NCBI RefSeq assembly: GCF_041438865.1
Contig: NZ_CP109450.1
Coordinates: 1,901,001-1,965,000 of the forward strand
DNA from: Streptomyces sp. NBC_01471
GTDB taxonomy: Bacteria > Actinomycetota > Actinomycetes > Streptomycetales > Streptomycetaceae
Length of the DNA: 64,000 nt
Direction of reading: 5' to 3'
In this document: in pieces, positions 1 through 64,000 of the stretch
How the letters are laid out: every line of letters starts with the position of its first letter
How positions within the stretch are numbered: the stretch's first letter is position 1
Made by a program: the position numbers and the translations under genes
Notes under the pieces: generated by a model
Told to the model about the DNA's origin: nothing
Database searches by the model: none
Seen by the model: the letters and a program-made list of their open reading frames with translations, nothing else

Positions 1-9
1 CAGGAGACA

Positions 10-1185
10 GTGGCACCGCAGGCAGACGCCCAGGGGCGCAAGCAGCGGCTGCGAAGACGGCTGGAGCGGCTGATCGGGATCGCCGCCACCGAGGGCAATG
101 AACTCGTACCACTGCGCAACGGGGACGAGATCTTCCCCGCCATGCTGGACGCCGTCCGTGCCGCAGAGCACACCATCGACCTGATGACCTTCGTGTACTG
201 GCGCGGGCAGATAGCCCACGACTTCGCGACGGCTCTGGCGGACCGCGCACGGGCCGGTGTCCGGGTGCGGCTCCTGCTCGACGGCTTCGGCGCCAAGGAG
301 ATCGAGCAGGATCTGCTCGACACCATGGACGCCGCCGGAGTGCAGGTCGCGTGGTTCCGCAAGCCCGCCAGGCTCTCGCCCCTCAAGCAGAACCACCGCT
401 GCCACCGCAAGGCGCTCGTCGTGGACGAGCACACGGCCTTCACCGGCGGCGTGGGCATCGCGGAGGAGTGGTGCGGCGACGCCCGGGACTCGACCGAGTG
501 GCGCGACACCCACGTTCGGCTGCGCGGGCCCGCCGTCGACGGGATCGCCGCCGCTTTCGCCCAGAACTGGGCGGAGTGCCACGACGAACTGTTCGACGAC
601 CGCGACCGCTTCACGGAACACGCCCAGCCCGGCGAGGCCACCGTCCAGGTGGTCCGCGGTTCGGCCAGCTTCGGGTGGCAGGACCTCCAGACCCTGATCC
701 GCGTGATGCTGACCTCCGCCGAGGAGCGCTTCCGGCTGGCCACCGCCTATTTCGCGCCGGACACGTACTTCATCGAGCTGCTGTGTGCCACGGCGCGGCG
801 CGGGGTGCGGGTGGAGATCCTCCTGCCGGGTCCGCACACCGACCAGCGCGCCTGCCGGCTCGCGGGGCGGCACCACTACGCCGCCCTGCTGGCCGCCGGT
901 GTCGAGATCCGCGAGTACCAGCCCACCATGCTGCACACCAAGATCATCACGGTGGACCATGTCGCGTCGCTCATCGGGTCGACCAACTTCAACCGGCGGT
1001 CCCTCGAACACGACGAAGAGGTCATGCTCGCGGTCCTGGACGAGACGTTCACCGCGGCGCTCGACGCCGACTTCGACGCCGACCTCAAGCGCAGCGAGGC
1101 GATCGACCCCGCCCGCTGGAGCCGTCGCGCACTGACCGAGCGGCTGCGGGAGACGGCTGTCATCCCGATCAGACGCTTCCTGTGA
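10..1185 (+). CDS. Phospholipase D-like / cardiolipin synthase-like protein
   Basis: This 391-residue protein has the two HKD catalytic motifs of the phospholipase D superfamily. The first is H132-x-K134-x4-D139, followed by TGG. The second is near residues 308-325 and reads HTKIITVD, then GSTNFNRRS. Such enzymes form a phosphohistidine intermediate and act on phosphodiester head groups. The paired layout is that of bacterial cardiolipin synthases, but no N-terminal membrane helices are visible, so it may be a soluble or peripheral PLD. The GTG start at 10 follows a CAGGAG ribosome site at the very edge of the window. A longer upstream start cannot be fully excluded. The substrate is inferred. 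Confidence 0.9.
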   Translation: MAPQADAQGRKQRLRRRLERLIGIAATEGNELVPLRNGDEIFPAMLDAVRAAEHTIDLMTFVYWRGQIAHDFATALADRARAGVRVRLLLDGFGAKEIEQDLLDTMDAAGVQVAWFRKPARLSPLKQNHRCHRKALVVDEHTAFTGGVGIAEEWCGDARDSTEWRDTHVRLRGPAVDGIAAAFAQNWAECHDELFDDRDRFTEHAQPGEATVQVVRGSASFGWQDLQTLIRVMLTSAEERFRLATAYFAPDTYFIELLCATARRGVRVEILLPGPHTDQRACRLAGRHHYAALLAAGVEIREYQPTMLHTKIITVDHVASLIGSTNFNRRSLEHDEEVMLAVLDETFTAALDADFDADLKRSEAIDPARWSRRALTERLRETAVIPIRRFL

Positions 1186-1251
1186 GACGCGGCCGGGCCC
1201 GGAGGCCGGACGACTCTCGCCAAGACGGGACGATCATGCGATCATTGCCGA

Positions 1252-1668
1252 ATGACAACTGTTAGCGTGCCTCCGGGCCAGGGCGGCGAGCGGGGCGGTG
1301 TGTCCTGCTTCGAGGAGGGCGCCGTCACCGTGGTCGTACCGGTCGGAGACATCGACATCGACGCAGCACCGCCGGTCCGGGAAGCTGTCTCGGGCGCCTT
1401 CGACGCCCGGCGGCCGGTCGTTCTGGACCTGTCCCGGGTCACGTTCGCCGACTCCAGCGCGCTGAACATGCTGCTCTGGGCCAACACCAACGGGGCGTTC
1501 TACCTGGCGGGCCCGGTGCACCAGCAGGTACAGCGCCTGTTCGACGTCACCGGGGTGGAAGGGATCTTCACCACCGCCCCCAGCCGCACCGAGGCCCTGC
1601 TGCTCGCGGCGGAGTCCGCCGCTCAGGAACAGCCCGCGGCACCCGTGGACGAGAAGACCGAGGCCTGA
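1252..1668 (+). CDS. STAS-domain protein (anti-sigma factor antagonist-like)
   Basis: The 138-residue product fits a single STAS fold. It has a beta-rich start (residues 20-40), then VVLDLSRVTFADSSALNMLL around residues 60-80. The DSSAL serine is where SpoIIAA/RsbV-type antagonists are phosphorylated. By family it would bind an anti-sigma kinase and release a sigma factor. No kinase or sigma gene is adjacent, so its partner is unknown. The acidic, Ala/Pro-rich tail after residue 115 looks disordered. No Shine-Dalgarno sequence is visible before the ATG, so the message may be leaderless or start a few codons later. Confidence 0.85.
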   Translation: MTTVSVPPGQGGERGGVSCFEEGAVTVVVPVGDIDIDAAPPVREAVSGAFDARRPVVLDLSRVTFADSSALNMLLWANTNGAFYLAGPVHQQVQRLFDVTGVEGIFTTAPSRTEALLLAAESAAQEQPAAPVDEKTEA

Positions 1669-1719
1669 GGCCTCCCGTTACGGAAGGCCCCGGACCCCGG
1701 TCTGTACGTCTCGGGTCAA

Positions 1720-1748
1720 GCAGGGGCCCGCCCGGAGCGGGCCCCTGC
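1720..1748. terminator. Bidirectional terminator hairpin
   Basis: A perfect 12-bp stem (GCAGGGGCCCGC / GCGGGCCCCTGC) encloses a 5-nt loop. It lies between the ends of the convergent STAS gene and xdhC and can serve both strands. There is no long T run, which is usual for Streptomyces. Confidence 0.8.
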
Positions 1749-1764
1749 CGATCCGGTCGGAGAG

Positions 1765-2574
1765 TCAGCTCCCCTCGGTTTCGAGGGTGCGCAGCACATC
1801 GGCCGCGACGCTCACGGCGATGGTCGCGGGTTCCTTGCCGCCGATGTCGGCCAGCCCGATGGGGGTCTTGATCCGGTCGATGGTGGCCGCGTCATGACCG
1901 CCCTCGGTGGCAAGGCGCTTGCGGAACCGCCCCCACTTGGCCGCCGACCCGATCAACCCGATGGAACCGAGATGGGTCGTGCGCAGGGCGGCGTCGCACA
2001 GAGCGGCGTCCTCGGCATGATCATGGGTCATGATCAGGACGTGGGTGCCTTCCGGCAGCTTCTCCAGCACCTCCTCGGGCAGCAGCGGCGTGTGATGCAC
2101 GTGCACCTGCGCCACCGCGTCCGCGAGCACGCCCAGCCGCCGCTCGGTGAGGATGTCGGCGCGGCTGTCGACCAGATGGAGGTCGAGGTCCTGGCGTGCC
2201 AGGATGCGCACCAGTTCCAGCCCTACGTGCCCGACCCCGAAGACCGCCACCGACCGTACGGCCGGCAGCGGTTCGAGCAGCACCGAGACCGTGCCGCCGC
2301 AGCACTGCACACCGTGCTGGTTGGTCACCTTGTCGTTCAGGGTGAAATCAAGCAGCTCCGGCTCCGGCTTGGCCACGGCGATCATCTCCCGGGACCGATC
2401 GATCACGACGGCTTCGACATTGCCGCCACCGATCGAGCCCCATGTCTCGGTCTGCCCCACAACGAGTTTCGCGCCGGCGTCCCGCGGGGCATGACCGCGC
2501 ACGGTCGTGATGGTCGCCAGCACGCCGGGCTCCCGGCGCGCTCGCAACCGTGCGACCGCGGTGACCCATGTCAT
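1765..2574 (-). CDS. xdhC: XdhC family xanthine dehydrogenase accessory protein
   Basis: The 269-residue protein has an N-terminal XdhC/CoxI domain with a GVQCCGG cysteine motif, then a Rossmann fold starting at VFGVGHVGLELVRIL. XdhC proteins bind molybdenum cofactor, support its sulfuration, and insert it into xanthine dehydrogenase. The gene is the last of xdhA-xdhB-xdhC. Its ATG comes one nucleotide after the xdhB stop, so translation is probably coupled. Both neighbours support the assignment. The strong hairpin at 1720-1748 ends the operon. Confidence 0.93.
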   Translation of the reverse strand: MTWVTAVARLRARREPGVLATITTVRGHAPRDAGAKLVVGQTETWGSIGGGNVEAVVIDRSREMIAVAKPEPELLDFTLNDKVTNQHGVQCCGGTVSVLLEPLPAVRSVAVFGVGHVGLELVRILARQDLDLHLVDSRADILTERRLGVLADAVAQVHVHHTPLLPEEVLEKLPEGTHVLIMTHDHAEDAALCDAALRTTHLGSIGLIGSAAKWGRFRKRLATEGGHDAATIDRIKTPIGLADIGGKEPATIAVSVAADVLRTLETEGS

Positions 2575-2575
2575 G

Positions 2576-5037
<2,462 letters not shown>

Positions 5038-5041
<4 letters not shown>

Positions 5042-6519
5042 GACGGCACCGCCTCAGTGGTTTGCGCGTACAGCTTCAGCAGGCTCTGGCCGAGCATCGC
5101 GGAGCGGTAGTCGGCGCTGGCGCGATGGTCGTTCATCGGGGTGCCCTCGGCCCGCAGTACGGGGGCCGCGGCCTCGACGGTCTCCGCCGTCCACGGCTTG
5201 CCCTCCAGGGCCGCTTCGGTGGCCAGGGAGCGGATCGGGGTGGCGGCCACGCCGCCCAGGCCGATGCGTGCCGTGCGGACGATCCCTCCCTCGATGTCCA
5301 GCGCGAAGGCGACGGCCACGCTGGAGATGTCGTCGAAACGCCGCTTGGCGATCTTGTGGAAGGCCACGACCGGCGCCAGCGGCAGCGGGATGCGCACCGC
5401 ACGGATCAGTTCGCCGGGACGGCGCACACTCTGCCGGTAGCCGGTGAAGTAGTCCGCCAGCGGGACCACGCGCTCCCCGTCGGCGTCGGCGAGCACCACC
5501 GAGGCGTCCAGCGCGAGCAGCACGGGCGGGCTGTCACCGATGGGCGATCCGGTACCCAGATTGCCGCCGAGGGTTGCTCCGTTACGGATGAGCCGGGAGG
5601 CGAACTGCGGGAACAGCTCCGCCAGCAGCGGGACGCTGCCGTCGAGGCGGCGTTCGATCTCGGTGAGCGTCAGCGCCGCCCCGATCTCGATGTGGTCCGA
5701 CGCGACCCGCAGCTCCCGCATCTCGGACAGCCGGTCGACGGCGACCACGCAGTCCGCCCTGCGGGAACGGATGTTCACCTCGACGCCCCAGTCCGTGGAT
5801 CCGGCGACCACCACCGCGTCGGGCCGCTCGCGCAGCAGTTGCAGCGTCTCGGCGAGGGTGTTCCTCCGCAGGAACACGCTGTCGCCCTGGGTGTATTCGG
5901 TGGCGACCGGTGCGGGCGGGGACTGCTCGCGACGCCGGGCCAGCGGGTCCTCGTCGGCGGGCGTACCGACCGCGAACGCGGCATCGCGGATCGGGCGGTA
6001 TCCCGTACAGCGGCACAGGTTGCCGCTCAGCGCGTGCAGATCGAACCCGTTCGGACCGTGCTCGGCGTCGACGGTTTCGGCCGTGCCCGCCGCGGGCGCC
6101 GGTTCCGCGTGCGCGCAGCGGTTGGGGCGGTAGTACTCGGCGGCCATGCTGCAGATGAAGCCCGGTGTGCAGTAACCGCACTGGGAGCCGCCACGGACCG
6201 CCATCTCCTCCTGCACGGGGTGCAGGCCGGGCGGAGTTCCGGGTTCGCCGGGGGTGGCGAGGCCTTCGGAGGTGATGACCTCCTGGCCGTCCAGCGCCGC
6301 GGCCGGGACCAGGCAGGCGTTGACCGCCACCCAGTCGGTGGGCTTGTTCACGCCGGGGCGGGCCACCAGGACCGAACAGGCGCCGCACTCACCCTCGGCG
6401 CAGCCCTCCTTGGTGCCGGTGAGGCCGCGCTCGCGCAGAAAATCCAGCACCGTGGTCTGGGGTGCGGCCGGTGCGATCGGAGTTTCCGTCCCGTTCACCG
6501 TGATCCGGGCCGCTACCAT
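5038..6519 (-). CDS. xdhA: Xanthine dehydrogenase, [2Fe-2S] and FAD subunit
   Basis: The 493-residue protein fuses the two electron-transfer parts of xanthine dehydrogenase. Residues 1-90 are a plant-type ferredoxin domain with Cys40, Cys45 and Cys48 in CAEGECGAC. The second cluster domain follows (CGYCTPGF and CRCTGYRPI). After a linker near residue 200 comes a FAD domain with VVAGSTDWGVEVN and RNGATLGGNLGTGSPIGDSPP. Electrons pass from the molybdenum subunit to FAD and on to NAD. An in-frame TGA four codons upstream makes the ATG at 6519 the earliest start. No good Shine-Dalgarno sequence precedes it, which is notable given the long leader. Confidence 0.95.
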
Positions 6520-6671
6520 GACGGGCCGTCATTTCGCGGCTGGGCAGGTCGGTTCATCATGTTCGCCAATTTCAGGCAGCTTTCTGTGTTCAGACGCGCC
6601 GCGTAAGAGGGGCGGGCGCACATCGGCACGCGACAGCGCTGTGCCGGGAAGTGTGGTGTGGGGACATCAGA

Positions 6672-6694
6672 GATGTGCCGCGATCGGGCACATC
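6672..6694. promoter_or_regulatory. 8-bp inverted repeat in the xdh leader
   Basis: GATGTGCC and GGCACATC form a perfect 8-bp inverted repeat around a 7-nt centre, GCGATCG. ACATCAGA also occurs as a direct repeat on the two sides. It sits about 155 bases upstream of xdhA inside the predicted leader. It could be an RNA hairpin or an operator. Sequence alone cannot separate these. Confidence 0.5.
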
Positions 6695-6706
6695 AGAACG
6701 GCGTGC

Positions 6707-6784
6707 TCAGCAGCCGTGCGCGACCTGACCCGGAATCCAGACCGTAAGGCGGGCGAGGCGAGCCAGATCAGAGCAGGTGTACAT
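6707..6784 (-). CDS. Possible 25-codon upstream ORF in the xdh leader
   Basis: On the minus strand an ATG preceded by AAGGAGG, with a 10-nt gap, opens a 25-codon frame beginning MYTCSDLARL and ending VAHGC. It is a better ribosome site than that of xdhA itself, which lies about 190 bases downstream. The start region also overlaps the palindrome at 6772-6789. It may be a leader peptide coupling translation to xdh expression, or a chance frame. No similarity is known to me. Confidence 0.35.
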   Translation of the reverse strand: MYTCSDLARLARLTVWIPGQVAHGC

Positions 6785-6789
6785 CTGCT
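6772..6789. promoter_or_regulatory. 18-bp near-perfect palindrome at the upstream-ORF start
   Basis: AGCAGGTGTACATCTGCT is symmetrical except for one mismatched pair. Its centre is about 40 bases downstream of the predicted transcription start for xdh. The position suits a repressor roadblock, or an RNA stem covering the small-ORF start codon. No regulator gene is adjacent. Confidence 0.5.
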
Positions 6790-6828
6790 GGTCGCCTCCT
6801 TCGGTGGTTACAGGTCTACTTCCATCGC

Positions 6829-6875
6829 AAGCTAGTGGTTGAATCCACTGAGGTCAAGAGAAGTTGATCTTGACC
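6829..6875 (-). promoter_or_regulatory. xdh promoter with operator-like inverted repeat
   Basis: Read on the minus strand, TTGACC and TAGCTT are separated by 17 bases, a good match to a vegetative (HrdB-type) promoter pointing to xdhA. The TTGACC box is one arm of a perfect 8-bp inverted repeat, GGTCAAGA-8-TCTTGACC (6852-6875). A protein bound there would cover the -35 region. The start of transcription would be near 6822, giving a leader of about 300 nt. Confidence 0.6.
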
Positions 6876-7063
6876 CCTTGTATGACCGACCAGATTCTAC
6901 GTGAGGTGGAAACCGCCCCGGAGAGCGCAGGTCAGCCACCTGGCATGACGACGATCCGGCGATCTCCCGGTGATCGGCGAAGAGCTGAGTCACATGTGGT
7001 CCTGCCCGCGCGCCATGAACCAGGAACCGGACACGGCCCCCCAGGAGACCGCAGCCGCCCCGC

Positions 7064-8512
7064 TCACCCGTGCAGGGCGGGCACCGCCGCCCGGGGTCCG
7101 TCCGCCTCCGCCGCCCCCTTCGGTACGGCCTTGATCGCCAGCGTCGTCACCATCGCCACGGCGAGCAGTCCGCAGGAGGCCCACAGGGCGGGCGCGTAGA
7201 GGTCCGCGCCCTGTGCGCCGCCGCTTCCGGCGACCGTGATCAGGGCGGAGGCGAGCGCCGTCCCGAGGGAGGCGCCGATGCCGAAGCAGGCTCCGTTCAG
7301 ACCGGGCAGCGCACCCTTCTGCTCCTCCGGGGACGAGAGGACGGCCAGGCCGTTGAGCGCGGTGACGCTCAGGCCGTTGTACGTGATGCCGAGCACCGCG
7401 AGCGCGACCGCGAAGGTCCACTGGTGGGTCATGAACGGCACCGCGACGGCGAAGGCGATCAGCGAGCCGGCCGAGCCGAGGACCACGCTGCGGCGCCAGC
7501 CGATCCGCGGGCCGACTATGCCCGCGAGGGGAGCGCCGATCACGCCGATGGCCTGGGCCGGGGTGGCGAACAGCAGTGCCGCGTGCGTGGCGCTCATTCC
7601 GTAACCGGCGTGCGGGTCCTGGGTGAACAGGGGCACGGTGAGGGTGAGCGCCCCGAAGGCACCGGCCAGGGTCAGCACGGTCGTGGCCAGCAGCGGCCAG
7701 GCGCGGCGCGAGACGAGCAGCTTCGTGTCGATGACGGCGTCCCGGGTACCCCGGCCGGCCAGGGCGAACATGACCAGGAAGGCGAGGCCGCCCAGCACGC
7801 AGCCCGCGGTGGGCACGGACAGCCAGCCCCAGGACTCGCCCTGCGCCAGGCCGATCAGTACGCCCGTCAGCCCGAGGGCGAGGAAGGACGTGCCGCGCCA
7901 GTCCATTTGGCCCGTCGCGGTCGGCGGTGTGGCGGGGACGGTCCGGTACACGGCGAGGGTGCCGGCCACCGACACGACGAGACCGGCCAGGAAGATGCCC
8001 CGGAAGCCGACGGTGTCGGCCAGGCGGCCGCCGAACACCGCGTCCACCCCCGCGAATCCGCCGTTGACGGCGGTGATGATGCCCGCGGCGCGGCCGAAGC
8101 CCTTGGGCGAGAGGGTGTCGTTCAGAGTCAGGAACGCCAGGGTGAACAGGGCGGCGGAGAAGCCCTGGAGGACGCGCCCCGCGAGGAACACCCCGATGTC
8201 GGGGGCCGCGGCGCAGGCGATGTCGCCCGCGATGACCAGGAAGCAGCCCAGCAGCATCATCGGCTTGCGGCCCCGGTAGTCGCTGAGCCGGGCCAGGGTG
8301 ACCTGCCCGACCGCCGCGAACAGGAAGAACAGGGTCTGCGAGAGCCCGACGAGCCCGCTGGTGGTGTGCAGTCGGCGCATGACGTCGGGGAGGGCCGGGC
8401 TGAGCATGGTGGCGTTGAGCTGGTAACCGAGCACGGCCAGCGCCAGCGCCAGCAGCATGCCGGGACGGCTGTCCGACCGTGGCGTGTCCGGGCTGTCGGC
8501 ACACGTCGACAT
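7064..8512 (-). CDS. MFS drug/metabolite exporter
   Basis: This 482-residue protein has about 14 hydrophobic segments and the major facilitator signature DYRGRKPMM after the second helix, as in the DHA2-type multidrug exporters. The ATG at 8512 is chosen because AGGAG stands just upstream; the open frame continues further without a ribosome site. The gene is divergent from the GntR regulator at 8920, and the shared intergenic region holds a GntR-like palindrome. Control by that regulator is therefore likely. The substrate is unknown; a nucleoside or purine analogue would fit the adenosine deaminase beyond the regulator, but that is inference. Confidence 0.9.
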   Translation of the reverse strand: MSTCADSPDTPRSDSRPGMLLALALAVLGYQLNATMLSPALPDVMRRLHTTSGLVGLSQTLFFLFAAVGQVTLARLSDYRGRKPMMLLGCFLVIAGDIACAAAPDIGVFLAGRVLQGFSAALFTLAFLTLNDTLSPKGFGRAAGIITAVNGGFAGVDAVFGGRLADTVGFRGIFLAGLVVSVAGTLAVYRTVPATPPTATGQMDWRGTSFLALGLTGVLIGLAQGESWGWLSVPTAGCVLGGLAFLVMFALAGRGTRDAVIDTKLLVSRRAWPLLATTVLTLAGAFGALTLTVPLFTQDPHAGYGMSATHAALLFATPAQAIGVIGAPLAGIVGPRIGWRRSVVLGSAGSLIAFAVAVPFMTHQWTFAVALAVLGITYNGLSVTALNGLAVLSSPEEQKGALPGLNGACFGIGASLGTALASALITVAGSGGAQGADLYAPALWASCGLLAVAMVTTLAIKAVPKGAAEADGPRAAVPALHG

Positions 8513-8722
8513 GGCGACTCCTAGGAGGGAAGGGCGGGGCGGGGAGTACGGAGCGGCCCTGGGGACCGCCGACGGACGGCGAGAGCGATGACGGGGGGGC
8601 AGGTCGGCCCGGGTGTCCGCCGCTGCCGGCCGGTGTCGCCGATGTGTGCGGCGGTGCGGCAGCCGGCGCTCCCGGGGCGGCGGCGCCGCCGCGCCCGGAA
8701 CGCTTTTCACGCACGTCCGCTT

Positions 8723-8762
8723 ACTTGTCAGACAAGGCGTGATGGAGGTCTGGTCTACCTCC
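8723..8762. promoter_or_regulatory. Two palindromes between the MFS and GntR genes
   Basis: The first, CTTGTC-A-GACAAG (8724-8736), is a perfect 13-bp palindrome containing TTGTCAGACAA, which fits the GT-n3-AC core spacing of GntR-family operators. The second is GGAGGT-7-ACCTCC (8744-8762). They lie in a 407-base divergent region (8513-8919) that holds no gene. TTGTCAGACAA recurs at the start of the adenosine deaminase gene (9759-9769). The GntR protein encoded beside them is the obvious candidate ligand. Confidence 0.6.
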
Positions 8763-8919
8763 GCACGCGAAGAGCTGTCAAGCGTCACCGGCGGGCCCGA
8801 CCCCGCCGGGCCCGCCTCCCCCACCGGGCGACAACACCGCAGCCCGCAGCCGTACTGCGTAGGCTGAGCGGCCCGGCGGCGGCAGCCGGGACAGCCCGAT
8901 GACACCCCAGGAGATGGCT

Positions 8920-9666
8920 ATGGCTGACAGACAACAGCAGCGGCGCCCGGTCGTCGTCCTGTACGAGCGGATCGTGGAAGCGGTGCATCAGGGCGTCTAC
9001 CCGCCCGGCTCCCAACTGCCGACCGAGCCCCGGCTCGCCGCCGACCTGGGGGTCAGCCGGCCCGCGCTGCGCGAGGCGTTGATCCTGCTCCAGGAGGACG
9101 GGGTCATCACGGTGCGGCGCGGGGTGGGCCGCACCGTGAACCACCACCCGCCGCAGCGCGGCTTCGAGACTCTCAAGCCGATGGAGGACCTGCTCGGCGC
9201 GGGTGCGGCGGTCCGTACCGTACGGCTGGCACAGACCCTGGAGGAGCCGACCGACTTCTCCGCACAGCACCTGCTGCTCCCCGCCCGCGGCGAGGTCCGC
9301 TTCTGGGAGAGCATGATCGAGGTCAACTCCCTGCCGTCCTGTCTCGCCCACGAGTGGGCGGCCACCGACGAGACGCTCACGGGTCTCGGCCTCAGGCCGG
9401 CGCAGGCGCTCGACACCGCGCCGGGCGCACCCTCGACCATGCTCCGGCTGCTGCTGGAGGCGGGGCGGGGTATGGCCCTGAAGGGCTCGTCGACCATGGT
9501 CGCCACGATGCTCGGCAGCCGTCGCGGCGCGCAGTTCGACCGGCCCGCGGACACTCCGGCCGTCCTGGTGACGCAGGTGATCCAGGCCGGGCGGACGCCT
9601 GTCCTGGCGGCCAAGTACATGCTGCCGACGGGGGCTCCGGCGCTGCCGGTCTGGCAGTCGCGCTGA
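8920..9666 (+). CDS. GntR-family regulator with UTRA-type ligand domain
   Basis: The 248-residue protein starts with a GntR winged helix (residues 8-75, with [28 protein letters not shown] and [13 protein letters not shown]) and continues with a UTRA/HutC-like effector domain. The ATG at 8920 is preferred over 8899 because CAGGAG lies about seven bases before it. It is divergent from the MFS exporter and upstream of adenosine deaminase in the same direction. The matching palindrome at both flanks suggests it controls both and itself. The ligand is unknown; a nucleoside-like compound is a guess from context. Confidence 0.92.
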
Positions 9667-9752
9667 CCGCGGGCCCGGTACGGCGGGTCCGGGCCCACCC
9701 CCGGGGCGGCCCACGTTCGCCTTCCGTCGTGCCGGGACTACACTCCCCTCCC

Positions 9753-10940
9753 ATGCACTTGTCAGACAACACCTCCCCCAGCATCGCGCGCACCGTCAGC
9801 ACCGCCGGACTCGGCCAGGAGCAGATACGCCAGGCGCCGAAGGTTCTGCTGCACGACCACCTGGACGGCGGCCTGCGCCCGGCCACCATCGTCGAACTCG
9901 CCCGTGACGCCGGCTATGCGGGGCTGCCGACGGCCGGGGCCGCGCAGCTCGGCGGATGGTTCCGCGATGCCGCCGACTCCGGCTCCCTGGAGCGGTACCT
10001 GGAGACCTTCGCGCACACCTGCGCCGTCCTGCAGACCCGCGAGGCGCTGTACCGCGTCGCCGCCGAGGCCGCCGAGGACCTGGCCGCCGACGGTGTCGTC
10101 TACGCCGAGATCCGCTACGCGCCCGAGCAGCACCTGGAGGGCGGGCTGAGCCTGGAGCAGGTCGTCGAGGCCGTCAACGACGGCTTCCGCGAGGGGGAGC
10201 GCCGGGCCGCGGCGAGCGGTCACGCCATCCGGGTCGGCACACTGCTGACCGCCATGCGGCACGCCGAGCGCTCCCGGGAGATCGCCGAACTGACCCTTGC
10301 CTACCGTGACTCCGGCGTCGTCGGCTTCGACATCGCCGGTGCCGAGACAGGCAACCCGCCGGAGCGGCACGTGGACGCCTTCGACCACCTCAGGGCCTCA
10401 GGCGCGCACATCACGATCCACGCCGGTGAGGTCGTCGGTCTGCCCTCCATCCAGGGGGCGGTGCAGCGCTGCGGGGCCCACCGCATCGGGCACGGAGTCC
10501 GGATCACCGACGACATCACCGTCGCCGCCGACGGCTCGGTCACGCTCGGCCGGCTGGCCACCTACGTACGGGACCACCGCATCGCGCTGGAGGTCTGCCC
10601 GACCTCCAACCTCCAGACGGGCGCGGCCTCCTCGTACGCCGGACACCCCGTCGACCTGCTGCGGCGGCTGAAGTTCCGCGTCTGCGTCAACACGGACAAC
10701 CGGCTGGTCAGCGGCACCACGATGACGCAGGAGTTCCAGCACCTGGCCGACACCTTCGGCTACGGCCTGGACGAGATGGAGTGGTTCACCGTGAACGCGA
10801 TGAAGTCCGCCTTCATCCCCTTCGACGAACGCCTCGCGCTGATCGACCAGACGATCCGTCCCGGCTACGCCCAGCTGCGCAACCGGGGCCTCAGCCACCT
10901 CCCGGCCGCCTGGCCGGCGCCGGCCGGCGCCCCCGCGTAA
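9753..10940 (+). CDS. add: Adenosine deaminase
   Basis: This 395-residue enzyme converts adenosine or deoxyadenosine to inosine. Zinc and catalytic motifs are all visible: HDHLDGG (residues about 34-40, where HxH binds zinc), HAGE, HRIGHG and NTDN. The family spans the whole protein. The ATG at 9753 follows a poor ribosome site. The first codons contain TTGTCAGACAA (9759-9769), a copy of the palindrome core upstream of the GntR gene. It is 86 bases downstream of the GntR gene and ends at a 26-bp palindromic terminator. With xdhABC it forms a route from adenosine through hypoxanthine to urate. Confidence 0.95.
9758..9769. promoter_or_regulatory. Second copy of the GntR-type palindrome
   Basis: CTTGTCAGACAA lies over codons 2-6 of the adenosine deaminase gene. 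With the preceding A, 13 bases match the site at 8723-8735. A repressor here would block elongation or initiation. The coding constraint means coincidence remains possible. Confidence 0.45.
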
Positions 10941-10950
10941 CGGGGCACGG

Positions 10951-10976
10951 GCGGAGGGCGCGGCCGCGCCCTCCGC
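10951..10976. terminator. 26-bp perfect palindrome, convergent terminator
   Basis: GCGGAGGGCGCGG and its exact complement are joined without spacer, between the ends of adenosine deaminase and the convergent PP2C-like gene. It would form a strong hairpin in both transcripts. Confidence 0.75.
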
Positions 10977-10994
10977 TGCCACGGCCGCCCCGGG

Positions 10995-12161
10995 TCAGCC
11001 GCGTCCCGCCCAGTCGACGCAGACGACCAGAGCGTCATCGGCGAGCGGTGCGTCGTTGCGGTAGGCGGCCAGTTCGCGCAGCACGGCGCGCGGAACCTGC
11101 GGCGGGGGCAGGAAGCGGGTGGAGCTCATCGAGCGGGCCAGGGCCTTCTCCCCGTACACCTCACCGGTCGCCGACCGGGTGTCGTACACGCCGTCGCTCC
11201 CGAACAGCAGACGGTCGCCGTCCAGCACCTGGAAGTGCTCGCTGGTGTACTGGGTGTCCTCGAACATGCCGAGCGGCATCTGGGCCTCGAAACGGACCTG
11301 ATCGACCGTGCGGCCGCGCATCCGCCACAGCCGGGGCGAACCCGCGTCCACGACCTCCACATCGCCCGTCGCCAGGTCGAAACGCATCAGGAGCACGGCG
11401 ACATGGGCCTCGCCCCGGTACTGCGCGTAGAGGGCCTGGTCGGCCAGGTACGCCTGGTCCGCCAGGCCGATGCCCGCGCGCCGCGCGTTGCGCAGGGCGT
11501 TGGTCGCGAGGCTGGTGAGGAGCGCCGCGTCGATCCCGTTTCCCATGCCGTTGGTCACGGTCAGTGTCAGGGTGTCGGCGGAGACCGTCCAGTCGTAGTT
11601 GTCGCCGAAGATGGCGTACGCGGGCTCCAGATGGGCGCCGAGTGAGAATTCGGGGCGGTCCAGCGAGCGCCCGGGGAGCAGCTGCCACTGGATCTCGGCG
11701 GCCAGCGTCAGCCGGGCGGCCCGGCGGGCCAGGGTATACAGATCGGTATCGCGTTCCGCGACGAGGATCTCGTGTCCGAGGGCTTCGCAGATGTGTACCA
11801 GTTCGGGGAGCACGGCCTCCTGGTACCGGTCATCGGGGATGCTCACCGACAGGGTGCCCATGCGGTCCCCGCGAATGGTGACGGGCAGATGCACGACCAC
11901 CAGCCCGCTGCCCCTGACGCGCTGCACGTAGGGCTCCTGCGCACCGAACGCACGACCCTGCGGGCTGTCGTGGACGGGGACGGGATCCGATGTGAGGGGG
12001 ACGGGCTCGACCACCTGCAAGGTGGTCACCGCGTAATCGGCCATGCGCAGCACGACACTCACGGCACCGCAGTGCTCACGCAGAGCTTCGGTGACGACAT
12101 CGACCAGCAAGTGGGGCGCCGCCGTGCGAAGCGCCCGCTCCACAGCTGTGAAACTGTCCAC
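10995..12161 (-). CDS. SpoIIE/PP2C-like phosphatase with N-terminal sensor
   Basis: The 388-residue protein has a GAF-like N-terminal half (residues about 10-170) and a SpoIIE-type PP2C half starting near AAEIQWQLLPGR. Such proteins dephosphorylate STAS antagonists in sigma-factor switches. Motifs seen are FGDNYDW and FGSDGVYD. Where active enzymes have GDVxGHG, this protein has TNGMGNG, so one metal-binding Asp is Asn. I recall the same motif in other Streptomyces relatives, so it may mark a subfamily. The GTG at 12161 is a judgment; the frame is open to a TTG at 12278, and no candidate has a clear ribosome site. Confidence 0.82.
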   Translation of the reverse strand: MDSFTAVERALRTAAPHLLVDVVTEALREHCGAVSVVLRMADYAVTTLQVVEPVPLTSDPVPVHDSPQGRAFGAQEPYVQRVRGSGLVVVHLPVTIRGDRMGTLSVSIPDDRYQEAVLPELVHICEALGHEILVAERDTDLYTLARRAARLTLAAEIQWQLLPGRSLDRPEFSLGAHLEPAYAIFGDNYDWTVSADTLTLTVTNGMGNGIDAALLTSLATNALRNARRAGIGLADQAYLADQALYAQYRGEAHVAVLLMRFDLATGDVEVVDAGSPRLWRMRGRTVDQVRFEAQMPLGMFEDTQYTSEHFQVLDGDRLLFGSDGVYDTRSATGEVYGEKALARSMSSTRFLPPPQVPRAVLRELAAYRNDAPLADDALVVCVDWAGRG

Positions 12162-12387
12162 AGTCGTGATGATCGCACATACGGACAACTGTCTGCCCCT
12201 TGTGGCAGACGCCCCATGGACGGGCCGCGTCCAGCATGTGGACGGCCCGCTGCCGGACACGGCTTGCGCCGCGATCAACCCCTCGCTTCAATGGCTGCCG
12301 CAAAGGAACTGGAACTGTCGCTGCTTGGATCCGCCCTGCGGTCGGCAAGCCCCGCAGGATCCACGGAGCCGAGGAGTTCGGAAACAC

Positions 12388-12471
12388 ATGAGGGACAGAC
12401 CTGGTCCGACCGGAATACGCGACGAGGCCGAAGGCCCGTCCGCGTCGCGCCGCTCAACCGGCGCACGGTGA
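12388..12471 (+). CDS. Possible 27-codon upstream ORF of the globin-reductase gene
   Basis: An ATG with an upstream GAGGAG at a wide spacing opens a 27-codon frame beginning MRDRPGPTGI. Its TGA overlaps the GTG start chosen for the globin-reductase as GTGA, a common coupling arrangement. It lies at the downstream end of the 306-base region 12162-12467 between divergent genes, which otherwise shows only GC-rich dyads. It is either a small leader peptide or chance. Confidence 0.35.
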   Translation: MRDRPGPTGIRDEAEGPSASRRSTGAR

Positions 12472-13805
12472 GGGACGCGCCGCACAATGGCGGCGGCACC
12501 TGGTTCCGTCGGGGCCCCGCCGCGCCCGAGCCCGTGACGCACGGTGTGCGCGCGCCCGAGCCGGCGCCCCCGCCGGGCGCGGAGTCCGCACCCCGGCCGC
12601 AGACGCCGCAGACGCCGGGGGCGCCGTCCGACGGGCAGAGCGACACGGCGCTCATCCGGGCCAGCCTCGCGGTGGTCGAGCCGCACGTCGAGGAACTCGC
12701 GGTCTACTTCTACGCGATCCTCTTCGCCCGGTATCCGGCGGTTCGCGCACTCTTCCCCGCCAACATGGACGTGCAGCGTGACCGGCTGCTCCGAGCGCTC
12801 CTGCGGATCGTCGAACTCGTCGACGACCCCGAGAGCCTGACCCGCTTCTGTTCCCATCTGGGCCGGGACCACCGCAAGTTCGGTACGCAGGCCGCCCACT
12901 ACCCGGCGGTCGGCGAGTGCCTCCTCGACACGCTGGCCCGGTTCGCCGGCCCGGCCTGGACCCCGGAGATCGCCGGTGCCTGGGAACGCGCGTACGGGGC
13001 GGTCGCGGACATCATGGTGCGGGCCGCCGAGCAGGACGCCCAGCACTCCCCCGCGGTCTGGAACGCCCGGGTGATCGGGCACGTACGCCACCAGAGCGGC
13101 ATCGCGGAGATCACCGTGCAGCCCGACCAGCCGTACTTCTACACCGCGGGCCAGTACCTGAGCGTCGAATCGCCGTGGTGGCCCAGGGAGTGGCGCCACT
13201 ACTCCCCCGCCCACGCACCGCGTGCGGACTCGGTCCTGACCTTCCACATCCGGTCGGTTCCGGGCGGCCGGGTCAGCCAGGCCCTGGTCGACCACACGTC
13301 TGTCGGCGACTGGCTGCGGGTCGGGCCGCCCCAGGGGGACATGGCCATCGACCCCGCGTCCCGTGACGACCTGCTCTGTGTGGCGGGCGGCACCGGGCTC
13401 GCCCCCATCCGGGCCCTGATCGAGGAGGTCGCCCGGCAGGGCATCTCACACCGGCGCAGTGTCGATCTGTTCGTCGGCGCCAGGACGGCCGAGGAGCTGT
13501 ACGGCCTCGACGACATGCTCCGGATGTCCCAGCGCCATCCCTGGCTCACGGTCCGAGCGGCGGTCTCCGAACAGAACATCGTGGGCCGCACCGGCTCCCT
13601 CCCCCAGGTGCTGGCCGAGTTCGGCCCCTGGCACCGGCACGAGGCGTACCTCAGCGGCCCCCAGCAGATGATCTCCGCGGCGGCCGATGTCCTGCTCCGG
13701 CGCGGTCTCGCACCGGAGAAGCTGCACTACGACCCATGGGGTGCGCCCGCACTCGCCTCGTCACTGCGCAGGGCTCGCGCCCAGGAGGAAGAGGATCAGC
13801 TGTGA
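12468..13805 (+). CDS. Globin-FAD/NAD reductase (flavohaemoprotein-like)
   Basis: This 445-residue protein joins a globin domain (residues about 55-195) to a ferredoxin-NADP reductase-type module. The globin part carries the proximal histidine in GRDHRKFG. The reductase part shows the FAD motif RHYSPA and the NAD motif GGTGLAP. The architecture is that of flavohaemoglobins, which oxidise nitric oxide to nitrate. The first 55 residues are Pro/Ala-rich and look disordered. The GTG start at 12468 is uncertain; 12534 is an alternative. Its stop overlaps the start of the next gene by four bases, so the two are co-translated. Confidence 0.88.
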   Translation: MRDAPHNGGGTWFRRGPAAPEPVTHGVRAPEPAPPPGAESAPRPQTPQTPGAPSDGQSDTALIRASLAVVEPHVEELAVYFYAILFARYPAVRALFPANMDVQRDRLLRALLRIVELVDDPESLTRFCSHLGRDHRKFGTQAAHYPAVGECLLDTLARFAGPAWTPEIAGAWERAYGAVADIMVRAAEQDAQHSPAVWNARVIGHVRHQSGIAEITVQPDQPYFYTAGQYLSVESPWWPREWRHYSPAHAPRADSVLTFHIRSVPGGRVSQALVDHTSVGDWLRVGPPQGDMAIDPASRDDLLCVAGGTGLAPIRALIEEVARQGISHRRSVDLFVGARTAEELYGLDDMLRMSQRHPWLTVRAAVSEQNIVGRTGSLPQVLAEFGPWHRHEAYLSGPQQMISAAADVLLRRGLAPEKLHYDPWGAPALASSLRRARAQEEEDQL

Positions 13806-14560
13806 CCACCTATGACGGGACGTTCGGCTCTCCCGGGGAGAGGCTGCTGCAGGAGGCGCTGGGGACGGCGGACCGTGCCTCCGGCTTCTACGAGCGGCAG
13901 ATGCGGCCCTGCCTCACCCCGGCCATGAGTGACTTCATCGCACGGCAGTACATGGTGTTCCTGTCCACGGCGGACGCACACGGCGAGTGCGACGCGAGTT
14001 TCCGGGCGGGGCCGCCCGGGTTCGTCACCGTTCTCGACGACCACACCCTCACCTACCCCGAGTACCGCGGCAACGGGGTGGTGGCCAGCGCGGGCAACAT
14101 CACCGAGAACCCGCATCTCGGCATGCTCTTCATCGACTTCACCGAGCACCACATCGGGCTGCATGTGAACGGACGGGCCCAGGTGTACTCGGCGCACGAC
14201 CACTTCGCCCTGTACCCGCACCTGCCCGTCGACAGGGCGCCCGGCAGGCAGCCGCAGATGTGGATACACCTGTCGGTCGAAGAGGCGTACATCCACTGCT
14301 CCAAGCACATACCCCACCTGGAGCCCGCGCCACGGCCCCGCGTCTCGCCGGACGAGCGGCCCAAGGACTCCGATTACTTCACGGGTGAGCAGCGGCAGGC
14401 GCAGTACCCCGCGCCCCCGTCGTATCCGGCGCCCCCCACCCGTCCCGCGGCACCCCCGGCTCCGGTGCCTGCCGCCCGGCACGCCGCCGCCAGGAACGAG
14501 AACGCGGCCGGGACTCCGGCGCGGTCGCGGCGCGAGCGCCTCCTGAAGCTTCTGCGCTGA
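13802..14560 (+). CDS. Pyridoxamine 5'-phosphate oxidase-like flavin protein
   Basis: The 252-residue protein is a split-barrel flavin-binding protein of the PNPOx-like group. It is recognised from FLSTADAHGECDASFRAG, FVTVLDDHTLTYPEYRGNGV and NPHLGMLFIDF. The reaction is unknown; members reduce cofactors or act as redox partners. Residues from about 200 on are Pro/Ala-rich with a basic end. The GTG overlaps the stop of the globin-reductase as GTGA, so the two proteins are made together and may work on the same reactive nitrogen or redox stress. Confidence 0.85.
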   Translation: MTTYDGTFGSPGERLLQEALGTADRASGFYERQMRPCLTPAMSDFIARQYMVFLSTADAHGECDASFRAGPPGFVTVLDDHTLTYPEYRGNGVVASAGNITENPHLGMLFIDFTEHHIGLHVNGRAQVYSAHDHFALYPHLPVDRAPGRQPQMWIHLSVEEAYIHCSKHIPHLEPAPRPRVSPDERPKDSDYFTGEQRQAQYPAPPSYPAPPTRPAAPPAPVPAARHAAARNENAAGTPARSRRERLLKLLR

Positions 14561-14588
14561 CCGCCGGCGCGCATGAAACACTGTCGCA

Positions 14589-15107
14589 ATGGCTCTGTCC
14601 CGTAAAGCCTCGAACCCACATTCCCAGCAGGCCGCTGACGTGGCGTCCGAGGTCATCGAGCTCCTGGAAGTCCTCTGGGAGCACGGCAGGGACGCCGTCT
14701 CTCCCGCGCCCGCCTCCACCTCACAGCTGCGCGTGCTCTACACGCTGGACCGGGAGGAAGGCATCAACCAACGGTCGCTGGGCGAGGTACTGGGCGCCGC
14801 CCCGTCGTCCGTCAGCCGGCTGTGCGACCGGCTCCAGGCGCTGGGGTTCGTGGAGCGCCTGCCCAGCCCGGTGAGCCGGCGGGAGCTGGAGCTGTGGCTC
14901 ACTCCGCAGGGCCAGGCCTATCTGCGGGACCTGCGGGCCCGCCGGGAGGAAGCCCTGCACGCGTCCATCGCGGCCATGCCCACCGCGACACGGAACGCCC
15001 TGGTCGAGGGCCTGACCGGTTTCCGGCACGCCCTGGAGACCACGTCACCCGTCACGGCACCGGGCCGGACCGGTACCCGGGGCCCGGCCCACGGGATGTC
15101 CGCCTGA
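14589..15107 (+). CDS. MarR-family regulator
   Basis: The 172-residue protein has the MarR winged helix (residues about 45-125, with LREVLGAA-type recognition helix seen as LGEVLGAAPSSVSRLCDRLQ, and the wing RRELELWLT). It lies only 28 bases after the PNPOx-like gene in the same direction and may be cotranscribed. Its ligand and targets are unknown. The tail after residue 150 is low in complexity. Confidence 0.88.
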   Translation: MALSRKASNPHSQQAADVASEVIELLEVLWEHGRDAVSPAPASTSQLRVLYTLDREEGINQRSLGEVLGAAPSSVSRLCDRLQALGFVERLPSPVSRRELELWLTPQGQAYLRDLRARREEALHASIAAMPTATRNALVEGLTGFRHALETTSPVTAPGRTGTRGPAHGMSA

Positions 15108-15188
15108 GGGCTGTCCGGATCAGGTCCGCACGGCCCGGGACCCGGTGGAGCGGCCGGCCCGGAACCAGGCCCGGCCGGCGGGCAGTTC

Positions 15189-16796
15189 CTACTCCGCCGG
15201 TTCCACCCCGGCCCGCAGCAGCCCGTACGTGTACGCGTCCTCCAGCGCCTGCCAGGACGCGGCGATCACGTTCTCCGCGACGCCCACCGTCGACCACTCC
15301 GCCGCGCCGTCGCTGGTGGTGATCAGCACGCGGGTGGTCGAGTCCGTACCGTGCCTGCCCTCCAGGATGCGGACCTTGTAGTCCGTCAGCTCCAGCTTCG
15401 CGAGCTGGGGGTAGATCCGCTCCAGGCCCACCCGCAGCGCCCGGTCGAGCGCGTTGACCGGTCCGTTGCCCTCCGCCGTCGCGACGATGCGCTCGCTCTT
15501 GGCCCACAGTTTCACCGTCGCCTCGTTGGCGTGCGTGCCGTCGGGGCGGTTCTCCACGATCGCGCGCCAGGACTCGACGCGGAAGTAGCGGCGGGCCCGG
15601 CCCTCGGCCTCCTCCCGGAGCAGCAGTTCGAAGGAGGCGTCGGCGGCCTCGTAGGTGTAGCCCTGGAGCTCACGCTCCTTGACGCGGTCGACGACGCGGG
15701 CGACCAGCTCGCGGTCGCCGCCCAGGTCGATGCCGAGTTCCTTGCCCTTGAGCTCGATGGAGGCGCGGCCCGCCATGTCGGACACCAGCATCCGCATGGT
15801 GTTGCCGACCTGCTCGGGGGCGATGTGCTGGTAGAGGTCCGGGTCGACCTTGATCGCGGAGGCGTGCAGTCCCGCCTTGTGCGCGAAGGCGGAGACACCC
15901 ACGTACGGCTGGTGGGTGGAGGGCGTGAGGTTGACGACCTCGGCGATGGCGTGCGAGATACGGGTCATCTCGGGCAGCGCGCCCTCGGGGACGACGGTCT
16001 TGCCGTACTTCAGCTCCAGGGCGGCGACGACCGGGAACAGGTTGGCGTTGCCGACGCGCTCCCCGTAGCCGTTCGCCGTGCACTGCACATGGGTCGCGCC
16101 CGCGTCGACCGCGGCGAGGGTGTTCGCGACGGCGCAGCCCGTGTCGTCCTGGGCGTGGATGCCGAGACGCGCGCCGGTGTCCGCGATGACCGTGGCCACG
16201 ACGGCCTGGATCTGGGCGGGCAGCATCCCGCCGTTGGTGTCGCAGAGGACGACGACATCGGCGCCGGACTCGGCCGCCGCCCGTACGACGGACTTGGCGT
16301 ACTCCGGATTGACCTTGTACCCGTCGAAGAAGTGCTCGCAGTCGAGGAAGACACGGCGGCCCTGCGCGCGGAGGTAGGAGACGGAGTCGCGCACCATCGC
16401 CAGGTTCTCTTCGAGCGTGGTGCGCAGCGCCAGTTCCACATGGCGGTCATGGGACTTGGCCACCAGGGTGATCACCGGGGCGCCGGAGTCCAGGAGTGCG
16501 TTGAGCTGCGGGTCGTCCTCCGCCCGGGTGTGCGGCCGGCGGGTGGCGCCGAAGGCCACCAGCTCCGCGTGCCGGAAGTCGATCTCCTGCTGCGCACGGG
16601 CGAAGAACTCCGTGTCGCGGGGGTTGGCGCCGGGCCAGCCGCCCTCGATGAATCCCACGCCGAAGTCGTCGAGGTGCCGGGCGATCGTCAGCTTGTCCGA
16701 GACGGTGAGGTTGATGCCCTCGCGCTGGGCGCCGTCGCGCAGCGTCGTGTCGAAGACATGGAAACTGTCGTCCGTGGCCTTGGCCTCTGTGGTCAT
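15189..16796 (-). CDS. cimA: (R)-citramalate synthase
   Basis: This 535-residue protein is of the DRE-TIM metallolyase family. TTLRDGAQREGINLTVSDKL near residue 17 and GIHAQDDTGCAVANTLAAVDAG are diagnostic, and a LeuA-type C-terminal allosteric domain follows. It condenses pyruvate with acetyl-CoA to citramalate, the threonine-independent entry to isoleucine. The length and the AQREG motif fit citramalate synthase better than isopropylmalate synthase. The upstream leader peptide and terminator suggest attenuation by an amino acid, presumably isoleucine. It sits apart from ilv and leu genes but in the same 64 kb. Confidence 0.92.
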   Translation of the reverse strand: MTTEAKATDDSFHVFDTTLRDGAQREGINLTVSDKLTIARHLDDFGVGFIEGGWPGANPRDTEFFARAQQEIDFRHAELVAFGATRRPHTRAEDDPQLNALLDSGAPVITLVAKSHDRHVELALRTTLEENLAMVRDSVSYLRAQGRRVFLDCEHFFDGYKVNPEYAKSVVRAAAESGADVVVLCDTNGGMLPAQIQAVVATVIADTGARLGIHAQDDTGCAVANTLAAVDAGATHVQCTANGYGERVGNANLFPVVAALELKYGKTVVPEGALPEMTRISHAIAEVVNLTPSTHQPYVGVSAFAHKAGLHASAIKVDPDLYQHIAPEQVGNTMRMLVSDMAGRASIELKGKELGIDLGGDRELVARVVDRVKERELQGYTYEAADASFELLLREEAEGRARRYFRVESWRAIVENRPDGTHANEATVKLWAKSERIVATAEGNGPVNALDRALRVGLERIYPQLAKLELTDYKVRILEGRHGTDSTTRVLITTSDGAAEWSTVGVAENVIAASWQALEDAYTYGLLRAGVEPAE

Positions 16797-16899
16797 GCTG
16801 CTCTGACTCCTGTCGGATGGGTGGATCCGGAATGTCTGGCTCCACTTGCCCCCATCTTCGCGTGCGCCTCGTTCCGGGCCGAGGTGGGGCCTGGAAACG

Positions 16900-16925
16900 A
16901 AAAAACCCCTCGCGGGTGCGAAGGG
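16900..16925 (-). terminator. Attenuator hairpin upstream of cimA
   Basis: On the minus strand CCCTTCGC-ACCC-GCGAGGGG forms an 8-bp stem (one G-U pair) followed directly by six T. It lies about 105 bases before the cimA start and after a small leader ORF, the classic layout of a transcription attenuator. Confidence 0.75.
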
Positions 16926-16981
16926 TTAGCGCGCGGGTCTGGGGCACGGTGGCCGCGCCGTACGGGGTGGTACGGGTGCGG

Positions 16982-17050
16982 TCACTGCGGACCGGCGCGC
17001 CTGCTGCCGATAATCATGGCGAACGAGGACACGGTCGCAGTCTGCCACAC
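16982..17050 (-). CDS. Candidate cimA leader peptide
   Basis: A GTG preceded by GGGGAG, spaced six bases, opens a 22-codon frame containing SSFAMIIGSRR. The adjacent ATT ATC codons would make ribosomes stall when isoleucine is scarce. That would let the RNA avoid the terminator at 16900-16925. A TTGACC box lies at 17084-17089, but the matching -10 is weak. The layout parallels the ilvB leader in this window. Confidence 0.6.
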   Translation of the reverse strand: MWQTATVSSFAMIIGSRRAGPQ

Positions 17051-17096
17051 GGTCCACTCCCCGTAGAGGGAATCTCACGATGCGGTCAAGTACGTG

Positions 17097-17124
17097 CGCG
17101 GGCGTGGCGCGGACCACGCCCGCG
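17097..17124 (-). terminator. Terminator hairpin after the MHS transporter
   Basis: An 11-bp perfect stem (CGCGGGCGTGG / CCACGCCCGCG) with a 6-nt loop lies just after the transporter stop at 17136. It separates this unit from the cimA leader. Confidence 0.7.
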
Positions 17125-17135
17125 GGTCCGCCGGC

Positions 17136-18467
17136 TCACAGGGCGGACGGGCTCGTCTCTCCCAGGCCCTCCGGGGCGCGGGCGGCGGGGCCCGCGACGG
17201 AGCCGCGGTTCAGATCGATGTCGCGGGTCTCCCGCATCGTGAGATACACCACCAGCGAGACGGCCGCGCACCCGGCCACGTACCAGTAGAAGCCCGACTC
17301 GGCGCCGGCCTTCTTGAACCAGAGCGCCACGTACTCCGCGGTCCCCCCGAAGAGCGCGTTGGCCACCGCGTACGGCAGCGCCACCCCCAGTGCGCGGATC
17401 CCGGTCGGGAAGAGTTCCGCCTTCACGCACGCGTTGATCGAGGTGTAGCCGGTGACGATGAGCAGCGCGAGCAGCGCCAGGCCGAAGGCCGGCCAGAACG
17501 TGCCCGCGTGCTTGAGCATCGTCATGATCGGCACGGTCAGGAACGTCGAACCGACCGCGAACGTGATCAGCAGCGGTCGGCGGCCGATCCGGTCCGAGAG
17601 GATGCCCGCCAGCGGCTGGACGCACATGAAGACGAACAGCGCGCAGAAGCTGACGAGCGAGGCGGTCGGTTTGCTCATTCCGGCGCTGGAGGAGAGGAAC
17701 TTGGTGAGGTAGGTCGTGTACGTGTAGTACGCGACGGTGCCGCCCATCGTGAGCGCCATCACCAGCACCGCCTCCCGGCGGTGCGCCCAGAGCGCCTTGA
17801 GCGTGCCGCGGCTGTCGTCCGCCGCCGCCCCGGACTCCGCGTACACCTCGGTCTCCAGCAGCGAGCGCCTCAGATAGAAGACGACGGCCGCGCCGACGGC
17901 ACCGACGATGAAGGGGATGCGCCAGCCCCAGCTGTGCAGCGCGTCCTCGGACAGGGTGCGCTGGAGGACGATCTGCAGTCCCAGGCCGACGAGTTGGCCG
18001 GCGGTCATCGACACGTACTGGAAGCTGGAGGCGAATCCGCGCCGGCCGGGGGCGGACGCCTCGGTGAGATAGGTGGCGCTGGCCGCGTACTCACCGCCGA
18101 CCGAGAGCCCCTGGAGCAGCCGGGCGACGAGCAGGACGGCGACCCCGCCGTATCCGGCGACCCCGTAGGTGGGGGCGACCGCGATGAGGATCGCCGACGC
18201 CGACATCAGGGTCACGGTGAGGGTCAGTGCCGCCTTGCGGCCCCTGCGGTCGCCGATCCGGCCGAGCAGCCAGCCGCCGACGGGCCGCATGAAGAACCCC
18301 ACGGCGAAGATACCCATGGTGTTCATGAGGTTCGCGGTCTCGTTCCCCTTCGGGAAGAACGCGTCGGCGAAGTACACCGCGAAGGTGGCGTACACGAACC
18401 AGTCGAACCACTCGACCATGTTGCCGGCCGAGCCGACCCAGACCTTCTTCCACTGCTCTCGTCCCAT
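17136..18467 (-). CDS. MFS transporter of the metabolite:H+ symporter (MHS) family
   Basis: The 443-residue protein has twelve predicted membrane segments. It carries the opening GNMVEWFDWFVYATFAVYFA, the loop GRIGDRRGRKAAL and ARLLQGLSVGGEY, all typical of the MHS family that includes KgtP, ProP and ShiA. Its substrates are small acids or zwitterions; this one is not known. It is 97 bases downstream of a TetR gene on the same strand, with nested inverted repeats in between. It ends the ureAB-ureC-agmatine deiminase-tetR-transporter series, so import of a guanidino or ureido compound is a reasonable guess. Confidence 0.9.
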   Translation of the reverse strand: MGREQWKKVWVGSAGNMVEWFDWFVYATFAVYFADAFFPKGNETANLMNTMGIFAVGFFMRPVGGWLLGRIGDRRGRKAALTLTVTLMSASAILIAVAPTYGVAGYGGVAVLLVARLLQGLSVGGEYAASATYLTEASAPGRRGFASSFQYVSMTAGQLVGLGLQIVLQRTLSEDALHSWGWRIPFIVGAVGAAVVFYLRRSLLETEVYAESGAAADDSRGTLKALWAHRREAVLVMALTMGGTVAYYTYTTYLTKFLSSSAGMSKPTASLVSFCALFVFMCVQPLAGILSDRIGRRPLLITFAVGSTFLTVPIMTMLKHAGTFWPAFGLALLALLIVTGYTSINACVKAELFPTGIRALGVALPYAVANALFGGTAEYVALWFKKAGAESGFYWYVAGCAAVSLVVYLTMRETRDIDLNRGSVAGPAARAPEGLGETSPSAL

Positions 18468-18514
18468 GGGGATTCACGGTGGCGCAGGCGCCCGACGGCC
18501 CACAAGAGGGCCGC

Positions 18515-18548
18515 ACGCAACGATCACGCGTACTTGTGTACGTTGCGT
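18515..18548. promoter_or_regulatory. Nested inverted repeats upstream of the MHS gene
   Basis: An outer repeat ACGCAACG-18-CGTTGCGT encloses an inner repeat CGTAC-TTGT-GTACG (18529-18542). The site sits between the TetR gene and the transporter. It is a good operator candidate for that TetR protein, giving the transporter its own control within the cluster. Confidence 0.55.
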
Positions 18549-18564
18549 TCCCCGGCCGGCCGGT

Positions 18565-19176
18565 TCATCCCTGCGGGGCGAGCGCCTCATCGATGAAATC
18601 GCTGACGTGGGCGAGGACTTGGGGGCGGCCCGACCCGGGAAGCGCCATCGCGACATGGGTGCTGAAGCCGTCGAGCAGGGCCCGTATCCGCGTCGCGAAC
18701 CGCTCGGTGTCGACCGCGCGCAGCTCACCGCGCGACGCCCCCTCGACCAGCAGGGCGACCAGGTCGCGGTGCCAGGACAGCTCGATGTCGAGCAGCCGGG
18801 CGCGGGTGTCGTCGTCGACGCCGTGCGCCCGGTTCCACAGCTCCAGCCAGAGCGACCAGTGCGGATCGCGGGGGCCCGCGGGGATGTACAGGTCCACGTA
18901 GGCGTCGAGCCGTTCACGGACCGGCACCTGCCGGGCGAGCGCGGTGCGGCGGTCCATGCCGAGCAGCTCCTCGCTCCATTCGAGGGTCTGGAGGAGGAGC
19001 TCGTCCTTGGTGCGGAAGTAGTACAGGAGGTGCCCGCTGCTCATCCCGACCTCGCGGCCGAGCCCCGCCATGGTGAGCTTCTCCAGGCCACCGCCGGCGA
19101 TGCTGGCCATGGCCGCGGCAAGGAGGGTCTCGCGAGGCGGGGCGTTCTTGCGCAGGCGGACCGCCGGTTCGTTCAT
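18565..19176 (-). CDS. TetR-family regulator
   Basis: The 203-residue protein has a TetR helix-turn-helix at residues about 10-55 (LGREVGMSSGHLLYYFRTKDELL) and a helical ligand domain. The SSGHLLYYF form resembles the BetI-like subgroup, whose members sense choline or polyamine-like ligands. The ATG at 19176 is preferred to the longer frame from 19230. It lies between agmatine deiminase and the MHS transporter in the same direction, with a candidate operator just downstream. A polyamine or guanidino ligand is inferred only. Confidence 0.9.
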   Translation of the reverse strand: MNEPAVRLRKNAPPRETLLAAAMASIAGGGLEKLTMAGLGREVGMSSGHLLYYFRTKDELLLQTLEWSEELLGMDRRTALARQVPVRERLDAYVDLYIPAGPRDPHWSLWLELWNRAHGVDDDTRARLLDIELSWHRDLVALLVEGASRGELRAVDTERFATRIRALLDGFSTHVAMALPGSGRPQVLAHVSDFIDEALAPQG

Positions 19177-19239
19177 GCCGCCCAGAGTATGGGATGCGCC
19201 GGCGGCCGCCACGGGCCCGTCCTGGTCCACGGCAGAGGC

Positions 19240-20259
19240 CTAGCCGAGGCCCACCAGCGGCTGCTGCTGGGTGATGCAGTGGATGCCGCCGCCGCCCGCG
19301 AAGATCGTCCGGGCGTCGACCTGTACGACGGTCCGGTCCGGGAAGAGCTGCCGGAAGATCGCAGCCGCCTCCTCGTCCCGGGGGTCACCGAACGAGCAGA
19401 GCACCACGCCGCCGTTGCAGAGGTAGTGGTTGATGTACGAGTAGTCGGCCCATACCCCGTCGGCCTCCAGGACGGTCGGGGCCGGGACCTCGACCACCTC
19501 CAGCGGGCGGCCCTTCGCGTCGGTCTCCGCACGGAGCTGCGCCACGATCCCCTTGCACAGCTCGTGGTCGGGGTGGGCCGGGTCGGGCTGGGTGTGGGCC
19601 ACGACCACACCGGGCCGCGCGAACGCGGCCACGATGTCGACATGTCCCCGGGTGCCGAACTCCCCGTAGTCGCCACTGAGTCCGCGCGGCAGCCAGATCG
19701 CCTTCGTGGTGCCGAGCCGGGCGTGGATCTCGGCCTCGACCTGTTCGCGGCTCCAGCCGGGGTTGCGCTCGGCGCCGAGCTGGACGGTCTCGGTCAGCAG
19801 GACCGTGCCCTCGCCGTCGACGTGGATCGCACCGCCCTCGTTGACCAGCTCCGAGGTGTGGGTCTGCGCCCCGGCCAGGTCGGAGACGTACGCGCCGATC
19901 TTGGAGTCGTGCCCCCAGCGGGCCCAGGACTGGGCGCCCCAGCCGTTGAAGGTCCAGTCCACCGCGGCCAGCCGGTCGCCGTCGGTGACGAAGGTCGGGC
20001 CGATGTCGCGCATCCAGGCGTCGTCCAGCTCACGCTCCACGAGGTCGATGTCCGGGCCGAGCAGCACCCGGGCCTGCGCCGACTGGCCGGGCCCGGTCAC
20101 CATCGTCACCGGCTCGAAGTAGCGGACCGCGCGGGCCACGGCCGCCCACGCCTCGCGCGCCTGCGCCAGGTCGACCGCGTCGTCGAAGGTGGGGTTGGGG
20201 CCCGGCCAGGCCATCCAGGTGCGCTCGTGCGGGGCCCACTCGGGCGGCATACGGAACAT
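19240..20259 (-). CDS. aguA: Agmatine deiminase
   Basis: This 339-residue member of the peptidyl-arginine deiminase superfamily converts agmatine to N-carbamoylputrescine and ammonia. Diagnostic segments are MPPEWAPHERTWMAWP at the N-terminus, MRDIGPTF, the catalytic histidine in RGHVDIV, and the nucleophilic cysteine in GGGGIHCITQQQP at the C-terminus. No N-carbamoylputrescine amidase (aguB) is next to it. Instead it follows the urease-like ureC by 79 bases on the same strand. That neighbourhood raises the question of what hydrolyses the carbamoyl product. Confidence 0.93.
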   Translation of the reverse strand: MFRMPPEWAPHERTWMAWPGPNPTFDDAVDLAQAREAWAAVARAVRYFEPVTMVTGPGQSAQARVLLGPDIDLVERELDDAWMRDIGPTFVTDGDRLAAVDWTFNGWGAQSWARWGHDSKIGAYVSDLAGAQTHTSELVNEGGAIHVDGEGTVLLTETVQLGAERNPGWSREQVEAEIHARLGTTKAIWLPRGLSGDYGEFGTRGHVDIVAAFARPGVVVAHTQPDPAHPDHELCKGIVAQLRAETDAKGRPLEVVEVPAPTVLEADGVWADYSYINHYLCNGGVVLCSFGDPRDEEAAAIFRQLFPDRTVVQVDARTIFAGGGGIHCITQQQPLVGLG

Positions 20260-20338
20260 GGGCGGTCCTCCGGGGGGATCGGTCTGACGCGGATTGAAGG
20301 CGGTGCGGTGACGGGCTGCGGTTCAGGGGAAGCGGGGA

Positions 20339-22003
20339 TCAGAGGAAGTACAGGCGGTTCAGCGAGACCGATTCGGCGGCCTCCGACTCCAGCGGGTCGC
20401 CGTCGAGCGTGACCAGACCCGTGCGCTGGTTCACATCCACCTGTCCCGTACGGGAGTTGAGACGCAGGTCGGCGGGGCCGATGCCCCGGGTCCCGCGCAC
20501 GGCGACGCGCCGGCGGCGGGTCGGCATGTGGTCGCCGCCCAGGTCGATGGCGGCCTGGGCCACGAAGGCGACACCGAGGTCCGCCGCCGTCGCCCCGTAG
20601 GAGCCGAACTGCGGTCCGAGTATCAGCGGCTGGCAGGTGTCGGTCGCGGCGTTCGGGTCGCCGGTCACGCCGTACGCCGGGAAGCCCGACTTGAGGACGA
20701 GCTGCGGCTTCGCGCCGAAGGAGTCGGGCCGCCACAGCACGATGTCGGCGAGCTTGCCGGTCTCGATGGACCCGATCTCGTGGGAGAGGCCGTGCGCGAT
20801 GGCCGGGTTGATGGTCAGCTTGGCCATGTAGCGCAGGACGCGTGCGTTGTCGTCGTCGCCCTCCGCGCCGCGCTCGGCCTTCATCTTCCCGGCCATCGCG
20901 AAGGTCCGGCGCACGGTCTCGCCCGCGCGCCCCATGCCCTGGGCGTCGGACGAGGTGATCCCGATGGCGCCCAGGTCGTGCAGGACGTCCTCGGCGCCCA
21001 TCGTCCCGGCGCGGATCCGGTCGCGGGCCATGGCGGCGTCGCCGGGCAGGTCGGTCTTCAGGTCGTGGACGGAGACGATCATCCCGTAGTGCTCGGCGAC
21101 CGCGTCCCGGCCGAACGGCAGCGTCGGGTTGGTGGACGAGCCGATGACGTTGGGGACCCCGGCCATCTTCAGCACGTTCGGCACATGGCCGCCGCCGCAC
21201 CCCTCGATGTGGAAGGCGTGGATCGTGCGGCCTTCCAGGACGCTCAGGGTGTCCTCGACGGACAGGCACTCGTTCAGGCCGTCGCTGTGCAGGGCGACCT
21301 GGACGTCGTACTCCTCCGCGACGCGCAGCGCGGTGTCCAGGGCGCGGGTGTGCGCGCCCATGTCCTCGTGCACCTTGAAGCCGGACGCGCCGCCCTCGGC
21401 GAGCGCCTCCACCAGCGGGGCCGGGTCCGACGACGAACCGCGCGCCAGGAAGCCGATGTTGACCGGCCAGGCGTCGAACGCGTTGAACGCGTGCCGCAGC
21501 GCCCAGGGCGAGTTGACGCCGACGCCCCAGACCGGGCCGAACTCCTGGCCGATGATGGTCGTCACGCCGGAGGCGAGCGAGGCCTCCATGATGCGCGGTG
21601 AGAGCAGATGGACATGGGCGTCGACGGCCCCGGCGGTGGCGATCAGCCCCTCGCCGGAGACGATCGAGGTGCCGGTTCCGACGACGACATCGACCCCGTC
21701 GAGGGTGTCCGGGTTTCCGGCCCGGCCGATCGCCGCGATCCGGCCCTCGCGGATGCCGATGGACACCTTGCGGATGCCCTGCACCGCGTCGATCACCAGC
21801 ACGTTGCTGATCACGACGTCGCAGGTCTCGCGTACGGCGGCGGCCTTGAGGTGCAGTCCGTCGCGGGCGGTCTTGCCGAATCCGGCCAGGAACTCGTCGC
21901 CCGGCCGCTGCGCGTCGGACTCGACGCGCACGGTCAGCCCCGAGTCACCGAGGCGGACCCGGTCACCGGCGCGGGGTCCGTGCACGGCTGCGTACTCACT
22001 CAT
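20339..22003 (-). CDS. ureC: Urease alpha subunit-like amidohydrolase
   Basis: This 554-residue protein aligns along its length with urease alpha. The nickel site looks complete: HVH near residue 136, the carbamylated lysine and histidine in GFKVHEDMG, LHSDGLNE, HIEGCGGGH, and Asp in SSDAQGMGR. The mobile flap differs. Aligned without gaps to Klebsiella EHLDMLMVCHHLD, it reads EHYGMIVSVHDLK. The catalytic His320 is kept, but Cys319 is Val and His321 is Asp. It overlaps ureAB by four bases, and no ureDEFG maturation genes are in the window. It may be a second urease, or act on another urea-like substrate. Confidence 0.9.
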   Translation of the reverse strand: MSEYAAVHGPRAGDRVRLGDSGLTVRVESDAQRPGDEFLAGFGKTARDGLHLKAAAVRETCDVVISNVLVIDAVQGIRKVSIGIREGRIAAIGRAGNPDTLDGVDVVVGTGTSIVSGEGLIATAGAVDAHVHLLSPRIMEASLASGVTTIIGQEFGPVWGVGVNSPWALRHAFNAFDAWPVNIGFLARGSSSDPAPLVEALAEGGASGFKVHEDMGAHTRALDTALRVAEEYDVQVALHSDGLNECLSVEDTLSVLEGRTIHAFHIEGCGGGHVPNVLKMAGVPNVIGSSTNPTLPFGRDAVAEHYGMIVSVHDLKTDLPGDAAMARDRIRAGTMGAEDVLHDLGAIGITSSDAQGMGRAGETVRRTFAMAGKMKAERGAEGDDDNARVLRYMAKLTINPAIAHGLSHEIGSIETGKLADIVLWRPDSFGAKPQLVLKSGFPAYGVTGDPNAATDTCQPLILGPQFGSYGATAADLGVAFVAQAAIDLGGDHMPTRRRRVAVRGTRGIGPADLRLNSRTGQVDVNQRTGLVTLDGDPLESEAAESVSLNRLYFL

Positions 22004-22686
22004 CGTTCGGCTCCCAGATATCCGCAGGCCACCGCGCGCCGCAGGGCCTCTTCCTTCGCGCCGGGCGCGTCCAGCGCCCCGTCGACGAGACCGGCGAACC
22101 CGATCGCGATCCGGTCACCGCCGATCGGGATCAGCTCCACCTCGGCGCTCTCGCCGGGCCCGAACCGCACGGACGAGCCGGCGGGCACACACAGCCGCAT
22201 GCCGTAACCGGCGGCGCGGTCGAAGTCCAGCCGCGGGTTGGCCTCGAAGAAGTGGAAGTGCGAGGTGACGCTGACCGGCACGGACGCGGTGTTGCGTACG
22301 GTCAGCGTCACCTCGGGGACGGGGTCCTGATAGCCCGGCCCGGACAGCACGGCGCCGGGCGCTTCGTCACCCAGCGAGCCGCCGATGGGGTCGGTGACCA
22401 CGGCGAGCCGGGATCCGTCGTCGAAGACGGCCTCGACGTTCACCTCGCCGACGACATCCGCGACGCCGGGCAGCACGTCGCCGGGGCCCAGCACCGCACG
22501 CGCGGCCTCGATCGCCTCGGCGAGCCGCCGCCCGTCACGGGCCGCCTCGCAGACCGTGTCGGCGATCAGCGCGGTCGCCTCGGGGACATTGAGCAGCAGC
22601 CCGCGCGCCCGGCGCGCCCGCGCCAGCTCCGCGGCGCCGAACAGCAGCAGCCGGTCCCGCTCCGTCGGGGTCAGTCTCACGCCCAC
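22000..22686 (-). CDS. ureAB: Urease gamma-beta fusion subunit
   Basis: The 228-residue protein fuses urease gamma (residues 1 to about 100: LTPTERDRLLLFGAAELARARRARGLLLNVPEA) with beta (GEV and PVSVTSHFHFFEANPRLDFDR, then AGSSVRFGPGE). Such fusions are found in Helicobacter and in several actinobacteria. It is the first gene of the minus-strand urease-like unit and overlaps ureC as ATGA. The beta SHFHFFE motif that contacts the active-site flap is kept. The promoter and operator candidates lie at 22724-22759. Confidence 0.92.
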   Translation of the reverse strand: MGVRLTPTERDRLLLFGAAELARARRARGLLLNVPEATALIADTVCEAARDGRRLAEAIEAARAVLGPGDVLPGVADVVGEVNVEAVFDDGSRLAVVTDPIGGSLGDEAPGAVLSGPGYQDPVPEVTLTVRNTASVPVSVTSHFHFFEANPRLDFDRAAGYGMRLCVPAGSSVRFGPGESAEVELIPIGGDRIAIGFAGLVDGALDAPGAKEEALRRAVACGYLGAER

Positions 22687-22723
22687 TCACTTCCCTTGAT
22701 TGACCAGTGAGCATTGATCACCG

Positions 22724-22759
22724 GTTAGAACGCCACTCTAACTTCAAACAACGGTTATA
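22724..22759 (-). promoter_or_regulatory. ureAB promoter with palindrome at the start site
   Basis: On the minus strand TATAAC (22754-22759) is preceded at 17 bases by ATGTCA, a fair promoter. Just downstream lies GTTAGA-7-TCTAAC (22724-22742), a perfect 6-bp inverted repeat covering about +5 to +23. A repressor there would block the urease-like operon. Confidence 0.55.
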
Positions 22760-22775
22760 GAAAGAACAGAAACCA

Positions 22776-22818
22776 TTGACATGCCAAAGCGGAACGGCTC
22801 AGATTGAGCGGCACTCAA
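22776..22818 (+). promoter_or_regulatory. NCS1 transporter promoter with palindrome
   Basis: TTGACA and CAGATT with an 18-base spacer point to the NCS1 gene. TTGAG-5-CTCAA (22804-22818) overlaps the -10 and start site. The -35 is back to back with that of the ureAB promoter, so one bound protein could affect both directions. Confidence 0.55.
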
Positions 22819-22841
22819 ACAGACGAGCGGAGAGGTACCTC

Positions 22842-24290
22842 GTGCCGATCGAACAGCGCGGAGTCGACACCATCCCGGACGCGGAGCGCACCAGCGGCCC
22901 GCGCGATCTCATCAGCATCCTGCTGGGGTCCAACCTCTGCCTGGGAGTGATCATCTTCGGCTGGCTCCCGGTCTCCTTCGGCCTCGGTCTGTGGCCCGCC
23001 GTCACCTCCGTGATCGCCGGCACCGTCGTCGGCACCCTGCTCACCGCGCCGCTCGCCCTGGTCTCCCTGCGGACCGGCACCAACCTCTCCACATCGAGCG
23101 GCGCCCAGTTCGGCGTACGCGGCCGGCTCATCGGCTCGATCGTCGGCCTGCTGCTCTCGCTCGGTTACACGGCGCTGACGCTCTGGACCGGCGGCGACGT
23201 GATGATCGGGGCACTGTCCCGGCTGACCGGACTGCCGGACAACGGCCTGATGCACGCACTCGTCTACGCGCTGCTCGCTGCCCTCACCGTCACCGGCGCG
23301 GTGTACGGATACCGGATCCTGCTGCGCCTCAGCAAGGCGCTCGCCGTCGGCATGACGCTGCTGCTGGTGCTCGGGCTCTTCGCGTACGCCCCCGACTTCA
23401 CCACCCACGCGGCCCCGCACACCGGGTATCTGCTCGGCTCCTTCTGGCCCACCTGGTTCCTCTCGGCCGTCGCCGCGGGACTCAGCGGCCCCATCGCCTT
23501 CATCACCCTGCTCGGCGACTACACCCGCTATGTCTCGCCGCGCCGCCACACCTCCCGCGCCGTCCTGACCGCCACCTGTTTCGGCCTGATACTCGGGCTG
23601 CTGGTCCCGCAGCTCTTCGGCACGTACACCGCGCTCGCCGCCCGCTCGGCCGTCGACTTCGCGGGACCGCTCGTCACCGCGTCGCCCGGCTGGTACCTGA
23701 TCCCGCTCCTGCTCGCGGCATCGGCCGGTTCGGTCGGCAACGCCGGACTGATGCTCTACTCGATGGGCCTGGACCTCGACGCGATCCTGCCGCGCGCCAC
23801 CCGCGCGCGGGCGACCCTGGTGGTGGCGGGCGTCGCCACCCTCTTCGTCTTCGTCGGCCACTTCGCCTGGAACGCGCAGTCGGCCATGACCTCGTTCGTC
23901 CTGCTGCTCACCGCCATCGGCACGCCCTGGGCGGTGATCACCGTCGTCGGGTACGTCCGGTGCAGGGGCCAGTACGACTCGGAGGCCCTCCAGGTCTTCA
24001 ACCGCCGCTCCAGGGGCGGGGTCTACTGGTACCGCTCGGGCTGGAACGTCCGGGCGTCGGTCGCGTGGGCGGCCGGCGCCGCCGTGGGCCTGTGCGCGGT
24101 CTCCACACCGTTCTACGAGGGCCCCCTGCTGCACCTCACCGGCGGGGTGGACTGCAGCTTCCTCTTCTCCGGCGCGGTCGGCGGGCTGGTCTACGCGGCC
24201 CTGACCCGGCGCACGGCCCCGGCCGCCGGCCTCGCGGCGAACCCGGCGGACCCTTCCGAGACCCCTGCCGGAGCGCTCGCGGAGTTGTAG
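22842..24290 (+). CDS. NCS1-family nucleobase/cytosine permease
   Basis: This 482-residue protein has about twelve membrane segments and fits the nucleobase:cation symporter-1 family (cytosine, uracil, allantoin, hydantoin carriers). Seen are the SILLGSNLCLGVIIFGWLPV first helix, LSTSSGAQFGVRG, and the LLGDYTRYVSP loop. The GTG at 22842 follows GGAGAGG at six bases and is preferred to the earlier ATG. It is divergent from ureAB and 11 bases ahead of an amidase. That suggests uptake and hydrolysis of a nitrogen-rich ring or amide compound. The exact substrate is not readable. Confidence 0.92.
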   Translation: MPIEQRGVDTIPDAERTSGPRDLISILLGSNLCLGVIIFGWLPVSFGLGLWPAVTSVIAGTVVGTLLTAPLALVSLRTGTNLSTSSGAQFGVRGRLIGSIVGLLLSLGYTALTLWTGGDVMIGALSRLTGLPDNGLMHALVYALLAALTVTGAVYGYRILLRLSKALAVGMTLLLVLGLFAYAPDFTTHAAPHTGYLLGSFWPTWFLSAVAAGLSGPIAFITLLGDYTRYVSPRRHTSRAVLTATCFGLILGLLVPQLFGTYTALAARSAVDFAGPLVTASPGWYLIPLLLAASAGSVGNAGLMLYSMGLDLDAILPRATRARATLVVAGVATLFVFVGHFAWNAQSAMTSFVLLLTAIGTPWAVITVVGYVRCRGQYDSEALQVFNRRSRGGVYWYRSGWNVRASVAWAAGAAVGLCAVSTPFYEGPLLHLTGGVDCSFLFSGAVGGLVYAALTRRTAPAAGLAANPADPSETPAGALAEL

Positions 24291-24301
24291 CGTCGTGGCC
24301 C

Positions 24302-25519
24302 ATGGACCGTGAGATACAGGCTTTCGTCCCCGAACCGGCCCGCACCGAACGCATCGCGGCCGAGACGGCGGCAGTCACAGCCCGCTGGCCCGACCCCGCG
24401 GACCGGCCGCCCCTCTTCGGCGTCCCGGTCGCCGTCAAGGACATCATCCACGTCGACGCCCTGCCCACCCGGGCGGGTTCGGCCCTCCCGCCGGAGGCCC
24501 TGGCCGGGCGCCAGGCCACGGTCGTCGACCGGCTGCGCGCGGCGGGAGCGGTGATCGCGGGCAAGACGGTGACGGCCGAGTTCGCGGTACTGGCACCGGG
24601 GCCGACCCGTAACCCGCACAACCTCGCGCACACACCCGGCGGATCGAGCAGCGGCTCGGCGGCGGCGGTCGCGGCCGGGATGGTCCCGCTGGCCGTGGGG
24701 ACCCAGACGGTCGGCTCGGTGATCCGCCCGGCGGCGTACTGCGGGGTGGCCGCCTTCAAACCGACGTACGGGCGCATACCGATGGACGGCGTCATCGCGA
24801 ACGCCCCGAGCTTCGACACCCTCGGCCTCTTCGCGGCGGACGTGGCGGGGCTGCTGCCCGCGCTGGCGGCGGTCTGCGACAACTGGCACCCGTACGAGGC
24901 GCCCGCGGGCGCCGGCCCGGCCGACGGGTCGCCGGATCTGCCGGTGCTGGCGGTCCCCGAAGGCCCCTATCTGGACTACGCGGAACCGGAGGCACTCGAT
25001 GTCTTCGCGACCCGGGTGGAGCGGCTGCGCGCGGCCGGGTACACGGTGCGGCGGGTCCCCGTGCTGGCCGACTTCGAGCAGGTCAGGGCCCAGCTCTTCA
25101 CGATGAACCGCTACGAGGTGGCGCGTACGCACGCGGAGTGGTTCGCCGAGTACGGCGCGCTCTACCGGCCCGAGACGGCGCGGGCGATCCGGGAGGGCCA
25201 GGGCATCACGGAGGTGGAGTACGTACGGGCGCAGCGGGAGCGGGTCGCGTTCCGGGACCGGATGGCATCGGCGATGGCCGGAACCGACCTGTGGATCACT
25301 CCTTCGGCGACCGGCCCGGCCCCGGCGGGGCTGACCTCAACGGGCAGCTCCGTCATGTGCGTTCCCTGGAGCAACGCGGGGCTGCCGTCCCTGACGCTCC
25401 CGGCGGGACACGCGGGGAACGGGCTCCCGCTGGGGCTCCAGTGCGTGGGAGCGGCGGGGGACGACGAGCGGGTCCTGGCGTGGGGCGCGAGGATCGAAGC
25501 GGCGCTCGGGGAGGGGTGA
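24302..25519 (+). CDS. Amidase-signature family hydrolase
   Basis: The 405-residue enzyme shows the Ser-cisSer-Lys triad of the amidase-signature family. Lys46 is in PVAVKD, the cis-serine loop is GGSSSGSA (residues 113-120), and the likely nucleophile is Ser139 in GTQTVGSVIRPA. It is shorter than the usual 450-500 residues. It follows the NCS1 permease by 11 bases and is surely cotranscribed with it. Members hydrolyse amides, allophanate or carbamoyl groups; this substrate is unknown. A role in ureide or amide nitrogen use is inferred from the permease and the urease-like genes. Confidence 0.9.
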   Translation: MDREIQAFVPEPARTERIAAETAAVTARWPDPADRPPLFGVPVAVKDIIHVDALPTRAGSALPPEALAGRQATVVDRLRAAGAVIAGKTVTAEFAVLAPGPTRNPHNLAHTPGGSSSGSAAAVAAGMVPLAVGTQTVGSVIRPAAYCGVAAFKPTYGRIPMDGVIANAPSFDTLGLFAADVAGLLPALAAVCDNWHPYEAPAGAGPADGSPDLPVLAVPEGPYLDYAEPEALDVFATRVERLRAAGYTVRRVPVLADFEQVRAQLFTMNRYEVARTHAEWFAEYGALYRPETARAIREGQGITEVEYVRAQRERVAFRDRMASAMAGTDLWITPSATGPAPAGLTSTGSSVMCVPWSNAGLPSLTLPAGHAGNGLPLGLQCVGAAGDDERVLAWGARIEAALGEG

Positions 25520-25526
25520 AGCAGGG

Positions 25527-25611
25527 CCGGAGGGGCTGGGCTTGGCCTCAATCAAGCCCCTCCGGAGACTGCTCTCACGCCCCTCGGGCGATGGCCCTCA
25601 AGCCCCTCCGG
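25527..25611. repeat. Streptomyces-type CCGGAGGGGCTTGA hairpin repeat
   Basis: CCGGAGGGGCT (25527-25537) faces two copies of its complement AGCCCCTCCGG (25555-25565 and 25601-25611). The first pair makes an 11-bp hairpin that can end the amidase transcript. Sequences of the form TCAAGCCCsTCCGG are, from memory, very common intergenic elements in Streptomyces. The duplicated arm suggests two such elements side by side. Confidence 0.65.
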
Positions 25612-25626
25612 CGGGTGCGGAGCGGG

Positions 25627-25648
25627 CCCGGGGCGGAGCGGCCCCGGG
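25627..25648 (-). terminator. Terminator hairpin after ilvE
   Basis: CCCGGGGC-GGAGCG-GCCCCGGG gives an 8-bp all-GC stem just past the ilvE stop at 25660. There is no T run. Confidence 0.65.
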
Positions 25649-25659
25649 AGAGCGCCACC

Positions 25660-26766
25660 TCAGCCCAGCGGGTGCATCCACCCGTGCTTGTCCTCGCCGA
25701 TCCCCCGCTGGATGTCCAGCAGCGCGGCCCGCAGTGCCAGCGTGACCTCGCCGGGGGTGCCGTCGCCCTGCGTCCACTCGCCGCCGGCCGACTTCACCGT
25801 CCCGACGGGGGTGATGACCGCCGCCGTGCCGCAGGCGAAGACCTCGGTGAGCGAGCCGTTCTCCGTGTCGCGGCGCCACTGGTCGATGGAGACCCGGCCC
25901 TCCTCGGCGTCGTAGCCGAGGTCGCGGGCGACGGAGAGCAGCGAGTCGCGGGTGACGCCCGCCAGCAGCGAGCCGGTGAGCCGGGGTGTGACGATCTTCG
26001 GCTTGCGGCCGTCCCCGCCCCCGTACACGAAGCACAGGTTCATGCCGCCCAGTTCCTCGACCCACTTGTGCTCGACGGCGTCCAGGTAGGCGACCTGGTC
26101 GCAGCCCTGGCGGGCGGCCTCGGCCTGGGCGAGCAGGGACGCGGCGTAGTTCCCGCCGGTCTTGGCCTCGCCCATGCCGCCGGGCACGGCGCGCACCCGG
26201 TCCTCGGACAGCCAGATCGAGACCGGCTTGACGCCGCCCTCGAAGTAGGCGCCGGCCGGCGAGGCGATCACGATGAAGAGGTACTCGTTGGCGGGCTTCA
26301 CGCCCAGACCGACCTCGGTGGCGATCATGAACGGACGCAGATAGAGGGACTCCTCGCCGCCGTGGGCCGGAACCCATGCCTTGTCCTGCTGGACCAGCGC
26401 GTCGCACGCGTCGAGGAAGGTCTCGACCGGCAGCTCGGCCATGGCGAGGCGGCGCGCGGAGAGCTGGAAGCGCTTGGCGTTGGCCTCCGGGCGGAAGGTC
26501 GCCACCGAGCCGTCGGGCTGGCGGTACGCCTTGAGGCCCTCGAAGATCTCCTGCCCGTAGTGCAGGGTCATGTTCGCCGGGTCCAGGGAGAGCGGTGCGT
26601 AAGGGACGAGCTGGGCGTCGTGCCAGCCGCGCCCCTCGGTCCACTTGATGGTGACCATGTGGTCGGTGAAATGGCGGCCGAATCCGGGGCGGGCCAGCAG
26701 CGCCTCCCGCTCCGCGTCGGACAACGGGTTGGAGGAGGGCTTGAGCTCGATCGGGAGCGTCGTCAT
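25660..26766 (-). CDS. ilvE: Branched-chain amino acid aminotransferase
   Basis: The 368-residue class IV PLP enzyme makes the last step of leucine, isoleucine and valine synthesis. Seen are LHYGQEIFEGLKAYR, YLRPFMI, and the PLP lysine region GGNYAASLLAQAEA. The latter follows the PGGMGEAKTGGNY motif, in which Lys is the Schiff-base residue. EVFACGTAAVITPVG sits near the end. The ATG at 26766 follows GAAGGA; the longer frame to 26856 lacks a ribosome site. A GATAAT-like -10 lies in the upstream gap. The gene is one transcript unit, separate from leuB. Confidence 0.95.
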   Translation of the reverse strand: MTTLPIELKPSSNPLSDAEREALLARPGFGRHFTDHMVTIKWTEGRGWHDAQLVPYAPLSLDPANMTLHYGQEIFEGLKAYRQPDGSVATFRPEANAKRFQLSARRLAMAELPVETFLDACDALVQQDKAWVPAHGGEESLYLRPFMIATEVGLGVKPANEYLFIVIASPAGAYFEGGVKPVSIWLSEDRVRAVPGGMGEAKTGGNYAASLLAQAEAARQGCDQVAYLDAVEHKWVEELGGMNLCFVYGGGDGRKPKIVTPRLTGSLLAGVTRDSLLSVARDLGYDAEEGRVSIDQWRRDTENGSLTEVFACGTAAVITPVGTVKSAGGEWTQGDGTPGEVTLALRAALLDIQRGIGEDKHGWMHPLG

Positions 26767-26936
26767 GAGTGGTATGTCCTTCACCGGTTGTTTGTGACGG
26801 ACCGCGCTCACGCCACTACTAGGACGTCCGAGCTTCCCCACATACCGCGGCCCCACGTCCGATTATCGCTCGGAGGTGTCCGCTGATGAAAGGCGTGAAT
26901 GCGGTCCAGGTTTCGATGGTCGCACCCGGAGACCGC

Positions 26937-26977
26937 AAAACACAGCCGCCGGGTGTCTGGGAGACCCGGCGGCTGTG
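26937..26977 (-). terminator. Strong intrinsic terminator of leuB
   Basis: A perfect 14-bp stem (CACAGCCGCCGGGT / ACCCGGCGGCTGTG) with a 9-nt loop is followed on the minus strand by TTTT. It lies 18 bases after the leuB stop. Confidence 0.9.
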
Positions 26978-26994
26978 GTGTATCAGTCGACGGG

Positions 26995-28035
26995 TCAGCC
27001 CGCTACTCGTACCGCGAGCGCGTCGCCGATCTCGTCGGTCGTACGCGGCTCCGTACCGCGCTCCGCCAGGTCGGCGGAGACGGCGTCCTCGATGCGGGCG
27101 GCCTCGGACTCGTGGCCGAGGTGGCGCAGCAGGAGGGCGACGGAGAGGATCGTGGCCGTCGGGTCGGCCTTGCCGGTGCCCGCGATGTCGGGCGCCGAAC
27201 CGTGCACCGGCTCGAACATCGACGGGAAGGTGCCCGTCGGGTTGATGTTGCCGGAGGCCGCCAGGCCGATGCCGCCGGTCACGGCAGCGGCGAGGTCGGT
27301 CAGGATGTCGCCGAAGAGGTTGTCGGTGACGATGACGTCGAAGCGCTCGGGCTGTGTGACGAAGAAGATCGTCGCGGCGTCGACGTGCAGATAGTCGGTG
27401 GTGACGTCCGGGAACTCCTGGCTCACCTTGTCGAAGATGTTCTTCCACATGTGGCCGGCGTAGACGAGGACGTTGTTCTTGTGCACCAGCGTCAGCTTCT
27501 TGCGCGGACGCGCCTGGGCGCGGGCGAACGCGTCGCGGACGACCCGCTCGACGCCGTACGCCGTGTTCACGCTGACCTCGGTCGCGATCTCGGCGGGCGT
27601 GCCGGTGCGCAGGCTGCCGCCGTTGCCGGTGTACGGGCCCTCGGTGCCCTCACGGACGACGATGAAGTCGATGTCCGGGCGGCCCGCGAGCGGGGTGGCC
27701 GTGTTCGGGAACAGCTTCGAGGGGCGGAGGTTGACGAAGTGGTCGAAGGCGAAGCGGAGCTTGAGCAGCAGACCGCGCTCCAGAACACCCGACGGAACCG
27801 AGGGGTCACCGATCGCGCCGAGCAGGATCGCGTCGTGCCGCTTGAGCGATTCCAGTTCGGCGTCCGGGAGGGTCTCACCGGTGCGGTGCCAGCGCTGGGC
27901 TCCGAGGTCGTACTCCTCGGTCTCCAGCTTCACATCCTGAGGAAGGACCGCGTTCAGGACCTTGAGGCCCTGGGCCACGACTTCCTGGCCGATGCCGTCA
28001 CCGGGGATCACTGCGAGATTGAGGCTGCGAGACAT
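26995..28035 (-). CDS. leuB: 3-isopropylmalate dehydrogenase
   Basis: This 346-residue NAD-dependent enzyme oxidises 3-isopropylmalate to 2-ketoisocaproate in leucine synthesis. Motifs are GDGIGQEV at the start, [14 protein letters not shown], the catalytic Tyr/Lys region [22 protein letters not shown] and [18 protein letters not shown]. Length and motif spacing match the actinobacterial LeuB type. It stands alone between a strong terminator and a palindrome-bearing promoter region shared with the divergent phosphoesterase. In some actinobacteria the same fold also serves citramalate-derived substrates. Confidence 0.95.
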
Positions 28036-28073
28036 GACGGCACCCTACTGCGCGTCCCAGAGGATGACATGTG

Positions 28074-28092
28074 GTGTCCATTATCCGGACAC
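28074..28092 (-). promoter_or_regulatory. Palindrome over the leuB promoter -10
   Basis: GTGTCC-7-GGACAC is a perfect 6-bp inverted repeat whose centre, read on the minus strand, is GGATAAT, a good -10 element. It starts 39 bases upstream of leuB. A regulator could sit directly on the promoter. Confidence 0.5.
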
Positions 28093-28164
28093 GTGATCTG
28101 CTGTACGGGCACCGTTCACCCGTACGGAAGGAGCACGTCAGCCGGACCGGGCACCTTGTCGGCC

Positions 28165-29733
28165 ATGGACACACCTCGCTTCGGTATCCCCGAGAAGCTC
28201 GCCGGCCGGATGAACATGGCCGAACAGCACGAGTACCTCCGCACCCGGCTCAGCCGGCGCGGAGTGCTCCGCACGACCGCCGCGGGCGCCGCGGTGACCG
28301 TCGCCGGCAGCACGCTGGGCACGCCGTCCGCGTACGCCGCACCCGCGCACCGCCCCACCCACTCCACTCCGGCCGTCGACGGCTCGCTGGTCGCCCCGTT
28401 CGGCAGGCACCTCGCCTACGGCGCGGACCCCAGGACGCAGATGCGGGTCTCCTGGCAGGTCCCGTTCGCGGTGAAGCGGCCGTACATCCGGATCGGCACC
28501 TCGCCCGGGGACCTGAGCCGGAAGATCAGCGCCGAGGTGCGGCACCTGACGACGCCCAGCCTGAACGGCGGCAAGATCGCCGCCGCCGAGCAGTTCTACG
28601 TGCACGCCGGACTCGACCGGCTGCGGGCGGGGACGACGTACTACTACGGCGTCGGGCACGACGGGTTCGACCCGGCCGACCACCGCAACATGGGCACTCT
28701 CGGCACCTTCCGCACCGCGCCGTCCCGCGCCGAGTCCTTCACGTTCACGGCCTTCGGCGACCAGGGCGTCAGCTACCACGCACTCGGCAACGACCAGCTG
28801 ATCCTGGGCCAGAACCCTGCGTTCCACCTGCACGCGGGAGACATCTGCTACGCGGACCCGTCGGGCTCGGGCCAGGAGACGGACGCCTACGACGCCCGCA
28901 CCTGGGACCAGTTCCTGGCCCAGACGGAGACCGTCGCGAAGACGGTGCCGTGGATGGTGACCACCGGCAACCACGACATGGAGGCCTGGTACTCCCCCGA
29001 CGGCTACGGCGGCCAGAACGCCCGCTGGTCGCTGCCGGACAACGGCCCCGACCCGGTCAACCAGCCCGGTGTGTACTCGTTCGTGCACGGCAATGTGGGG
29101 GTCGTGGCACTCGACGCCAACGACGTCTCGTACGAGATCCCCGCCAACTACGGGATCAGTGGCGGCAAGCAGACCCGCTGGCTCGACCGACGCCTGGGCG
29201 AGCTGCGCGCGAACCGCGACGTCGACTTCGTCGTGATCTTCTTCCACCACTGCGCCTTCTCGACCACGAACTCGCACGCGTCGGAGGGCGGCGTGCGCGA
29301 GGAGTGGGTGCCGCTCTTCGAGAAGCACCAGGTGGACCTGGTCATCAACGGCCACAACCACGTGTACGAGCGCACCGACGCGATCCTGCGGAACAAGGTC
29401 GCGCGCAAGGTCCCGATCGGCGAGCGGACGGACCCGACGCGGGACGGCATCGTGTACGTGACCGCGGGCGGTGCGGGCAAGTCGCTGTACGACTTCCCGG
29501 CGCCCGACAGCTACGAGGGGCACCTCAACGATCAGGAGAGCGTGCCCACCTACCACTGGGTCAAGGGCGGCGCGAAGGCGACCGAGACCGTGGAGTGGTC
29601 GCGGGTGCGCTACACCGGCTACTCGTTCCTCGCGGTGGAGGTGACGACCGGCCGGCAGGCGGCGCTGAAGGTCAGCGCGCTCGCCGAATCGGGCGAGCGC
29701 ATCGACCACTTCGAGATCCGCCGCGGCCGCTGA
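28165..29733 (+). CDS. Tat-exported purple acid phosphatase-like metallophosphoesterase
   Basis: This 522-residue protein has a twin-arginine signal (SRRGVLR near residue 30, then a hydrophobic stretch ending SAYAA). Next comes a fibronectin-like N-terminal domain, then a calcineurin-type metallophosphoesterase domain with GDQG, GDICYAD, TTGNHDM, FFHHCAF and NGHNHVYER. These give the two-metal site of purple acid phosphatases. It would act outside the cell on phosphate esters, probably for phosphate scavenging. No PHO box was recognised with confidence. It ends at a very strong hairpin. Confidence 0.92.
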   Translation: MDTPRFGIPEKLAGRMNMAEQHEYLRTRLSRRGVLRTTAAGAAVTVAGSTLGTPSAYAAPAHRPTHSTPAVDGSLVAPFGRHLAYGADPRTQMRVSWQVPFAVKRPYIRIGTSPGDLSRKISAEVRHLTTPSLNGGKIAAAEQFYVHAGLDRLRAGTTYYYGVGHDGFDPADHRNMGTLGTFRTAPSRAESFTFTAFGDQGVSYHALGNDQLILGQNPAFHLHAGDICYADPSGSGQETDAYDARTWDQFLAQTETVAKTVPWMVTTGNHDMEAWYSPDGYGGQNARWSLPDNGPDPVNQPGVYSFVHGNVGVVALDANDVSYEIPANYGISGGKQTRWLDRRLGELRANRDVDFVVIFFHHCAFSTTNSHASEGGVREEWVPLFEKHQVDLVINGHNHVYERTDAILRNKVARKVPIGERTDPTRDGIVYVTAGGAGKSLYDFPAPDSYEGHLNDQESVPTYHWVKGGAKATETVEWSRVRYTGYSFLAVEVTTGRQAALKVSALAESGERIDHFEIRRGR

Positions 29734-29765
29734 CCACTGGCCACCGGCCCCGCTGGGGCTCTTCA

Positions 29766-29814
29766 CGACCGCCCTGCGCCGTACCGCCTTGTGCCGTACG
29801 GCGCAGGGCGGTCG
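29766..29814. terminator. 19-bp terminator hairpin
   Basis: A perfect 19-bp stem starting CGACCGCCCTGCGCCGTAC with an 11-nt loop lies between the phosphoesterase and the convergent 45-residue ORF. It is the longest hairpin in the window. Confidence 0.9.
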
Positions 29815-29871
29815 CGCGTGTGGACCGCCGTACGAGTGGACGCGGGACGCGTGCGTGGTGACGAGTGGGGG

Positions 29872-30009
29872 TCAGTGCCCGGTGGAGCCGCCGTTGTCAC
29901 GGCGGTCGAGCGCGCGCTGGAGGGCGGCTGCCGCGTTCTTGCGGTCGGACTCGCCCGAACGTGCTGCGCGGGCGGTGTGACGGACGCGGCGGACTGTCAT
30001 CTCGGCCAT
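29872..30009 (-). CDS. Small basic hypothetical protein (45 residues)
   Basis: An ATG preceded by CAAGGAG at nine bases opens a 45-residue frame beginning MAEMTVRRVRHTARAARSGE. It is Arg/Ala-rich, hydrophilic and probably helical, with no membrane segment. The ribosome site, codon pattern and its place after a strong hairpin argue that it is real. I recall similar short ORFs annotated in Streptomyces but know no function. It is divergent from the PadR gene, whose candidate operator lies about 220 bases away. Confidence 0.7.
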   Translation of the reverse strand: MAEMTVRRVRHTARAARSGESDRKNAAAALQRALDRRDNGGSTGH

Positions 30010-30227
30010 GGGGATCGACTCCTTGAAGCAAGGGGGATATCGATGCGCCGGAGGGGGCGGGGAGCGGGCGCCGCAGGGGTTACCTGCTTCGGGGCACTGC
30101 TCACGACCGCCAGTCGCTGGGTCGAGCGAGACGTTCGGCTTCTTTAAAGCTAGGGGAGCCGGGCCGGTCTGTCTCCATCATTACTCGGACTTCCTACTAT
30201 CTGAGACGGGATCACGGAACGGCACTC

Positions 30228-30256
30228 CTACCTAGGTTGCATCCCTATCTAGGTAG
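30228..30256. promoter_or_regulatory. PadR operator candidate
   Basis: CTACCTAG-13-CTAGGTAG is a perfect 8-bp inverted repeat ending 15 bases before the PadR start codon. PadR repressors usually bind such dyads in their own promoters. Confidence 0.65.
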
Positions 30257-30271
30257 TGGTCCACTGTCGGC

Positions 30272-30619
30272 ATGGCCGCAGACCGCAGATCCAGCTGGCT
30301 CAAGGGCGTTCTGGACCTCCTCGTCCTCTCCTGCCTCACCGCCGGCGAGAGCTACGGATACGAGATCGCCAAGGCGCTCGCCACCGCCGGGCTCGGCGAG
30401 ATCAAGGGCGGGACGCTCTATCCCGTGCTGAACAGGCTCGAAGAGGCCGGGCTGGCCACCGGGGAGTTCCGCGCCACGGAGCGGGGGCCGGGGCGGCGCT
30501 ACTACCGCCTGACCGAAGCGGGCCGGCGGGCGCTCGCCGAACAGAGCGCTTCCTGGCTGGAGTTCCACAGGGCCGTGCGGACCACGCTGTATCCAGGGGG
30601 AACAGGGGACATGTCATGA
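30272..30619 (+). CDS. PadR-family transcriptional regulator
   Basis: The 115-residue protein is a compact PadR winged helix of the PadR-s2 size. Features are VLDLLVLSCLTAGESYGYEIAKAL, GTLYPVLNRLEEAGL, then the wing GPGRRYYRLTEAGRRAL and a C-terminal dimer helix. Such genes usually sit directly before a membrane protein gene that they control. Here the next start codon overlaps the PadR stop (ATGA), but the following frame ends after 13 codons, so the partner has been lost. The palindrome just upstream suggests autoregulation is kept. Confidence 0.92.
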   Translation: MAADRRSSWLKGVLDLLVLSCLTAGESYGYEIAKALATAGLGEIKGGTLYPVLNRLEEAGLATGEFRATERGPGRRYYRLTEAGRRALAEQSASWLEFHRAVRTTLYPGGTGDMS

Positions 30620-30657
30620 CGCGACACTTCGACGAACTCACGTCGTCAGGGGTGTGA
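30616..30657 (+). pseudogene. 13-codon stub of the PadR operon partner
   Basis: The frame MTRHFDELTSSGV starts inside the PadR stop codon as ATGA, exactly where PadR partner genes usually start. MTRHFDEL resembles, from memory, the first residues of such HAAS-type membrane proteins in Streptomyces. The frame then meets a stop, and only 27 bases later comes the terminator of the convergent gene. This looks like the remnant of a deletion that removed nearly the whole partner. Confidence 0.55.
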
Positions 30658-30684
30658 CGGACTGAGGGGCCGCAGCCCGAACGC

Positions 30685-30727
30685 CCCGGCCCGCCCCGAC
30701 TTCGCACAGCTGTCGGGGCGGGCCGGG
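30685..30727 (-). terminator. 16-bp terminator hairpin of the surface-protein gene
   Basis: CCCGGCCCGCCCCGAC and its exact complement flank an 11-nt loop just after the stop at 30748. It also faces the PadR transcript. Confidence 0.85.
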
Positions 30728-30747
30728 ACGACCGGGGCATCGGAGCG

Positions 30748-32025
30748 TCAGTGAGCCCTGGCACCGTTCCTGCGGCGCAGGGCGGCGAACACCAGGGCGC
30801 CGCCGGCCGCCACCGCGGCAGCACCCGCACCCGTGATCAGCGAGGTGTTGCCGGATCCGGTCGACGCCATGGTGCCGGTCGCGTCGCCGCCCGTCATGGA
30901 GCCGCCCGTCGTGGAGCCGCCCGTGGCGGACGCGGAGCCGGTGGTCCCGGTGCCGCCGGTCGACTGGGTGTGGGTGCCACCCGGCGTACCGGTGGAGCCG
31001 GTGCCCGAACCGCCGGTCGTGCCCGCGGTCGAACCACCCGCCGTCGAACCACCCGTCGAGGCGCCCCCGCTGGCGCCGCCCGACGAGCCGGAGCCCGACC
31101 CCGTGCCCGAACCGGAGCCCGTGACGTCGATGACGAGCTTCGCCTTGTCGTTGGCGGGGTTCTTGTCGAAGACCGGGTGGATGTCGTACACCGAGGTGGC
31201 CTTGACCTCGCTCGACGTGTCCTTCGCACCCTTCTCGATCTTCAGCACGAACGTGTACGCGTGGAGCGAGCCCACCTCGAAGGTGTGGTCGGGCGGCGTG
31301 CAGACGTACTTCCGCTTGCCGGGCGCGGACGGTCCGCTCGGGCCGTCGATCGCGAAGGGCTGGCAGTCCTTCGGGACCTGCACGGCCGTCGTGCCCTTGG
31401 GGATGTCGACCATCACCGCGGGCTGGTCGTCGCTCGTGTTGTTGTCGATCCAGCCGGGGCCGTCGTTGCGCAGGCCGGCGGTGACCGTGACCTTGTCCCC
31501 CGGCTTGCCCTTCGCGGTGTCGCCGACCGCGGCCAGGTCGGCGGTGCTGTCGGCGGTGACGGCCAGCGAGCGGTAGCTGAGTGCGGTCGACCCGGACTCC
31601 GGGTCGCCGCCCGTGGTGCCCGTGCCGTACTCCACGTTCTCCATCAGCGCCTTCGACAGCACCTTGAAGTCGATGGGCGTGGTGAAGTGCTGGCCGGGTG
31701 CGAGGACCTTGTCGAAGTGGCAGAGCGCCACGGCGACCTGGTCGCTGTCGGTGGAGTACGTACAGCCCGCGGCGTGGCCGGGGAAGGCCAGGCCACGCGT
31801 GATCCGCAGCCGCACCGTGACGCCGTCGGCGGGTGCGTCGCCCTGGTTGGTGAAGGTCAGCGAGTCGGTCCGGACCTCGCCCGGCGTCCACGGATCACTG
31901 GACAGTTCGGACACCACGAGAGCCGGCGCGGCCGCGTCATCGGCGTGCGCCTGGACGGCCGGTGCGAGGGCTACGGCAAGCAGGGCGGCCGCGACGGCGG
32001 ACACGGAGCTGATGCGGTGACGCAA
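30748..32025 (-). CDS. Secreted cell-surface protein with sortase-like C-terminal signal
   Basis: The 425-residue protein has a signal peptide (LLAVALAPAVQAHA), then two DUF11-like beta domains (residues about 30-310, each with paired cysteines). A Ser/Thr/Gly-rich stalk of about 90 residues follows. The end reads MASTG, a hydrophobic helix, then RRRNGARAH. That tail fits a sortase class E signal (LAxTG) with Met in place of Leu, so it is probably anchored to the wall or membrane. A TTG start at 32025 is chosen because AGGAG lies seven bases before it; an ATG at 32049 is also open. No sortase gene is nearby. Confidence 0.82.
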   Translation of the reverse strand: MRHRISSVSAVAAALLAVALAPAVQAHADDAAAPALVVSELSSDPWTPGEVRTDSLTFTNQGDAPADGVTVRLRITRGLAFPGHAAGCTYSTDSDQVAVALCHFDKVLAPGQHFTTPIDFKVLSKALMENVEYGTGTTGGDPESGSTALSYRSLAVTADSTADLAAVGDTAKGKPGDKVTVTAGLRNDGPGWIDNNTSDDQPAVMVDIPKGTTAVQVPKDCQPFAIDGPSGPSAPGKRKYVCTPPDHTFEVGSLHAYTFVLKIEKGAKDTSSEVKATSVYDIHPVFDKNPANDKAKLVIDVTGSGSGTGSGSGSSGGASGGASTGGSTAGGSTAGTTGGSGTGSTGTPGGTHTQSTGGTGTTGSASATGGSTTGGSMTGGDATGTMASTGSGNTSLITGAGAAAVAAGGALVFAALRRRNGARAH

Positions 32026-32185
32026 AGTGACTCTCCTGTATGGGTTCATGAACGCGTATCAGCACTTTGACCCTCGAATGGCGCAGGAAGTTGCACGCGA
32101 CCACCGGACCATCACCATTACGGCACATCTCCGCCACCCGCGTACCGCTCTCACGCTCCCCTCCCCCGGCCCTCGGCGTCCGCCC

Positions 32186-34768
32186 TCAGACCGGGACGAT
32201 CTCGATGCCGTCGGGCACCCCGTCGAGAGTCCGCACCACCCCGCTGCTCACCTGGAGCGTGGTGAGGTGCGGGAAGGCGCCCAGCCAGTCCAGGTCCACC
32301 CCCAGGTCGTACGCGAGCCACAGCCTGGTCAGCCGCTCGGCGACGATTCCGTCGAGCAGCTGGTCCGGTGTGAACAGGCCGGAGATCAGCACCCGCGGCC
32401 GGCCGCCGAGCCGGCGCAGCGCGTGCAGCTCCGACATGTCCGACACGGGGAAGTCGAGGCCGTCCTCGTCGAGATGGGCGATGATCTCGTCCGCGTAGGT
32501 GTCGGTGTCGTAGCGCCGCCAGGCACCGGCGAGCTGCGAGCGCACGGCCCAGGACGAGCGGTCCCGCATCCGGACCAGGTACCCGATCGCCCGGTCGTCG
32601 GCCACCGATGTGGCGGTGACCGCGAGGCGGTGCGCCTCGTCGTCGGAGACCGTCGCCGGGTCCGGCAGCATCTCCAGGACGATCGGCCCGATCCAGCCGA
32701 GCGCGCGGGCCCCTTCCAGCGTGGTCGGCCTGGCCAGGTCCCGGGTGTAGCGGTGGACCCTGGCCCGTACGGCGGGGTCGAGTTCCGTGGCGTGTTCGAG
32801 GCTGGCCGCGGCGAGCAGTTTGCGGTGCCGGGACTCCACCGGCCGCGCGCCCTTGCGGGCGGCTACCAGCCCGTCCAGCAGGTACGCGCACTCGTCGGGC
32901 CTGGCCAGGGCCACCGCCATCCGGACGACCTCCTCCCAGTCGTCCTGGTGGGCGTGGTTGATCAGGAAGTCGAAGTCGTGGCGTTCCACGGCGGCGCGGG
33001 CGCTCAGGTAGTCCTGGAAGGTCCGGTGCACGAAGTCCACCGAGCCGGGCGTGGGTTCGCGCAGCAGACCGGTCCGGTTGAGCAGATGGCGGTAGATCTC
33101 CTCCGGCCCGCCCTGTTCAGCGGCGTGCGGGATGGACGGCAGGTGCTGGGCGAGGGTGTCCACCGCGACGGAACGGTCCATCTCCGAGCGGCCGTTGACG
33201 AGCATCCAGTGGGCCAGCTTCTGGAGCAGCTGGACCTTGGGTTCCTGGGTGAGGTCGATGCCGTCGGTGGGGTGCATGTCGCGTTCGCGGTCGCGCCGTT
33301 CGAGCAGCATCGACAGGGCCGCGTCGTACAGCGCCTTGCGGCCGCGCGGCAGATAGCCGCGGCGGTCCCGGTGCAGGGCGCAGATCAGCCCGCACATGAG
33401 CGGGTTGGTGGCGAGCCGGCCCAGGTCGCGGTTGAGGCGGACCGCTCCCAGGAGCGTCTGCTCATAGTGTTCGAGCCGGTCGAGATCGGTGGCCCCCTCC
33501 CGCGCCGCCCGGTGCCAGCGCTGGATGAACGCGGCGACGCCCTCGCGGCTGAGCGGCGAGAGCATCAGCTCGGTGAAGCCCTCGGATGCCAGCCAGTTCT
33601 CCCGTACGGCGGAGGGCCGCGAGGTCAGCAGCCAGACGTTGCCCGGGTAGAGGGCGAGCAGCCCGCGCAGTGCGTGACGGAGCTGCTCGCGGTCCGCATC
33701 GGAGGACTCGTCTATGCCGTCGACCAGGAGCAGCGCCCGTCCGTCGGACATGACGCGGTCGGCCCAGCCGGCCGGCTGGGAGCCCGCACGGGGGTAGCGG
33801 GCCGCGGAGAGGAAGTCGTCGGGGACCGGCAGTCCGCCCTCACCGAAACGCCGTACGGGCAGGACGAAGGGCACCCGGCCGCGCAGCCCGGCCAGCTTCG
33901 CGGGCAGGGCGTCGCGCGCGATGGCCACTGCCAGCCACTGCACGAGCGTCGTCTTGCCGGAGCCGGCCACCCCGCGCAGCAGCACCCGGTCCCGTCCGGA
34001 CAGGGCCTGCTCGGCGGGGAGCGCGGGCTGCGGCGGGGCGGCCCCGGTGACGCCGAACTCCGCCTCCAGGCTGAGGTAGGCGGTGTCCAGCGGCCAGCTG
34101 TCCGGCGAGTGGGCCAGCTCGATGCCGAAGATGGTGAGGTGGTTGTGGCCTGCGACGATGTCCCGCGCGTAGCGCTCCTCGAACGCGGCGTCCTCGGCGG
34201 ACCGGTCGGGAAAGCGCCGGGCGAGCGCAGCCATCTGCTCACTCAGCAGGGCCAGTTGACGGGTCTGCTCCACGAGGGTCGACGCGACGAATGTCGAGCG
34301 CTGGGTGAAGAAGTGCAGAATGTGCAGGCAGGCGGTCTCCACCAGCGCCGCGTGGAACCGCGCACCGTCGGCCGACAGCTGGCGGTCCGCTCCCGGTTCG
34401 GCGGCGGCGAGCAGCCCGGCGAACTCCCTGGTGCCCAGCCGCACCGCCTGGAGGTCGTCGATGTCGATCGCGCCCAGCGCACCCAGGGTCCGGGAGACCG
34501 CGTCGGCGACGGCCCGCTCCTCGTCCGTGCCGATGGGCCGCTCGCCCGGCGGGGCGGACCGCAGCGCCCGTCCGACCAGGGTCTCCGCGAGTCCGGCGAG
34601 GTCCCGTTCGCCGAGCGTCCGCTTCTCGCCCCGGAACGAGACGAGGGCGGATATCCGTACGGGGCGGTCGACCACCCCCGCGCCGGGCCCCTCCTGGACG
34701 AACAGCTTCTTCACCAGTGGTACGACGACACTTGAGGCAAGTCGAGTGGCGAGTGTTGCGGGATCCAC
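32186..34768 (-). CDS. NACHT-domain NTPase (bacterial NLR-like)
   Basis: This 860-residue STAND protein has a helical N-terminal domain (1 to about 200). A NACHT ATPase follows: Walker [10 protein letters not shown] at 266-274, Walker [10 protein letters not shown] at 346-354, LTSRP at 381-385. Then come winged-helix and helical parts ([14 protein letters not shown]) and a C-terminal region with leucine-spaced segments. No toxin, nuclease, protease or TIR motif was seen at either end. Related bacterial NACHT proteins sense phage and trigger cell death. Here it stands alone between unrelated genes, so a defence role is possible but unproven. Codon use looks like its neighbours. Confidence 0.88.
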
Positions 34769-35111
34769 GGCGTTCTCCCCCTGGCTGCTGTCCGCCGGCC
34801 GAGGGGCCGGCGGGCGGGCCGGGCGCCCGGATGCGGCGGGCGCGTGCCCGGTGCGAAGGACGCCACGCGCGCCCCGAACGGTTCACCGTACGCCCCCTGT
34901 TGAGGGCTGCCGGGCTTCCGGACCGGGGCGGCCGGGGCCGCTCGTGTCTCCCCGCTGCCCGTACCACGCGCCCCGACGGACCCGTCCGTACCGCCGGGGA
35001 GCACGGGCGACAGCAGCCCGCCGTGCACCGGATACGACCGGCGCCACGGCATGGAACCGCCCCCTCGCGGCGGGGGACCGGGAGGGGGCGGTGTCTCGGG
35101 TGGGCCGGGGA
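34769..35111. other. Gene-free region between the NACHT gene and pruA, with hairpin
   Basis: These 343 bases hold the NACHT promoter region and, at 35056-35092, a hairpin with an 11-bp stem (ACCGCCCCCTC / GAGGGGGCGGT) that is the likely pruA terminator. Open frames across the stretch are proline- or arginine-rich and lack ribosome sites, so no gene is called. Confidence 0.6.
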
Positions 35112-36752
<1,641 letters not shown>

Positions 36753-36799
36753 GAGTGCCTTGTCTCCTTGTGTCGATGGGGGATGGTCAGCCGGGCAGG

Positions 36800-37726
36800 T
36801 CAGCCCTTGGTGAGCACGGAACGGCCGAAGAACAGCAGGTTGGCCGGCTTCTCCGCGAGGCGCCGCATGAAATAGCCGTACCAGTCGGTGCCGTACGCCG
36901 TGTAGACGCGCATCCGGTGGCCCTCGGCCGCGAGCCGGATGTGCTCGTCGCTGCGGATGCCGTACAGCATCTGGAACTCGTACTCGTCCAGTTTGCGCCC
37001 GGCCCTGCGGGCCAGGTCCTGGCCGATGGCGATCAGTCGCGGGTCGTGGGACCCGATCATCGGGTAGCCGTCGCCGTCCATGAGGATCTTCAGGATACGG
37101 ACGTATGCCTTGTCGATCTCGGCCTTGACCTGGTACGCGACGGAGGCGGGCTCCTTGTAGGCGCCCTTCACGATACGGACCCGGCTGCCGGCCGCGGCGA
37201 GACGGCGGGCGTCGTCCTCGGTGCGGAAGAGGTAGGCCTGGATGACACAACCGGTCTGCGGGAAGTCCTTCCGCAGCTCCTCGTGGATGGCGAACATCGA
37301 GTCGAGCGTGGTGTGGTCCTCGGCATCCAGCGTAACCGTGGTGCCGATGGCGGCGGCGGCCTCGACGACCCGGCGGACGTTGGCGAGCGCCAGCTCGTGG
37401 CCGCCCTCCAGGCCCTGGCCGAACATCGACAGCTTGACCGACATCTCGGCCTTCTCGCCCAGACCGAGGTCCTTGAGGCGGTCGACCAGCTGCAGGTAGG
37501 CGTCGCGGGCGGCGGTGGCCTGCGCGGGGGTGGTGATGTCCTCACCCACGACGTCGAGGGTGACCTCCAGGCCCTTGTCGGCGGCGTCCTCGATGATCGG
37601 GACGACCTGCTCGACCGTCTCACCGGCGATGAACCGGGCGACGACCTGCTTGGTGCCCGGGGCGGCCGAAATGAATCGGCGCATCTTGTCACTTCGAGCC
37701 GCAGCGAGGATCACGGGAGCCAGCAC
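36800..37726 (-). CDS. Proline dehydrogenase
   Basis: The 308-residue FAD enzyme oxidises proline to pyrroline-5-carboxylate. It is the monofunctional actinobacterial type, with the barrel motifs TLDVVGED, SVKLSMFGQGLEGG, TLDAEDHTTLDS, QAYLFRTEDDARRL, RIVKGAYKEP and FQMLYGIRSDEHIRLA. The GTG at 37726 is chosen because GGAGG stands six bases before it. It is first in the putA-pruA pair and divergent from a PucR-type regulator, with a perfect palindrome in the shared promoter region. Regulation by proline through that protein is likely. Confidence 0.95.
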   Translation of the reverse strand: MLAPVILAAARSDKMRRFISAAPGTKQVVARFIAGETVEQVVPIIEDAADKGLEVTLDVVGEDITTPAQATAARDAYLQLVDRLKDLGLGEKAEMSVKLSMFGQGLEGGHELALANVRRVVEAAAAIGTTVTLDAEDHTTLDSMFAIHEELRKDFPQTGCVIQAYLFRTEDDARRLAAAGSRVRIVKGAYKEPASVAYQVKAEIDKAYVRILKILMDGDGYPMIGSHDPRLIAIGQDLARRAGRKLDEYEFQMLYGIRSDEHIRLAAEGHRMRVYTAYGTDWYGYFMRRLAEKPANLLFFGRSVLTKG

Positions 37727-37870
37727 GGGGCACCTCCAACCGAAAAGTACGAACGAGGACCGTAGCGGCACGACCGAGTCGGACCGGTACAGCACGGGAA
37801 CCACTTCGAAATTTAAGGACCGCTGCGGTGTTCTGCCATCGACAGCTGTCACGCATCCGTGCCCTGGATC

Positions 37871-37886
37871 TCAGACATATGTCTGA
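37871..37886. promoter_or_regulatory. Perfect 16-bp palindrome, candidate PucR operator
   Basis: TCAGACATATGTCTGA is fully symmetrical. It lies 21 bases before the GTG of the PucR gene and about 145 bases from proline dehydrogenase, in the only intergenic region serving both. Confidence 0.65.
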
Positions 37887-37906
37887 AGGGGTGGGAGAAT
37901 GCCAGG

Positions 37907-39154
37907 GTGAAGGGCGACTACCAGGAACTGGCCGACGAGATCTCGGCGCTGCTCGGCGCCCCCGCGACCCTGGAGAACCGGGATTTCGGGCTGATCGCCT
38001 TCGGGGCGCACAACAGCGAGGACGACAGCGAGATGGACCCGGTCCGGACCCGCTCGATCCTCACCCGGCGGTCCACCCCGGCCGTCCGCTCCTGGTTCGA
38101 GGACTTCGGCATCACCCGCGCCACCGGCCCGGTGCGCATTCCCGCCGCCCCGGAGGCCGGGGTCTTCCGTGGCCGGATCTGTCTGCCGGTACGCCACCGG
38201 GGCACCGTGTACGGATACGTCTGGCTCCTGGACACCGATCCCGGCCCCTCGGACCGCAGGCTGGCCGCGGCCATGGAGGTGACCGCGCGCATCGGCGACC
38301 TGCTGTTCGAGGAGGCCCAGGCCGGTGCCGGGCTCTCGCGTGAATTCCGGGCGGTGCTCACCGCCGAACGTGGCTGGCCGCGCGACATGGCGGTGGCCGC
38401 GCTGCGTACGGCGATGGGTCCCAGCGCGGACGGGCTGCACGCCATGGTGTGTGTGGCGCCGTGGCCGGACGAGGACCGGCCGGTCCGCCCCGTCCCGGCC
38501 GCCGCGGCGCTGTGCACCCTGCCGGTCACCGGCGAGGACGCCGGCCCGGGCGGTCCGGGATCCGGCGCGGTCGGTCCGGGATCAGGGTCCGCCCCCGGTG
38601 CGGGCGACGGCTCGGCCGACAGCGGCGGCCCGGCCGCCGGGAGCGCTCCGTACGCCCTGGCCGCGCTGATCAGGGTCCGCAGCACGAGCACCCTGGACCC
38701 GGCGCTGAGTGCCGCGTCGCGCCTCGCGGAGCTGGCCGGGCCCGGAGTCACCGCGGGCGTGGCACCGGCCAGGCACGGTCTGACCGAGCTGTCGGTGTCC
38801 TGGCGGGAGTGCGCGGCGGCCGCCCGTGCCGCGGCGGCCGAGCCACGGTTCGGCCCGGTCGCCGAGTGGACCTCGATCGGCCCGTACCGCCTGCTGACCG
38901 CGCTCCCCCGGGGTCTCGCACGCGACCGGGCGGTACGGGACCTCACGGCGCCGGCCCATGCCGAACTGGCCCACACCGCCGAGGTGTTCCTCGATTGCGC
39001 GGGCCAGGCCGGCCGTACCGCGTCGGCGCTCGGCATCCACCGCCAGACCCTGTACTACCGCCTCTCCCGCATCGAGCAGCTGACCGGCCTCGATCTGGAC
39101 GAGGGCGAGGACAGGCTCCTGCTGCACATGGCGCTGAAGGGTGCGCGGCTCTAG
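37907..39154 (+). CDS. PucR/CdaR-type regulator of proline catabolism
   Basis: The 415-residue protein ends with the PucR C-terminal helix-turn-helix ([37 protein letters not shown]). Its N-terminal half is a GAF-like sensor region (residues about 60-150). A Gly/Ser/Pro linker sits around residues 215-245. GTG at 37907 follows GGGAG. It is divergent from the proline dehydrogenase/pruA operon, the usual place for its regulator in Streptomyces. Members of the family are mostly activators responding to the pathway substrate, here presumably proline. Confidence 0.92.
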
Positions 39155-39403
39155 GCCCTGCCCGGGCGATCGATTCCAAGGGGCCGGTGGTCACAGGCGG
39201 TTGGTGAGCGCGGGGCGGGCTGCTCCGTGTGGTCGTTGCGGCAGATCGCGGCGGTCAGCGGGAGGACGCGCCGGCCGCCCGGATGGAGGTGAAGCGGCTC
39301 GCCCGGGCGGCTTCGGGTCGGTGGGCCCGGCCTCACAGGGCCGAAGCCCGCCGTGAACCCGCGAGCTCGTGAGCGCGCCCCGGGCGACGCTCGCCTCTCC
39401 CAC

Positions 39404-39461
39404 TTGACCTGAGTAGACCTGTCTGTCTAACCTAATCGGCAACTAGACAGACAGGTCTACT
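39404..39461 (+). promoter_or_regulatory. MFS promoter inside an 18-bp inverted repeat
   Basis: TTGACC (39404) and TAACCT (39428) with an 18-base spacer form a promoter for the MFS gene. It is overlaid by a perfect 18-bp inverted repeat: AGTAGACCTGTCTGTCTA (39412-39429), 14 bases, then its complement (39444-39461). Each arm itself reads TAGAC-n6-GTCTA, so two repressor dimers could bind around the -10 and start site. The rest of the 329-base gap from 39155 shows no gene. Confidence 0.75.
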
Positions 39462-39483
39462 CACACTTCGGACGGGAATGGTC

Positions 39484-40818
39484 ATGACGAATCACTCGGT
39501 CGTCCCGGCGTCCACACCGGCGCGCACCCCGGATGCGGCGCCCGCCGACGCCGGACCCCCTTCCGGATCCGACTCCGCTGCCGGGTCCACAGCCATATCA
39601 GCGCGGGGCCGGCGGCTCCCGCCGAACGTGGCGCTGTACGTACTCGCCTCGATCACCGTCTCGTTCCTGGCGGCCTCCAGCGCGCCGACCCCGCTCTACG
39701 CGGTCTACCAGGCCGAATGGGGCTTCGACCCGATCACCACCACCGTGGTCTTCGGCGTCTACGCGGTGGCCGTGCTGCTCGGGCTGCTCACCATGGGCAA
39801 GCTCTCCGACCACGTCGGCAGGCGGCCGGTGCTGCTGGCCGCGCTGGCGGCGCAAGGCGCCTCGATGGTCGTGTTCGCCACCTCCGAGGGCGTGTCGGGG
39901 CTGATGGTCGCCCGGATCGTCCAGGGACTGTCGACCGGCGCCGCGCTCGGCGCGATCGGGGCGGGGATGATGGACATCGACCGGCCACGCGGCACGATCA
40001 CCAACGCGGTCGTCCCGGGCATCGGCACGGCGACCGGTGCACTGGTCTCCGGCCTCGTCGTCCAGTTCCTGCCCGCCCCCACGCATCTGGTCTATCTCGG
40101 GCTGCTGGCGGTCTTCGCCCTCCAGGCCGTCGGCGTCGCGCTGATGGCGGAGACGGTGACCCGAAAGCCGGGGGCGCTGGCCAGCCTGGCGCCGGAGATC
40201 AAGCTGCCGCGCGCCGTCCGCCGCCCGATGCTGGTGGCCGCGCCGGTGCTGTTCGCCGTCTGGGCGCTGGCCGGGCTGTACGGGTCGCTCGGTCCTTCGC
40301 TCGCACGGCAGTTGACGGGTTCCAGGTCCGAAGTACTCGGCGGACTCAGCCTGTTCGTGCTCGCCGGGGTGGCCGCCGTCTCGGTGCTGGTCCTGCGGAA
40401 GGCGGCGACCCGGACGGTGATGCTCACCGGCATCCTCGCGCTGATCGCCGGGGTGGCCCTCACCCTCGTCTCGATCCGCGGCTCCTCCCCCACCGGCTTC
40501 TTCGGCGGCACCGCCATCGCGGGCGTCGGCTTCGGCAGCGGGTTCCAGGGAGGCATCCGTACGGTGATGCCGCTGGCCCGGCCGCACGAGAGTTCCGGGG
40601 TGCTGTCACTGCTCTTCGTCGTCTCCTACCTGGGCATGGGGGTGCCCGCCGTGATCGCCGGGTTCCTCGTCGTCCACGCGGGCGGACTGACCGCAACCGC
40701 GCAGGAGTACGGCATCGCGGTGATCGTTCTCGCCGCTTTCGCGCTGCTCGGGCTGGCGCGCGGCGGCCGGGACAAGACGGCGGTCCTGCCGGGCGAGCGG
40801 GCCGGCGGCAACGCCTGA
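39484..40818 (+). CDS. MFS efflux transporter
   Basis: The 444-residue protein has a disordered Ala/Pro-rich N-terminus of about 45 residues, then twelve membrane segments. The MFS motif is MGKLSDHVGRRPVLLAAL, with VARIVQGLSTGAALGAI after it, as in sugar- or drug-efflux type DHA1 members. ATG at 39484 is preferred to 39478 for its spacing to GGACGGGA. The promoter is embedded in an 18-bp inverted repeat, and a TetR gene follows in the same direction with a related half-site. This is a typical TetR-controlled exporter. Substrate unknown. Confidence 0.92.
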   Translation: MTNHSVVPASTPARTPDAAPADAGPPSGSDSAAGSTAISARGRRLPPNVALYVLASITVSFLAASSAPTPLYAVYQAEWGFDPITTTVVFGVYAVAVLLGLLTMGKLSDHVGRRPVLLAALAAQGASMVVFATSEGVSGLMVARIVQGLSTGAALGAIGAGMMDIDRPRGTITNAVVPGIGTATGALVSGLVVQFLPAPTHLVYLGLLAVFALQAVGVALMAETVTRKPGALASLAPEIKLPRAVRRPMLVAAPVLFAVWALAGLYGSLGPSLARQLTGSRSEVLGGLSLFVLAGVAAVSVLVLRKAATRTVMLTGILALIAGVALTLVSIRGSSPTGFFGGTAIAGVGFGSGFQGGIRTVMPLARPHESSGVLSLLFVVSYLGMGVPAVIAGFLVVHAGGLTATAQEYGIAVIVLAAFALLGLARGGRDKTAVLPGERAGGNA

Positions 40819-40859
40819 GGCGTGCCTCCGGCCGGGACTCGGTTGGGACGCGGCCGGGG

Positions 40860-40886
40860 CATAATGTACAGATCTGTCTGAAGGAG
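40860..40886 (+). promoter_or_regulatory. tetR promoter with related half-site
   Basis: A CATAAT -10-like box (40860-40865) is followed by ACAGATCTGT (40868-40877), a 10-bp palindrome extending into CTGTCTG, which also occurs in the arms at 39412-39461. AAGGAG at 40881-40886 is the ribosome site of tetR. This suggests autoregulation. Confidence 0.5.
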
Positions 40887-40894
40887 TGACCGTC

Positions 40895-41488
40895 ATGGCG
40901 AGCGTCCGGAGCACCGCGAAGCCGTCGGCGCGTGAGCGTCTGCTCGCCGCCGCGAACGAGCTGTTCTACGCAGAAGGCGTGCAGAGCGTCGGGATCGACC
41001 GGGTCATCGAGCACGCGGGCGTGGCCAAGGCGTCGCTGTACAACACCTTCGGCGGCAAGGAGCAGCTCGTCCGGGCGTACCTCGACACACGGCACACGGG
41101 CACCGTCGACCGGATCACCCGGGCCGTCGCGGAGCGCGAGACGCCCCGCGAGCAGATGCTGGCGGTCTTCGAGTCCCAGGGGCGGCAGTTCGACCGGCCC
41201 GACTTCCACGGCTGCGCCTTCATCCGCGCCGGCGCCGAGGCCAGCCCCGGCGGGCTGGTCGAGGAAGCGGCGGACGCCTTCCGCGGCTGGATGCGCGAAC
41301 TCTTCACCCGCCTCGCCACCGAGGCCGGCGCCGCCGACCCCGACGCCCTGGGCCACCAGCTCCAACTCCTCTACGACGGCGCCGGCATCTCCGCCCTGAT
41401 GGACCACGACTCCGCGGTGGCCTCGGCCTCCCGCGCGGCGGCGGCCGCCCTGATCGCGGCGGCGACGGGTGCATCCACCGAGGCATGA
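40895..41488 (+). CDS. TetR-family repressor
   Basis: The 197-residue protein has a TetR DNA-binding domain (residues 12-58: ANELFYAEGVQSVGIDRVIEHAGVAKASLYNTFGGKEQLV). The ligand domain includes HGCAFIRAGAEASPGG, a hallmark of the AcrR/TetR_C_16-like group often paired with efflux pumps. AAGGAG stands eight bases before the ATG at 40895. It lies 76 bases after the MFS gene, and both upstream regions contain the CTGTCTG element, so it most likely represses the exporter and itself. Confidence 0.93.
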   Translation: MASVRSTAKPSARERLLAAANELFYAEGVQSVGIDRVIEHAGVAKASLYNTFGGKEQLVRAYLDTRHTGTVDRITRAVAERETPREQMLAVFESQGRQFDRPDFHGCAFIRAGAEASPGGLVEEAADAFRGWMRELFTRLATEAGAADPDALGHQLQLLYDGAGISALMDHDSAVASASRAAAAALIAAATGASTEA

Positions 41489-41550
41489 ACGGCGCCCGGT
41501 ACGCACACGGGCCGGGACCGCGAGCCTGAACCACGAGGTGGGCCAAGGCT

Positions 41551-41567
41551 GCTGACGCAGCGTCAGC
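41551..41567. terminator. Palindrome between convergent tetR and cynR
   Basis: GCTGACGC-A-GCGTCAGC is a perfect 17-bp dyad in the gap between the two convergent genes. It can fold as a tight hairpin in either transcript, so a terminator role is likely. Confidence 0.5.
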
Positions 41568-41617
41568 CGAGCGGTCCGGGCCAACGCACCGGGCCGTCGG
41601 CTCCGGTCGGGCCCCCA

Positions 41618-42526
41618 TCAGGCCGGCGTGTAGCCGCGGGTGTGGAGGACCTGCTGGACGACGTCGGTGAAGGCACGGGACGCCGCGCTCCGGTAAGCGC
41701 TCTCCCGCCGGAGGAGGGCGACGGTCCGCTGGGGAAGGGGTGGTTCGAGGGGGATGGGACGCAGGTGCGGGTGGTCGTCGGTGATGGCATCGGGCAGGAC
41801 GGTGGCCAGCGGGGTACGCCGGACGATCTCGGTGAGTGCCTGGATGGAGTTGGCCTCCACCACGATGCGGGGACTGACCCGCTCCTGGGTGAAGTAGGCG
41901 TCGATGTGCACGCGGGTGGCGAAGTCACCGCTGAGCAGGGCGAGATGACGCTCGGCGAGCGCTCCGACGGACAACGGCCGTGCGCGGCCCGCGTCATGGG
42001 GCCGGCCCGCGCCGACGACCAGGCTGAGGGTTTCGGTGAACAGGGCTGTCGCGGCGATACCGGGCAGGTGGGGGCCGTCGAAGGCGATACCGAGGTCGAG
42101 GTCGTCGGCGAGCAGCGCCGACTCGATGTGGTCCTGCGTCATCTCCCTTACGTCCAGAGCGATACCGGGGTGGCGGGTGTGCAGCTCGGCGATCAGCGGC
42201 CCGACCAGGTAGGCGGTGAAGGTCGGGGTCACCGCCAGGCGCAGGCTCCCCCGGGAGAGGTCCTGGACGTCGGCGACCGCACGTCCGGCTGCGGCCAGGT
42301 CACGCAGCGCGCGGCGGGCGTAGTGCTCGTACGCCTCGCCCGCGTCGGTGAGGCGTACGGCGCGGCCGGTGCGGTCCAGCAGCTGCACCCCCACACCGCG
42401 CTCCAGCTGCTTGATCTGCTGGGACAGGGTGGGCTGGGAGATCCGCAGCTCTTCGGCGGCGCGGGTGAAGCTGCCGTGCTCGGCCACGGCGAGCAGATAG
42501 CGCAGGTGACGCAGTTCCAGGGCCAT
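41618..42526 (-). CDS. cynR: LysR-family regulator of the cyanate operon
   Basis: The 302-residue LysR-type regulator has an N-terminal helix-turn-helix (MALELRHLRYLLAVAEHGSFTRAAEELRISQPTLSQQIKQLE) and a periplasmic-binding-like effector domain. Sequence features resemble CynR. It is divergent from carbonic anhydrase and cyanase, the same arrangement as cynR-cynTS in E. coli, so activation by cyanate is likely. The ATG at 42526 gives the family start. A T-n11-A type box lies in the shared promoter region. Confidence 0.93.
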   Translation of the reverse strand: MALELRHLRYLLAVAEHGSFTRAAEELRISQPTLSQQIKQLERGVGVQLLDRTGRAVRLTDAGEAYEHYARRALRDLAAAGRAVADVQDLSRGSLRLAVTPTFTAYLVGPLIAELHTRHPGIALDVREMTQDHIESALLADDLDLGIAFDGPHLPGIAATALFTETLSLVVGAGRPHDAGRARPLSVGALAERHLALLSGDFATRVHIDAYFTQERVSPRIVVEANSIQALTEIVRRTPLATVLPDAITDDHPHLRPIPLEPPLPQRTVALLRRESAYRSAASRAFTDVVQQVLHTRGYTPA

Positions 42527-42548
42527 ACCACCGACTATAGATGCCACC

Positions 42549-42586
42549 AATAGGACTTATGGATATTACGTCTTGGACGCTATACC
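42549..42586 (+). promoter_or_regulatory. LysR box and cynT promoter
   Basis: AATA-11-TATT (42549-42567) fits the interrupted dyad bound by LysR proteins. A TATACC -10 (42581-42586) stands 14 bases downstream with only a weak -35, as expected for an activator-dependent promoter leading to cynT. Confidence 0.5.
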
Positions 42587-42650
42587 TCCAGGTCGTGCAT
42601 GGTGGATCTGGTCAGGCCCACGGGCTCGGCATCCATCGAAGGGAGTGACC

Positions 42651-43265
42651 ATGCACGACCTCACCGAGGGAGTCCGGCGCTTCAAGCGGGACATCTTTCC
42701 CCCCAGGGCGGAGCTCTTCGCCCACCTCGCAGGCCACCACCGGCCGGCGACGCTGTTCATCGGCTGTTCCGACGCCCGTGTCGTGCCGGAGCTGATCTGC
42801 GCCAGCGAACCGGGTGAGCTGTTCGTGATCCGCACCGCCGGGAATCTCGTTCCCGCCCACACCCCCGTCCGTGCCGACGGGATCGCGGCGAGCATCGAGT
42901 ACGCCGTCGCGGTGCTGGGCGTGTCCGGCATCGTGGTGTGCGGGCACTCCGCCTGCGGCGCGATGACAGCCCTGGCCGAGGGACACGATCTGACCGGCAC
43001 CCCCGCGGTCGCCGACTGGCTGCGGCACGCGGACACCGCCCGGGCCCGCGCCGCCACCCCGTCGACCGGGGGGACGGACCCCGTGGACGCGCTGATACGT
43101 ACGAACGTGTTCACGCAGCTGGCGAACCTGGCCACCCACCCCTCGGTGGCCCGCGGCCTCGCCGCCGGGACGGTCACCCTGCACGGCTGGGTCTACGACA
43201 TCGCCACGGGCGGCGTAGAAGAGCTCGATCCCGCGACCGGCCGCGGCAACGCCCTCGCGGCCTGA
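42651..43265 (+). CDS. cynT: Beta-carbonic anhydrase
   Basis: This 204-residue enzyme has the beta-class zinc ligands in FIGCSDARVVPE and VVCGHSACGAM. It interconverts CO2 and bicarbonate. In cyanate operons it re-supplies the bicarbonate that cyanase consumes. GAAGGGAG precedes the ATG at 42651. It is first in cynT-cynS-deaminase and divergent from cynR. The context makes CynT the best name, although other beta-carbonic anhydrases look alike. Confidence 0.93.
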   Translation: MHDLTEGVRRFKRDIFPPRAELFAHLAGHHRPATLFIGCSDARVVPELICASEPGELFVIRTAGNLVPAHTPVRADGIAASIEYAVAVLGVSGIVVCGHSACGAMTALAEGHDLTGTPAVADWLRHADTARARAATPSTGGTDPVDALIRTNVFTQLANLATHPSVARGLAAGTVTLHGWVYDIATGGVEELDPATGRGNALAA

Positions 43266-43385
43266 GCCGTGCCCTCCGATCCCCGTACACATCCCCGCGT
43301 CAGCGACGCGCCCGGGATCACCGCCCACCCGAGAATCCGCTGCGCTCCCGTCCGCGGGACGCAGCACACCGAGAGGAAACCCACC

Positions 43386-43856
43386 ATGGTGCACGCACAG
43401 CTGGACCCCGCCGCCCGTCAGGCCCTGGCTCTGGTGGCCGTCGAGGCCAAGACCCGCAAGGACCTGTCCTGGCAGCAGATCGCCGACGCCGCCGGACTGT
43501 CGGCCGCTTTCACCACCGCCGCCGTTCTCGGCCAGCACGCCCTGCCGGAGGACGCCGCGAAGGCCGTCGCGGAGCTGCTGGGCCTGGACGACGACGCGGT
43601 GATGCTGCTGCAGACCATCCCGACCCGGGGCTCGATCCCCGGCGCCGTCCCGACGGACCCGACGATCTACCGCTTCTACGAGATGCTCCAGGTCTACGGC
43701 ACCACGCTCAAGGCCCTGGTCCACGAGCAGTTCGGCGACGGCATCATCAGCGCGATCAACTTCAGGCTCGACGTGCAGAAGGTCGCCGACCCGGAGGGCG
43801 GCGAGCGCGCCGTCATCACCCTGGACGGCAAGTACCTGCCCACCAAGCCCTTCTGA
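43386..43856 (+). CDS. cynS: Cyanate hydratase (cyanase)
   Basis: The 156-residue protein has an N-terminal helix-turn-helix-like dimer domain and the conserved cyanase end. The catalytic Arg and Glu are in [12 protein letters not shown], and the Ser is in [14 protein letters not shown]. It turns cyanate and bicarbonate into carbamate, which gives ammonia and CO2. The length equals the E. coli enzyme. The gene lies 120 bases after cynT and 60 before the deaminase in the same direction, making one detoxification unit. Confidence 0.96.
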
Positions 43857-43916
43857 CCCGTCAGCCCCGCAGCCACACTCCGCCCCCCCCACTCCCCACT
43901 CCCTGGAGGAATCCCC

Positions 43917-44417
43917 ATGGACTTCGCACAGCGCACCATCGACCTCGCCCGGCAGAACGTCGCCGAGGGCGGGCGGCCGTTCGCGACCGTCATCGTCAAG
44001 GACGGTGAAATCCTGGCCGAGAGCCCGAACAAGGTCGCCCAGACCAACGACCCGACGGCGCACGCCGAGGTTCTCGCCATCCGCGAGGCGTGCGTGAAGC
44101 TGGGCACCGAGCACCTGGCCGGCACCACCATCTACGTCCTGGCCCACCCCTGCCCGATGTGCCTGGGGGCGCTGTACTACTGCTCACCGGACGAGGTCGT
44201 CTTCCTCACCACCCGCGACGCGTACGAGCCCCACTACGTGGACGACCGCAAGTACTTCGAACTCGACAGCTTCTACGGCGAGTTCGCCAAGGACTACACG
44301 GAGCGCCGGCTGCCCATGCGCCACGAGGCGCATGACGGCGCCGTCGACGTGTACCGGTTCTGGCAGGAGCTGAACGGCGGCGAGCGCCGCGTGGCCGGGG
44401 CCCCCACCGCCGGCTGA
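43917..44417 (+). CDS. Guanine deaminase-like nucleobase deaminase
   Basis: The 166-residue zinc enzyme belongs to the cytidine deaminase superfamily. HAEVLAI holds the zinc His and catalytic Glu, and PCPMCLGALYY the two cysteines. NDPTAHAEV and a C-terminal ERRLPMRHE segment resemble the GuaD/TadA-related guanine deaminases of Bacillus. It is the last gene of the cyanate unit, with CTGGAGG before the ATG, which is not an expected cyn partner. It may supply xanthine to the xanthine dehydrogenase encoded elsewhere in the window, or act on a cyanate-derived amine. Substrate not established. Confidence 0.85.
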   Translation: MDFAQRTIDLARQNVAEGGRPFATVIVKDGEILAESPNKVAQTNDPTAHAEVLAIREACVKLGTEHLAGTTIYVLAHPCPMCLGALYYCSPDEVVFLTTRDAYEPHYVDDRKYFELDSFYGEFAKDYTERRLPMRHEAHDGAVDVYRFWQELNGGERRVAGAPTAG

Positions 44418-44436
44418 CGCCTCGGGAGTGGCCGAA

Positions 44437-44480
44437 GGGTGGCCGGGGGCCCGGCCCGCGAGACCAGGCCCCCGCCACCC
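44437..44480. terminator. Terminator at the end of the cyanate unit
   Basis: GGGTGGC(C)GGGGGCC pairs with GGCCCCCGCCACCC, a 14-bp stem with one bulged C. It separates the deaminase from the convergent TetR gene. Confidence 0.75.
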
Positions 44481-44556
44481 GATGCAGGCCGGCCGACGCA
44501 CGCCGTCCGAGCCCCGCCCGCCGAACGGGTGGGAGCAGCCCGCGCCCGCAGCACCG

Positions 44557-45138
44557 TCAGACGGGCCGGTCGTCTTCGAGGATCGCCCTGAGTCCGTCCG
44601 TGAGGTCCCGTGCGGAGGGCGCCGACTCCGGGTCCACCAGCCACTGGACCATCACCCCGGCGAGCAGCGCCTGGTAGACGAGTCCGGCCGTGCGGGCCTT
44701 CTCCGGGTCGGTCTTCCCGTCGATGCCCTGGAAGTTCTCGGCGAGTCCGGCACGGCCCTCCTGCTGTGGCCCGGCGATCGCCTTGCGCAGCTCGGGCTCG
44801 TCCTCGATGCGCGAGACGACTTCGAGCTGGAGCTTCCACAGCGCCCGGCTGGCCTCGTAGGAGCCGATGACCTTCCCCCACACCGCTTCGAAACGCTCGT
44901 ACGGATCGGCGATGGCCGTGGGATCCACCCCGGAGTCCTCGCCGACGGTGTCGCCCCACTCCTCGGTCACCTTGAGGAAGGCCAGGTTGAGCAGCGCCTC
45001 CTTGGAACCGTAGTGGTAGCCGATGGAGGCCAGATTCGTACCGGAGGCGGCGACGATGTCGCGGGCGGTCGTCCGCGCGTACCCCTTCTCCAGCAGGCAG
45101 CTCTTGGCGCCTTCGAGCAGATCCTCACGATGTCCCAT
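44557..45138 (-). CDS. TetR-family regulator
   Basis: The 193-residue protein starts with a TetR helix-turn-helix (KSCLLEKGYARTTARDIVAASGTNLASIGYHYGSKEALL) followed by a helical ligand domain. It is 78 bases downstream of serA in the same direction and convergent to the cyanate unit. Neither neighbour is an obvious target. A direct repeat, TGTGTAAGACG/TGTGTATACGG, overlaps its likely -10, which would allow autoregulation. Targets and ligand are unknown. Confidence 0.9.
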   Translation of the reverse strand: MGHREDLLEGAKSCLLEKGYARTTARDIVAASGTNLASIGYHYGSKEALLNLAFLKVTEEWGDTVGEDSGVDPTAIADPYERFEAVWGKVIGSYEASRALWKLQLEVVSRIEDEPELRKAIAGPQQEGRAGLAENFQGIDGKTDPEKARTAGLVYQALLAGVMVQWLVDPESAPSARDLTDGLRAILEDDRPV

Positions 45139-45167
45139 GACAGCAGCGTACCCGGCACGCAGACGCC

Positions 45168-45189
45168 TGTGTAAGACGTGTGTATACGG
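45168..45189 (-). promoter_or_regulatory. tetR promoter with tandem direct repeat
   Basis: TGTGTAAGACG and TGTGTATACGG (plus strand) are adjacent imperfect 11-bp repeats. On the minus strand the second includes TATACA, a good -10 for the TetR gene starting at 45138. Confidence 0.4.
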
Positions 45190-45216
45190 GCCGGGTACGG
45201 CGGTGACGTGCGGAAA

Positions 45217-46809
45217 TCAGTCGGTCAGGTCAACCGAACGGGCCGAGGCGGCGCCGATCTCATCGGAGATCTCGGCCAGCACGGCCGGCGGCACGGTGTC
45301 GTCGACGGTCAGGACGACCAGCGCCTCGCCGCCCACGGCCGCCCGCGAGACCTGCATGCCGGCGATGTTCAGCCCGGCCTCGCCGAGGATCTTGCCGACG
45401 GCGCCGACCACACCGGGACGGTCGGCGTAGCGCAGCACGACCATGTGGTCGGAGAGCGCCACGTCCACGTCGTACTCCCCGACGGAGACGATCTTCTGGA
45501 GGTTCTTCGGTCCGGCCAGCGTGCCGGAGACCGAGACCTCCTCGCCGCCCGCGAGAGTTCCGCGGACGGTGACGACGTTGCGGTGGTCGGGCGACTCGGA
45601 GCTGGTCGTCAGACGGACCTCGACGCCGCGCTCCTGCGCGAAGAGCGGGGCGTTGACGTAGCTCACGGTCTCGTCCACGACGTCCTCGAACACGCCCTTG
45701 AGCGCGGAGAGTTCGAGCACCTTGACGTCGTGCTGGGTGATCTCGCCGTACACCTCGACGTCCAGCCGGGCCGCGACCTCGCCCGCCAGCGCGGTGAAGA
45801 TCCGGCCGAGCTTCTCCGCGAGCGGCAGCCCCGGGCGCACGTCCTCGGCGATCACGCCGCCCTGGACGTTGACCGCGTCGGGGACGAGCTCACCGGCGAG
45901 CGCGAGGCGGACGGACTTGGCGACCGCCACACCCGCCTTCTCCTGTGCCTCGTCCGTGGAGGCGCCGAGGTGCGGGGTGCAGACGACCTGGTCGAACTGG
46001 AAGAGCGGGGAGTCCGTGCAGGGCTCCTTCGCGTACACGTCGAGACCGGCACCGGCGACGCGGCCCTCCTTGAGGGCGGAGGCGAGCGCCTCCTCGTCCA
46101 CGATCCCGCCGCGCGCGGCGTTGACGATCCGGACGTGCGGCTGCACCTTGTGCAGCGCCTCGTCGCCGATCAGGCCGATCGTCTCGGGGGTCTTGGGGAG
46201 GTGGACGGTGATGAAGTCCGCCACTTCGAGCAGCTCGTCGAGCGAGAGCAGCTTGACGCCCATCTGGGCGGCGCGCGCGGGCTGTACGTAGGGGTCGAAG
46301 GCCACGATCTTCATGCCGAAGGCCGACATGCGCTGCGCGACCAGGACACCGATCCGGCCGAGGCCGACGACACCGAGGGTCTTCTCGCTCAGCTCGACGC
46401 CGGTGTACTTCGAGCGCTTCCACTCGCCGTTCTTGAGCGCGCTGTTGGCCTGCGGGATGTTGCGCGCGGTGGCGACCAGCAGACCGCAGGCGAGCTCGGC
46501 GGCGGTGACGATGTTGGAGGTCGGTGCGTTCACGACCATGACGCCGGCCTTGGTGGCGGCGGAGACGTCCACGTTGTCCAGCCCGACACCGGCACGGGCG
46601 ACGATCTTCAGCTTCTTGGCGGCGGCGACGGCCTCGGCATCGACCTTGGTGGCCGAGCGGACCAGGATCGCGTCCACGTCGGCGATGGCGGGCAGCAGCT
46701 CCGCGCGGTCGGCTCCGTTGCAGTGCCGGACCTCGAAGTCCGGGCCCAGCGCGTCCACTGTGGCGGGCGACAGCTCTTCAGCGATGAGTACGACAGGTTT
46801 CGAGCTCAC
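45217..46809 (-). CDS. serA: D-3-phosphoglycerate dehydrogenase
   Basis: The 530-residue long-form enzyme makes the first step of serine synthesis from 3-phosphoglycerate. It has the NAD fold VVGLGRIGVLVAQRM, the substrate loop RSATKVD and catalytic region NAARGGIVDEEAL. An intervening domain follows, then a C-terminal ACT domain (YADRPGVVGAVGKILGEAGLNIAGMQVSR) through which serine inhibits it. GTG at 46809 follows GAGG. It lies downstream of ilvC on the same strand, but a strong terminator and its own promoter separate the two. Confidence 0.95.
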   Translation of the reverse strand: MSSKPVVLIAEELSPATVDALGPDFEVRHCNGADRAELLPAIADVDAILVRSATKVDAEAVAAAKKLKIVARAGVGLDNVDVSAATKAGVMVVNAPTSNIVTAAELACGLLVATARNIPQANSALKNGEWKRSKYTGVELSEKTLGVVGLGRIGVLVAQRMSAFGMKIVAFDPYVQPARAAQMGVKLLSLDELLEVADFITVHLPKTPETIGLIGDEALHKVQPHVRIVNAARGGIVDEEALASALKEGRVAGAGLDVYAKEPCTDSPLFQFDQVVCTPHLGASTDEAQEKAGVAVAKSVRLALAGELVPDAVNVQGGVIAEDVRPGLPLAEKLGRIFTALAGEVAARLDVEVYGEITQHDVKVLELSALKGVFEDVVDETVSYVNAPLFAQERGVEVRLTTSSESPDHRNVVTVRGTLAGGEEVSVSGTLAGPKNLQKIVSVGEYDVDVALSDHMVVLRYADRPGVVGAVGKILGEAGLNIAGMQVSRAAVGGEALVVLTVDDTVPPAVLAEISDEIGAASARSVDLTD

Positions 46810-46919
46810 GTTAGACCTCACAAGTCCGTTGCGGACGGCCGTCCCGACGGCCGCAGGCGGAGGGGCTGGGGCGCGTGGAAGACGCACGACGCTGTGGGCC
46901 TGACGCGTATGTTCTGAGC

Positions 46920-46961
46920 AGTGTAGTGGCGTTGCGGCCCACTTATTCCGCCAGTGCGGAA
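46920..46961 (-). promoter_or_regulatory. serA promoter with 16-bp palindrome
   Basis: On the minus strand TACACT (46920-46925) is a fair -10. About 20 bases upstream lies TTCCGC-CAGT-GCGGAA (46946-46961), a perfect 6-bp inverted repeat covering the place of the -35, where no TTGACA-like box is seen. An activator or repressor site is likely. Confidence 0.5.
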
Positions 46962-46989
46962 GGATCACCCGTACGTGGTTGGCCACGGT

Positions 46990-47026
46990 GGACAGGGGGC
47001 CGTCCGGTGCGGAAGGCCCCCTGTCC
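46990..47026 (-). terminator. Terminator of the ilvBNC operon
   Basis: A perfect 12-bp stem (GGACAGGGGGCC / GGCCCCCTGTCC) with a 13-nt loop lies immediately after the ilvC stop at 47034. Confidence 0.85.
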
Positions 47027-47033
47027 TCAAGGC

Positions 47034-48693
<1,660 letters not shown>

Positions 48694-48713
48694 GTCGTCG
48701 GTCTCTCTCTGTC

Positions 48714-50594
48714 TCAGTTCTCTTCGCTGTCGCCGAAGTCGGGGCGGACGCCGCGGGCGGCCATCACCTCGTCGTTGGAGGTACCGGCGGCCACCATGGG
48801 CCAGACCATCGCGTCCTCGTGGACGATGAAGTCGACCACGACCGGGCGGTCGTTGATCGCGTTCGCCTCGGCGATGACCTTGTCCAGGTCCTCCGGGCGC
48901 TCACAGCGCAGCGCCACACAGCCCATGGCCTCGGACAGCTTCACGAAGTCGGGGATCCGGGTCCCGCCGCTGCCCTTGCCGTCCGTCGCGACGCCGTCGG
49001 CCTCGGGGCCGGAGTGCAGCACGGTGTTGGAGTAGCGCTGGTTGTAGAAGAGGGTCTGCCACTGGCGGACCATCCCGAGCGCGCCGTTGTTGATGATCGC
49101 GACCTTGATCGGGATGTTGTTGAGCGCACAGGTGGTCAGTTCCTGATTGGTCATCTGGAAGCAGCCGTCGCCGTCGATCGCCCAGACCATCCGGTCCGGC
49201 ATACCCGCCTTGGCGCCCATCGCGGCCGGGACCGCGTAGCCCATCGTGCCGGCGCCGCCGGAGTTCAGCCAGGTGGCGGGGTGCTCGTACTGGATGAAGT
49301 GCGAGGCCCACATCTGGTGCTGTCCGACGCCTGCCGCGAAGATCGTGTCCCCGTCGGCGGCCTGCCCGATGCGCTCGATGACCTGCTGCGGCGAGAGGCT
49401 GCCGTCCACGGGCAGGTCGTAGCCCAGCGGGTAGGTGTCGCGCCAGCGGTTGAGGTCCGTCCACCAGTCCGCGTAGCGCTTCTGGGCGGCCGGGCCCATG
49501 GTGCCCTCGGTGTGCTCGGCCTGGACGGCCTGGACCAGATCGGCGATGACCTCGCGGGCGTCTCCGACGATCGGGACGTCCACCAGGCGGTTCTTGCCGA
49601 TCTCGGCCGGGTCGATGTCCGCGTGGATGATCTTGGCATCCGGAGCGAAGCTGTCCAGCTTGCCGGTGACGCGGTCGTCGAAGCGGGTACCGAGCGCGAT
49701 CAGCAGATCGGACTTCTGCAGTGCGGTGACCGCGGTCACCGCACCGTGCATCCCGGGCATGCCCACGTGCTGCGGGTGGCTGTCGGGGAACGCGCCGAGC
49801 GCCATCAGCGTGGTGGTGACCGGTGCCCCGGTCAGCTCGGCGAGCACCTTGAGCTCCGCGGTGGCGTGTGCCTTGATGACACCGCCGCCGACGTACAGCA
49901 CCGGGCGCTTGGACTGCGCGATGAGCCTGGCGGCCTCACGGATCTGCTTGGCGTGCGGCTTGGTGACCGGCCGGTAGCCGGGCAGTTCCTGCTGCGGGGG
50001 CCAGGAGAACGTGGTCTGCGCCTGCAGCGCGTCCTTGGCGATGTCCACCAGCACCGGACCGGGCCGGCCGGTCGAGGCGACGTGGAACGCCTCGGCGATC
50101 ACCCTCGGGATGTCGGCCGGGTCGGTCACCAGCCAGTTGTGCTTGGTGATCGGCATCGTGATGCCGCAGATGTCCGCCTCCTGGAAGGCGTCCGTACCGA
50201 TCGAGGCGGAAGCCACCTGACCCGTGATCGCGACCAGCGGGACCGAGTCCATGTGAGCGTCGGCGATCGGCGTGACCAGGTTGGTGGCGCCCGGCCCCGA
50301 CGTGGCCATGCAGACGCCGACCTTGCCGGTGGCCTGCGCATAGCCGGTCGCCGCGTGGCCCGCGCCCTGCTCGTGCCTGACCAGGATGTGACGCACCCGG
50401 GTGGAGTCCATCATCGGGTCGTACGCCGGGAGGATCGCACCGCCGGGAATGCCGAATACCGTGTCGGCCCCGACTTCCTCAAGAGAACGGATGAGGGACT
50501 GCGCGCCCGTGACGTGCTCGACGGTGGCGGACGACGGTCCGCCGTTACGGGCCCGCGGCTGCGGGTGGTGGGCCCCGGTGGCCTGCTCGGTCAT
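48714..50594 (-). CDS. ilvB: Acetolactate synthase large (catalytic) subunit
   Basis: This 626-residue thiamine-diphosphate enzyme condenses pyruvate to acetolactate or with 2-ketobutyrate. It shows [18 protein letters not shown], the catalytic glutamate in [28 protein letters not shown], and the ThDP motif [21 protein letters not shown] at 50594 is taken as the start because GAGAAGAGA is well spaced for it; an ATG two codons earlier is possible. The upstream leader peptide and terminator place the operon under attenuation. Confidence 0.96.
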
Positions 50595-50664
50595 CGGCAT
50601 TCTCTTCTCGAAGCTGAGGGTTTTTGCGGGGATTTTCGCGGTGTTCCGGTGGTGCTGGTGCAAC

Positions 50665-50698
50665 AAAAAACCCCCCGTGCCGTGAGGCAAGCGAGGGG
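50665..50698 (-). terminator. ilvB attenuator hairpin
   Basis: On the minus strand a GC-rich stem, CCCC plus GCC-TCAC-GGC plus GGGG, is followed by six T. It lies between the leader peptide and ilvB, about 70 bases upstream of the gene. Confidence 0.85.
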
Positions 50699-50741
50699 AG
50701 CGCGTCGGGGGCGTTGAGCGGAGCTGGTGAGGAGCTCTGCT

Positions 50742-50783
50742 TCAGCCGACGCGCTTTCCAAGTACGAGAATTCGGGTGGTCAT
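50742..50783 (-). CDS. ilv operon leader peptide MTTRILVLGKRVG
   Basis: A 13-codon frame with GGGAGGAGG upstream encodes MTTRILVLGKRVG. Consecutive Ile, Leu, Val and Leu codons would stall ribosomes when branched-chain amino acids are scarce and so prevent the downstream terminator. This matches the ilv leader peptides described for actinobacteria. Confidence 0.9.
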   Translation of the reverse strand: MTTRILVLGKRVG

Positions 50784-50816
50784 GGCACTGACCCTCCTCC
50801 CGGCCCCCGGTGACTG

Positions 50817-53800
50817 TCAAGTGGGTGGGACTGCCGTCTCATTATCTGAACCGGCGAAGGACCGTGTTCCGAGCAGTACCGGCCTGGCCGCGCCGCTCGG
50901 CAGGGGGAAGCGAGAACGGCTCAGGGAGCGGCGCAGCCGGTACTCGTCCAGCGGCCCGGAGAAGGCCATGCCCTGCCCGTGCGTACACCCCATCGCGCGC
51001 AGCGCCGTCACCTGTTCGGGTAAGTCGACCCCGTCCGCCACCGACTGCATGCCCAGATCGCAGGCGATGCGCAGCAGCCCGCTGGTGATCTTGTGCAGCC
51101 GTGCCGATTCCACGACGCCCTCGACCAGTCCGCGGTCCAGTTTGAGTACGTCGACGGGCAGCCGCCGCAGTGCGTTTATCGCGGCGTAGCCCCGGCCGAA
51201 TCCATCCAGGGCGATCCGGACACCGAGCCTGCGCAGGACCATCAGACGGCGCTCCAGCTCCTCGATGGCGATCCGCGGGTCACTGTCGGCGATCTCGATG
51301 ACCAGCGCGCCGGAGGGCAGCCCGTGCCGGGCGAGGAGCGCCTCGATGGATCCGAGCGGCATGGACCTGTCCAGCAGTCTGCGGGCGGAGAGACGTACGG
51401 CCACCGGCACCTGGTGTCCGGCGCCGCCGCGGTCGGCGGCCTGCTCGACGGCCTCTTCGAGCAGCCAGCGGCCGAGCTCACCGGTGCGGGCGCCCTCGGC
51501 CATCTCCCCGGTCTCCTGGACCTGGAGGAACTCCGCCGGAGTGAAGAGGATGCCCTGCGTCGACCGCCAGCGGGCCTGGGCGGCGACGGCGGCGATGCGG
51601 CCGGTCGTGAGATTCACCACGGGCTGGTGCAGCAGGGCGAATTCGCCGTCGTCCAGCGCGGTACGGAGCCGGGCTGTCAGCTCGGATCGGCGGACGACCT
51701 CGGCCTGCATCTGCGGCGCGTACAGCTCGACGCGGTTCTTGCCGCCGGCCTTCGCCCGGTACATGGCGAGGTCGGCGTTGCGCATCAGATCGGTCGGGGT
51801 GACGCCCGACTCGGCGAAGGCGACACCGATGGAGGCCGCGACCCGCACCTCACTGCCCTCGATCCGGTACGGCTCGGAGAGCCGCAGCCGCAGCCGGTCG
51901 GCGATCTCGTGGACCTGGCACTCGCGGGCGGGCTGGTCCTGGCCGCCGTTGCCGATGATCAGGGCCGCGAACTCGTCGCCGCCGAGCCGGGCAGCCGTGT
52001 CGGCGGCCCGGACCGACTCCTGGAGACGTCGGGCGGCCTGGATCAGCAGCTCGTCCCCGGCCTGGTGGCCGATGGTGTCGTTCACCGCCTTGAAGCCGTC
52101 CAGGTCGATGAAGAGCACCGCCGTCCCGTGGTCCGTGGCCCTGCGCCCGACGAGCGCCTTGCGGACCCGGTCGGTGAAGAGCGCGCGGTTGGGCAGATCG
52201 GTGAGCGGGTCGTGCTCGGCGTTGTGCTGCAACTGGGCCTGGAGCCTGACCCGTTCGGTCACGTCCCTGCTGTTGAAGATCAGGCCGCCCTGGTGCCGGT
52301 TGACCGTGGATTCGACATTGAGCCAGTCGCCCGTGCCGGATCTGAAGCGGCACTCGATACGGGTGGTGGGCTCGGCGGCGGGTGAGGCGGCCAGAAACCG
52401 CCGTACCTCGTGGACCACCCGCCCCAGATCCTCGGAGTGGATGAGGGAGGCGAGCTCGGAGCCGATCAGCTCTTCGGCGTCCCGCCCGTAGACACCGGAG
52501 GCCGCGGGGCTGACGTACCGCAGGATGCCGGTGGGAGCGGCGATCATGATGACATCGCTGGACCCCTGCACCAGGGAGCGGAAGTGGTTCTCCTTCTGGG
52601 CCAGTTCATGGGTGAGCGCGATGTTGTCGACGAGCATGATGCCCTGCCGCACGACCAGGGCGAGCACGACCGTGCAGCCGGTGAAGACGACCACCCGGTC
52701 CACTCTGCGGCCGTCGATCACGTTGTCGAGGATGCCGAGGGTGCAGACGGCCGCGGCGAGATACGGCGTGAGGGCGGCCAGCGATCCCGCGATCGGACGG
52801 CTGGGGCGGCCCGGCTGGCGGATTCCCCGCGGCTCGGGCACCGGGTCGGCGCCGGTGAATCCGGTGGCTCCCAGCCGCGCGGCCCAGGGGGCGTAGGCGA
52901 GGAGCAGCGACCCGGCGAACCAGCCGGCGTCCAGCAGCTGGCCCGAGTGGTAGCTCGCGCGCAGCAGCGGCGAGGTGAACAGGGCGTCGGACAGGACGGT
53001 CAGGGCGAGCCCGGCGATGGCGGTGTTGATCGCGGAGCGGTTGGCGTTGGACCTGCGGAAGTGCAGGGCGAGCACCATGGACACCAGGACGATGTCGAGA
53101 AGCGGGTAGGCGAGCGAAAGGGCCGCGTGGGCCACGCTCTCGTGCCTGCCTTCCAGCCGCGTGGTGTGCGCGAGCGCGAGGCTCCAGGAGAGCGTCAGCA
53201 GCGAGCCGCCGATGAGCCAGGCGTCCAGTGCCAGGCAGACCCAGCCGGCCCGGGTGACCGGCCGCTTGGCGAGCACCAGCAGGCCCACGATGGCGGGGGG
53301 CGCGAAGCAGAGGAAGAAGAGATCGGCGAGGGAGGGGCTGGGCACCGGGACCCGCAGGATGACCTCGTACCAGCCCCATACCGCGTTTCCGCAGGACGCC
53401 ATCGCGGAGGAGGCCGAGAACAGCAGCCAGGCGGGCCGAAACCTGATCTCCCGGGTACGCGCGTAGAAGAAGCAGGAGACCGCTGCCAGCGCCGCGGCGA
53501 AACTCAGGCCGAAGTCACCCATCACGAGCGCCAGTTGTTTGGAGCCCCAGTCGAACGCCGAACCGACCGCGTATCCTCCGCACACCACGGCGAGGAGAAG
53601 CTGGGAGAGCAGACCCACCGGGCCGCCGGAGACCGGCTGCCGGGCGAGCAGCGCCCCCGACGCGCTCACCGCTCCTCCCCCGGAGCCGCCGACCGCGGCA
53701 TCGACCGGCGCGGGCCGGATCTGTACAGCGCGGTCCGCCGGGAACTCCGTCGATGGCCCCGCCGCGTCAACTGGTTCGTCCATTGGCCGTGCATCGCCCG

Positions 53801-53885
53801 TCGCCCCCTTGGAATCTGTACGCTCCCCCGCACCGTGACCTTGCGCGGCGGAGCCCCCAACCGGACGATACACCAGTACCGTCAC
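50817..53885 (-). CDS. cdgC: Membrane GGDEF-EAL cyclic di-GMP protein
   Basis: The protein (1022 residues from GTG 53885; ATG 53783 is a plausible shorter start) has about ten membrane segments (residues 90-420). A PAS domain (about 440-560), a GGDEF domain and an EAL domain follow. GGDEF is intact (RLGGDEFAAL), and an RxxD inhibitory site (RAAD) lies five residues before it, so it should make cyclic di-GMP. The EAL domain is degraded: EAL is AQA and DDFG is DGFG, so phosphodiesterase activity is unlikely. Position beside ilvB matches, from memory, cdgC (SCO5511), a developmental diguanylate cyclase. Confidence 0.9.
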   Translation of the reverse strand: MTVLVYRPVGGSAAQGHGAGERTDSKGATGDARPMDEPVDAAGPSTEFPADRAVQIRPAPVDAAVGGSGGGAVSASGALLARQPVSGGPVGLLSQLLLAVVCGGYAVGSAFDWGSKQLALVMGDFGLSFAAALAAVSCFFYARTREIRFRPAWLLFSASSAMASCGNAVWGWYEVILRVPVPSPSLADLFFLCFAPPAIVGLLVLAKRPVTRAGWVCLALDAWLIGGSLLTLSWSLALAHTTRLEGRHESVAHAALSLAYPLLDIVLVSMVLALHFRRSNANRSAINTAIAGLALTVLSDALFTSPLLRASYHSGQLLDAGWFAGSLLLAYAPWAARLGATGFTGADPVPEPRGIRQPGRPSRPIAGSLAALTPYLAAAVCTLGILDNVIDGRRVDRVVVFTGCTVVLALVVRQGIMLVDNIALTHELAQKENHFRSLVQGSSDVIMIAAPTGILRYVSPAASGVYGRDAEELIGSELASLIHSEDLGRVVHEVRRFLAASPAAEPTTRIECRFRSGTGDWLNVESTVNRHQGGLIFNSRDVTERVRLQAQLQHNAEHDPLTDLPNRALFTDRVRKALVGRRATDHGTAVLFIDLDGFKAVNDTIGHQAGDELLIQAARRLQESVRAADTAARLGGDEFAALIIGNGGQDQPARECQVHEIADRLRLRLSEPYRIEGSEVRVAASIGVAFAESGVTPTDLMRNADLAMYRAKAGGKNRVELYAPQMQAEVVRRSELTARLRTALDDGEFALLHQPVVNLTTGRIAAVAAQARWRSTQGILFTPAEFLQVQETGEMAEGARTGELGRWLLEEAVEQAADRGGAGHQVPVAVRLSARRLLDRSMPLGSIEALLARHGLPSGALVIEIADSDPRIAIEELERRLMVLRRLGVRIALDGFGRGYAAINALRRLPVDVLKLDRGLVEGVVESARLHKITSGLLRIACDLGMQSVADGVDLPEQVTALRAMGCTHGQGMAFSGPLDEYRLRRSLSRSRFPLPSGAARPVLLGTRSFAGSDNETAVPPT

Positions 53886-53967
53886 TCAGGGACATAGCGT
53901 CTCTACGCTCCGTTACGGGCAGAAGAGTTGTGGACACGCAGCGCGTCAACATGCCTTCAAAACGTTC

Positions 53968-54906
53968 CTATTCGGTCGTCAGGACGACATTCTGCAGCTG
54001 CTCACCCGCGGCGAACCGGGTCAGCTGCGCCACCAGCAACCGCCTGGCGCGCGGCATGAACGCCGAGGTGGGACCGCCGACGTGGGGGCTTATGAGGCAG
54101 CCGGGCGCGTGCCACAGCGGGTGCCCCGCGGGAAGTGGTTCGGGGTCGGTGACGTCGAGCGCCGCCAGCAGCCGTTCCGACTCCAGCTCACCGAGGAGCG
54201 CCTTCGTGTCGACAACGGGGCCGCGCGCGACGTTCACCAGCAGGGCACCGTCCTTCATCCCCGCCAGGAACTCCGCGTCCGCCAGCCCCCTGGTCTGCTC
54301 GGTGAGCGGCGTGGAGAGAACGACGACGTCCGCTTCCGGCAGCAGTTCGGGCAGATCGGTGAATGCGTGCACCGGACCGCGCTCCGTGGTGCGTGAGGAG
54401 CGCGCGACGCGCGCCACCCGCGCGCATTCGAAGGGAGCGAGCCGGTCCTCGATGGCGGCACCGATCGACCCGTATCCGACGATCAGTACGGTCTTGTCCG
54501 CGAGCGCCGGACGGAAACCGGACCGCCACTCCTCACGCTGCTGACCGCGCACGAAGTCCGGTATGCCGCGCAGCGAGGCCAGTATCAGAGTGAGGGCGAG
54601 CTCGGCGGTCGATGCCTCGTGCACCCCGCGCGCGTTGCAGAGCCGCACGCCCGCGTGGAGACCGTCAAGTCCCGGACGTACGTTGTCGACCCCGGCCGAG
54701 AGGGTCTGCACGACACGCAGGTTCGTCATCGCGCCGAGGGGCCGCAGGGCGACCTCCGTGCCCTGCATGTAGGGGACCACGTAGTAGGCGCAGTCAGCGG
54801 GATCCGAGGGGTATTGCGGACCGCCGTTCCAGAAGCGGTAACGAAGGCCGTCGGGCAGCCCGTCGACCTCGCCGGGCGGGAAGGGGAGCCACACATCAGC
54901 AGTCAT
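53968..54906 (-). CDS. D-2-hydroxyacid dehydrogenase family protein
   Basis: This 312-residue NAD-dependent oxidoreductase has GYGSIGAAIEDRLAPFECARV (cofactor fold), LPEADVVVLSTPLTEQTRGL, the catalytic Arg in NVARGPVVDTKAL, Glu in DVTDPEPLPAGHPLW, and His in SPHVGGPT. The substrate could be glyoxylate, hydroxypyruvate or another 2-ketoacid. It is divergent from the aldo/keto reductase with only 47 bases between start codons. The ATG at 54906 is the family-like start. Confidence 0.92.
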   Translation of the reverse strand: MTADVWLPFPPGEVDGLPDGLRYRFWNGGPQYPSDPADCAYYVVPYMQGTEVALRPLGAMTNLRVVQTLSAGVDNVRPGLDGLHAGVRLCNARGVHEASTAELALTLILASLRGIPDFVRGQQREEWRSGFRPALADKTVLIVGYGSIGAAIEDRLAPFECARVARVARSSRTTERGPVHAFTDLPELLPEADVVVLSTPLTEQTRGLADAEFLAGMKDGALLVNVARGPVVDTKALLGELESERLLAALDVTDPEPLPAGHPLWHAPGCLISPHVGGPTSAFMPRARRLLVAQLTRFAAGEQLQNVVLTTE

Positions 54907-54953
54907 GACCTGGAGGTTAGTTTGGGGGACGGGAAGAGGGAGGATGCGGCCAG

Positions 54954-55946
54954 GTGGAGCGCAGGACAATCGGGGCGGCAGCACTCGAAGTGGGCGCGAT
55001 CGGGCTCGGCTGCATGCCGATGAGCTGGGCGTACACCGGCTCTCAGCAGCGCGGGGACCGCTCGTTGCGTACCGTGCACGCCGCGCTCGACGCCGGCTCG
55101 ACCCTGCTCGACACGGCCGACATGTACGGCCCCTTCACCAACGAACTGCTTCTGGGACGGGTCCTGAAGGAACGCAGGGCCGATGCCTTCCTCTCAACCA
55201 AGTGTGGCCTCCTGGCGGGCGAACAGCACATCGTGGCCAACGGCCGGCCGGGGTACATACGGCGGGCCTGCGATGCCTCGCTGCGGCGGCTGCAGACCGA
55301 TGTGATCGACCTCTACCAACTGCACAGGGCCGACCCCGAAGTGCCGGTCGAGGAGACCTGGGGGGCGATGGCCGAGCTGGTCGGCGCCGGGAAGGTGCGG
55401 GCACTCGGGTTCTGCGCGGTGGGAGCGCGCGCCTCCCGGCGCTCCGGCGCACGCCTGCATGATGCGACAGTCGGGCAGCTGGACCGGGTGCAGCAGGTGT
55501 TCCCGGTGAGCGCGGTACAGGCCGAGCTCTCGGTCTGGTCCCGGGACGCTCTCGACACGCTGCTGCCGTGGTGCGAGGCGCGCGGGGTGGGTTTCCTGGC
55601 CGCGATGCCGCTGGGAAACGGTTTCCTCACGGGCACGCTCACCCCGGGCCAGGGCTTCGAGCCCGACGACGTGCGGGCGCGGCATCCGCGGTTCACCGCC
55701 GAGATGATGGCGGCGAACCAGCCGGTGGTGGCGGGGCTGCGGCGGGTCGCGGGACGGCACGGGTCGACGCCCGCCCAGGTGGCGCTGGCGTGGGTGCTGA
55801 GTCAGGGGCCGCACGTGGTGCCGGTACCGGGGACCAAGCAGGAGCGGTGGGCCGTGGAGAACGCTCGCGCTGCGGAACTGGTGCCGACGGCAGAGGATCT
55901 TGGGGAGATCGCGGAACTGCCGCCCGCACAGGGCTCCTGGGACTGA
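54954..55946 (+). CDS. Aldo/keto reductase
   Basis: The 330-residue NADPH-dependent reductase has the catalytic tetrad pieces DTADMYGPFTNELLLGRVL (Asp, Tyr), STKCGLL (Lys) and YQLHRADP (His). The cofactor end VPVPGTKQERWAVENARA follows. The physiological substrate is unknown. GTG at 54954 follows GGAGG-like bases in the short gap to the divergent dehydrogenase. Repetitive DNA starts just after its stop. Confidence 0.92.
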   Translation: MERRTIGAAALEVGAIGLGCMPMSWAYTGSQQRGDRSLRTVHAALDAGSTLLDTADMYGPFTNELLLGRVLKERRADAFLSTKCGLLAGEQHIVANGRPGYIRRACDASLRRLQTDVIDLYQLHRADPEVPVEETWGAMAELVGAGKVRALGFCAVGARASRRSGARLHDATVGQLDRVQQVFPVSAVQAELSVWSRDALDTLLPWCEARGVGFLAAMPLGNGFLTGTLTPGQGFEPDDVRARHPRFTAEMMAANQPVVAGLRRVAGRHGSTPAQVALAWVLSQGPHVVPVPGTKQERWAVENARAAELVPTAEDLGEIAELPPAQGSWD

Positions 55947-55966
55947 GTCGTCCCCCGGTCCGTGCG

Positions 55967-56122
55967 GTGCCTGGTCTGAGCGGTGCCAGGTTCGTCCTGT
56001 GCCTGGTCTGAACGGTGTCTGGTCATTGCAGCGCACGGTCTGTGTCCGTGGCTCTGCTCTGCGTGGCTCTGCTCTGCCTGGCTCCGTTCTGCGTGGTTCT
56101 GTTCTGCCTGGCTCTGTTCAGT
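55967..56122. repeat. Two minisatellite-like repeat arrays
   Basis: GTGCCTGGTCTGAGCGGTGC at 55967 recurs with few changes at 55999 (24-base unit, 32-base period). Then a 15-bp unit GTGGCTCTGCTCTGC is repeated five times with variants from 56048 to 56122. The 323-base gap 55947-56269 otherwise holds only the promoter side of the sugar dehydrogenase. Frames through it (Cys/Leu-rich one way, AEQSH repeats the other) look like by-products. Confidence 0.75.
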
Positions 56123-56269
56123 GACTGGTTCAGTGCCTCGTACAGCGCACCTCTGCGCGGGACGGTGCCGGGGCCGGTGCTTTCGGGTCCGGACGGGCGC
56201 GGGTGGGAACCGGCGGCGGACCTGCGGTGTATGAACAGTAGCTGTGCTGTCGTCGAAGGGATCAGAACC

Positions 56270-57429
56270 GTGCAACGTCCAGCTGTTACAGCCGTGTTGG
56301 CGTCGGCCCTGCTGTTTTCGGCCGTCGGGTGCTCCTCCGGGGGCAGCGACGGGTTCCCCGGCACGGGCCGGGCCCCGGGACCGCACGCAGCGGCCACCTC
56401 GGCGTCGCCCTCTCCGTCCCGGCCCGTCCCGCCAGCGAAGGGGGCGGTCAAGGTGGTCTCGACCCTCACCACGGGTCTCGATTCGCCGTGGGGGGTGGCG
56501 GTGCTCCCCGAGGGAGACCTGCTGGTCTCCTCACGCGATCGGGGGACGATCACCCGGGTCGACGCCGAAACCGGCCGGAAGACGGTGCTCGGGAGGGTCG
56601 CCGGGGTCGCGGCGGCCGGTGAGGGCGGGCTGCTGGGGATAGCGCTCTCCCCTTCGTACGCCTCGGACCATCTGGTCTACGCGTACTTCAGCACCACGTC
56701 CGACAACCGCATAGCGCGCATGTTCTACGACGAGAAGCAGCCTGCGGGGCAGCAGCTGGGTGCACCCGACACGGTCTTCAAGGAATCCCGAAGGGGACCC
56801 TCCACAATGGCGGACGGATCGCGTTCGGCCCGGACAAGATGCTCTATGCCGGGACCGGGGAGACCGGTGACCGGGGGCTGGCCCAGGACAAGAAGTCGCT
56901 GGGCGGCAAGATCCTCCGGATGACACCGGACGGACAGCCGGTGCACGGCGATCCCTGGGCGGACTCCGTCATCTACTCCTACGGCCACCGCAATGTCCAG
57001 GGCCTCGCTTGGGACACGGACGGACGGCTGTGGGCCGACGAATTCGGCCAGGACACCTGGGACGAGCTGAATCTGATCGGGCCCGGGAAGAACTACGGGT
57101 GGCCCGAGGTGGAGGGCAAGGCGGGGAAGACGGGCTTCACCGACCCGGTGGAGCAGTGGAAGCCGGCGGATTCCTCACCCAACGGTATCGCCTATGCCGA
57201 GGGATCCATATGGATGGCATCCCTGCGCGGTGAGCGGCTGTGGCGGATCCCGCTCAACGGCGACAAGCCATCGGCTCAGCCGCAAGCCTTCCTCCAGGGC
57301 ATGTACGGGCGGCTGCGCACGGTGGTCTCCGCAGGCGGGGACAGGCTGTGGCTGGTCACCAGCAACACCGATTCGCGGGGCAAGCCCAAGGCCGGGGACG
57401 ACCGGATCCTGCAGTTGGAGGTGAAGTAG
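56270..57429 (+). pseudogene. PQQ-dependent sugar dehydrogenase lipoprotein, frameshifted
   Basis: The gene encodes a lipoprotein (GTG 56270 after GAAGGGA; lipobox FSAVGC) with a glucose/sorbosone dehydrogenase beta-propeller (DSPWGVAVLPEGDLLVSSRD, GEGGLLGIALSP, then YSYGHRNVQGLAWD, DEFGQDTWDELN). The reading frame breaks at about 56783. TTC AAG is followed by GAATCC where TTC AAG GGA ATC would keep the frame, so one G is missing. The second part continues intact as IPKGTLHNGG to the stop at 57429. It is either a recent pseudogene or a base-calling error. Confidence 0.85.
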
Positions 57430-57495
57430 CCGGGGTTACGCTGAGGAGGGCTCACCGTACGGGAGCCCGGCCGGGGCTCACCACAGGGAGTCTGG

Positions 57496-57687
57496 ATGTT
57501 CAACCTGATAGAGCAGCTCTTCGCGCCCGGGCGCAAGCACACCGAGGACGAGAACAAGCGGCTGGAGCTGTCCCGCGTCGATCTCAACGACGGTGACCCG
57601 GGGCGCGGTCCGATAGACCTGGAATCGGGCACGGTGATCATCCGGGCACAGGACCAGGACCAGAGCCACCCGCCGTCCGAGTCCTAG
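57496..57687 (+). CDS. Small DUF6191-like protein
   Basis: The 63-residue protein begins MFNLIEQLFAPGRKHTEDE and has the core DGDPGRGPIDLESGTVIIR. AGGGAG precedes the ATG by five bases. It resembles the short Streptomyces family I know as DUF6191; no function is known. It is intact although the genes on both sides are broken. Confidence 0.75.
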   Translation: MFNLIEQLFAPGRKHTEDENKRLELSRVDLNDGDPGRGPIDLESGTVIIRAQDQDQSHPPSES

Positions 57688-57799
57688 GGCCACCGGAACC
57701 AGCGCCCGCGCCGGCGTTCAGCCCCGCAGCCCACAGCCCACCTCATCAGCCCCGGCACCGCTGCCGATCGGCAGTCGCAGCTCAGCCAACAGCACAGCC

Positions 57800-57827
57800 C
57801 AGACGGCAGACGGCAGACGGCAGACGA
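57800..57827. repeat. 7-bp tandem repeat (CAGACGG)
   Basis: CAGACGG is repeated four times, the last unit with one change. A perfect 14-bp palindrome, CTGCCGATCGGCAG, lies nearby at 57761-57774. Both are in the gap between the DUF6191 gene and the broken regulator. Confidence 0.7.
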
Positions 57828-57844
57828 CTCAGGAACCGGCCAGC

Positions 57845-60430
57845 TCAGTAGGCACCCTGCCCAGCGGCCTCCGGAACGTCCTCTGCGGCATCCGTGAAAA
57901 GGTGCAGCCGGTGGGCCAGCGCGGCTGCCTCGCCCCGGCCGGTGACGCCCAGCTTGGCCAGGATGTTGGAGACGTGCACGCTCGCCGTCTTGGGCGCGAT
58001 GAAAAGCGTCTCGGCAATCTGGCGGTTGGTGCGGCCCGCCGCGACCAGACGCAGAACGTCCTGTTCACGGCTGGTGAGGCCGAAGTCGTCGACAGCGCGG
58101 TGGGGGTCTCCCGGTGCGGGAGCGGCTCGGTGATCCGCGGCTTCGGTGAGCGGGAGCCTGGCTCGCTGTGCGAGCAGTCTGATCTCCTCGGCCAGCGGTT
58201 GGGTGACGAGCCGGTCGGCCGTCGCCAGGCTGCTGCGGAGCAGCTTCGCGGCGCGTACCCGGTCGGAGCCGTGCGCGAGCAGGGCTGCGGCCCAGTGCCG
58301 GTGCACCTGGGCCACTCGTAGGGGCGTTCCAGTGGCTCCAGGGCCTCGGCAGCCGCGCTCCAGTGCTCCGGCCGGTCGAGACCGTCGGCGCGGGCCAGCT
58401 CGGCACTGGCGTACTGGGCGTGGGCGCTCCAGAGCGGTACGGGTGTGGCGAGCCGCTTCGCCGTCGAGTTGATGAGGGCGAGGGCCTCCACACGGCCCGG
58501 TTCGGCCGCCGGGAGGCCGCGGGTGTTGGCCTCGGCGGTGGCGGCGGCGAGGCCAGGGGCCAGCCGTAGCGCTGGGTGCCCGGAGGGAACCCGGCTTCCA
58601 CCGCGTCCACCAGTACCGCACGGGCCTCGTCCAGCCGCCCCCGGGCGGCCAGGATCCCAAGGCTGAGCCTGGCCAGGGGTATGGAGTGCTGCGGCATCGG
58701 GTCGTGGGTGCTGAAGTGGGTGTTGGCGGAGGCGAAGTGCCCTGCTGCCTCCTCGTGCTCACCACGGAGCAGCGCCAGATCCACCAGCCGCAGGCAGACG
58801 TTGCCCCGGGGCTTGGCGCCCTGCGCGCACCTGAGTACCCACTGCGCGCAGGCTGATGCCTCGTCCCAGCGGCCCAGGGAGTACAGCGATTCAGTCATGT
58901 TGCCCCGGATCCAGGCCTCGTGGTCCCGCAGGCCGTACTTTCCCGCCAGAGCGATCCCGGCGGTCCCGACATCGATGGCCTCGGCGGAACGGCCGATGGA
59001 CTCCAGGTTAGGTTCGACATCAGATTGGTGTGCGCGCGGCAGGCATCGGCGACCAGGCCGAGTTCGGTCGTCCGTGTGAGGGCGGCCTGCATGGTGGCGA
59101 GGCCGGTCTCGATGGCGCCGGAGTCGACCAGCAGGCCGCCGAGAGTGAGTCGGGCGCTCAGTTCGATCTCCTCCGCGCCGACCAGCCGGGCGTAGTCCAC
59201 GGCGCGTTCGGCCGCGGTCAGGCTGTCGGGCCCCGGTTCGTGGAGCATGGCCCAGCCCGCGGCGGTGGCGAGGACCTGGGCATGGCCGGCCGACGGGGCA
59301 GCCCGCGTACCAGCTGCTGGGCAGTGGCGATCTCCCGCCAGCCGTTGCCCCGGGCCAGGTTCTGCTCCAGCTTGGCGCGCTCGGTCCAGAACCAGGCGGC
59401 GCGCAGCGCGTCGTCGGCTCCGCCGTCGATGATGCGCAGGGCCTTCTTGGCGATCTTCAGGGACCGTTCGCGCTCACCGCAGCAGTGGGCGGCGACCACC
59501 GCTTCGGCGAGCAGGTCGAGATAGCGCAGCGCGGATGTCCCTGGTTCGTGGCCGCAGGCCGGGTAGGCGGCGGTGGGATCCATCGGCCGCAGCCCGTCCC
59601 GTACGTCGGCGGGCGCACTGTCCCAGACCTCCATCGCCCGCTCCAGGAGCCGCAGTTGCTCGGAGTGGGCGTGGCGCCGGCGCGCCTCCGCCGAGGCCGG
59701 CAGTACGGCGGGCAGCGCCTTCGCCGCGTCATGGGCGTAGTACCAGTAACCGGCGAGCCGGGTGGTGCGCGCGTCGTCCCGTACGAGCGAGGGATCGCCC
59801 TCCAGGGCCTCCGCGCAGCGGCGGTTGATACGGGAGCGTTCTCCCGGCAGCAGGTCGTCGCTGACGGCCTCACGCACCAGGGAGTGCCGGAAGCGGTAGC
59901 CGCCGCCGTCCGGCGCGGCGATCAGGATGTTGGCTCCGACAGCGGCCCGCAGCGCCTCGATCAGGTCGTCCTCGGACAGCCGGGCCACGGCGGCGAGCAG
60001 CGGATACTCGACGGTCGAGCCGCCCTCGGCCGCGAACCGGACAACGCGCTGGGCGTGGTCGGACAGTGCCTCGACCCGGACCAGCAGAAGATCGCGCAGT
60101 GAGTCGCTGATCCCGGAGACCGAACAGTTGCCGCTGCAGACGGCCAGTTCCTCGACGAAGAAGGCGTTGCCGTCGGAGCGGGCGAAGATCTCATCGGCCA
60201 GCGAAGCCTCCGGCTCGGCGGCGAGGATGCCGGTCAGCTGGAGGCGCACCTCGGACCGGGTGAAACGGGCCAGCTCGATCCGGCGGACCGTACGCAGCCG
60301 GTCCAGTTCGGCCAGGAGCGGCCGCAGCGGGTGGCGGCGGTGGATGTCGGCCCGGTAGGTGGCGACGACCACGAGGCGTCCGCTGCTCAGGGTCCGGAAG
60401 AGATAGGCGAGCAGATGGCGGTCCGACAGT
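57845..60430 (-). pseudogene. Decayed LAL-type LuxR ATPase regulator
   Basis: Conceptual joining of frames gives the middle and C-terminal parts of a large LuxR-type regulator. It includes an ATPase region (VVVATYRADIHRRHPLRPLLAELDRL), a tetratricopeptide-like helical region and a final LuxR helix-turn-helix (LTSREQDVLRLVAAGRTNRQIAETLF). The N-terminal part with Walker A is missing: similarity begins abruptly near 60430 at a hairpin. Four one-base deletions shift the frame near 59287, 59010, 58561 and 58312. Two convert TGGGCC to TGGCC. No full-length protein can be made. Confidence 0.8.
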
Positions 60431-60455
60431 GCGGCACCCGATATTCGGGTGCCGC
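60431..60455. terminator. Hairpin at the pseudogene junction
   Basis: GCGGCACCCGA-TAT-TCGGGTGCCGC, a perfect 11-bp stem, lies 37 bases after the 56-residue gene and exactly where the regulator homology begins. It is probably that gene's terminator, brought next to the regulator by the deletion. Confidence 0.65.
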
Positions 60456-60491
60456 CTGCCTCGGTGCCGGTCCCCGGCTGCGCGCCATTCA

Positions 60492-60662
60492 TCAGGCCGC
60501 GTGGACAAACCGGTCGCGGAGCGATCTCACCGCCCCCTGCGTATCGTGCCGGCCGGAACGGCGGGCGACTCTGCGGGTCTTCAGCGCCTGACGTGCGAGC
60601 CGCACGGCCTCGGCCCGGCGGGTGAGTTCGGCGGCGTAGGCCTCCTGGAGCTCCTGCTGCAT
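60492..60662 (-). CDS. Small basic protein (56 residues), unknown function
   Basis: An ATG (or GTG one codon earlier) preceded by AGGGGGA encodes a 56-residue helical, Arg/Ala-rich protein beginning MQQELQEAYAAELTRRAEAV. There is no membrane segment. The ribosome site and following hairpin support a real gene. I do not recognise a family. Confidence 0.6.
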   Translation of the reverse strand: MQQELQEAYAAELTRRAEAVRLARQALKTRRVARRSGRHDTQGAVRSLRDRFVHAA

Positions 60663-60797
60663 CACGGTGTTCCCCCTGTGACGGATGTGGCGGAAGCCGT
60701 TCGCGGCTTCCTGCGATGCCTCGACTTTCGTCTGCCAGGGGGTCCGCCGCATCGGGCGAGTGCCGCATCCTCATGGCGGAGGGGGCCTCAGGCGCTG

Positions 60798-60815
60798 TAC
60801 GTGAGTGCTTACGTA
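60798..60815. promoter_or_regulatory. 18-bp imperfect palindrome
   Basis: TACGTGAGTGCTTACGTA pairs at eight of nine positions. It lies about 135 bases upstream of the 56-residue gene, in a gap of some 200 bases with no gene. It may be an operator; no regulator is adjacent. Confidence 0.35.
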
Positions 60816-60863
60816 CGGCCCAGGTCCCCTCGGGGATGCCTTACGGGTTTCTGCCCGACGGTC

Positions 60864-61472
60864 CTACTGGGCCGGGGCGGGCGCGGTGGCGGGAGCGGTC
60901 GGGAGCGCGGCGAACAGGTCGAAGTACATGCCGACGGCGACGATCAGGCCGATGACGGCGACACCGACGGCGCCCCAGGCGACGGCGCGGACCCAGACGG
61001 CCTGGGGGCGGACGGGCGAGCTGAAGAACGGGCGGGCCAGTACGAGGGCTCCGACGACCAGCGCCAGCAGCGCGAAGACGCCGTTGACGAGGGCGGTGGT
61101 GTGCCAGGAGTCGGCGTAGACCTCGTGGATCTGCTGCGAGGCGCTGGCGCTCTGGGAGAGCTTCAGCTGACCGGTCAGGGTCTCGCGCTCGGAGAGGACC
61201 TTGCCCATCCAGCTGCCGGAGAGTCCGACGAAGCCCAGCGCGGCGGCGACGACGGCGGCCGCGCCCGCGCCGATCCCGGGGCGGGCGGCAGGGCTGCCCG
61301 CTTCCAGCTCGGCCTGCTCGGCTTCTTCCTCGGCCGCCGCTTCCTCGGCGGCCTCGTCCGCGTCGATGTCGGTGTCCTCAGCGGTCGCCTCCGCCGTGGC
61401 CTCGGCGGCCTCGGCGTCCTGCACCTTGGCGGCGGAGTCGTCGGTCGTGTCGGTCTTGGTGGTGGCGTTCAT
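60864..61472 (-). CDS. Membrane protein with acidic N-terminus
   Basis: The 202-residue protein has an Ala/Glu-rich acidic N-terminal region of about 75 residues, probably disordered. A membrane helix (GAAAVVAAALGFVGLSG) and an extracellular stretch of about 40 residues come next, then two more helices (ALVNGVFALLALVVGALVL and VAWGAVGVAVIGLIVAVGMYF). No enzymatic motif is seen. Function unknown. Confidence 0.85.
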   Translation of the reverse strand: MNATTKTDTTDDSAAKVQDAEAAEATAEATAEDTDIDADEAAEEAAAEEEAEQAELEAGSPAARPGIGAGAAAVVAAALGFVGLSGSWMGKVLSERETLTGQLKLSQSASASQQIHEVYADSWHTTALVNGVFALLALVVGALVLARPFFSSPVRPQAVWVRAVAWGAVGVAVIGLIVAVGMYFDLFAALPTAPATAPAPAQ

Positions 61473-61507
61473 ACGGCGCACGCTAGGGGGCCTTTCTGAG
61501 AGCGGGC

Positions 61508-62062
61508 TTAATGCTCTCTGTGCGCCTTCCACTCGGGTGCCAGGACCGACCAGACCTCGGTGTCGTGACGGCTTCCCCGATGGGGGTGGTTCTGCCGCAG
61601 CACGCCCTCGCGCACCATCCCCAGCCGCTTCGCGACGTTGATGCTCCCGGTGTTCCCGGGGTCGACGTGCCACTCGACGCGGTGCATCCCGCGCTCGTCC
61701 ACCGCCCAGTCGATCAGTACCCCGGCGGCGCGCGTCACCAGCCCCCGGCCCACCGCGGCAGGCTCCAGCCAGCAGCCGACCTCGCAGCAGCCAGTCGCCG
61801 CGTCGAAACGCGGGAACAGCACCCCGCCGACCAGCGTGCCGTCCAGCCGGATGCCGAAGATCCGGCCGCCGTCCGCGGCCTGCTTGTCCGCGTACGACTG
61901 GAGGAACGCACGTGCCGAAGCGAGATCTCCGGCCGCGGCGGCCAGCCCGATGTACTGGCCGATGAATTCGCGCCCCCGGTCGATGTGGGCCAGGTACTCG
62001 TCCGCCTGCCACGGTTCCAGGAGCCCCAGCTCCGCTCTGTCACCGAGCGATATCGCGAACAT
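61508..62062 (-). CDS. GNAT acetyltransferase, RimJ/RimL type
   Basis: This 184-residue protein is a GNAT N-acetyltransferase similar to ribosomal-protein acetylases. It shows EVGCWLEPAAVGRGLVTRAAGVLIDWA (acetyl-CoA loop) and HRVEWHVDPGNTGSINVAKRLGMVREGVLR. GGAGGAG precedes the ATG. It overlaps the end of the MMPL transporter by 23 bases, so they share a transcript. Such pairs may modify an exported compound, but the substrate is unknown. Confidence 0.92.
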   Translation of the reverse strand: MFAISLGDRAELGLLEPWQADEYLAHIDRGREFIGQYIGLAAAAGDLASARAFLQSYADKQAADGGRIFGIRLDGTLVGGVLFPRFDAATGCCEVGCWLEPAAVGRGLVTRAAGVLIDWAVDERGMHRVEWHVDPGNTGSINVAKRLGMVREGVLRQNHPHRGSRHDTEVWSVLAPEWKAHREH

Positions 62063-64000
62063 GCTTCTCCTCCATCACGGGCGGGCGCGGTGGTGGAATT
62101 TTCGCACGGGTACCGGGGGCGGGCGCCTCGATGCTGATGTGGGGAAGCCGCCGGTCCAGCCAGCCGGGCAGCCACCAGTTCCCCCGGCCGAGCAGGTGCA
62201 TCAGCGCGGGGACCAGGAGCGTCCGCAGCACGAAGGCATCGAGCGCGACGGCTGCGGCGAGGGCGATGCCGAACATCGCGATGACCCGGTCGCCGCTGAG
62301 GACGAAGGCGAGGAAGACGGAGATCATGATGACGGCAGCGGAGTTGATCACGCGGCTGGTCTCGGCGAGACCGACCCGGACGGCCCGCCGGTTGTCGCCG
62401 GTCTCCCGCCACTCCTCGTACATCCGGCTGACCAGGAAGACCTGGTAGTCCATGGAGAGTCCGAAGAGCACCGAGACCATGATCACCGGCAGGAAGGGCT
62501 CGATCGGGCCCGCGCTGCCGAGTCCCAGCAGCTCACTCCCCCAGCCCCACTGGAAGACCGCGACGACGACGCCGAAGGCGGAGGCCACCGCGGCCACGTT
62601 CATCAGGGCGGCCTTGACCGGGATTCCGATCGAGCGGAACGCCAGCAGCAGGAGCAGACAGCCGAGCGCGATGACCACACCGACGAAGAGCGGGAGTTTG
62701 CCGACGATCACCTCCGCGAAGTCGTCGTAGCTCGCGGTGACACCGCCGACCTCGACATCGAGCGAGGTCCGGCTCTCGGCCCGGGGCAGGACGTCCGTAC
62801 GCAGCCGGTCGACGAGGTCGCTGGTCTTCTGTGACTGCGGGGACGAGTCGGGGACGACCGTGATGAAGGCCGTGTCACCGCTGCCGTTGTAGGTGACCGG
62901 GCTCACCGTCGCGACGTCCTCGGTCGTACGCAGCCGCGCGGGCAGTTCGTCCAGGGCCACCCGGTCCCCCGCACCGTCCAGCTTGGCGACCAGGGTGAGC
63001 GGTCCGTTGGCTCCGGGCCCGAAGCCCCTGCCGATCAGGTCGTACGCCTCCCGGGTGGTCGAGCCCGCCGGACTGTTGCCCTGGTCGGATGTGCCCAGGT
63101 GGAGCCCGAGGGTCGGCAGCGCGAGGACCAGCATCACCGCCGCGGCGAGTGTGCCGAGCAGTCTGGGATGCCGCTCCACGAATGCGGACCAGCGGGCGGC
63201 GAAGCCGGTGGGCGGTTCGGGCTGCGGGCCCCGCTCGGCCAGCCGTTCGCGTTCCCGGCGGCTCAGCGCCCGCATCCCGATGAACGAGAGCAGCGCGGGC
63301 AGCAGGGTCACCGAGGCGGCCACGGTCAGCACGACCGTGAGGGACGCCGCGATGGCGACACCGTTGAGGAAGTCCAGCCGGAGGATGAGCATGCCGAGCA
63401 GGGCGATGCAGACCGTCGCCCCGGCGAAGACGACGGCGCGGCCCGTCGTGCTCACCGCGTGCGTCACCGCCTCGGTGACCGGCAGGCCGCGGCGCAGCGC
63501 CTTGCGGTGCCTGGTCACGATGAACAGCGCGTAGTCGATGCCGACTCCGAGCCCGACCAGCATCCCGAGCATCGGCGCGAAGTCGGCGACGGTCATGACA
63601 TGTCCGAGCAGTCCGATGCCCGCGTAGGCCGTGCCGACGCTGACCAGGGCGGTGGCGATGGGCAGCAGGCTCGCGGCGAAGGCGCCGAAGGCGAGGAAGA
63701 GCACCAGTGCGGCGACGGCGACCCCGATGGCCTCGCTGAGATGCACGCCGGTGGTCTGGGTGAGCGCGACGGCGCTGCCGCCCAGCTCGACCTGGAGCCC
63801 GTCGGCCTCGGCCGCCTTCGCGGTGTCGACAACGGTCCGGGCCTGCGGCTCGGGGATCTCGTCGGACTGCGCGTCGAAGGTGAACACGGCGTAGGCGGTG
63901 TGCCCGTCGGCGCTGGTGTGCGGCGCCCCGACGGAGGCGATGCCCGGGAGGTCGTCGATCTTGTTGAGGGTCTGCGTCATCCGCTGTTCGACGCCGGACG
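62040..64000 (-). CDS. MMPL/RND-family transporter, 5' end outside the window
   Basis: At least 653 residues of an MMPL transporter are present. They show two sets of membrane segments, the signature FAPMLGMLVGLGVGIDYALFIVTRHR, and in the second half ALVMVSVLFGLSMDY-type SVLFGLSMDYQVFLVSRMYEEW. The reading frame stays open through 64000 and enters the periplasmic part of the first half, so the start is beyond the window. Members export lipids or antibiotics using the proton gradient. The last bases overlap the GNAT gene. Confidence 0.92.
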   Translation of the reverse strand, partial: SGVEQRMTQTLNKIDDLPGIASVGAPHTSADGHTAYAVFTFDAQSDEIPEPQARTVVDTAKAAEADGLQVELGGSAVALTQTTGVHLSEAIGVAVAALVLFLAFGAFAASLLPIATALVSVGTAYAGIGLLGHVMTVADFAPMLGMLVGLGVGIDYALFIVTRHRKALRRGLPVTEAVTHAVSTTGRAVVFAGATVCIALLGMLILRLDFLNGVAIAASLTVVLTVAASVTLLPALLSFIGMRALSRRERERLAERGPQPEPPTGFAARWSAFVERHPRLLGTLAAAVMLVLALPTLGLHLGTSDQGNSPAGSTTREAYDLIGRGFGPGANGPLTLVAKLDGAGDRVALDELPARLRTTEDVATVSPVTYNGSGDTAFITVVPDSSPQSQKTSDLVDRLRTDVLPRAESRTSLDVEVGGVTASYDDFAEVIVGKLPLFVGVVIALGCLLLLLAFRSIGIPVKAALMNVAAVASAFGVVVAVFQWGWGSELLGLGSAGPIEPFLPVIMVSVLFGLSMDYQVFLVSRMYEEWRETGDNRRAVRVGLAETSRVINSAAVIMISVFLAFVLSGDRVIAMFGIALAAAVALDAFVLRTLLVPALMHLLGRGNWWLPGWLDRRLPHISIEAPAPGTRAKIPPPRPPVMEEKHVRDIAR

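Follow-up and report, generated by a model that had tools for sequence, protein, structure and literature searches.

A LuxR-type LAL regulator of Streptomyces sp. NBC_01471 is very probably a recent pseudogene, lying next to a frame-broken sugar dehydrogenase

The part of PMC3282765 on which we draw characterises LAL regulators by an N-terminal ATPase end and a C-terminal LuxR HTH end, and names MalT as their type. Two proteins of S. coelicolor treated in the same part, SCO0877 and SCO7173, offer a comparison for the regulator studied here: its intact orthologues resemble them in having an N-terminal ATPase with a P-loop, 1032 residues and a C-terminal LuxR HTH, whereas the copy of Streptomyces sp. 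NBC_01471 has neither start codon, nor ATPase motifs, nor open frame. Like an ordinary bacterial pseudogene, disabled by a deletion, a short duplication and small indels, this copy carries several disabling lesions, has intact orthologues in relatives and has no close second copy. It differs from one in its substitutions, and since their pattern still looks almost constrained, the pseudogene would be young.

The window, by which we mean the whole stretch of 64,000 nucleotides that was analysed, covers positions 1,901,001-1,965,000 of contig C1 (7.9 Mb) in a genome of 8.49 Mb and three contigs; the G+C content is about 70%. Lesions were defined by alignment with Streptomyces sp. NBC_01306, SID10853, S. 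beijiangensis and a genome labelled G266. In the best segment of the regulator, the amino acid identity is 95% for NBC_01306, 92% for SID10853 and 78% for S. beijiangensis. G266 (88% in DNA) came first among the 312 genomes of the genus that were scored, out of a sample of 392 drawn from a larger group, so that a closer relative may exist; all comparisons rest on one genome of the window's species. The NBC strains' project produced Nanopore assemblies polished with Illumina reads, according to a section of PMC11260486. Judging from its strain name, NBC_01306 would belong to that project, and the SID10853 assembly looks like a short-read SPAdes one from its contig title. The two genes of interest are adjacent and convergent, and are laid out as follows (window positions).

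56270..56782 (+): 5' part of a glucose/sorbosone dehydrogenase, first frame; PF07995 profile 1-92 over 56294-56782; start codon chosen by eye
56782..56785 (+): dehydrogenase frame break, one base short compared with four aligned relatives, with an adjacent substitution
56776..57429 (+): 3' part of the dehydrogenase, second frame; PF07995 profile 111-328 over 56776-57426; also seen by tblastn
57496..57687 (+): small intact ORF of 63 aa between dehydrogenase and regulator, DUF6191 (PF19690, E 1.9e-20)
57845..60420 (-): remnant of the putative LuxR-type LAL regulator pseudogene, running from 60420 down to 57845; GerE in the fragment 57896-58324
60420..60421 (-): junction of the 504-bp deletion in the regulator, from DNA alignment with relatives
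60349..60350 (-): in-frame 3-bp loss in the regulator; the stretch is kept in all four aligned relatives
59296..59299 (-): regulator frame break 1, a homopolymer one base short compared with NBC_01306 and G266
59005..59014 (-): regulator frame break 2, a 5-bp tandem duplication missing in all four aligned relatives
58551..58552 (-): regulator frame break 3, one base short compared with relatives, outside any homopolymer of three or more
58314..58315 (-): regulator frame break 4, one base short compared with NBC_01306, SID10853 and S. beijiangensis, not in a homopolymer

An ORF of 86 aa (60492-60752, minus strand), situated just upstream of where the regulator would have started, aligns with NBC_01306, SID10853 and G266; no Pfam family was found for it (searched as 60495-60752). 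A search of Rfam gave zero matches at gathering thresholds.

The initial annotation had counted one frame break in the dehydrogenase and four in the regulator, and both tblastn and DNA alignment with relatives bear this out. The dehydrogenase changes frame once, near 56782 (by the ORFs of the relatives, its two frames join near 56780), and the regulator near 59298, 59010, 58552 and 58314, which leaves five frame segments; for the regulator, the one gene on which it was run, a whole-genome protein search confirms the breaks. All of them fall inside about 2.5 kb, where 2.6 kb had been proposed. The same annotation described five one-base deletions: four of the breaks are indeed single missing bases, while the fifth, at 59005-59014, is the 5-bp tandem duplication. 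The largest lesion, the deletion at 60420/60421, had been overlooked. It takes 9 nt of upstream sequence, the start codon and codons 1-165, and its junction shows a 3-nt CGC microhomology. The P-loop, which starts at residue 43 of the NBC_01306 protein, lies inside the deleted part; the stretch at residue 151 of that protein we take to be the Walker B motif. The in-frame loss at 60349 removes one codon conserved in the four aligned relatives.

The gene is very probably a recent true pseudogene of a 1032-aa LAL regulator with AAA_16 at its N-terminus and a LuxR HTH at its C-terminus. Ordinary decay, rather than faulty sequencing at GGGCC, would account for the breaks, because the gene has undergone a 504-bp deletion, a 5-bp duplication and three single-base losses, which are lesions of the kind that define a pseudogene. 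Pfam finds AAA_16 at residues 14-184 and GerE in the NBC_01306 orthologue. The window copy fails two of the three tests of a functional LAL regulator. The C-terminal LuxR-type HTH is present, as a detached piece (GerE, E 1.6e-19). The N-terminal ATP-binding end with its Walker A motif is missing: no P-loop pattern occurs in the six frames of 57800-60774, and Pfam gives no family for the 518-aa ORF at 59221-60774. The single long open frame, 1032 codons in NBC_01306, SID10853 and S. beijiangensis, is here replaced by the five segments. The 504-bp deletion removed the start codon and the P-loop, and the 5-bp tandem duplication and the three single-base differences split the remainder into five segments, the last of which bears the HTH alone. 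One of the lesions, to which we assign no order, would have freed the regulator from selection, the others then accumulating recently.

When the whole genome was searched with the 1032-aa protein of NBC_01306, five adjoining pieces were recovered (residues 161-546, 545-642, 632-860, 791-872 and 868-1032). A further 37 matches came up, all of them weak: the longest, on contig C2, covers residues 12-429 at 31% identity, and the rest are for the most part short and located at the HTH end. For residues 1-160 of the intact protein, the genome offers elsewhere nothing closer than a distant match (31%). Since these 37 matches are weak, we concluded that the genome holds distant members of the family but, as far as the protein search reaches, no close second copy. 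Among the relatives, counted over the best 80 of 477, 78 of 80 loci show the regulator in a single frame that begins no later than residue 30 and reaches at least residue 990; four of these 78 matches cross a stop, always past the HTH and not before residue 1016. In the two remaining loci, the regulator is cut by a contig end (L132) or lies in three frames on a contig of 3,185 bp (L106, S. phaeochromogenes NRRL B-1248), which is either a broken copy or a poor contig. Hence, frame breaks in this regulator are perhaps not unique to the window's clade. In a second set of 36 loci, three of which repeat loci of the 80, 34 have the regulator in a single frame, the exceptions being G266 and a locus of G003 that matches poorly. 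Against the pseudogene reading one may hold that each single-base loss could be a read error, and that the regulator is also found in three frames in L106, on its contig of 3.2 kb.

The substitutions bear on the age of the loss. The dN/dS of the regulator is 0.22 between the window and NBC_01306, compared with 0.17 between NBC_01306 and SID10853 and 0.21 between NBC_01306 and G266. As the pairwise value is still 0.22, the decay must be recent. Polarised with SID10853, nonsynonymous and synonymous codon changes number 34:53 in the window against 13:41 in NBC_01306 (odds ratio 2.0, Fisher P = 0.07); in the lineage of the frame-broken G266 they number 31:44 against 11:29 (P = 0.16). Relaxed selection on the window regulator would thereby be weakly supported, and the pattern of substitutions seems to fit a recent loss, for which it is by itself a weak argument.

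The status of the dehydrogenase is less clear. Its GSDH domain spans the protein, PF07995 being matched in two pieces (1-92 and 111-328 of 332), and the protein belongs to that family. Near 56783 one base fewer is present and a substitution stands beside it. The break may stem from a genuine mutation of very recent date, or else from an isolated error of the assembly. We give about even chances to the view that both genes are truly broken, the lineage having given up a putative common pathway. The dehydrogenase lies within 5 kb of the regulator match at 77 of the 80 loci (best 80 of 477), and two of the three loci where it was unmatched are cut short; furthermore, among the 209 CDS compared no others are cleanly broken. 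A joint loss fits less well with G266, which lost the frame of the regulator yet has an unbroken frame in the dehydrogenase. Of the 80 loci, 76 have the dehydrogenase in one frame. At L144 (Streptomyces sp. or43, about 8685-8790) it is apparently interrupted by some 100 extra bases and a frame change, and the regulator there is in one frame.

The other view, whose chance we put somewhat below even, is that the regulator is a true pseudogene and that the break in the dehydrogenase is a separate, isolated assembly error in a gene intact in life. No relaxation of the dehydrogenase was detected: its dN/dS is 0.13-0.16 between the window and NBC_01306, SID10853 or G266, and its nonsynonymous to synonymous changes number 6:20 in the window against 15:28 in NBC_01306 (P = 0.42). 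The break is moreover a lone one, adjoining a G run, and the gene has no other frame lesion. It must be weighed against this that the compared CDS outside the regulator hold no other single-base break of this sort, and that a pure error of run length does not need the substitution beside the missing base.

The statement about the compared CDS comes from a scan of frames. A CDS counted as matched when at least 80% identical over 40% of its length, which retained 209 of 315 CDS of NBC_01306 (223,000 nt, compared with one 404-kb block of the window genome) and 196 of 325 of G266; starts were chosen by the G+C of codon positions, off-frame stretches below 30 nt were left uncounted and those starting in the first 90 nt were set aside (three per comparison onto the window genome). 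The scan recovers the dehydrogenase and the regulator, and in both comparisons these are the only genes with clean internal breaks. Three other signals were judged to be alignment noise: N1306 1807113, a repeat-rich CDS, and G266 2048129 and 2114714, short stretches near C-termini. In the reverse direction, CDS of the window genome gave 6 stretches in 5 CDS onto NBC_01306 and 2 in 2 onto G266, each result including the remnant of the regulator. The other frames of the window had been said to be intact. This holds for the 46,544 of its 64,000 bases which could be compared with CDS of relatives, where no further clean break was seen; the remainder was judged from the layout of ORFs alone, in which nine neighbouring same-strand pairs abut in different frames. 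Genes of an operon often abut in this way. Two other differences appeared in the window. About 1 kb (10995-12024) is common to the window and SID10853 and missing between collinear matches in NBC_01306 and G266, and a stretch 71% alike to it occurs elsewhere in the genome. Over nearly 6 kb (1182-7066), no CDS of NBC_01306 or G266 was matched in the compared blocks; this segment may be strain-specific, or its counterpart may be located elsewhere in those genomes.

Far less probable is a systematic error of base calling, by GGCC methylation or compression of G runs, that would have produced all the breaks in an intact gene. In its favour, a single base is missing at four of the five breaks, two of which touch G/C runs, and Nanopore consensus errors do occur at Dcm motifs and homopolymers, as a passage of PMC6591954 reports. 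Such an error yields neither a deletion of 504 bp nor a tandem duplication of 5 bp, and should be scattered across genes, while the other compared genes are free of clean breaks. We aligned 255,876 nt of NBC_01306 with one 404-kb block of the window genome, in which GGCC methylation was probed by its expected footprint. GGGCC sites were unchanged in 524 cases and substituted in 245; one gap was seen in 2, two gaps in 2, more in 8 and an insertion in 5. For GGCCC, the corresponding numbers are 549, 242, 4, 1, 6 and 11 (sites reading GGGCCC enter both counts). Among the single-gap cases, one looks clean, at 2,062,762, outside the window. Over the aligned bases, 113 one-base deletions stand against 109 insertions; of these, 22 and 21, respectively, fall in G/C runs of at least three bases. 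No excess of one-base loss at GGGCC was found elsewhere in the genome, that is, in this block. Since the motif sites are unchanged and deletions match insertions, no systematic calling error is visible.

The motif itself is not recovered at the breaks. Three of them had been read as GGGCC turned into GGCC, and in comparison with relatives none of the five shows this change. Around the four regulator breaks, to a distance of about 20 nt, the coding strands of NBC_01306, SID10853 and G266 contain no GGGCC; in S. beijiangensis the motif stands close to the break at 58314 only. At two of the five breaks, 59298 and the dehydrogenase site, the plus strand may be read as a G run shortened by one base. 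Because GGGCC is lacking near the regulator breaks in the three nearest relatives and the lesions are of other kinds, the pattern appears to be a product of frame repair by eye. Of the two alternatives originally offered, true decay would thus stand for the regulator, on account of the 504-bp deletion, the 5-bp duplication, the single-base losses at 58552 and 58314 outside homopolymers and the intact close relatives. Systematic error at GGGCC is rejected on these alignments, with sites unchanged, deletions about as frequent as insertions and the motif lacking near the regulator breaks in the three nearest relatives.

We give almost no credence to the idea that the pieces work as split proteins, for example a free HTH regulator made from 57845-58765: the domain of the HTH piece is intact, but the start codon and the P-loop are lost, four more breaks separate the pieces and Pfam assigns no family to the 518-aa ORF. 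The 504-bp deletion and the multiple lesions led us to set aside programmed frameshifting and split genes.

The orthologue of G266 (L030 / L060) resembles the window copy in being frame-broken at the place of the 58314 break: it has its own 4-bp loss at that codon, just before the HTH. It differs in that this is its only loss, residues 1-880 being in one frame, as is its dehydrogenase. The DNA identity of the regulator is 92.5% between NBC_01306 and G266, 92.0% between the window and NBC_01306 and 89.6% between the window and G266. The two breaks are probably independent, since NBC_01306 is intact and, by pairwise identities, nearer to either genome than the two are to each other.

In an annotation, the regulator is best labelled a pseudogene, and the dehydrogenase should carry a flag. 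Relatives alone, without reads, were sufficient to separate decay from systematic error. A literature search limited to a title listing found nothing pertinent on pseudogenes versus sequencing errors in Streptomyces. The placement of a missing base by eye hinges on the frame repair which is chosen, and a motif inferred from such repairs may be an artefact. It is conceivable, if unlikely, that the window's clade is losing a widespread LAL regulator in parallel, the lineage of the window and G266 having been broken independently at the same pre-HTH codon. If this were true, it would mean a mutational hotspot or a repeated selection for losing the DNA-binding end.
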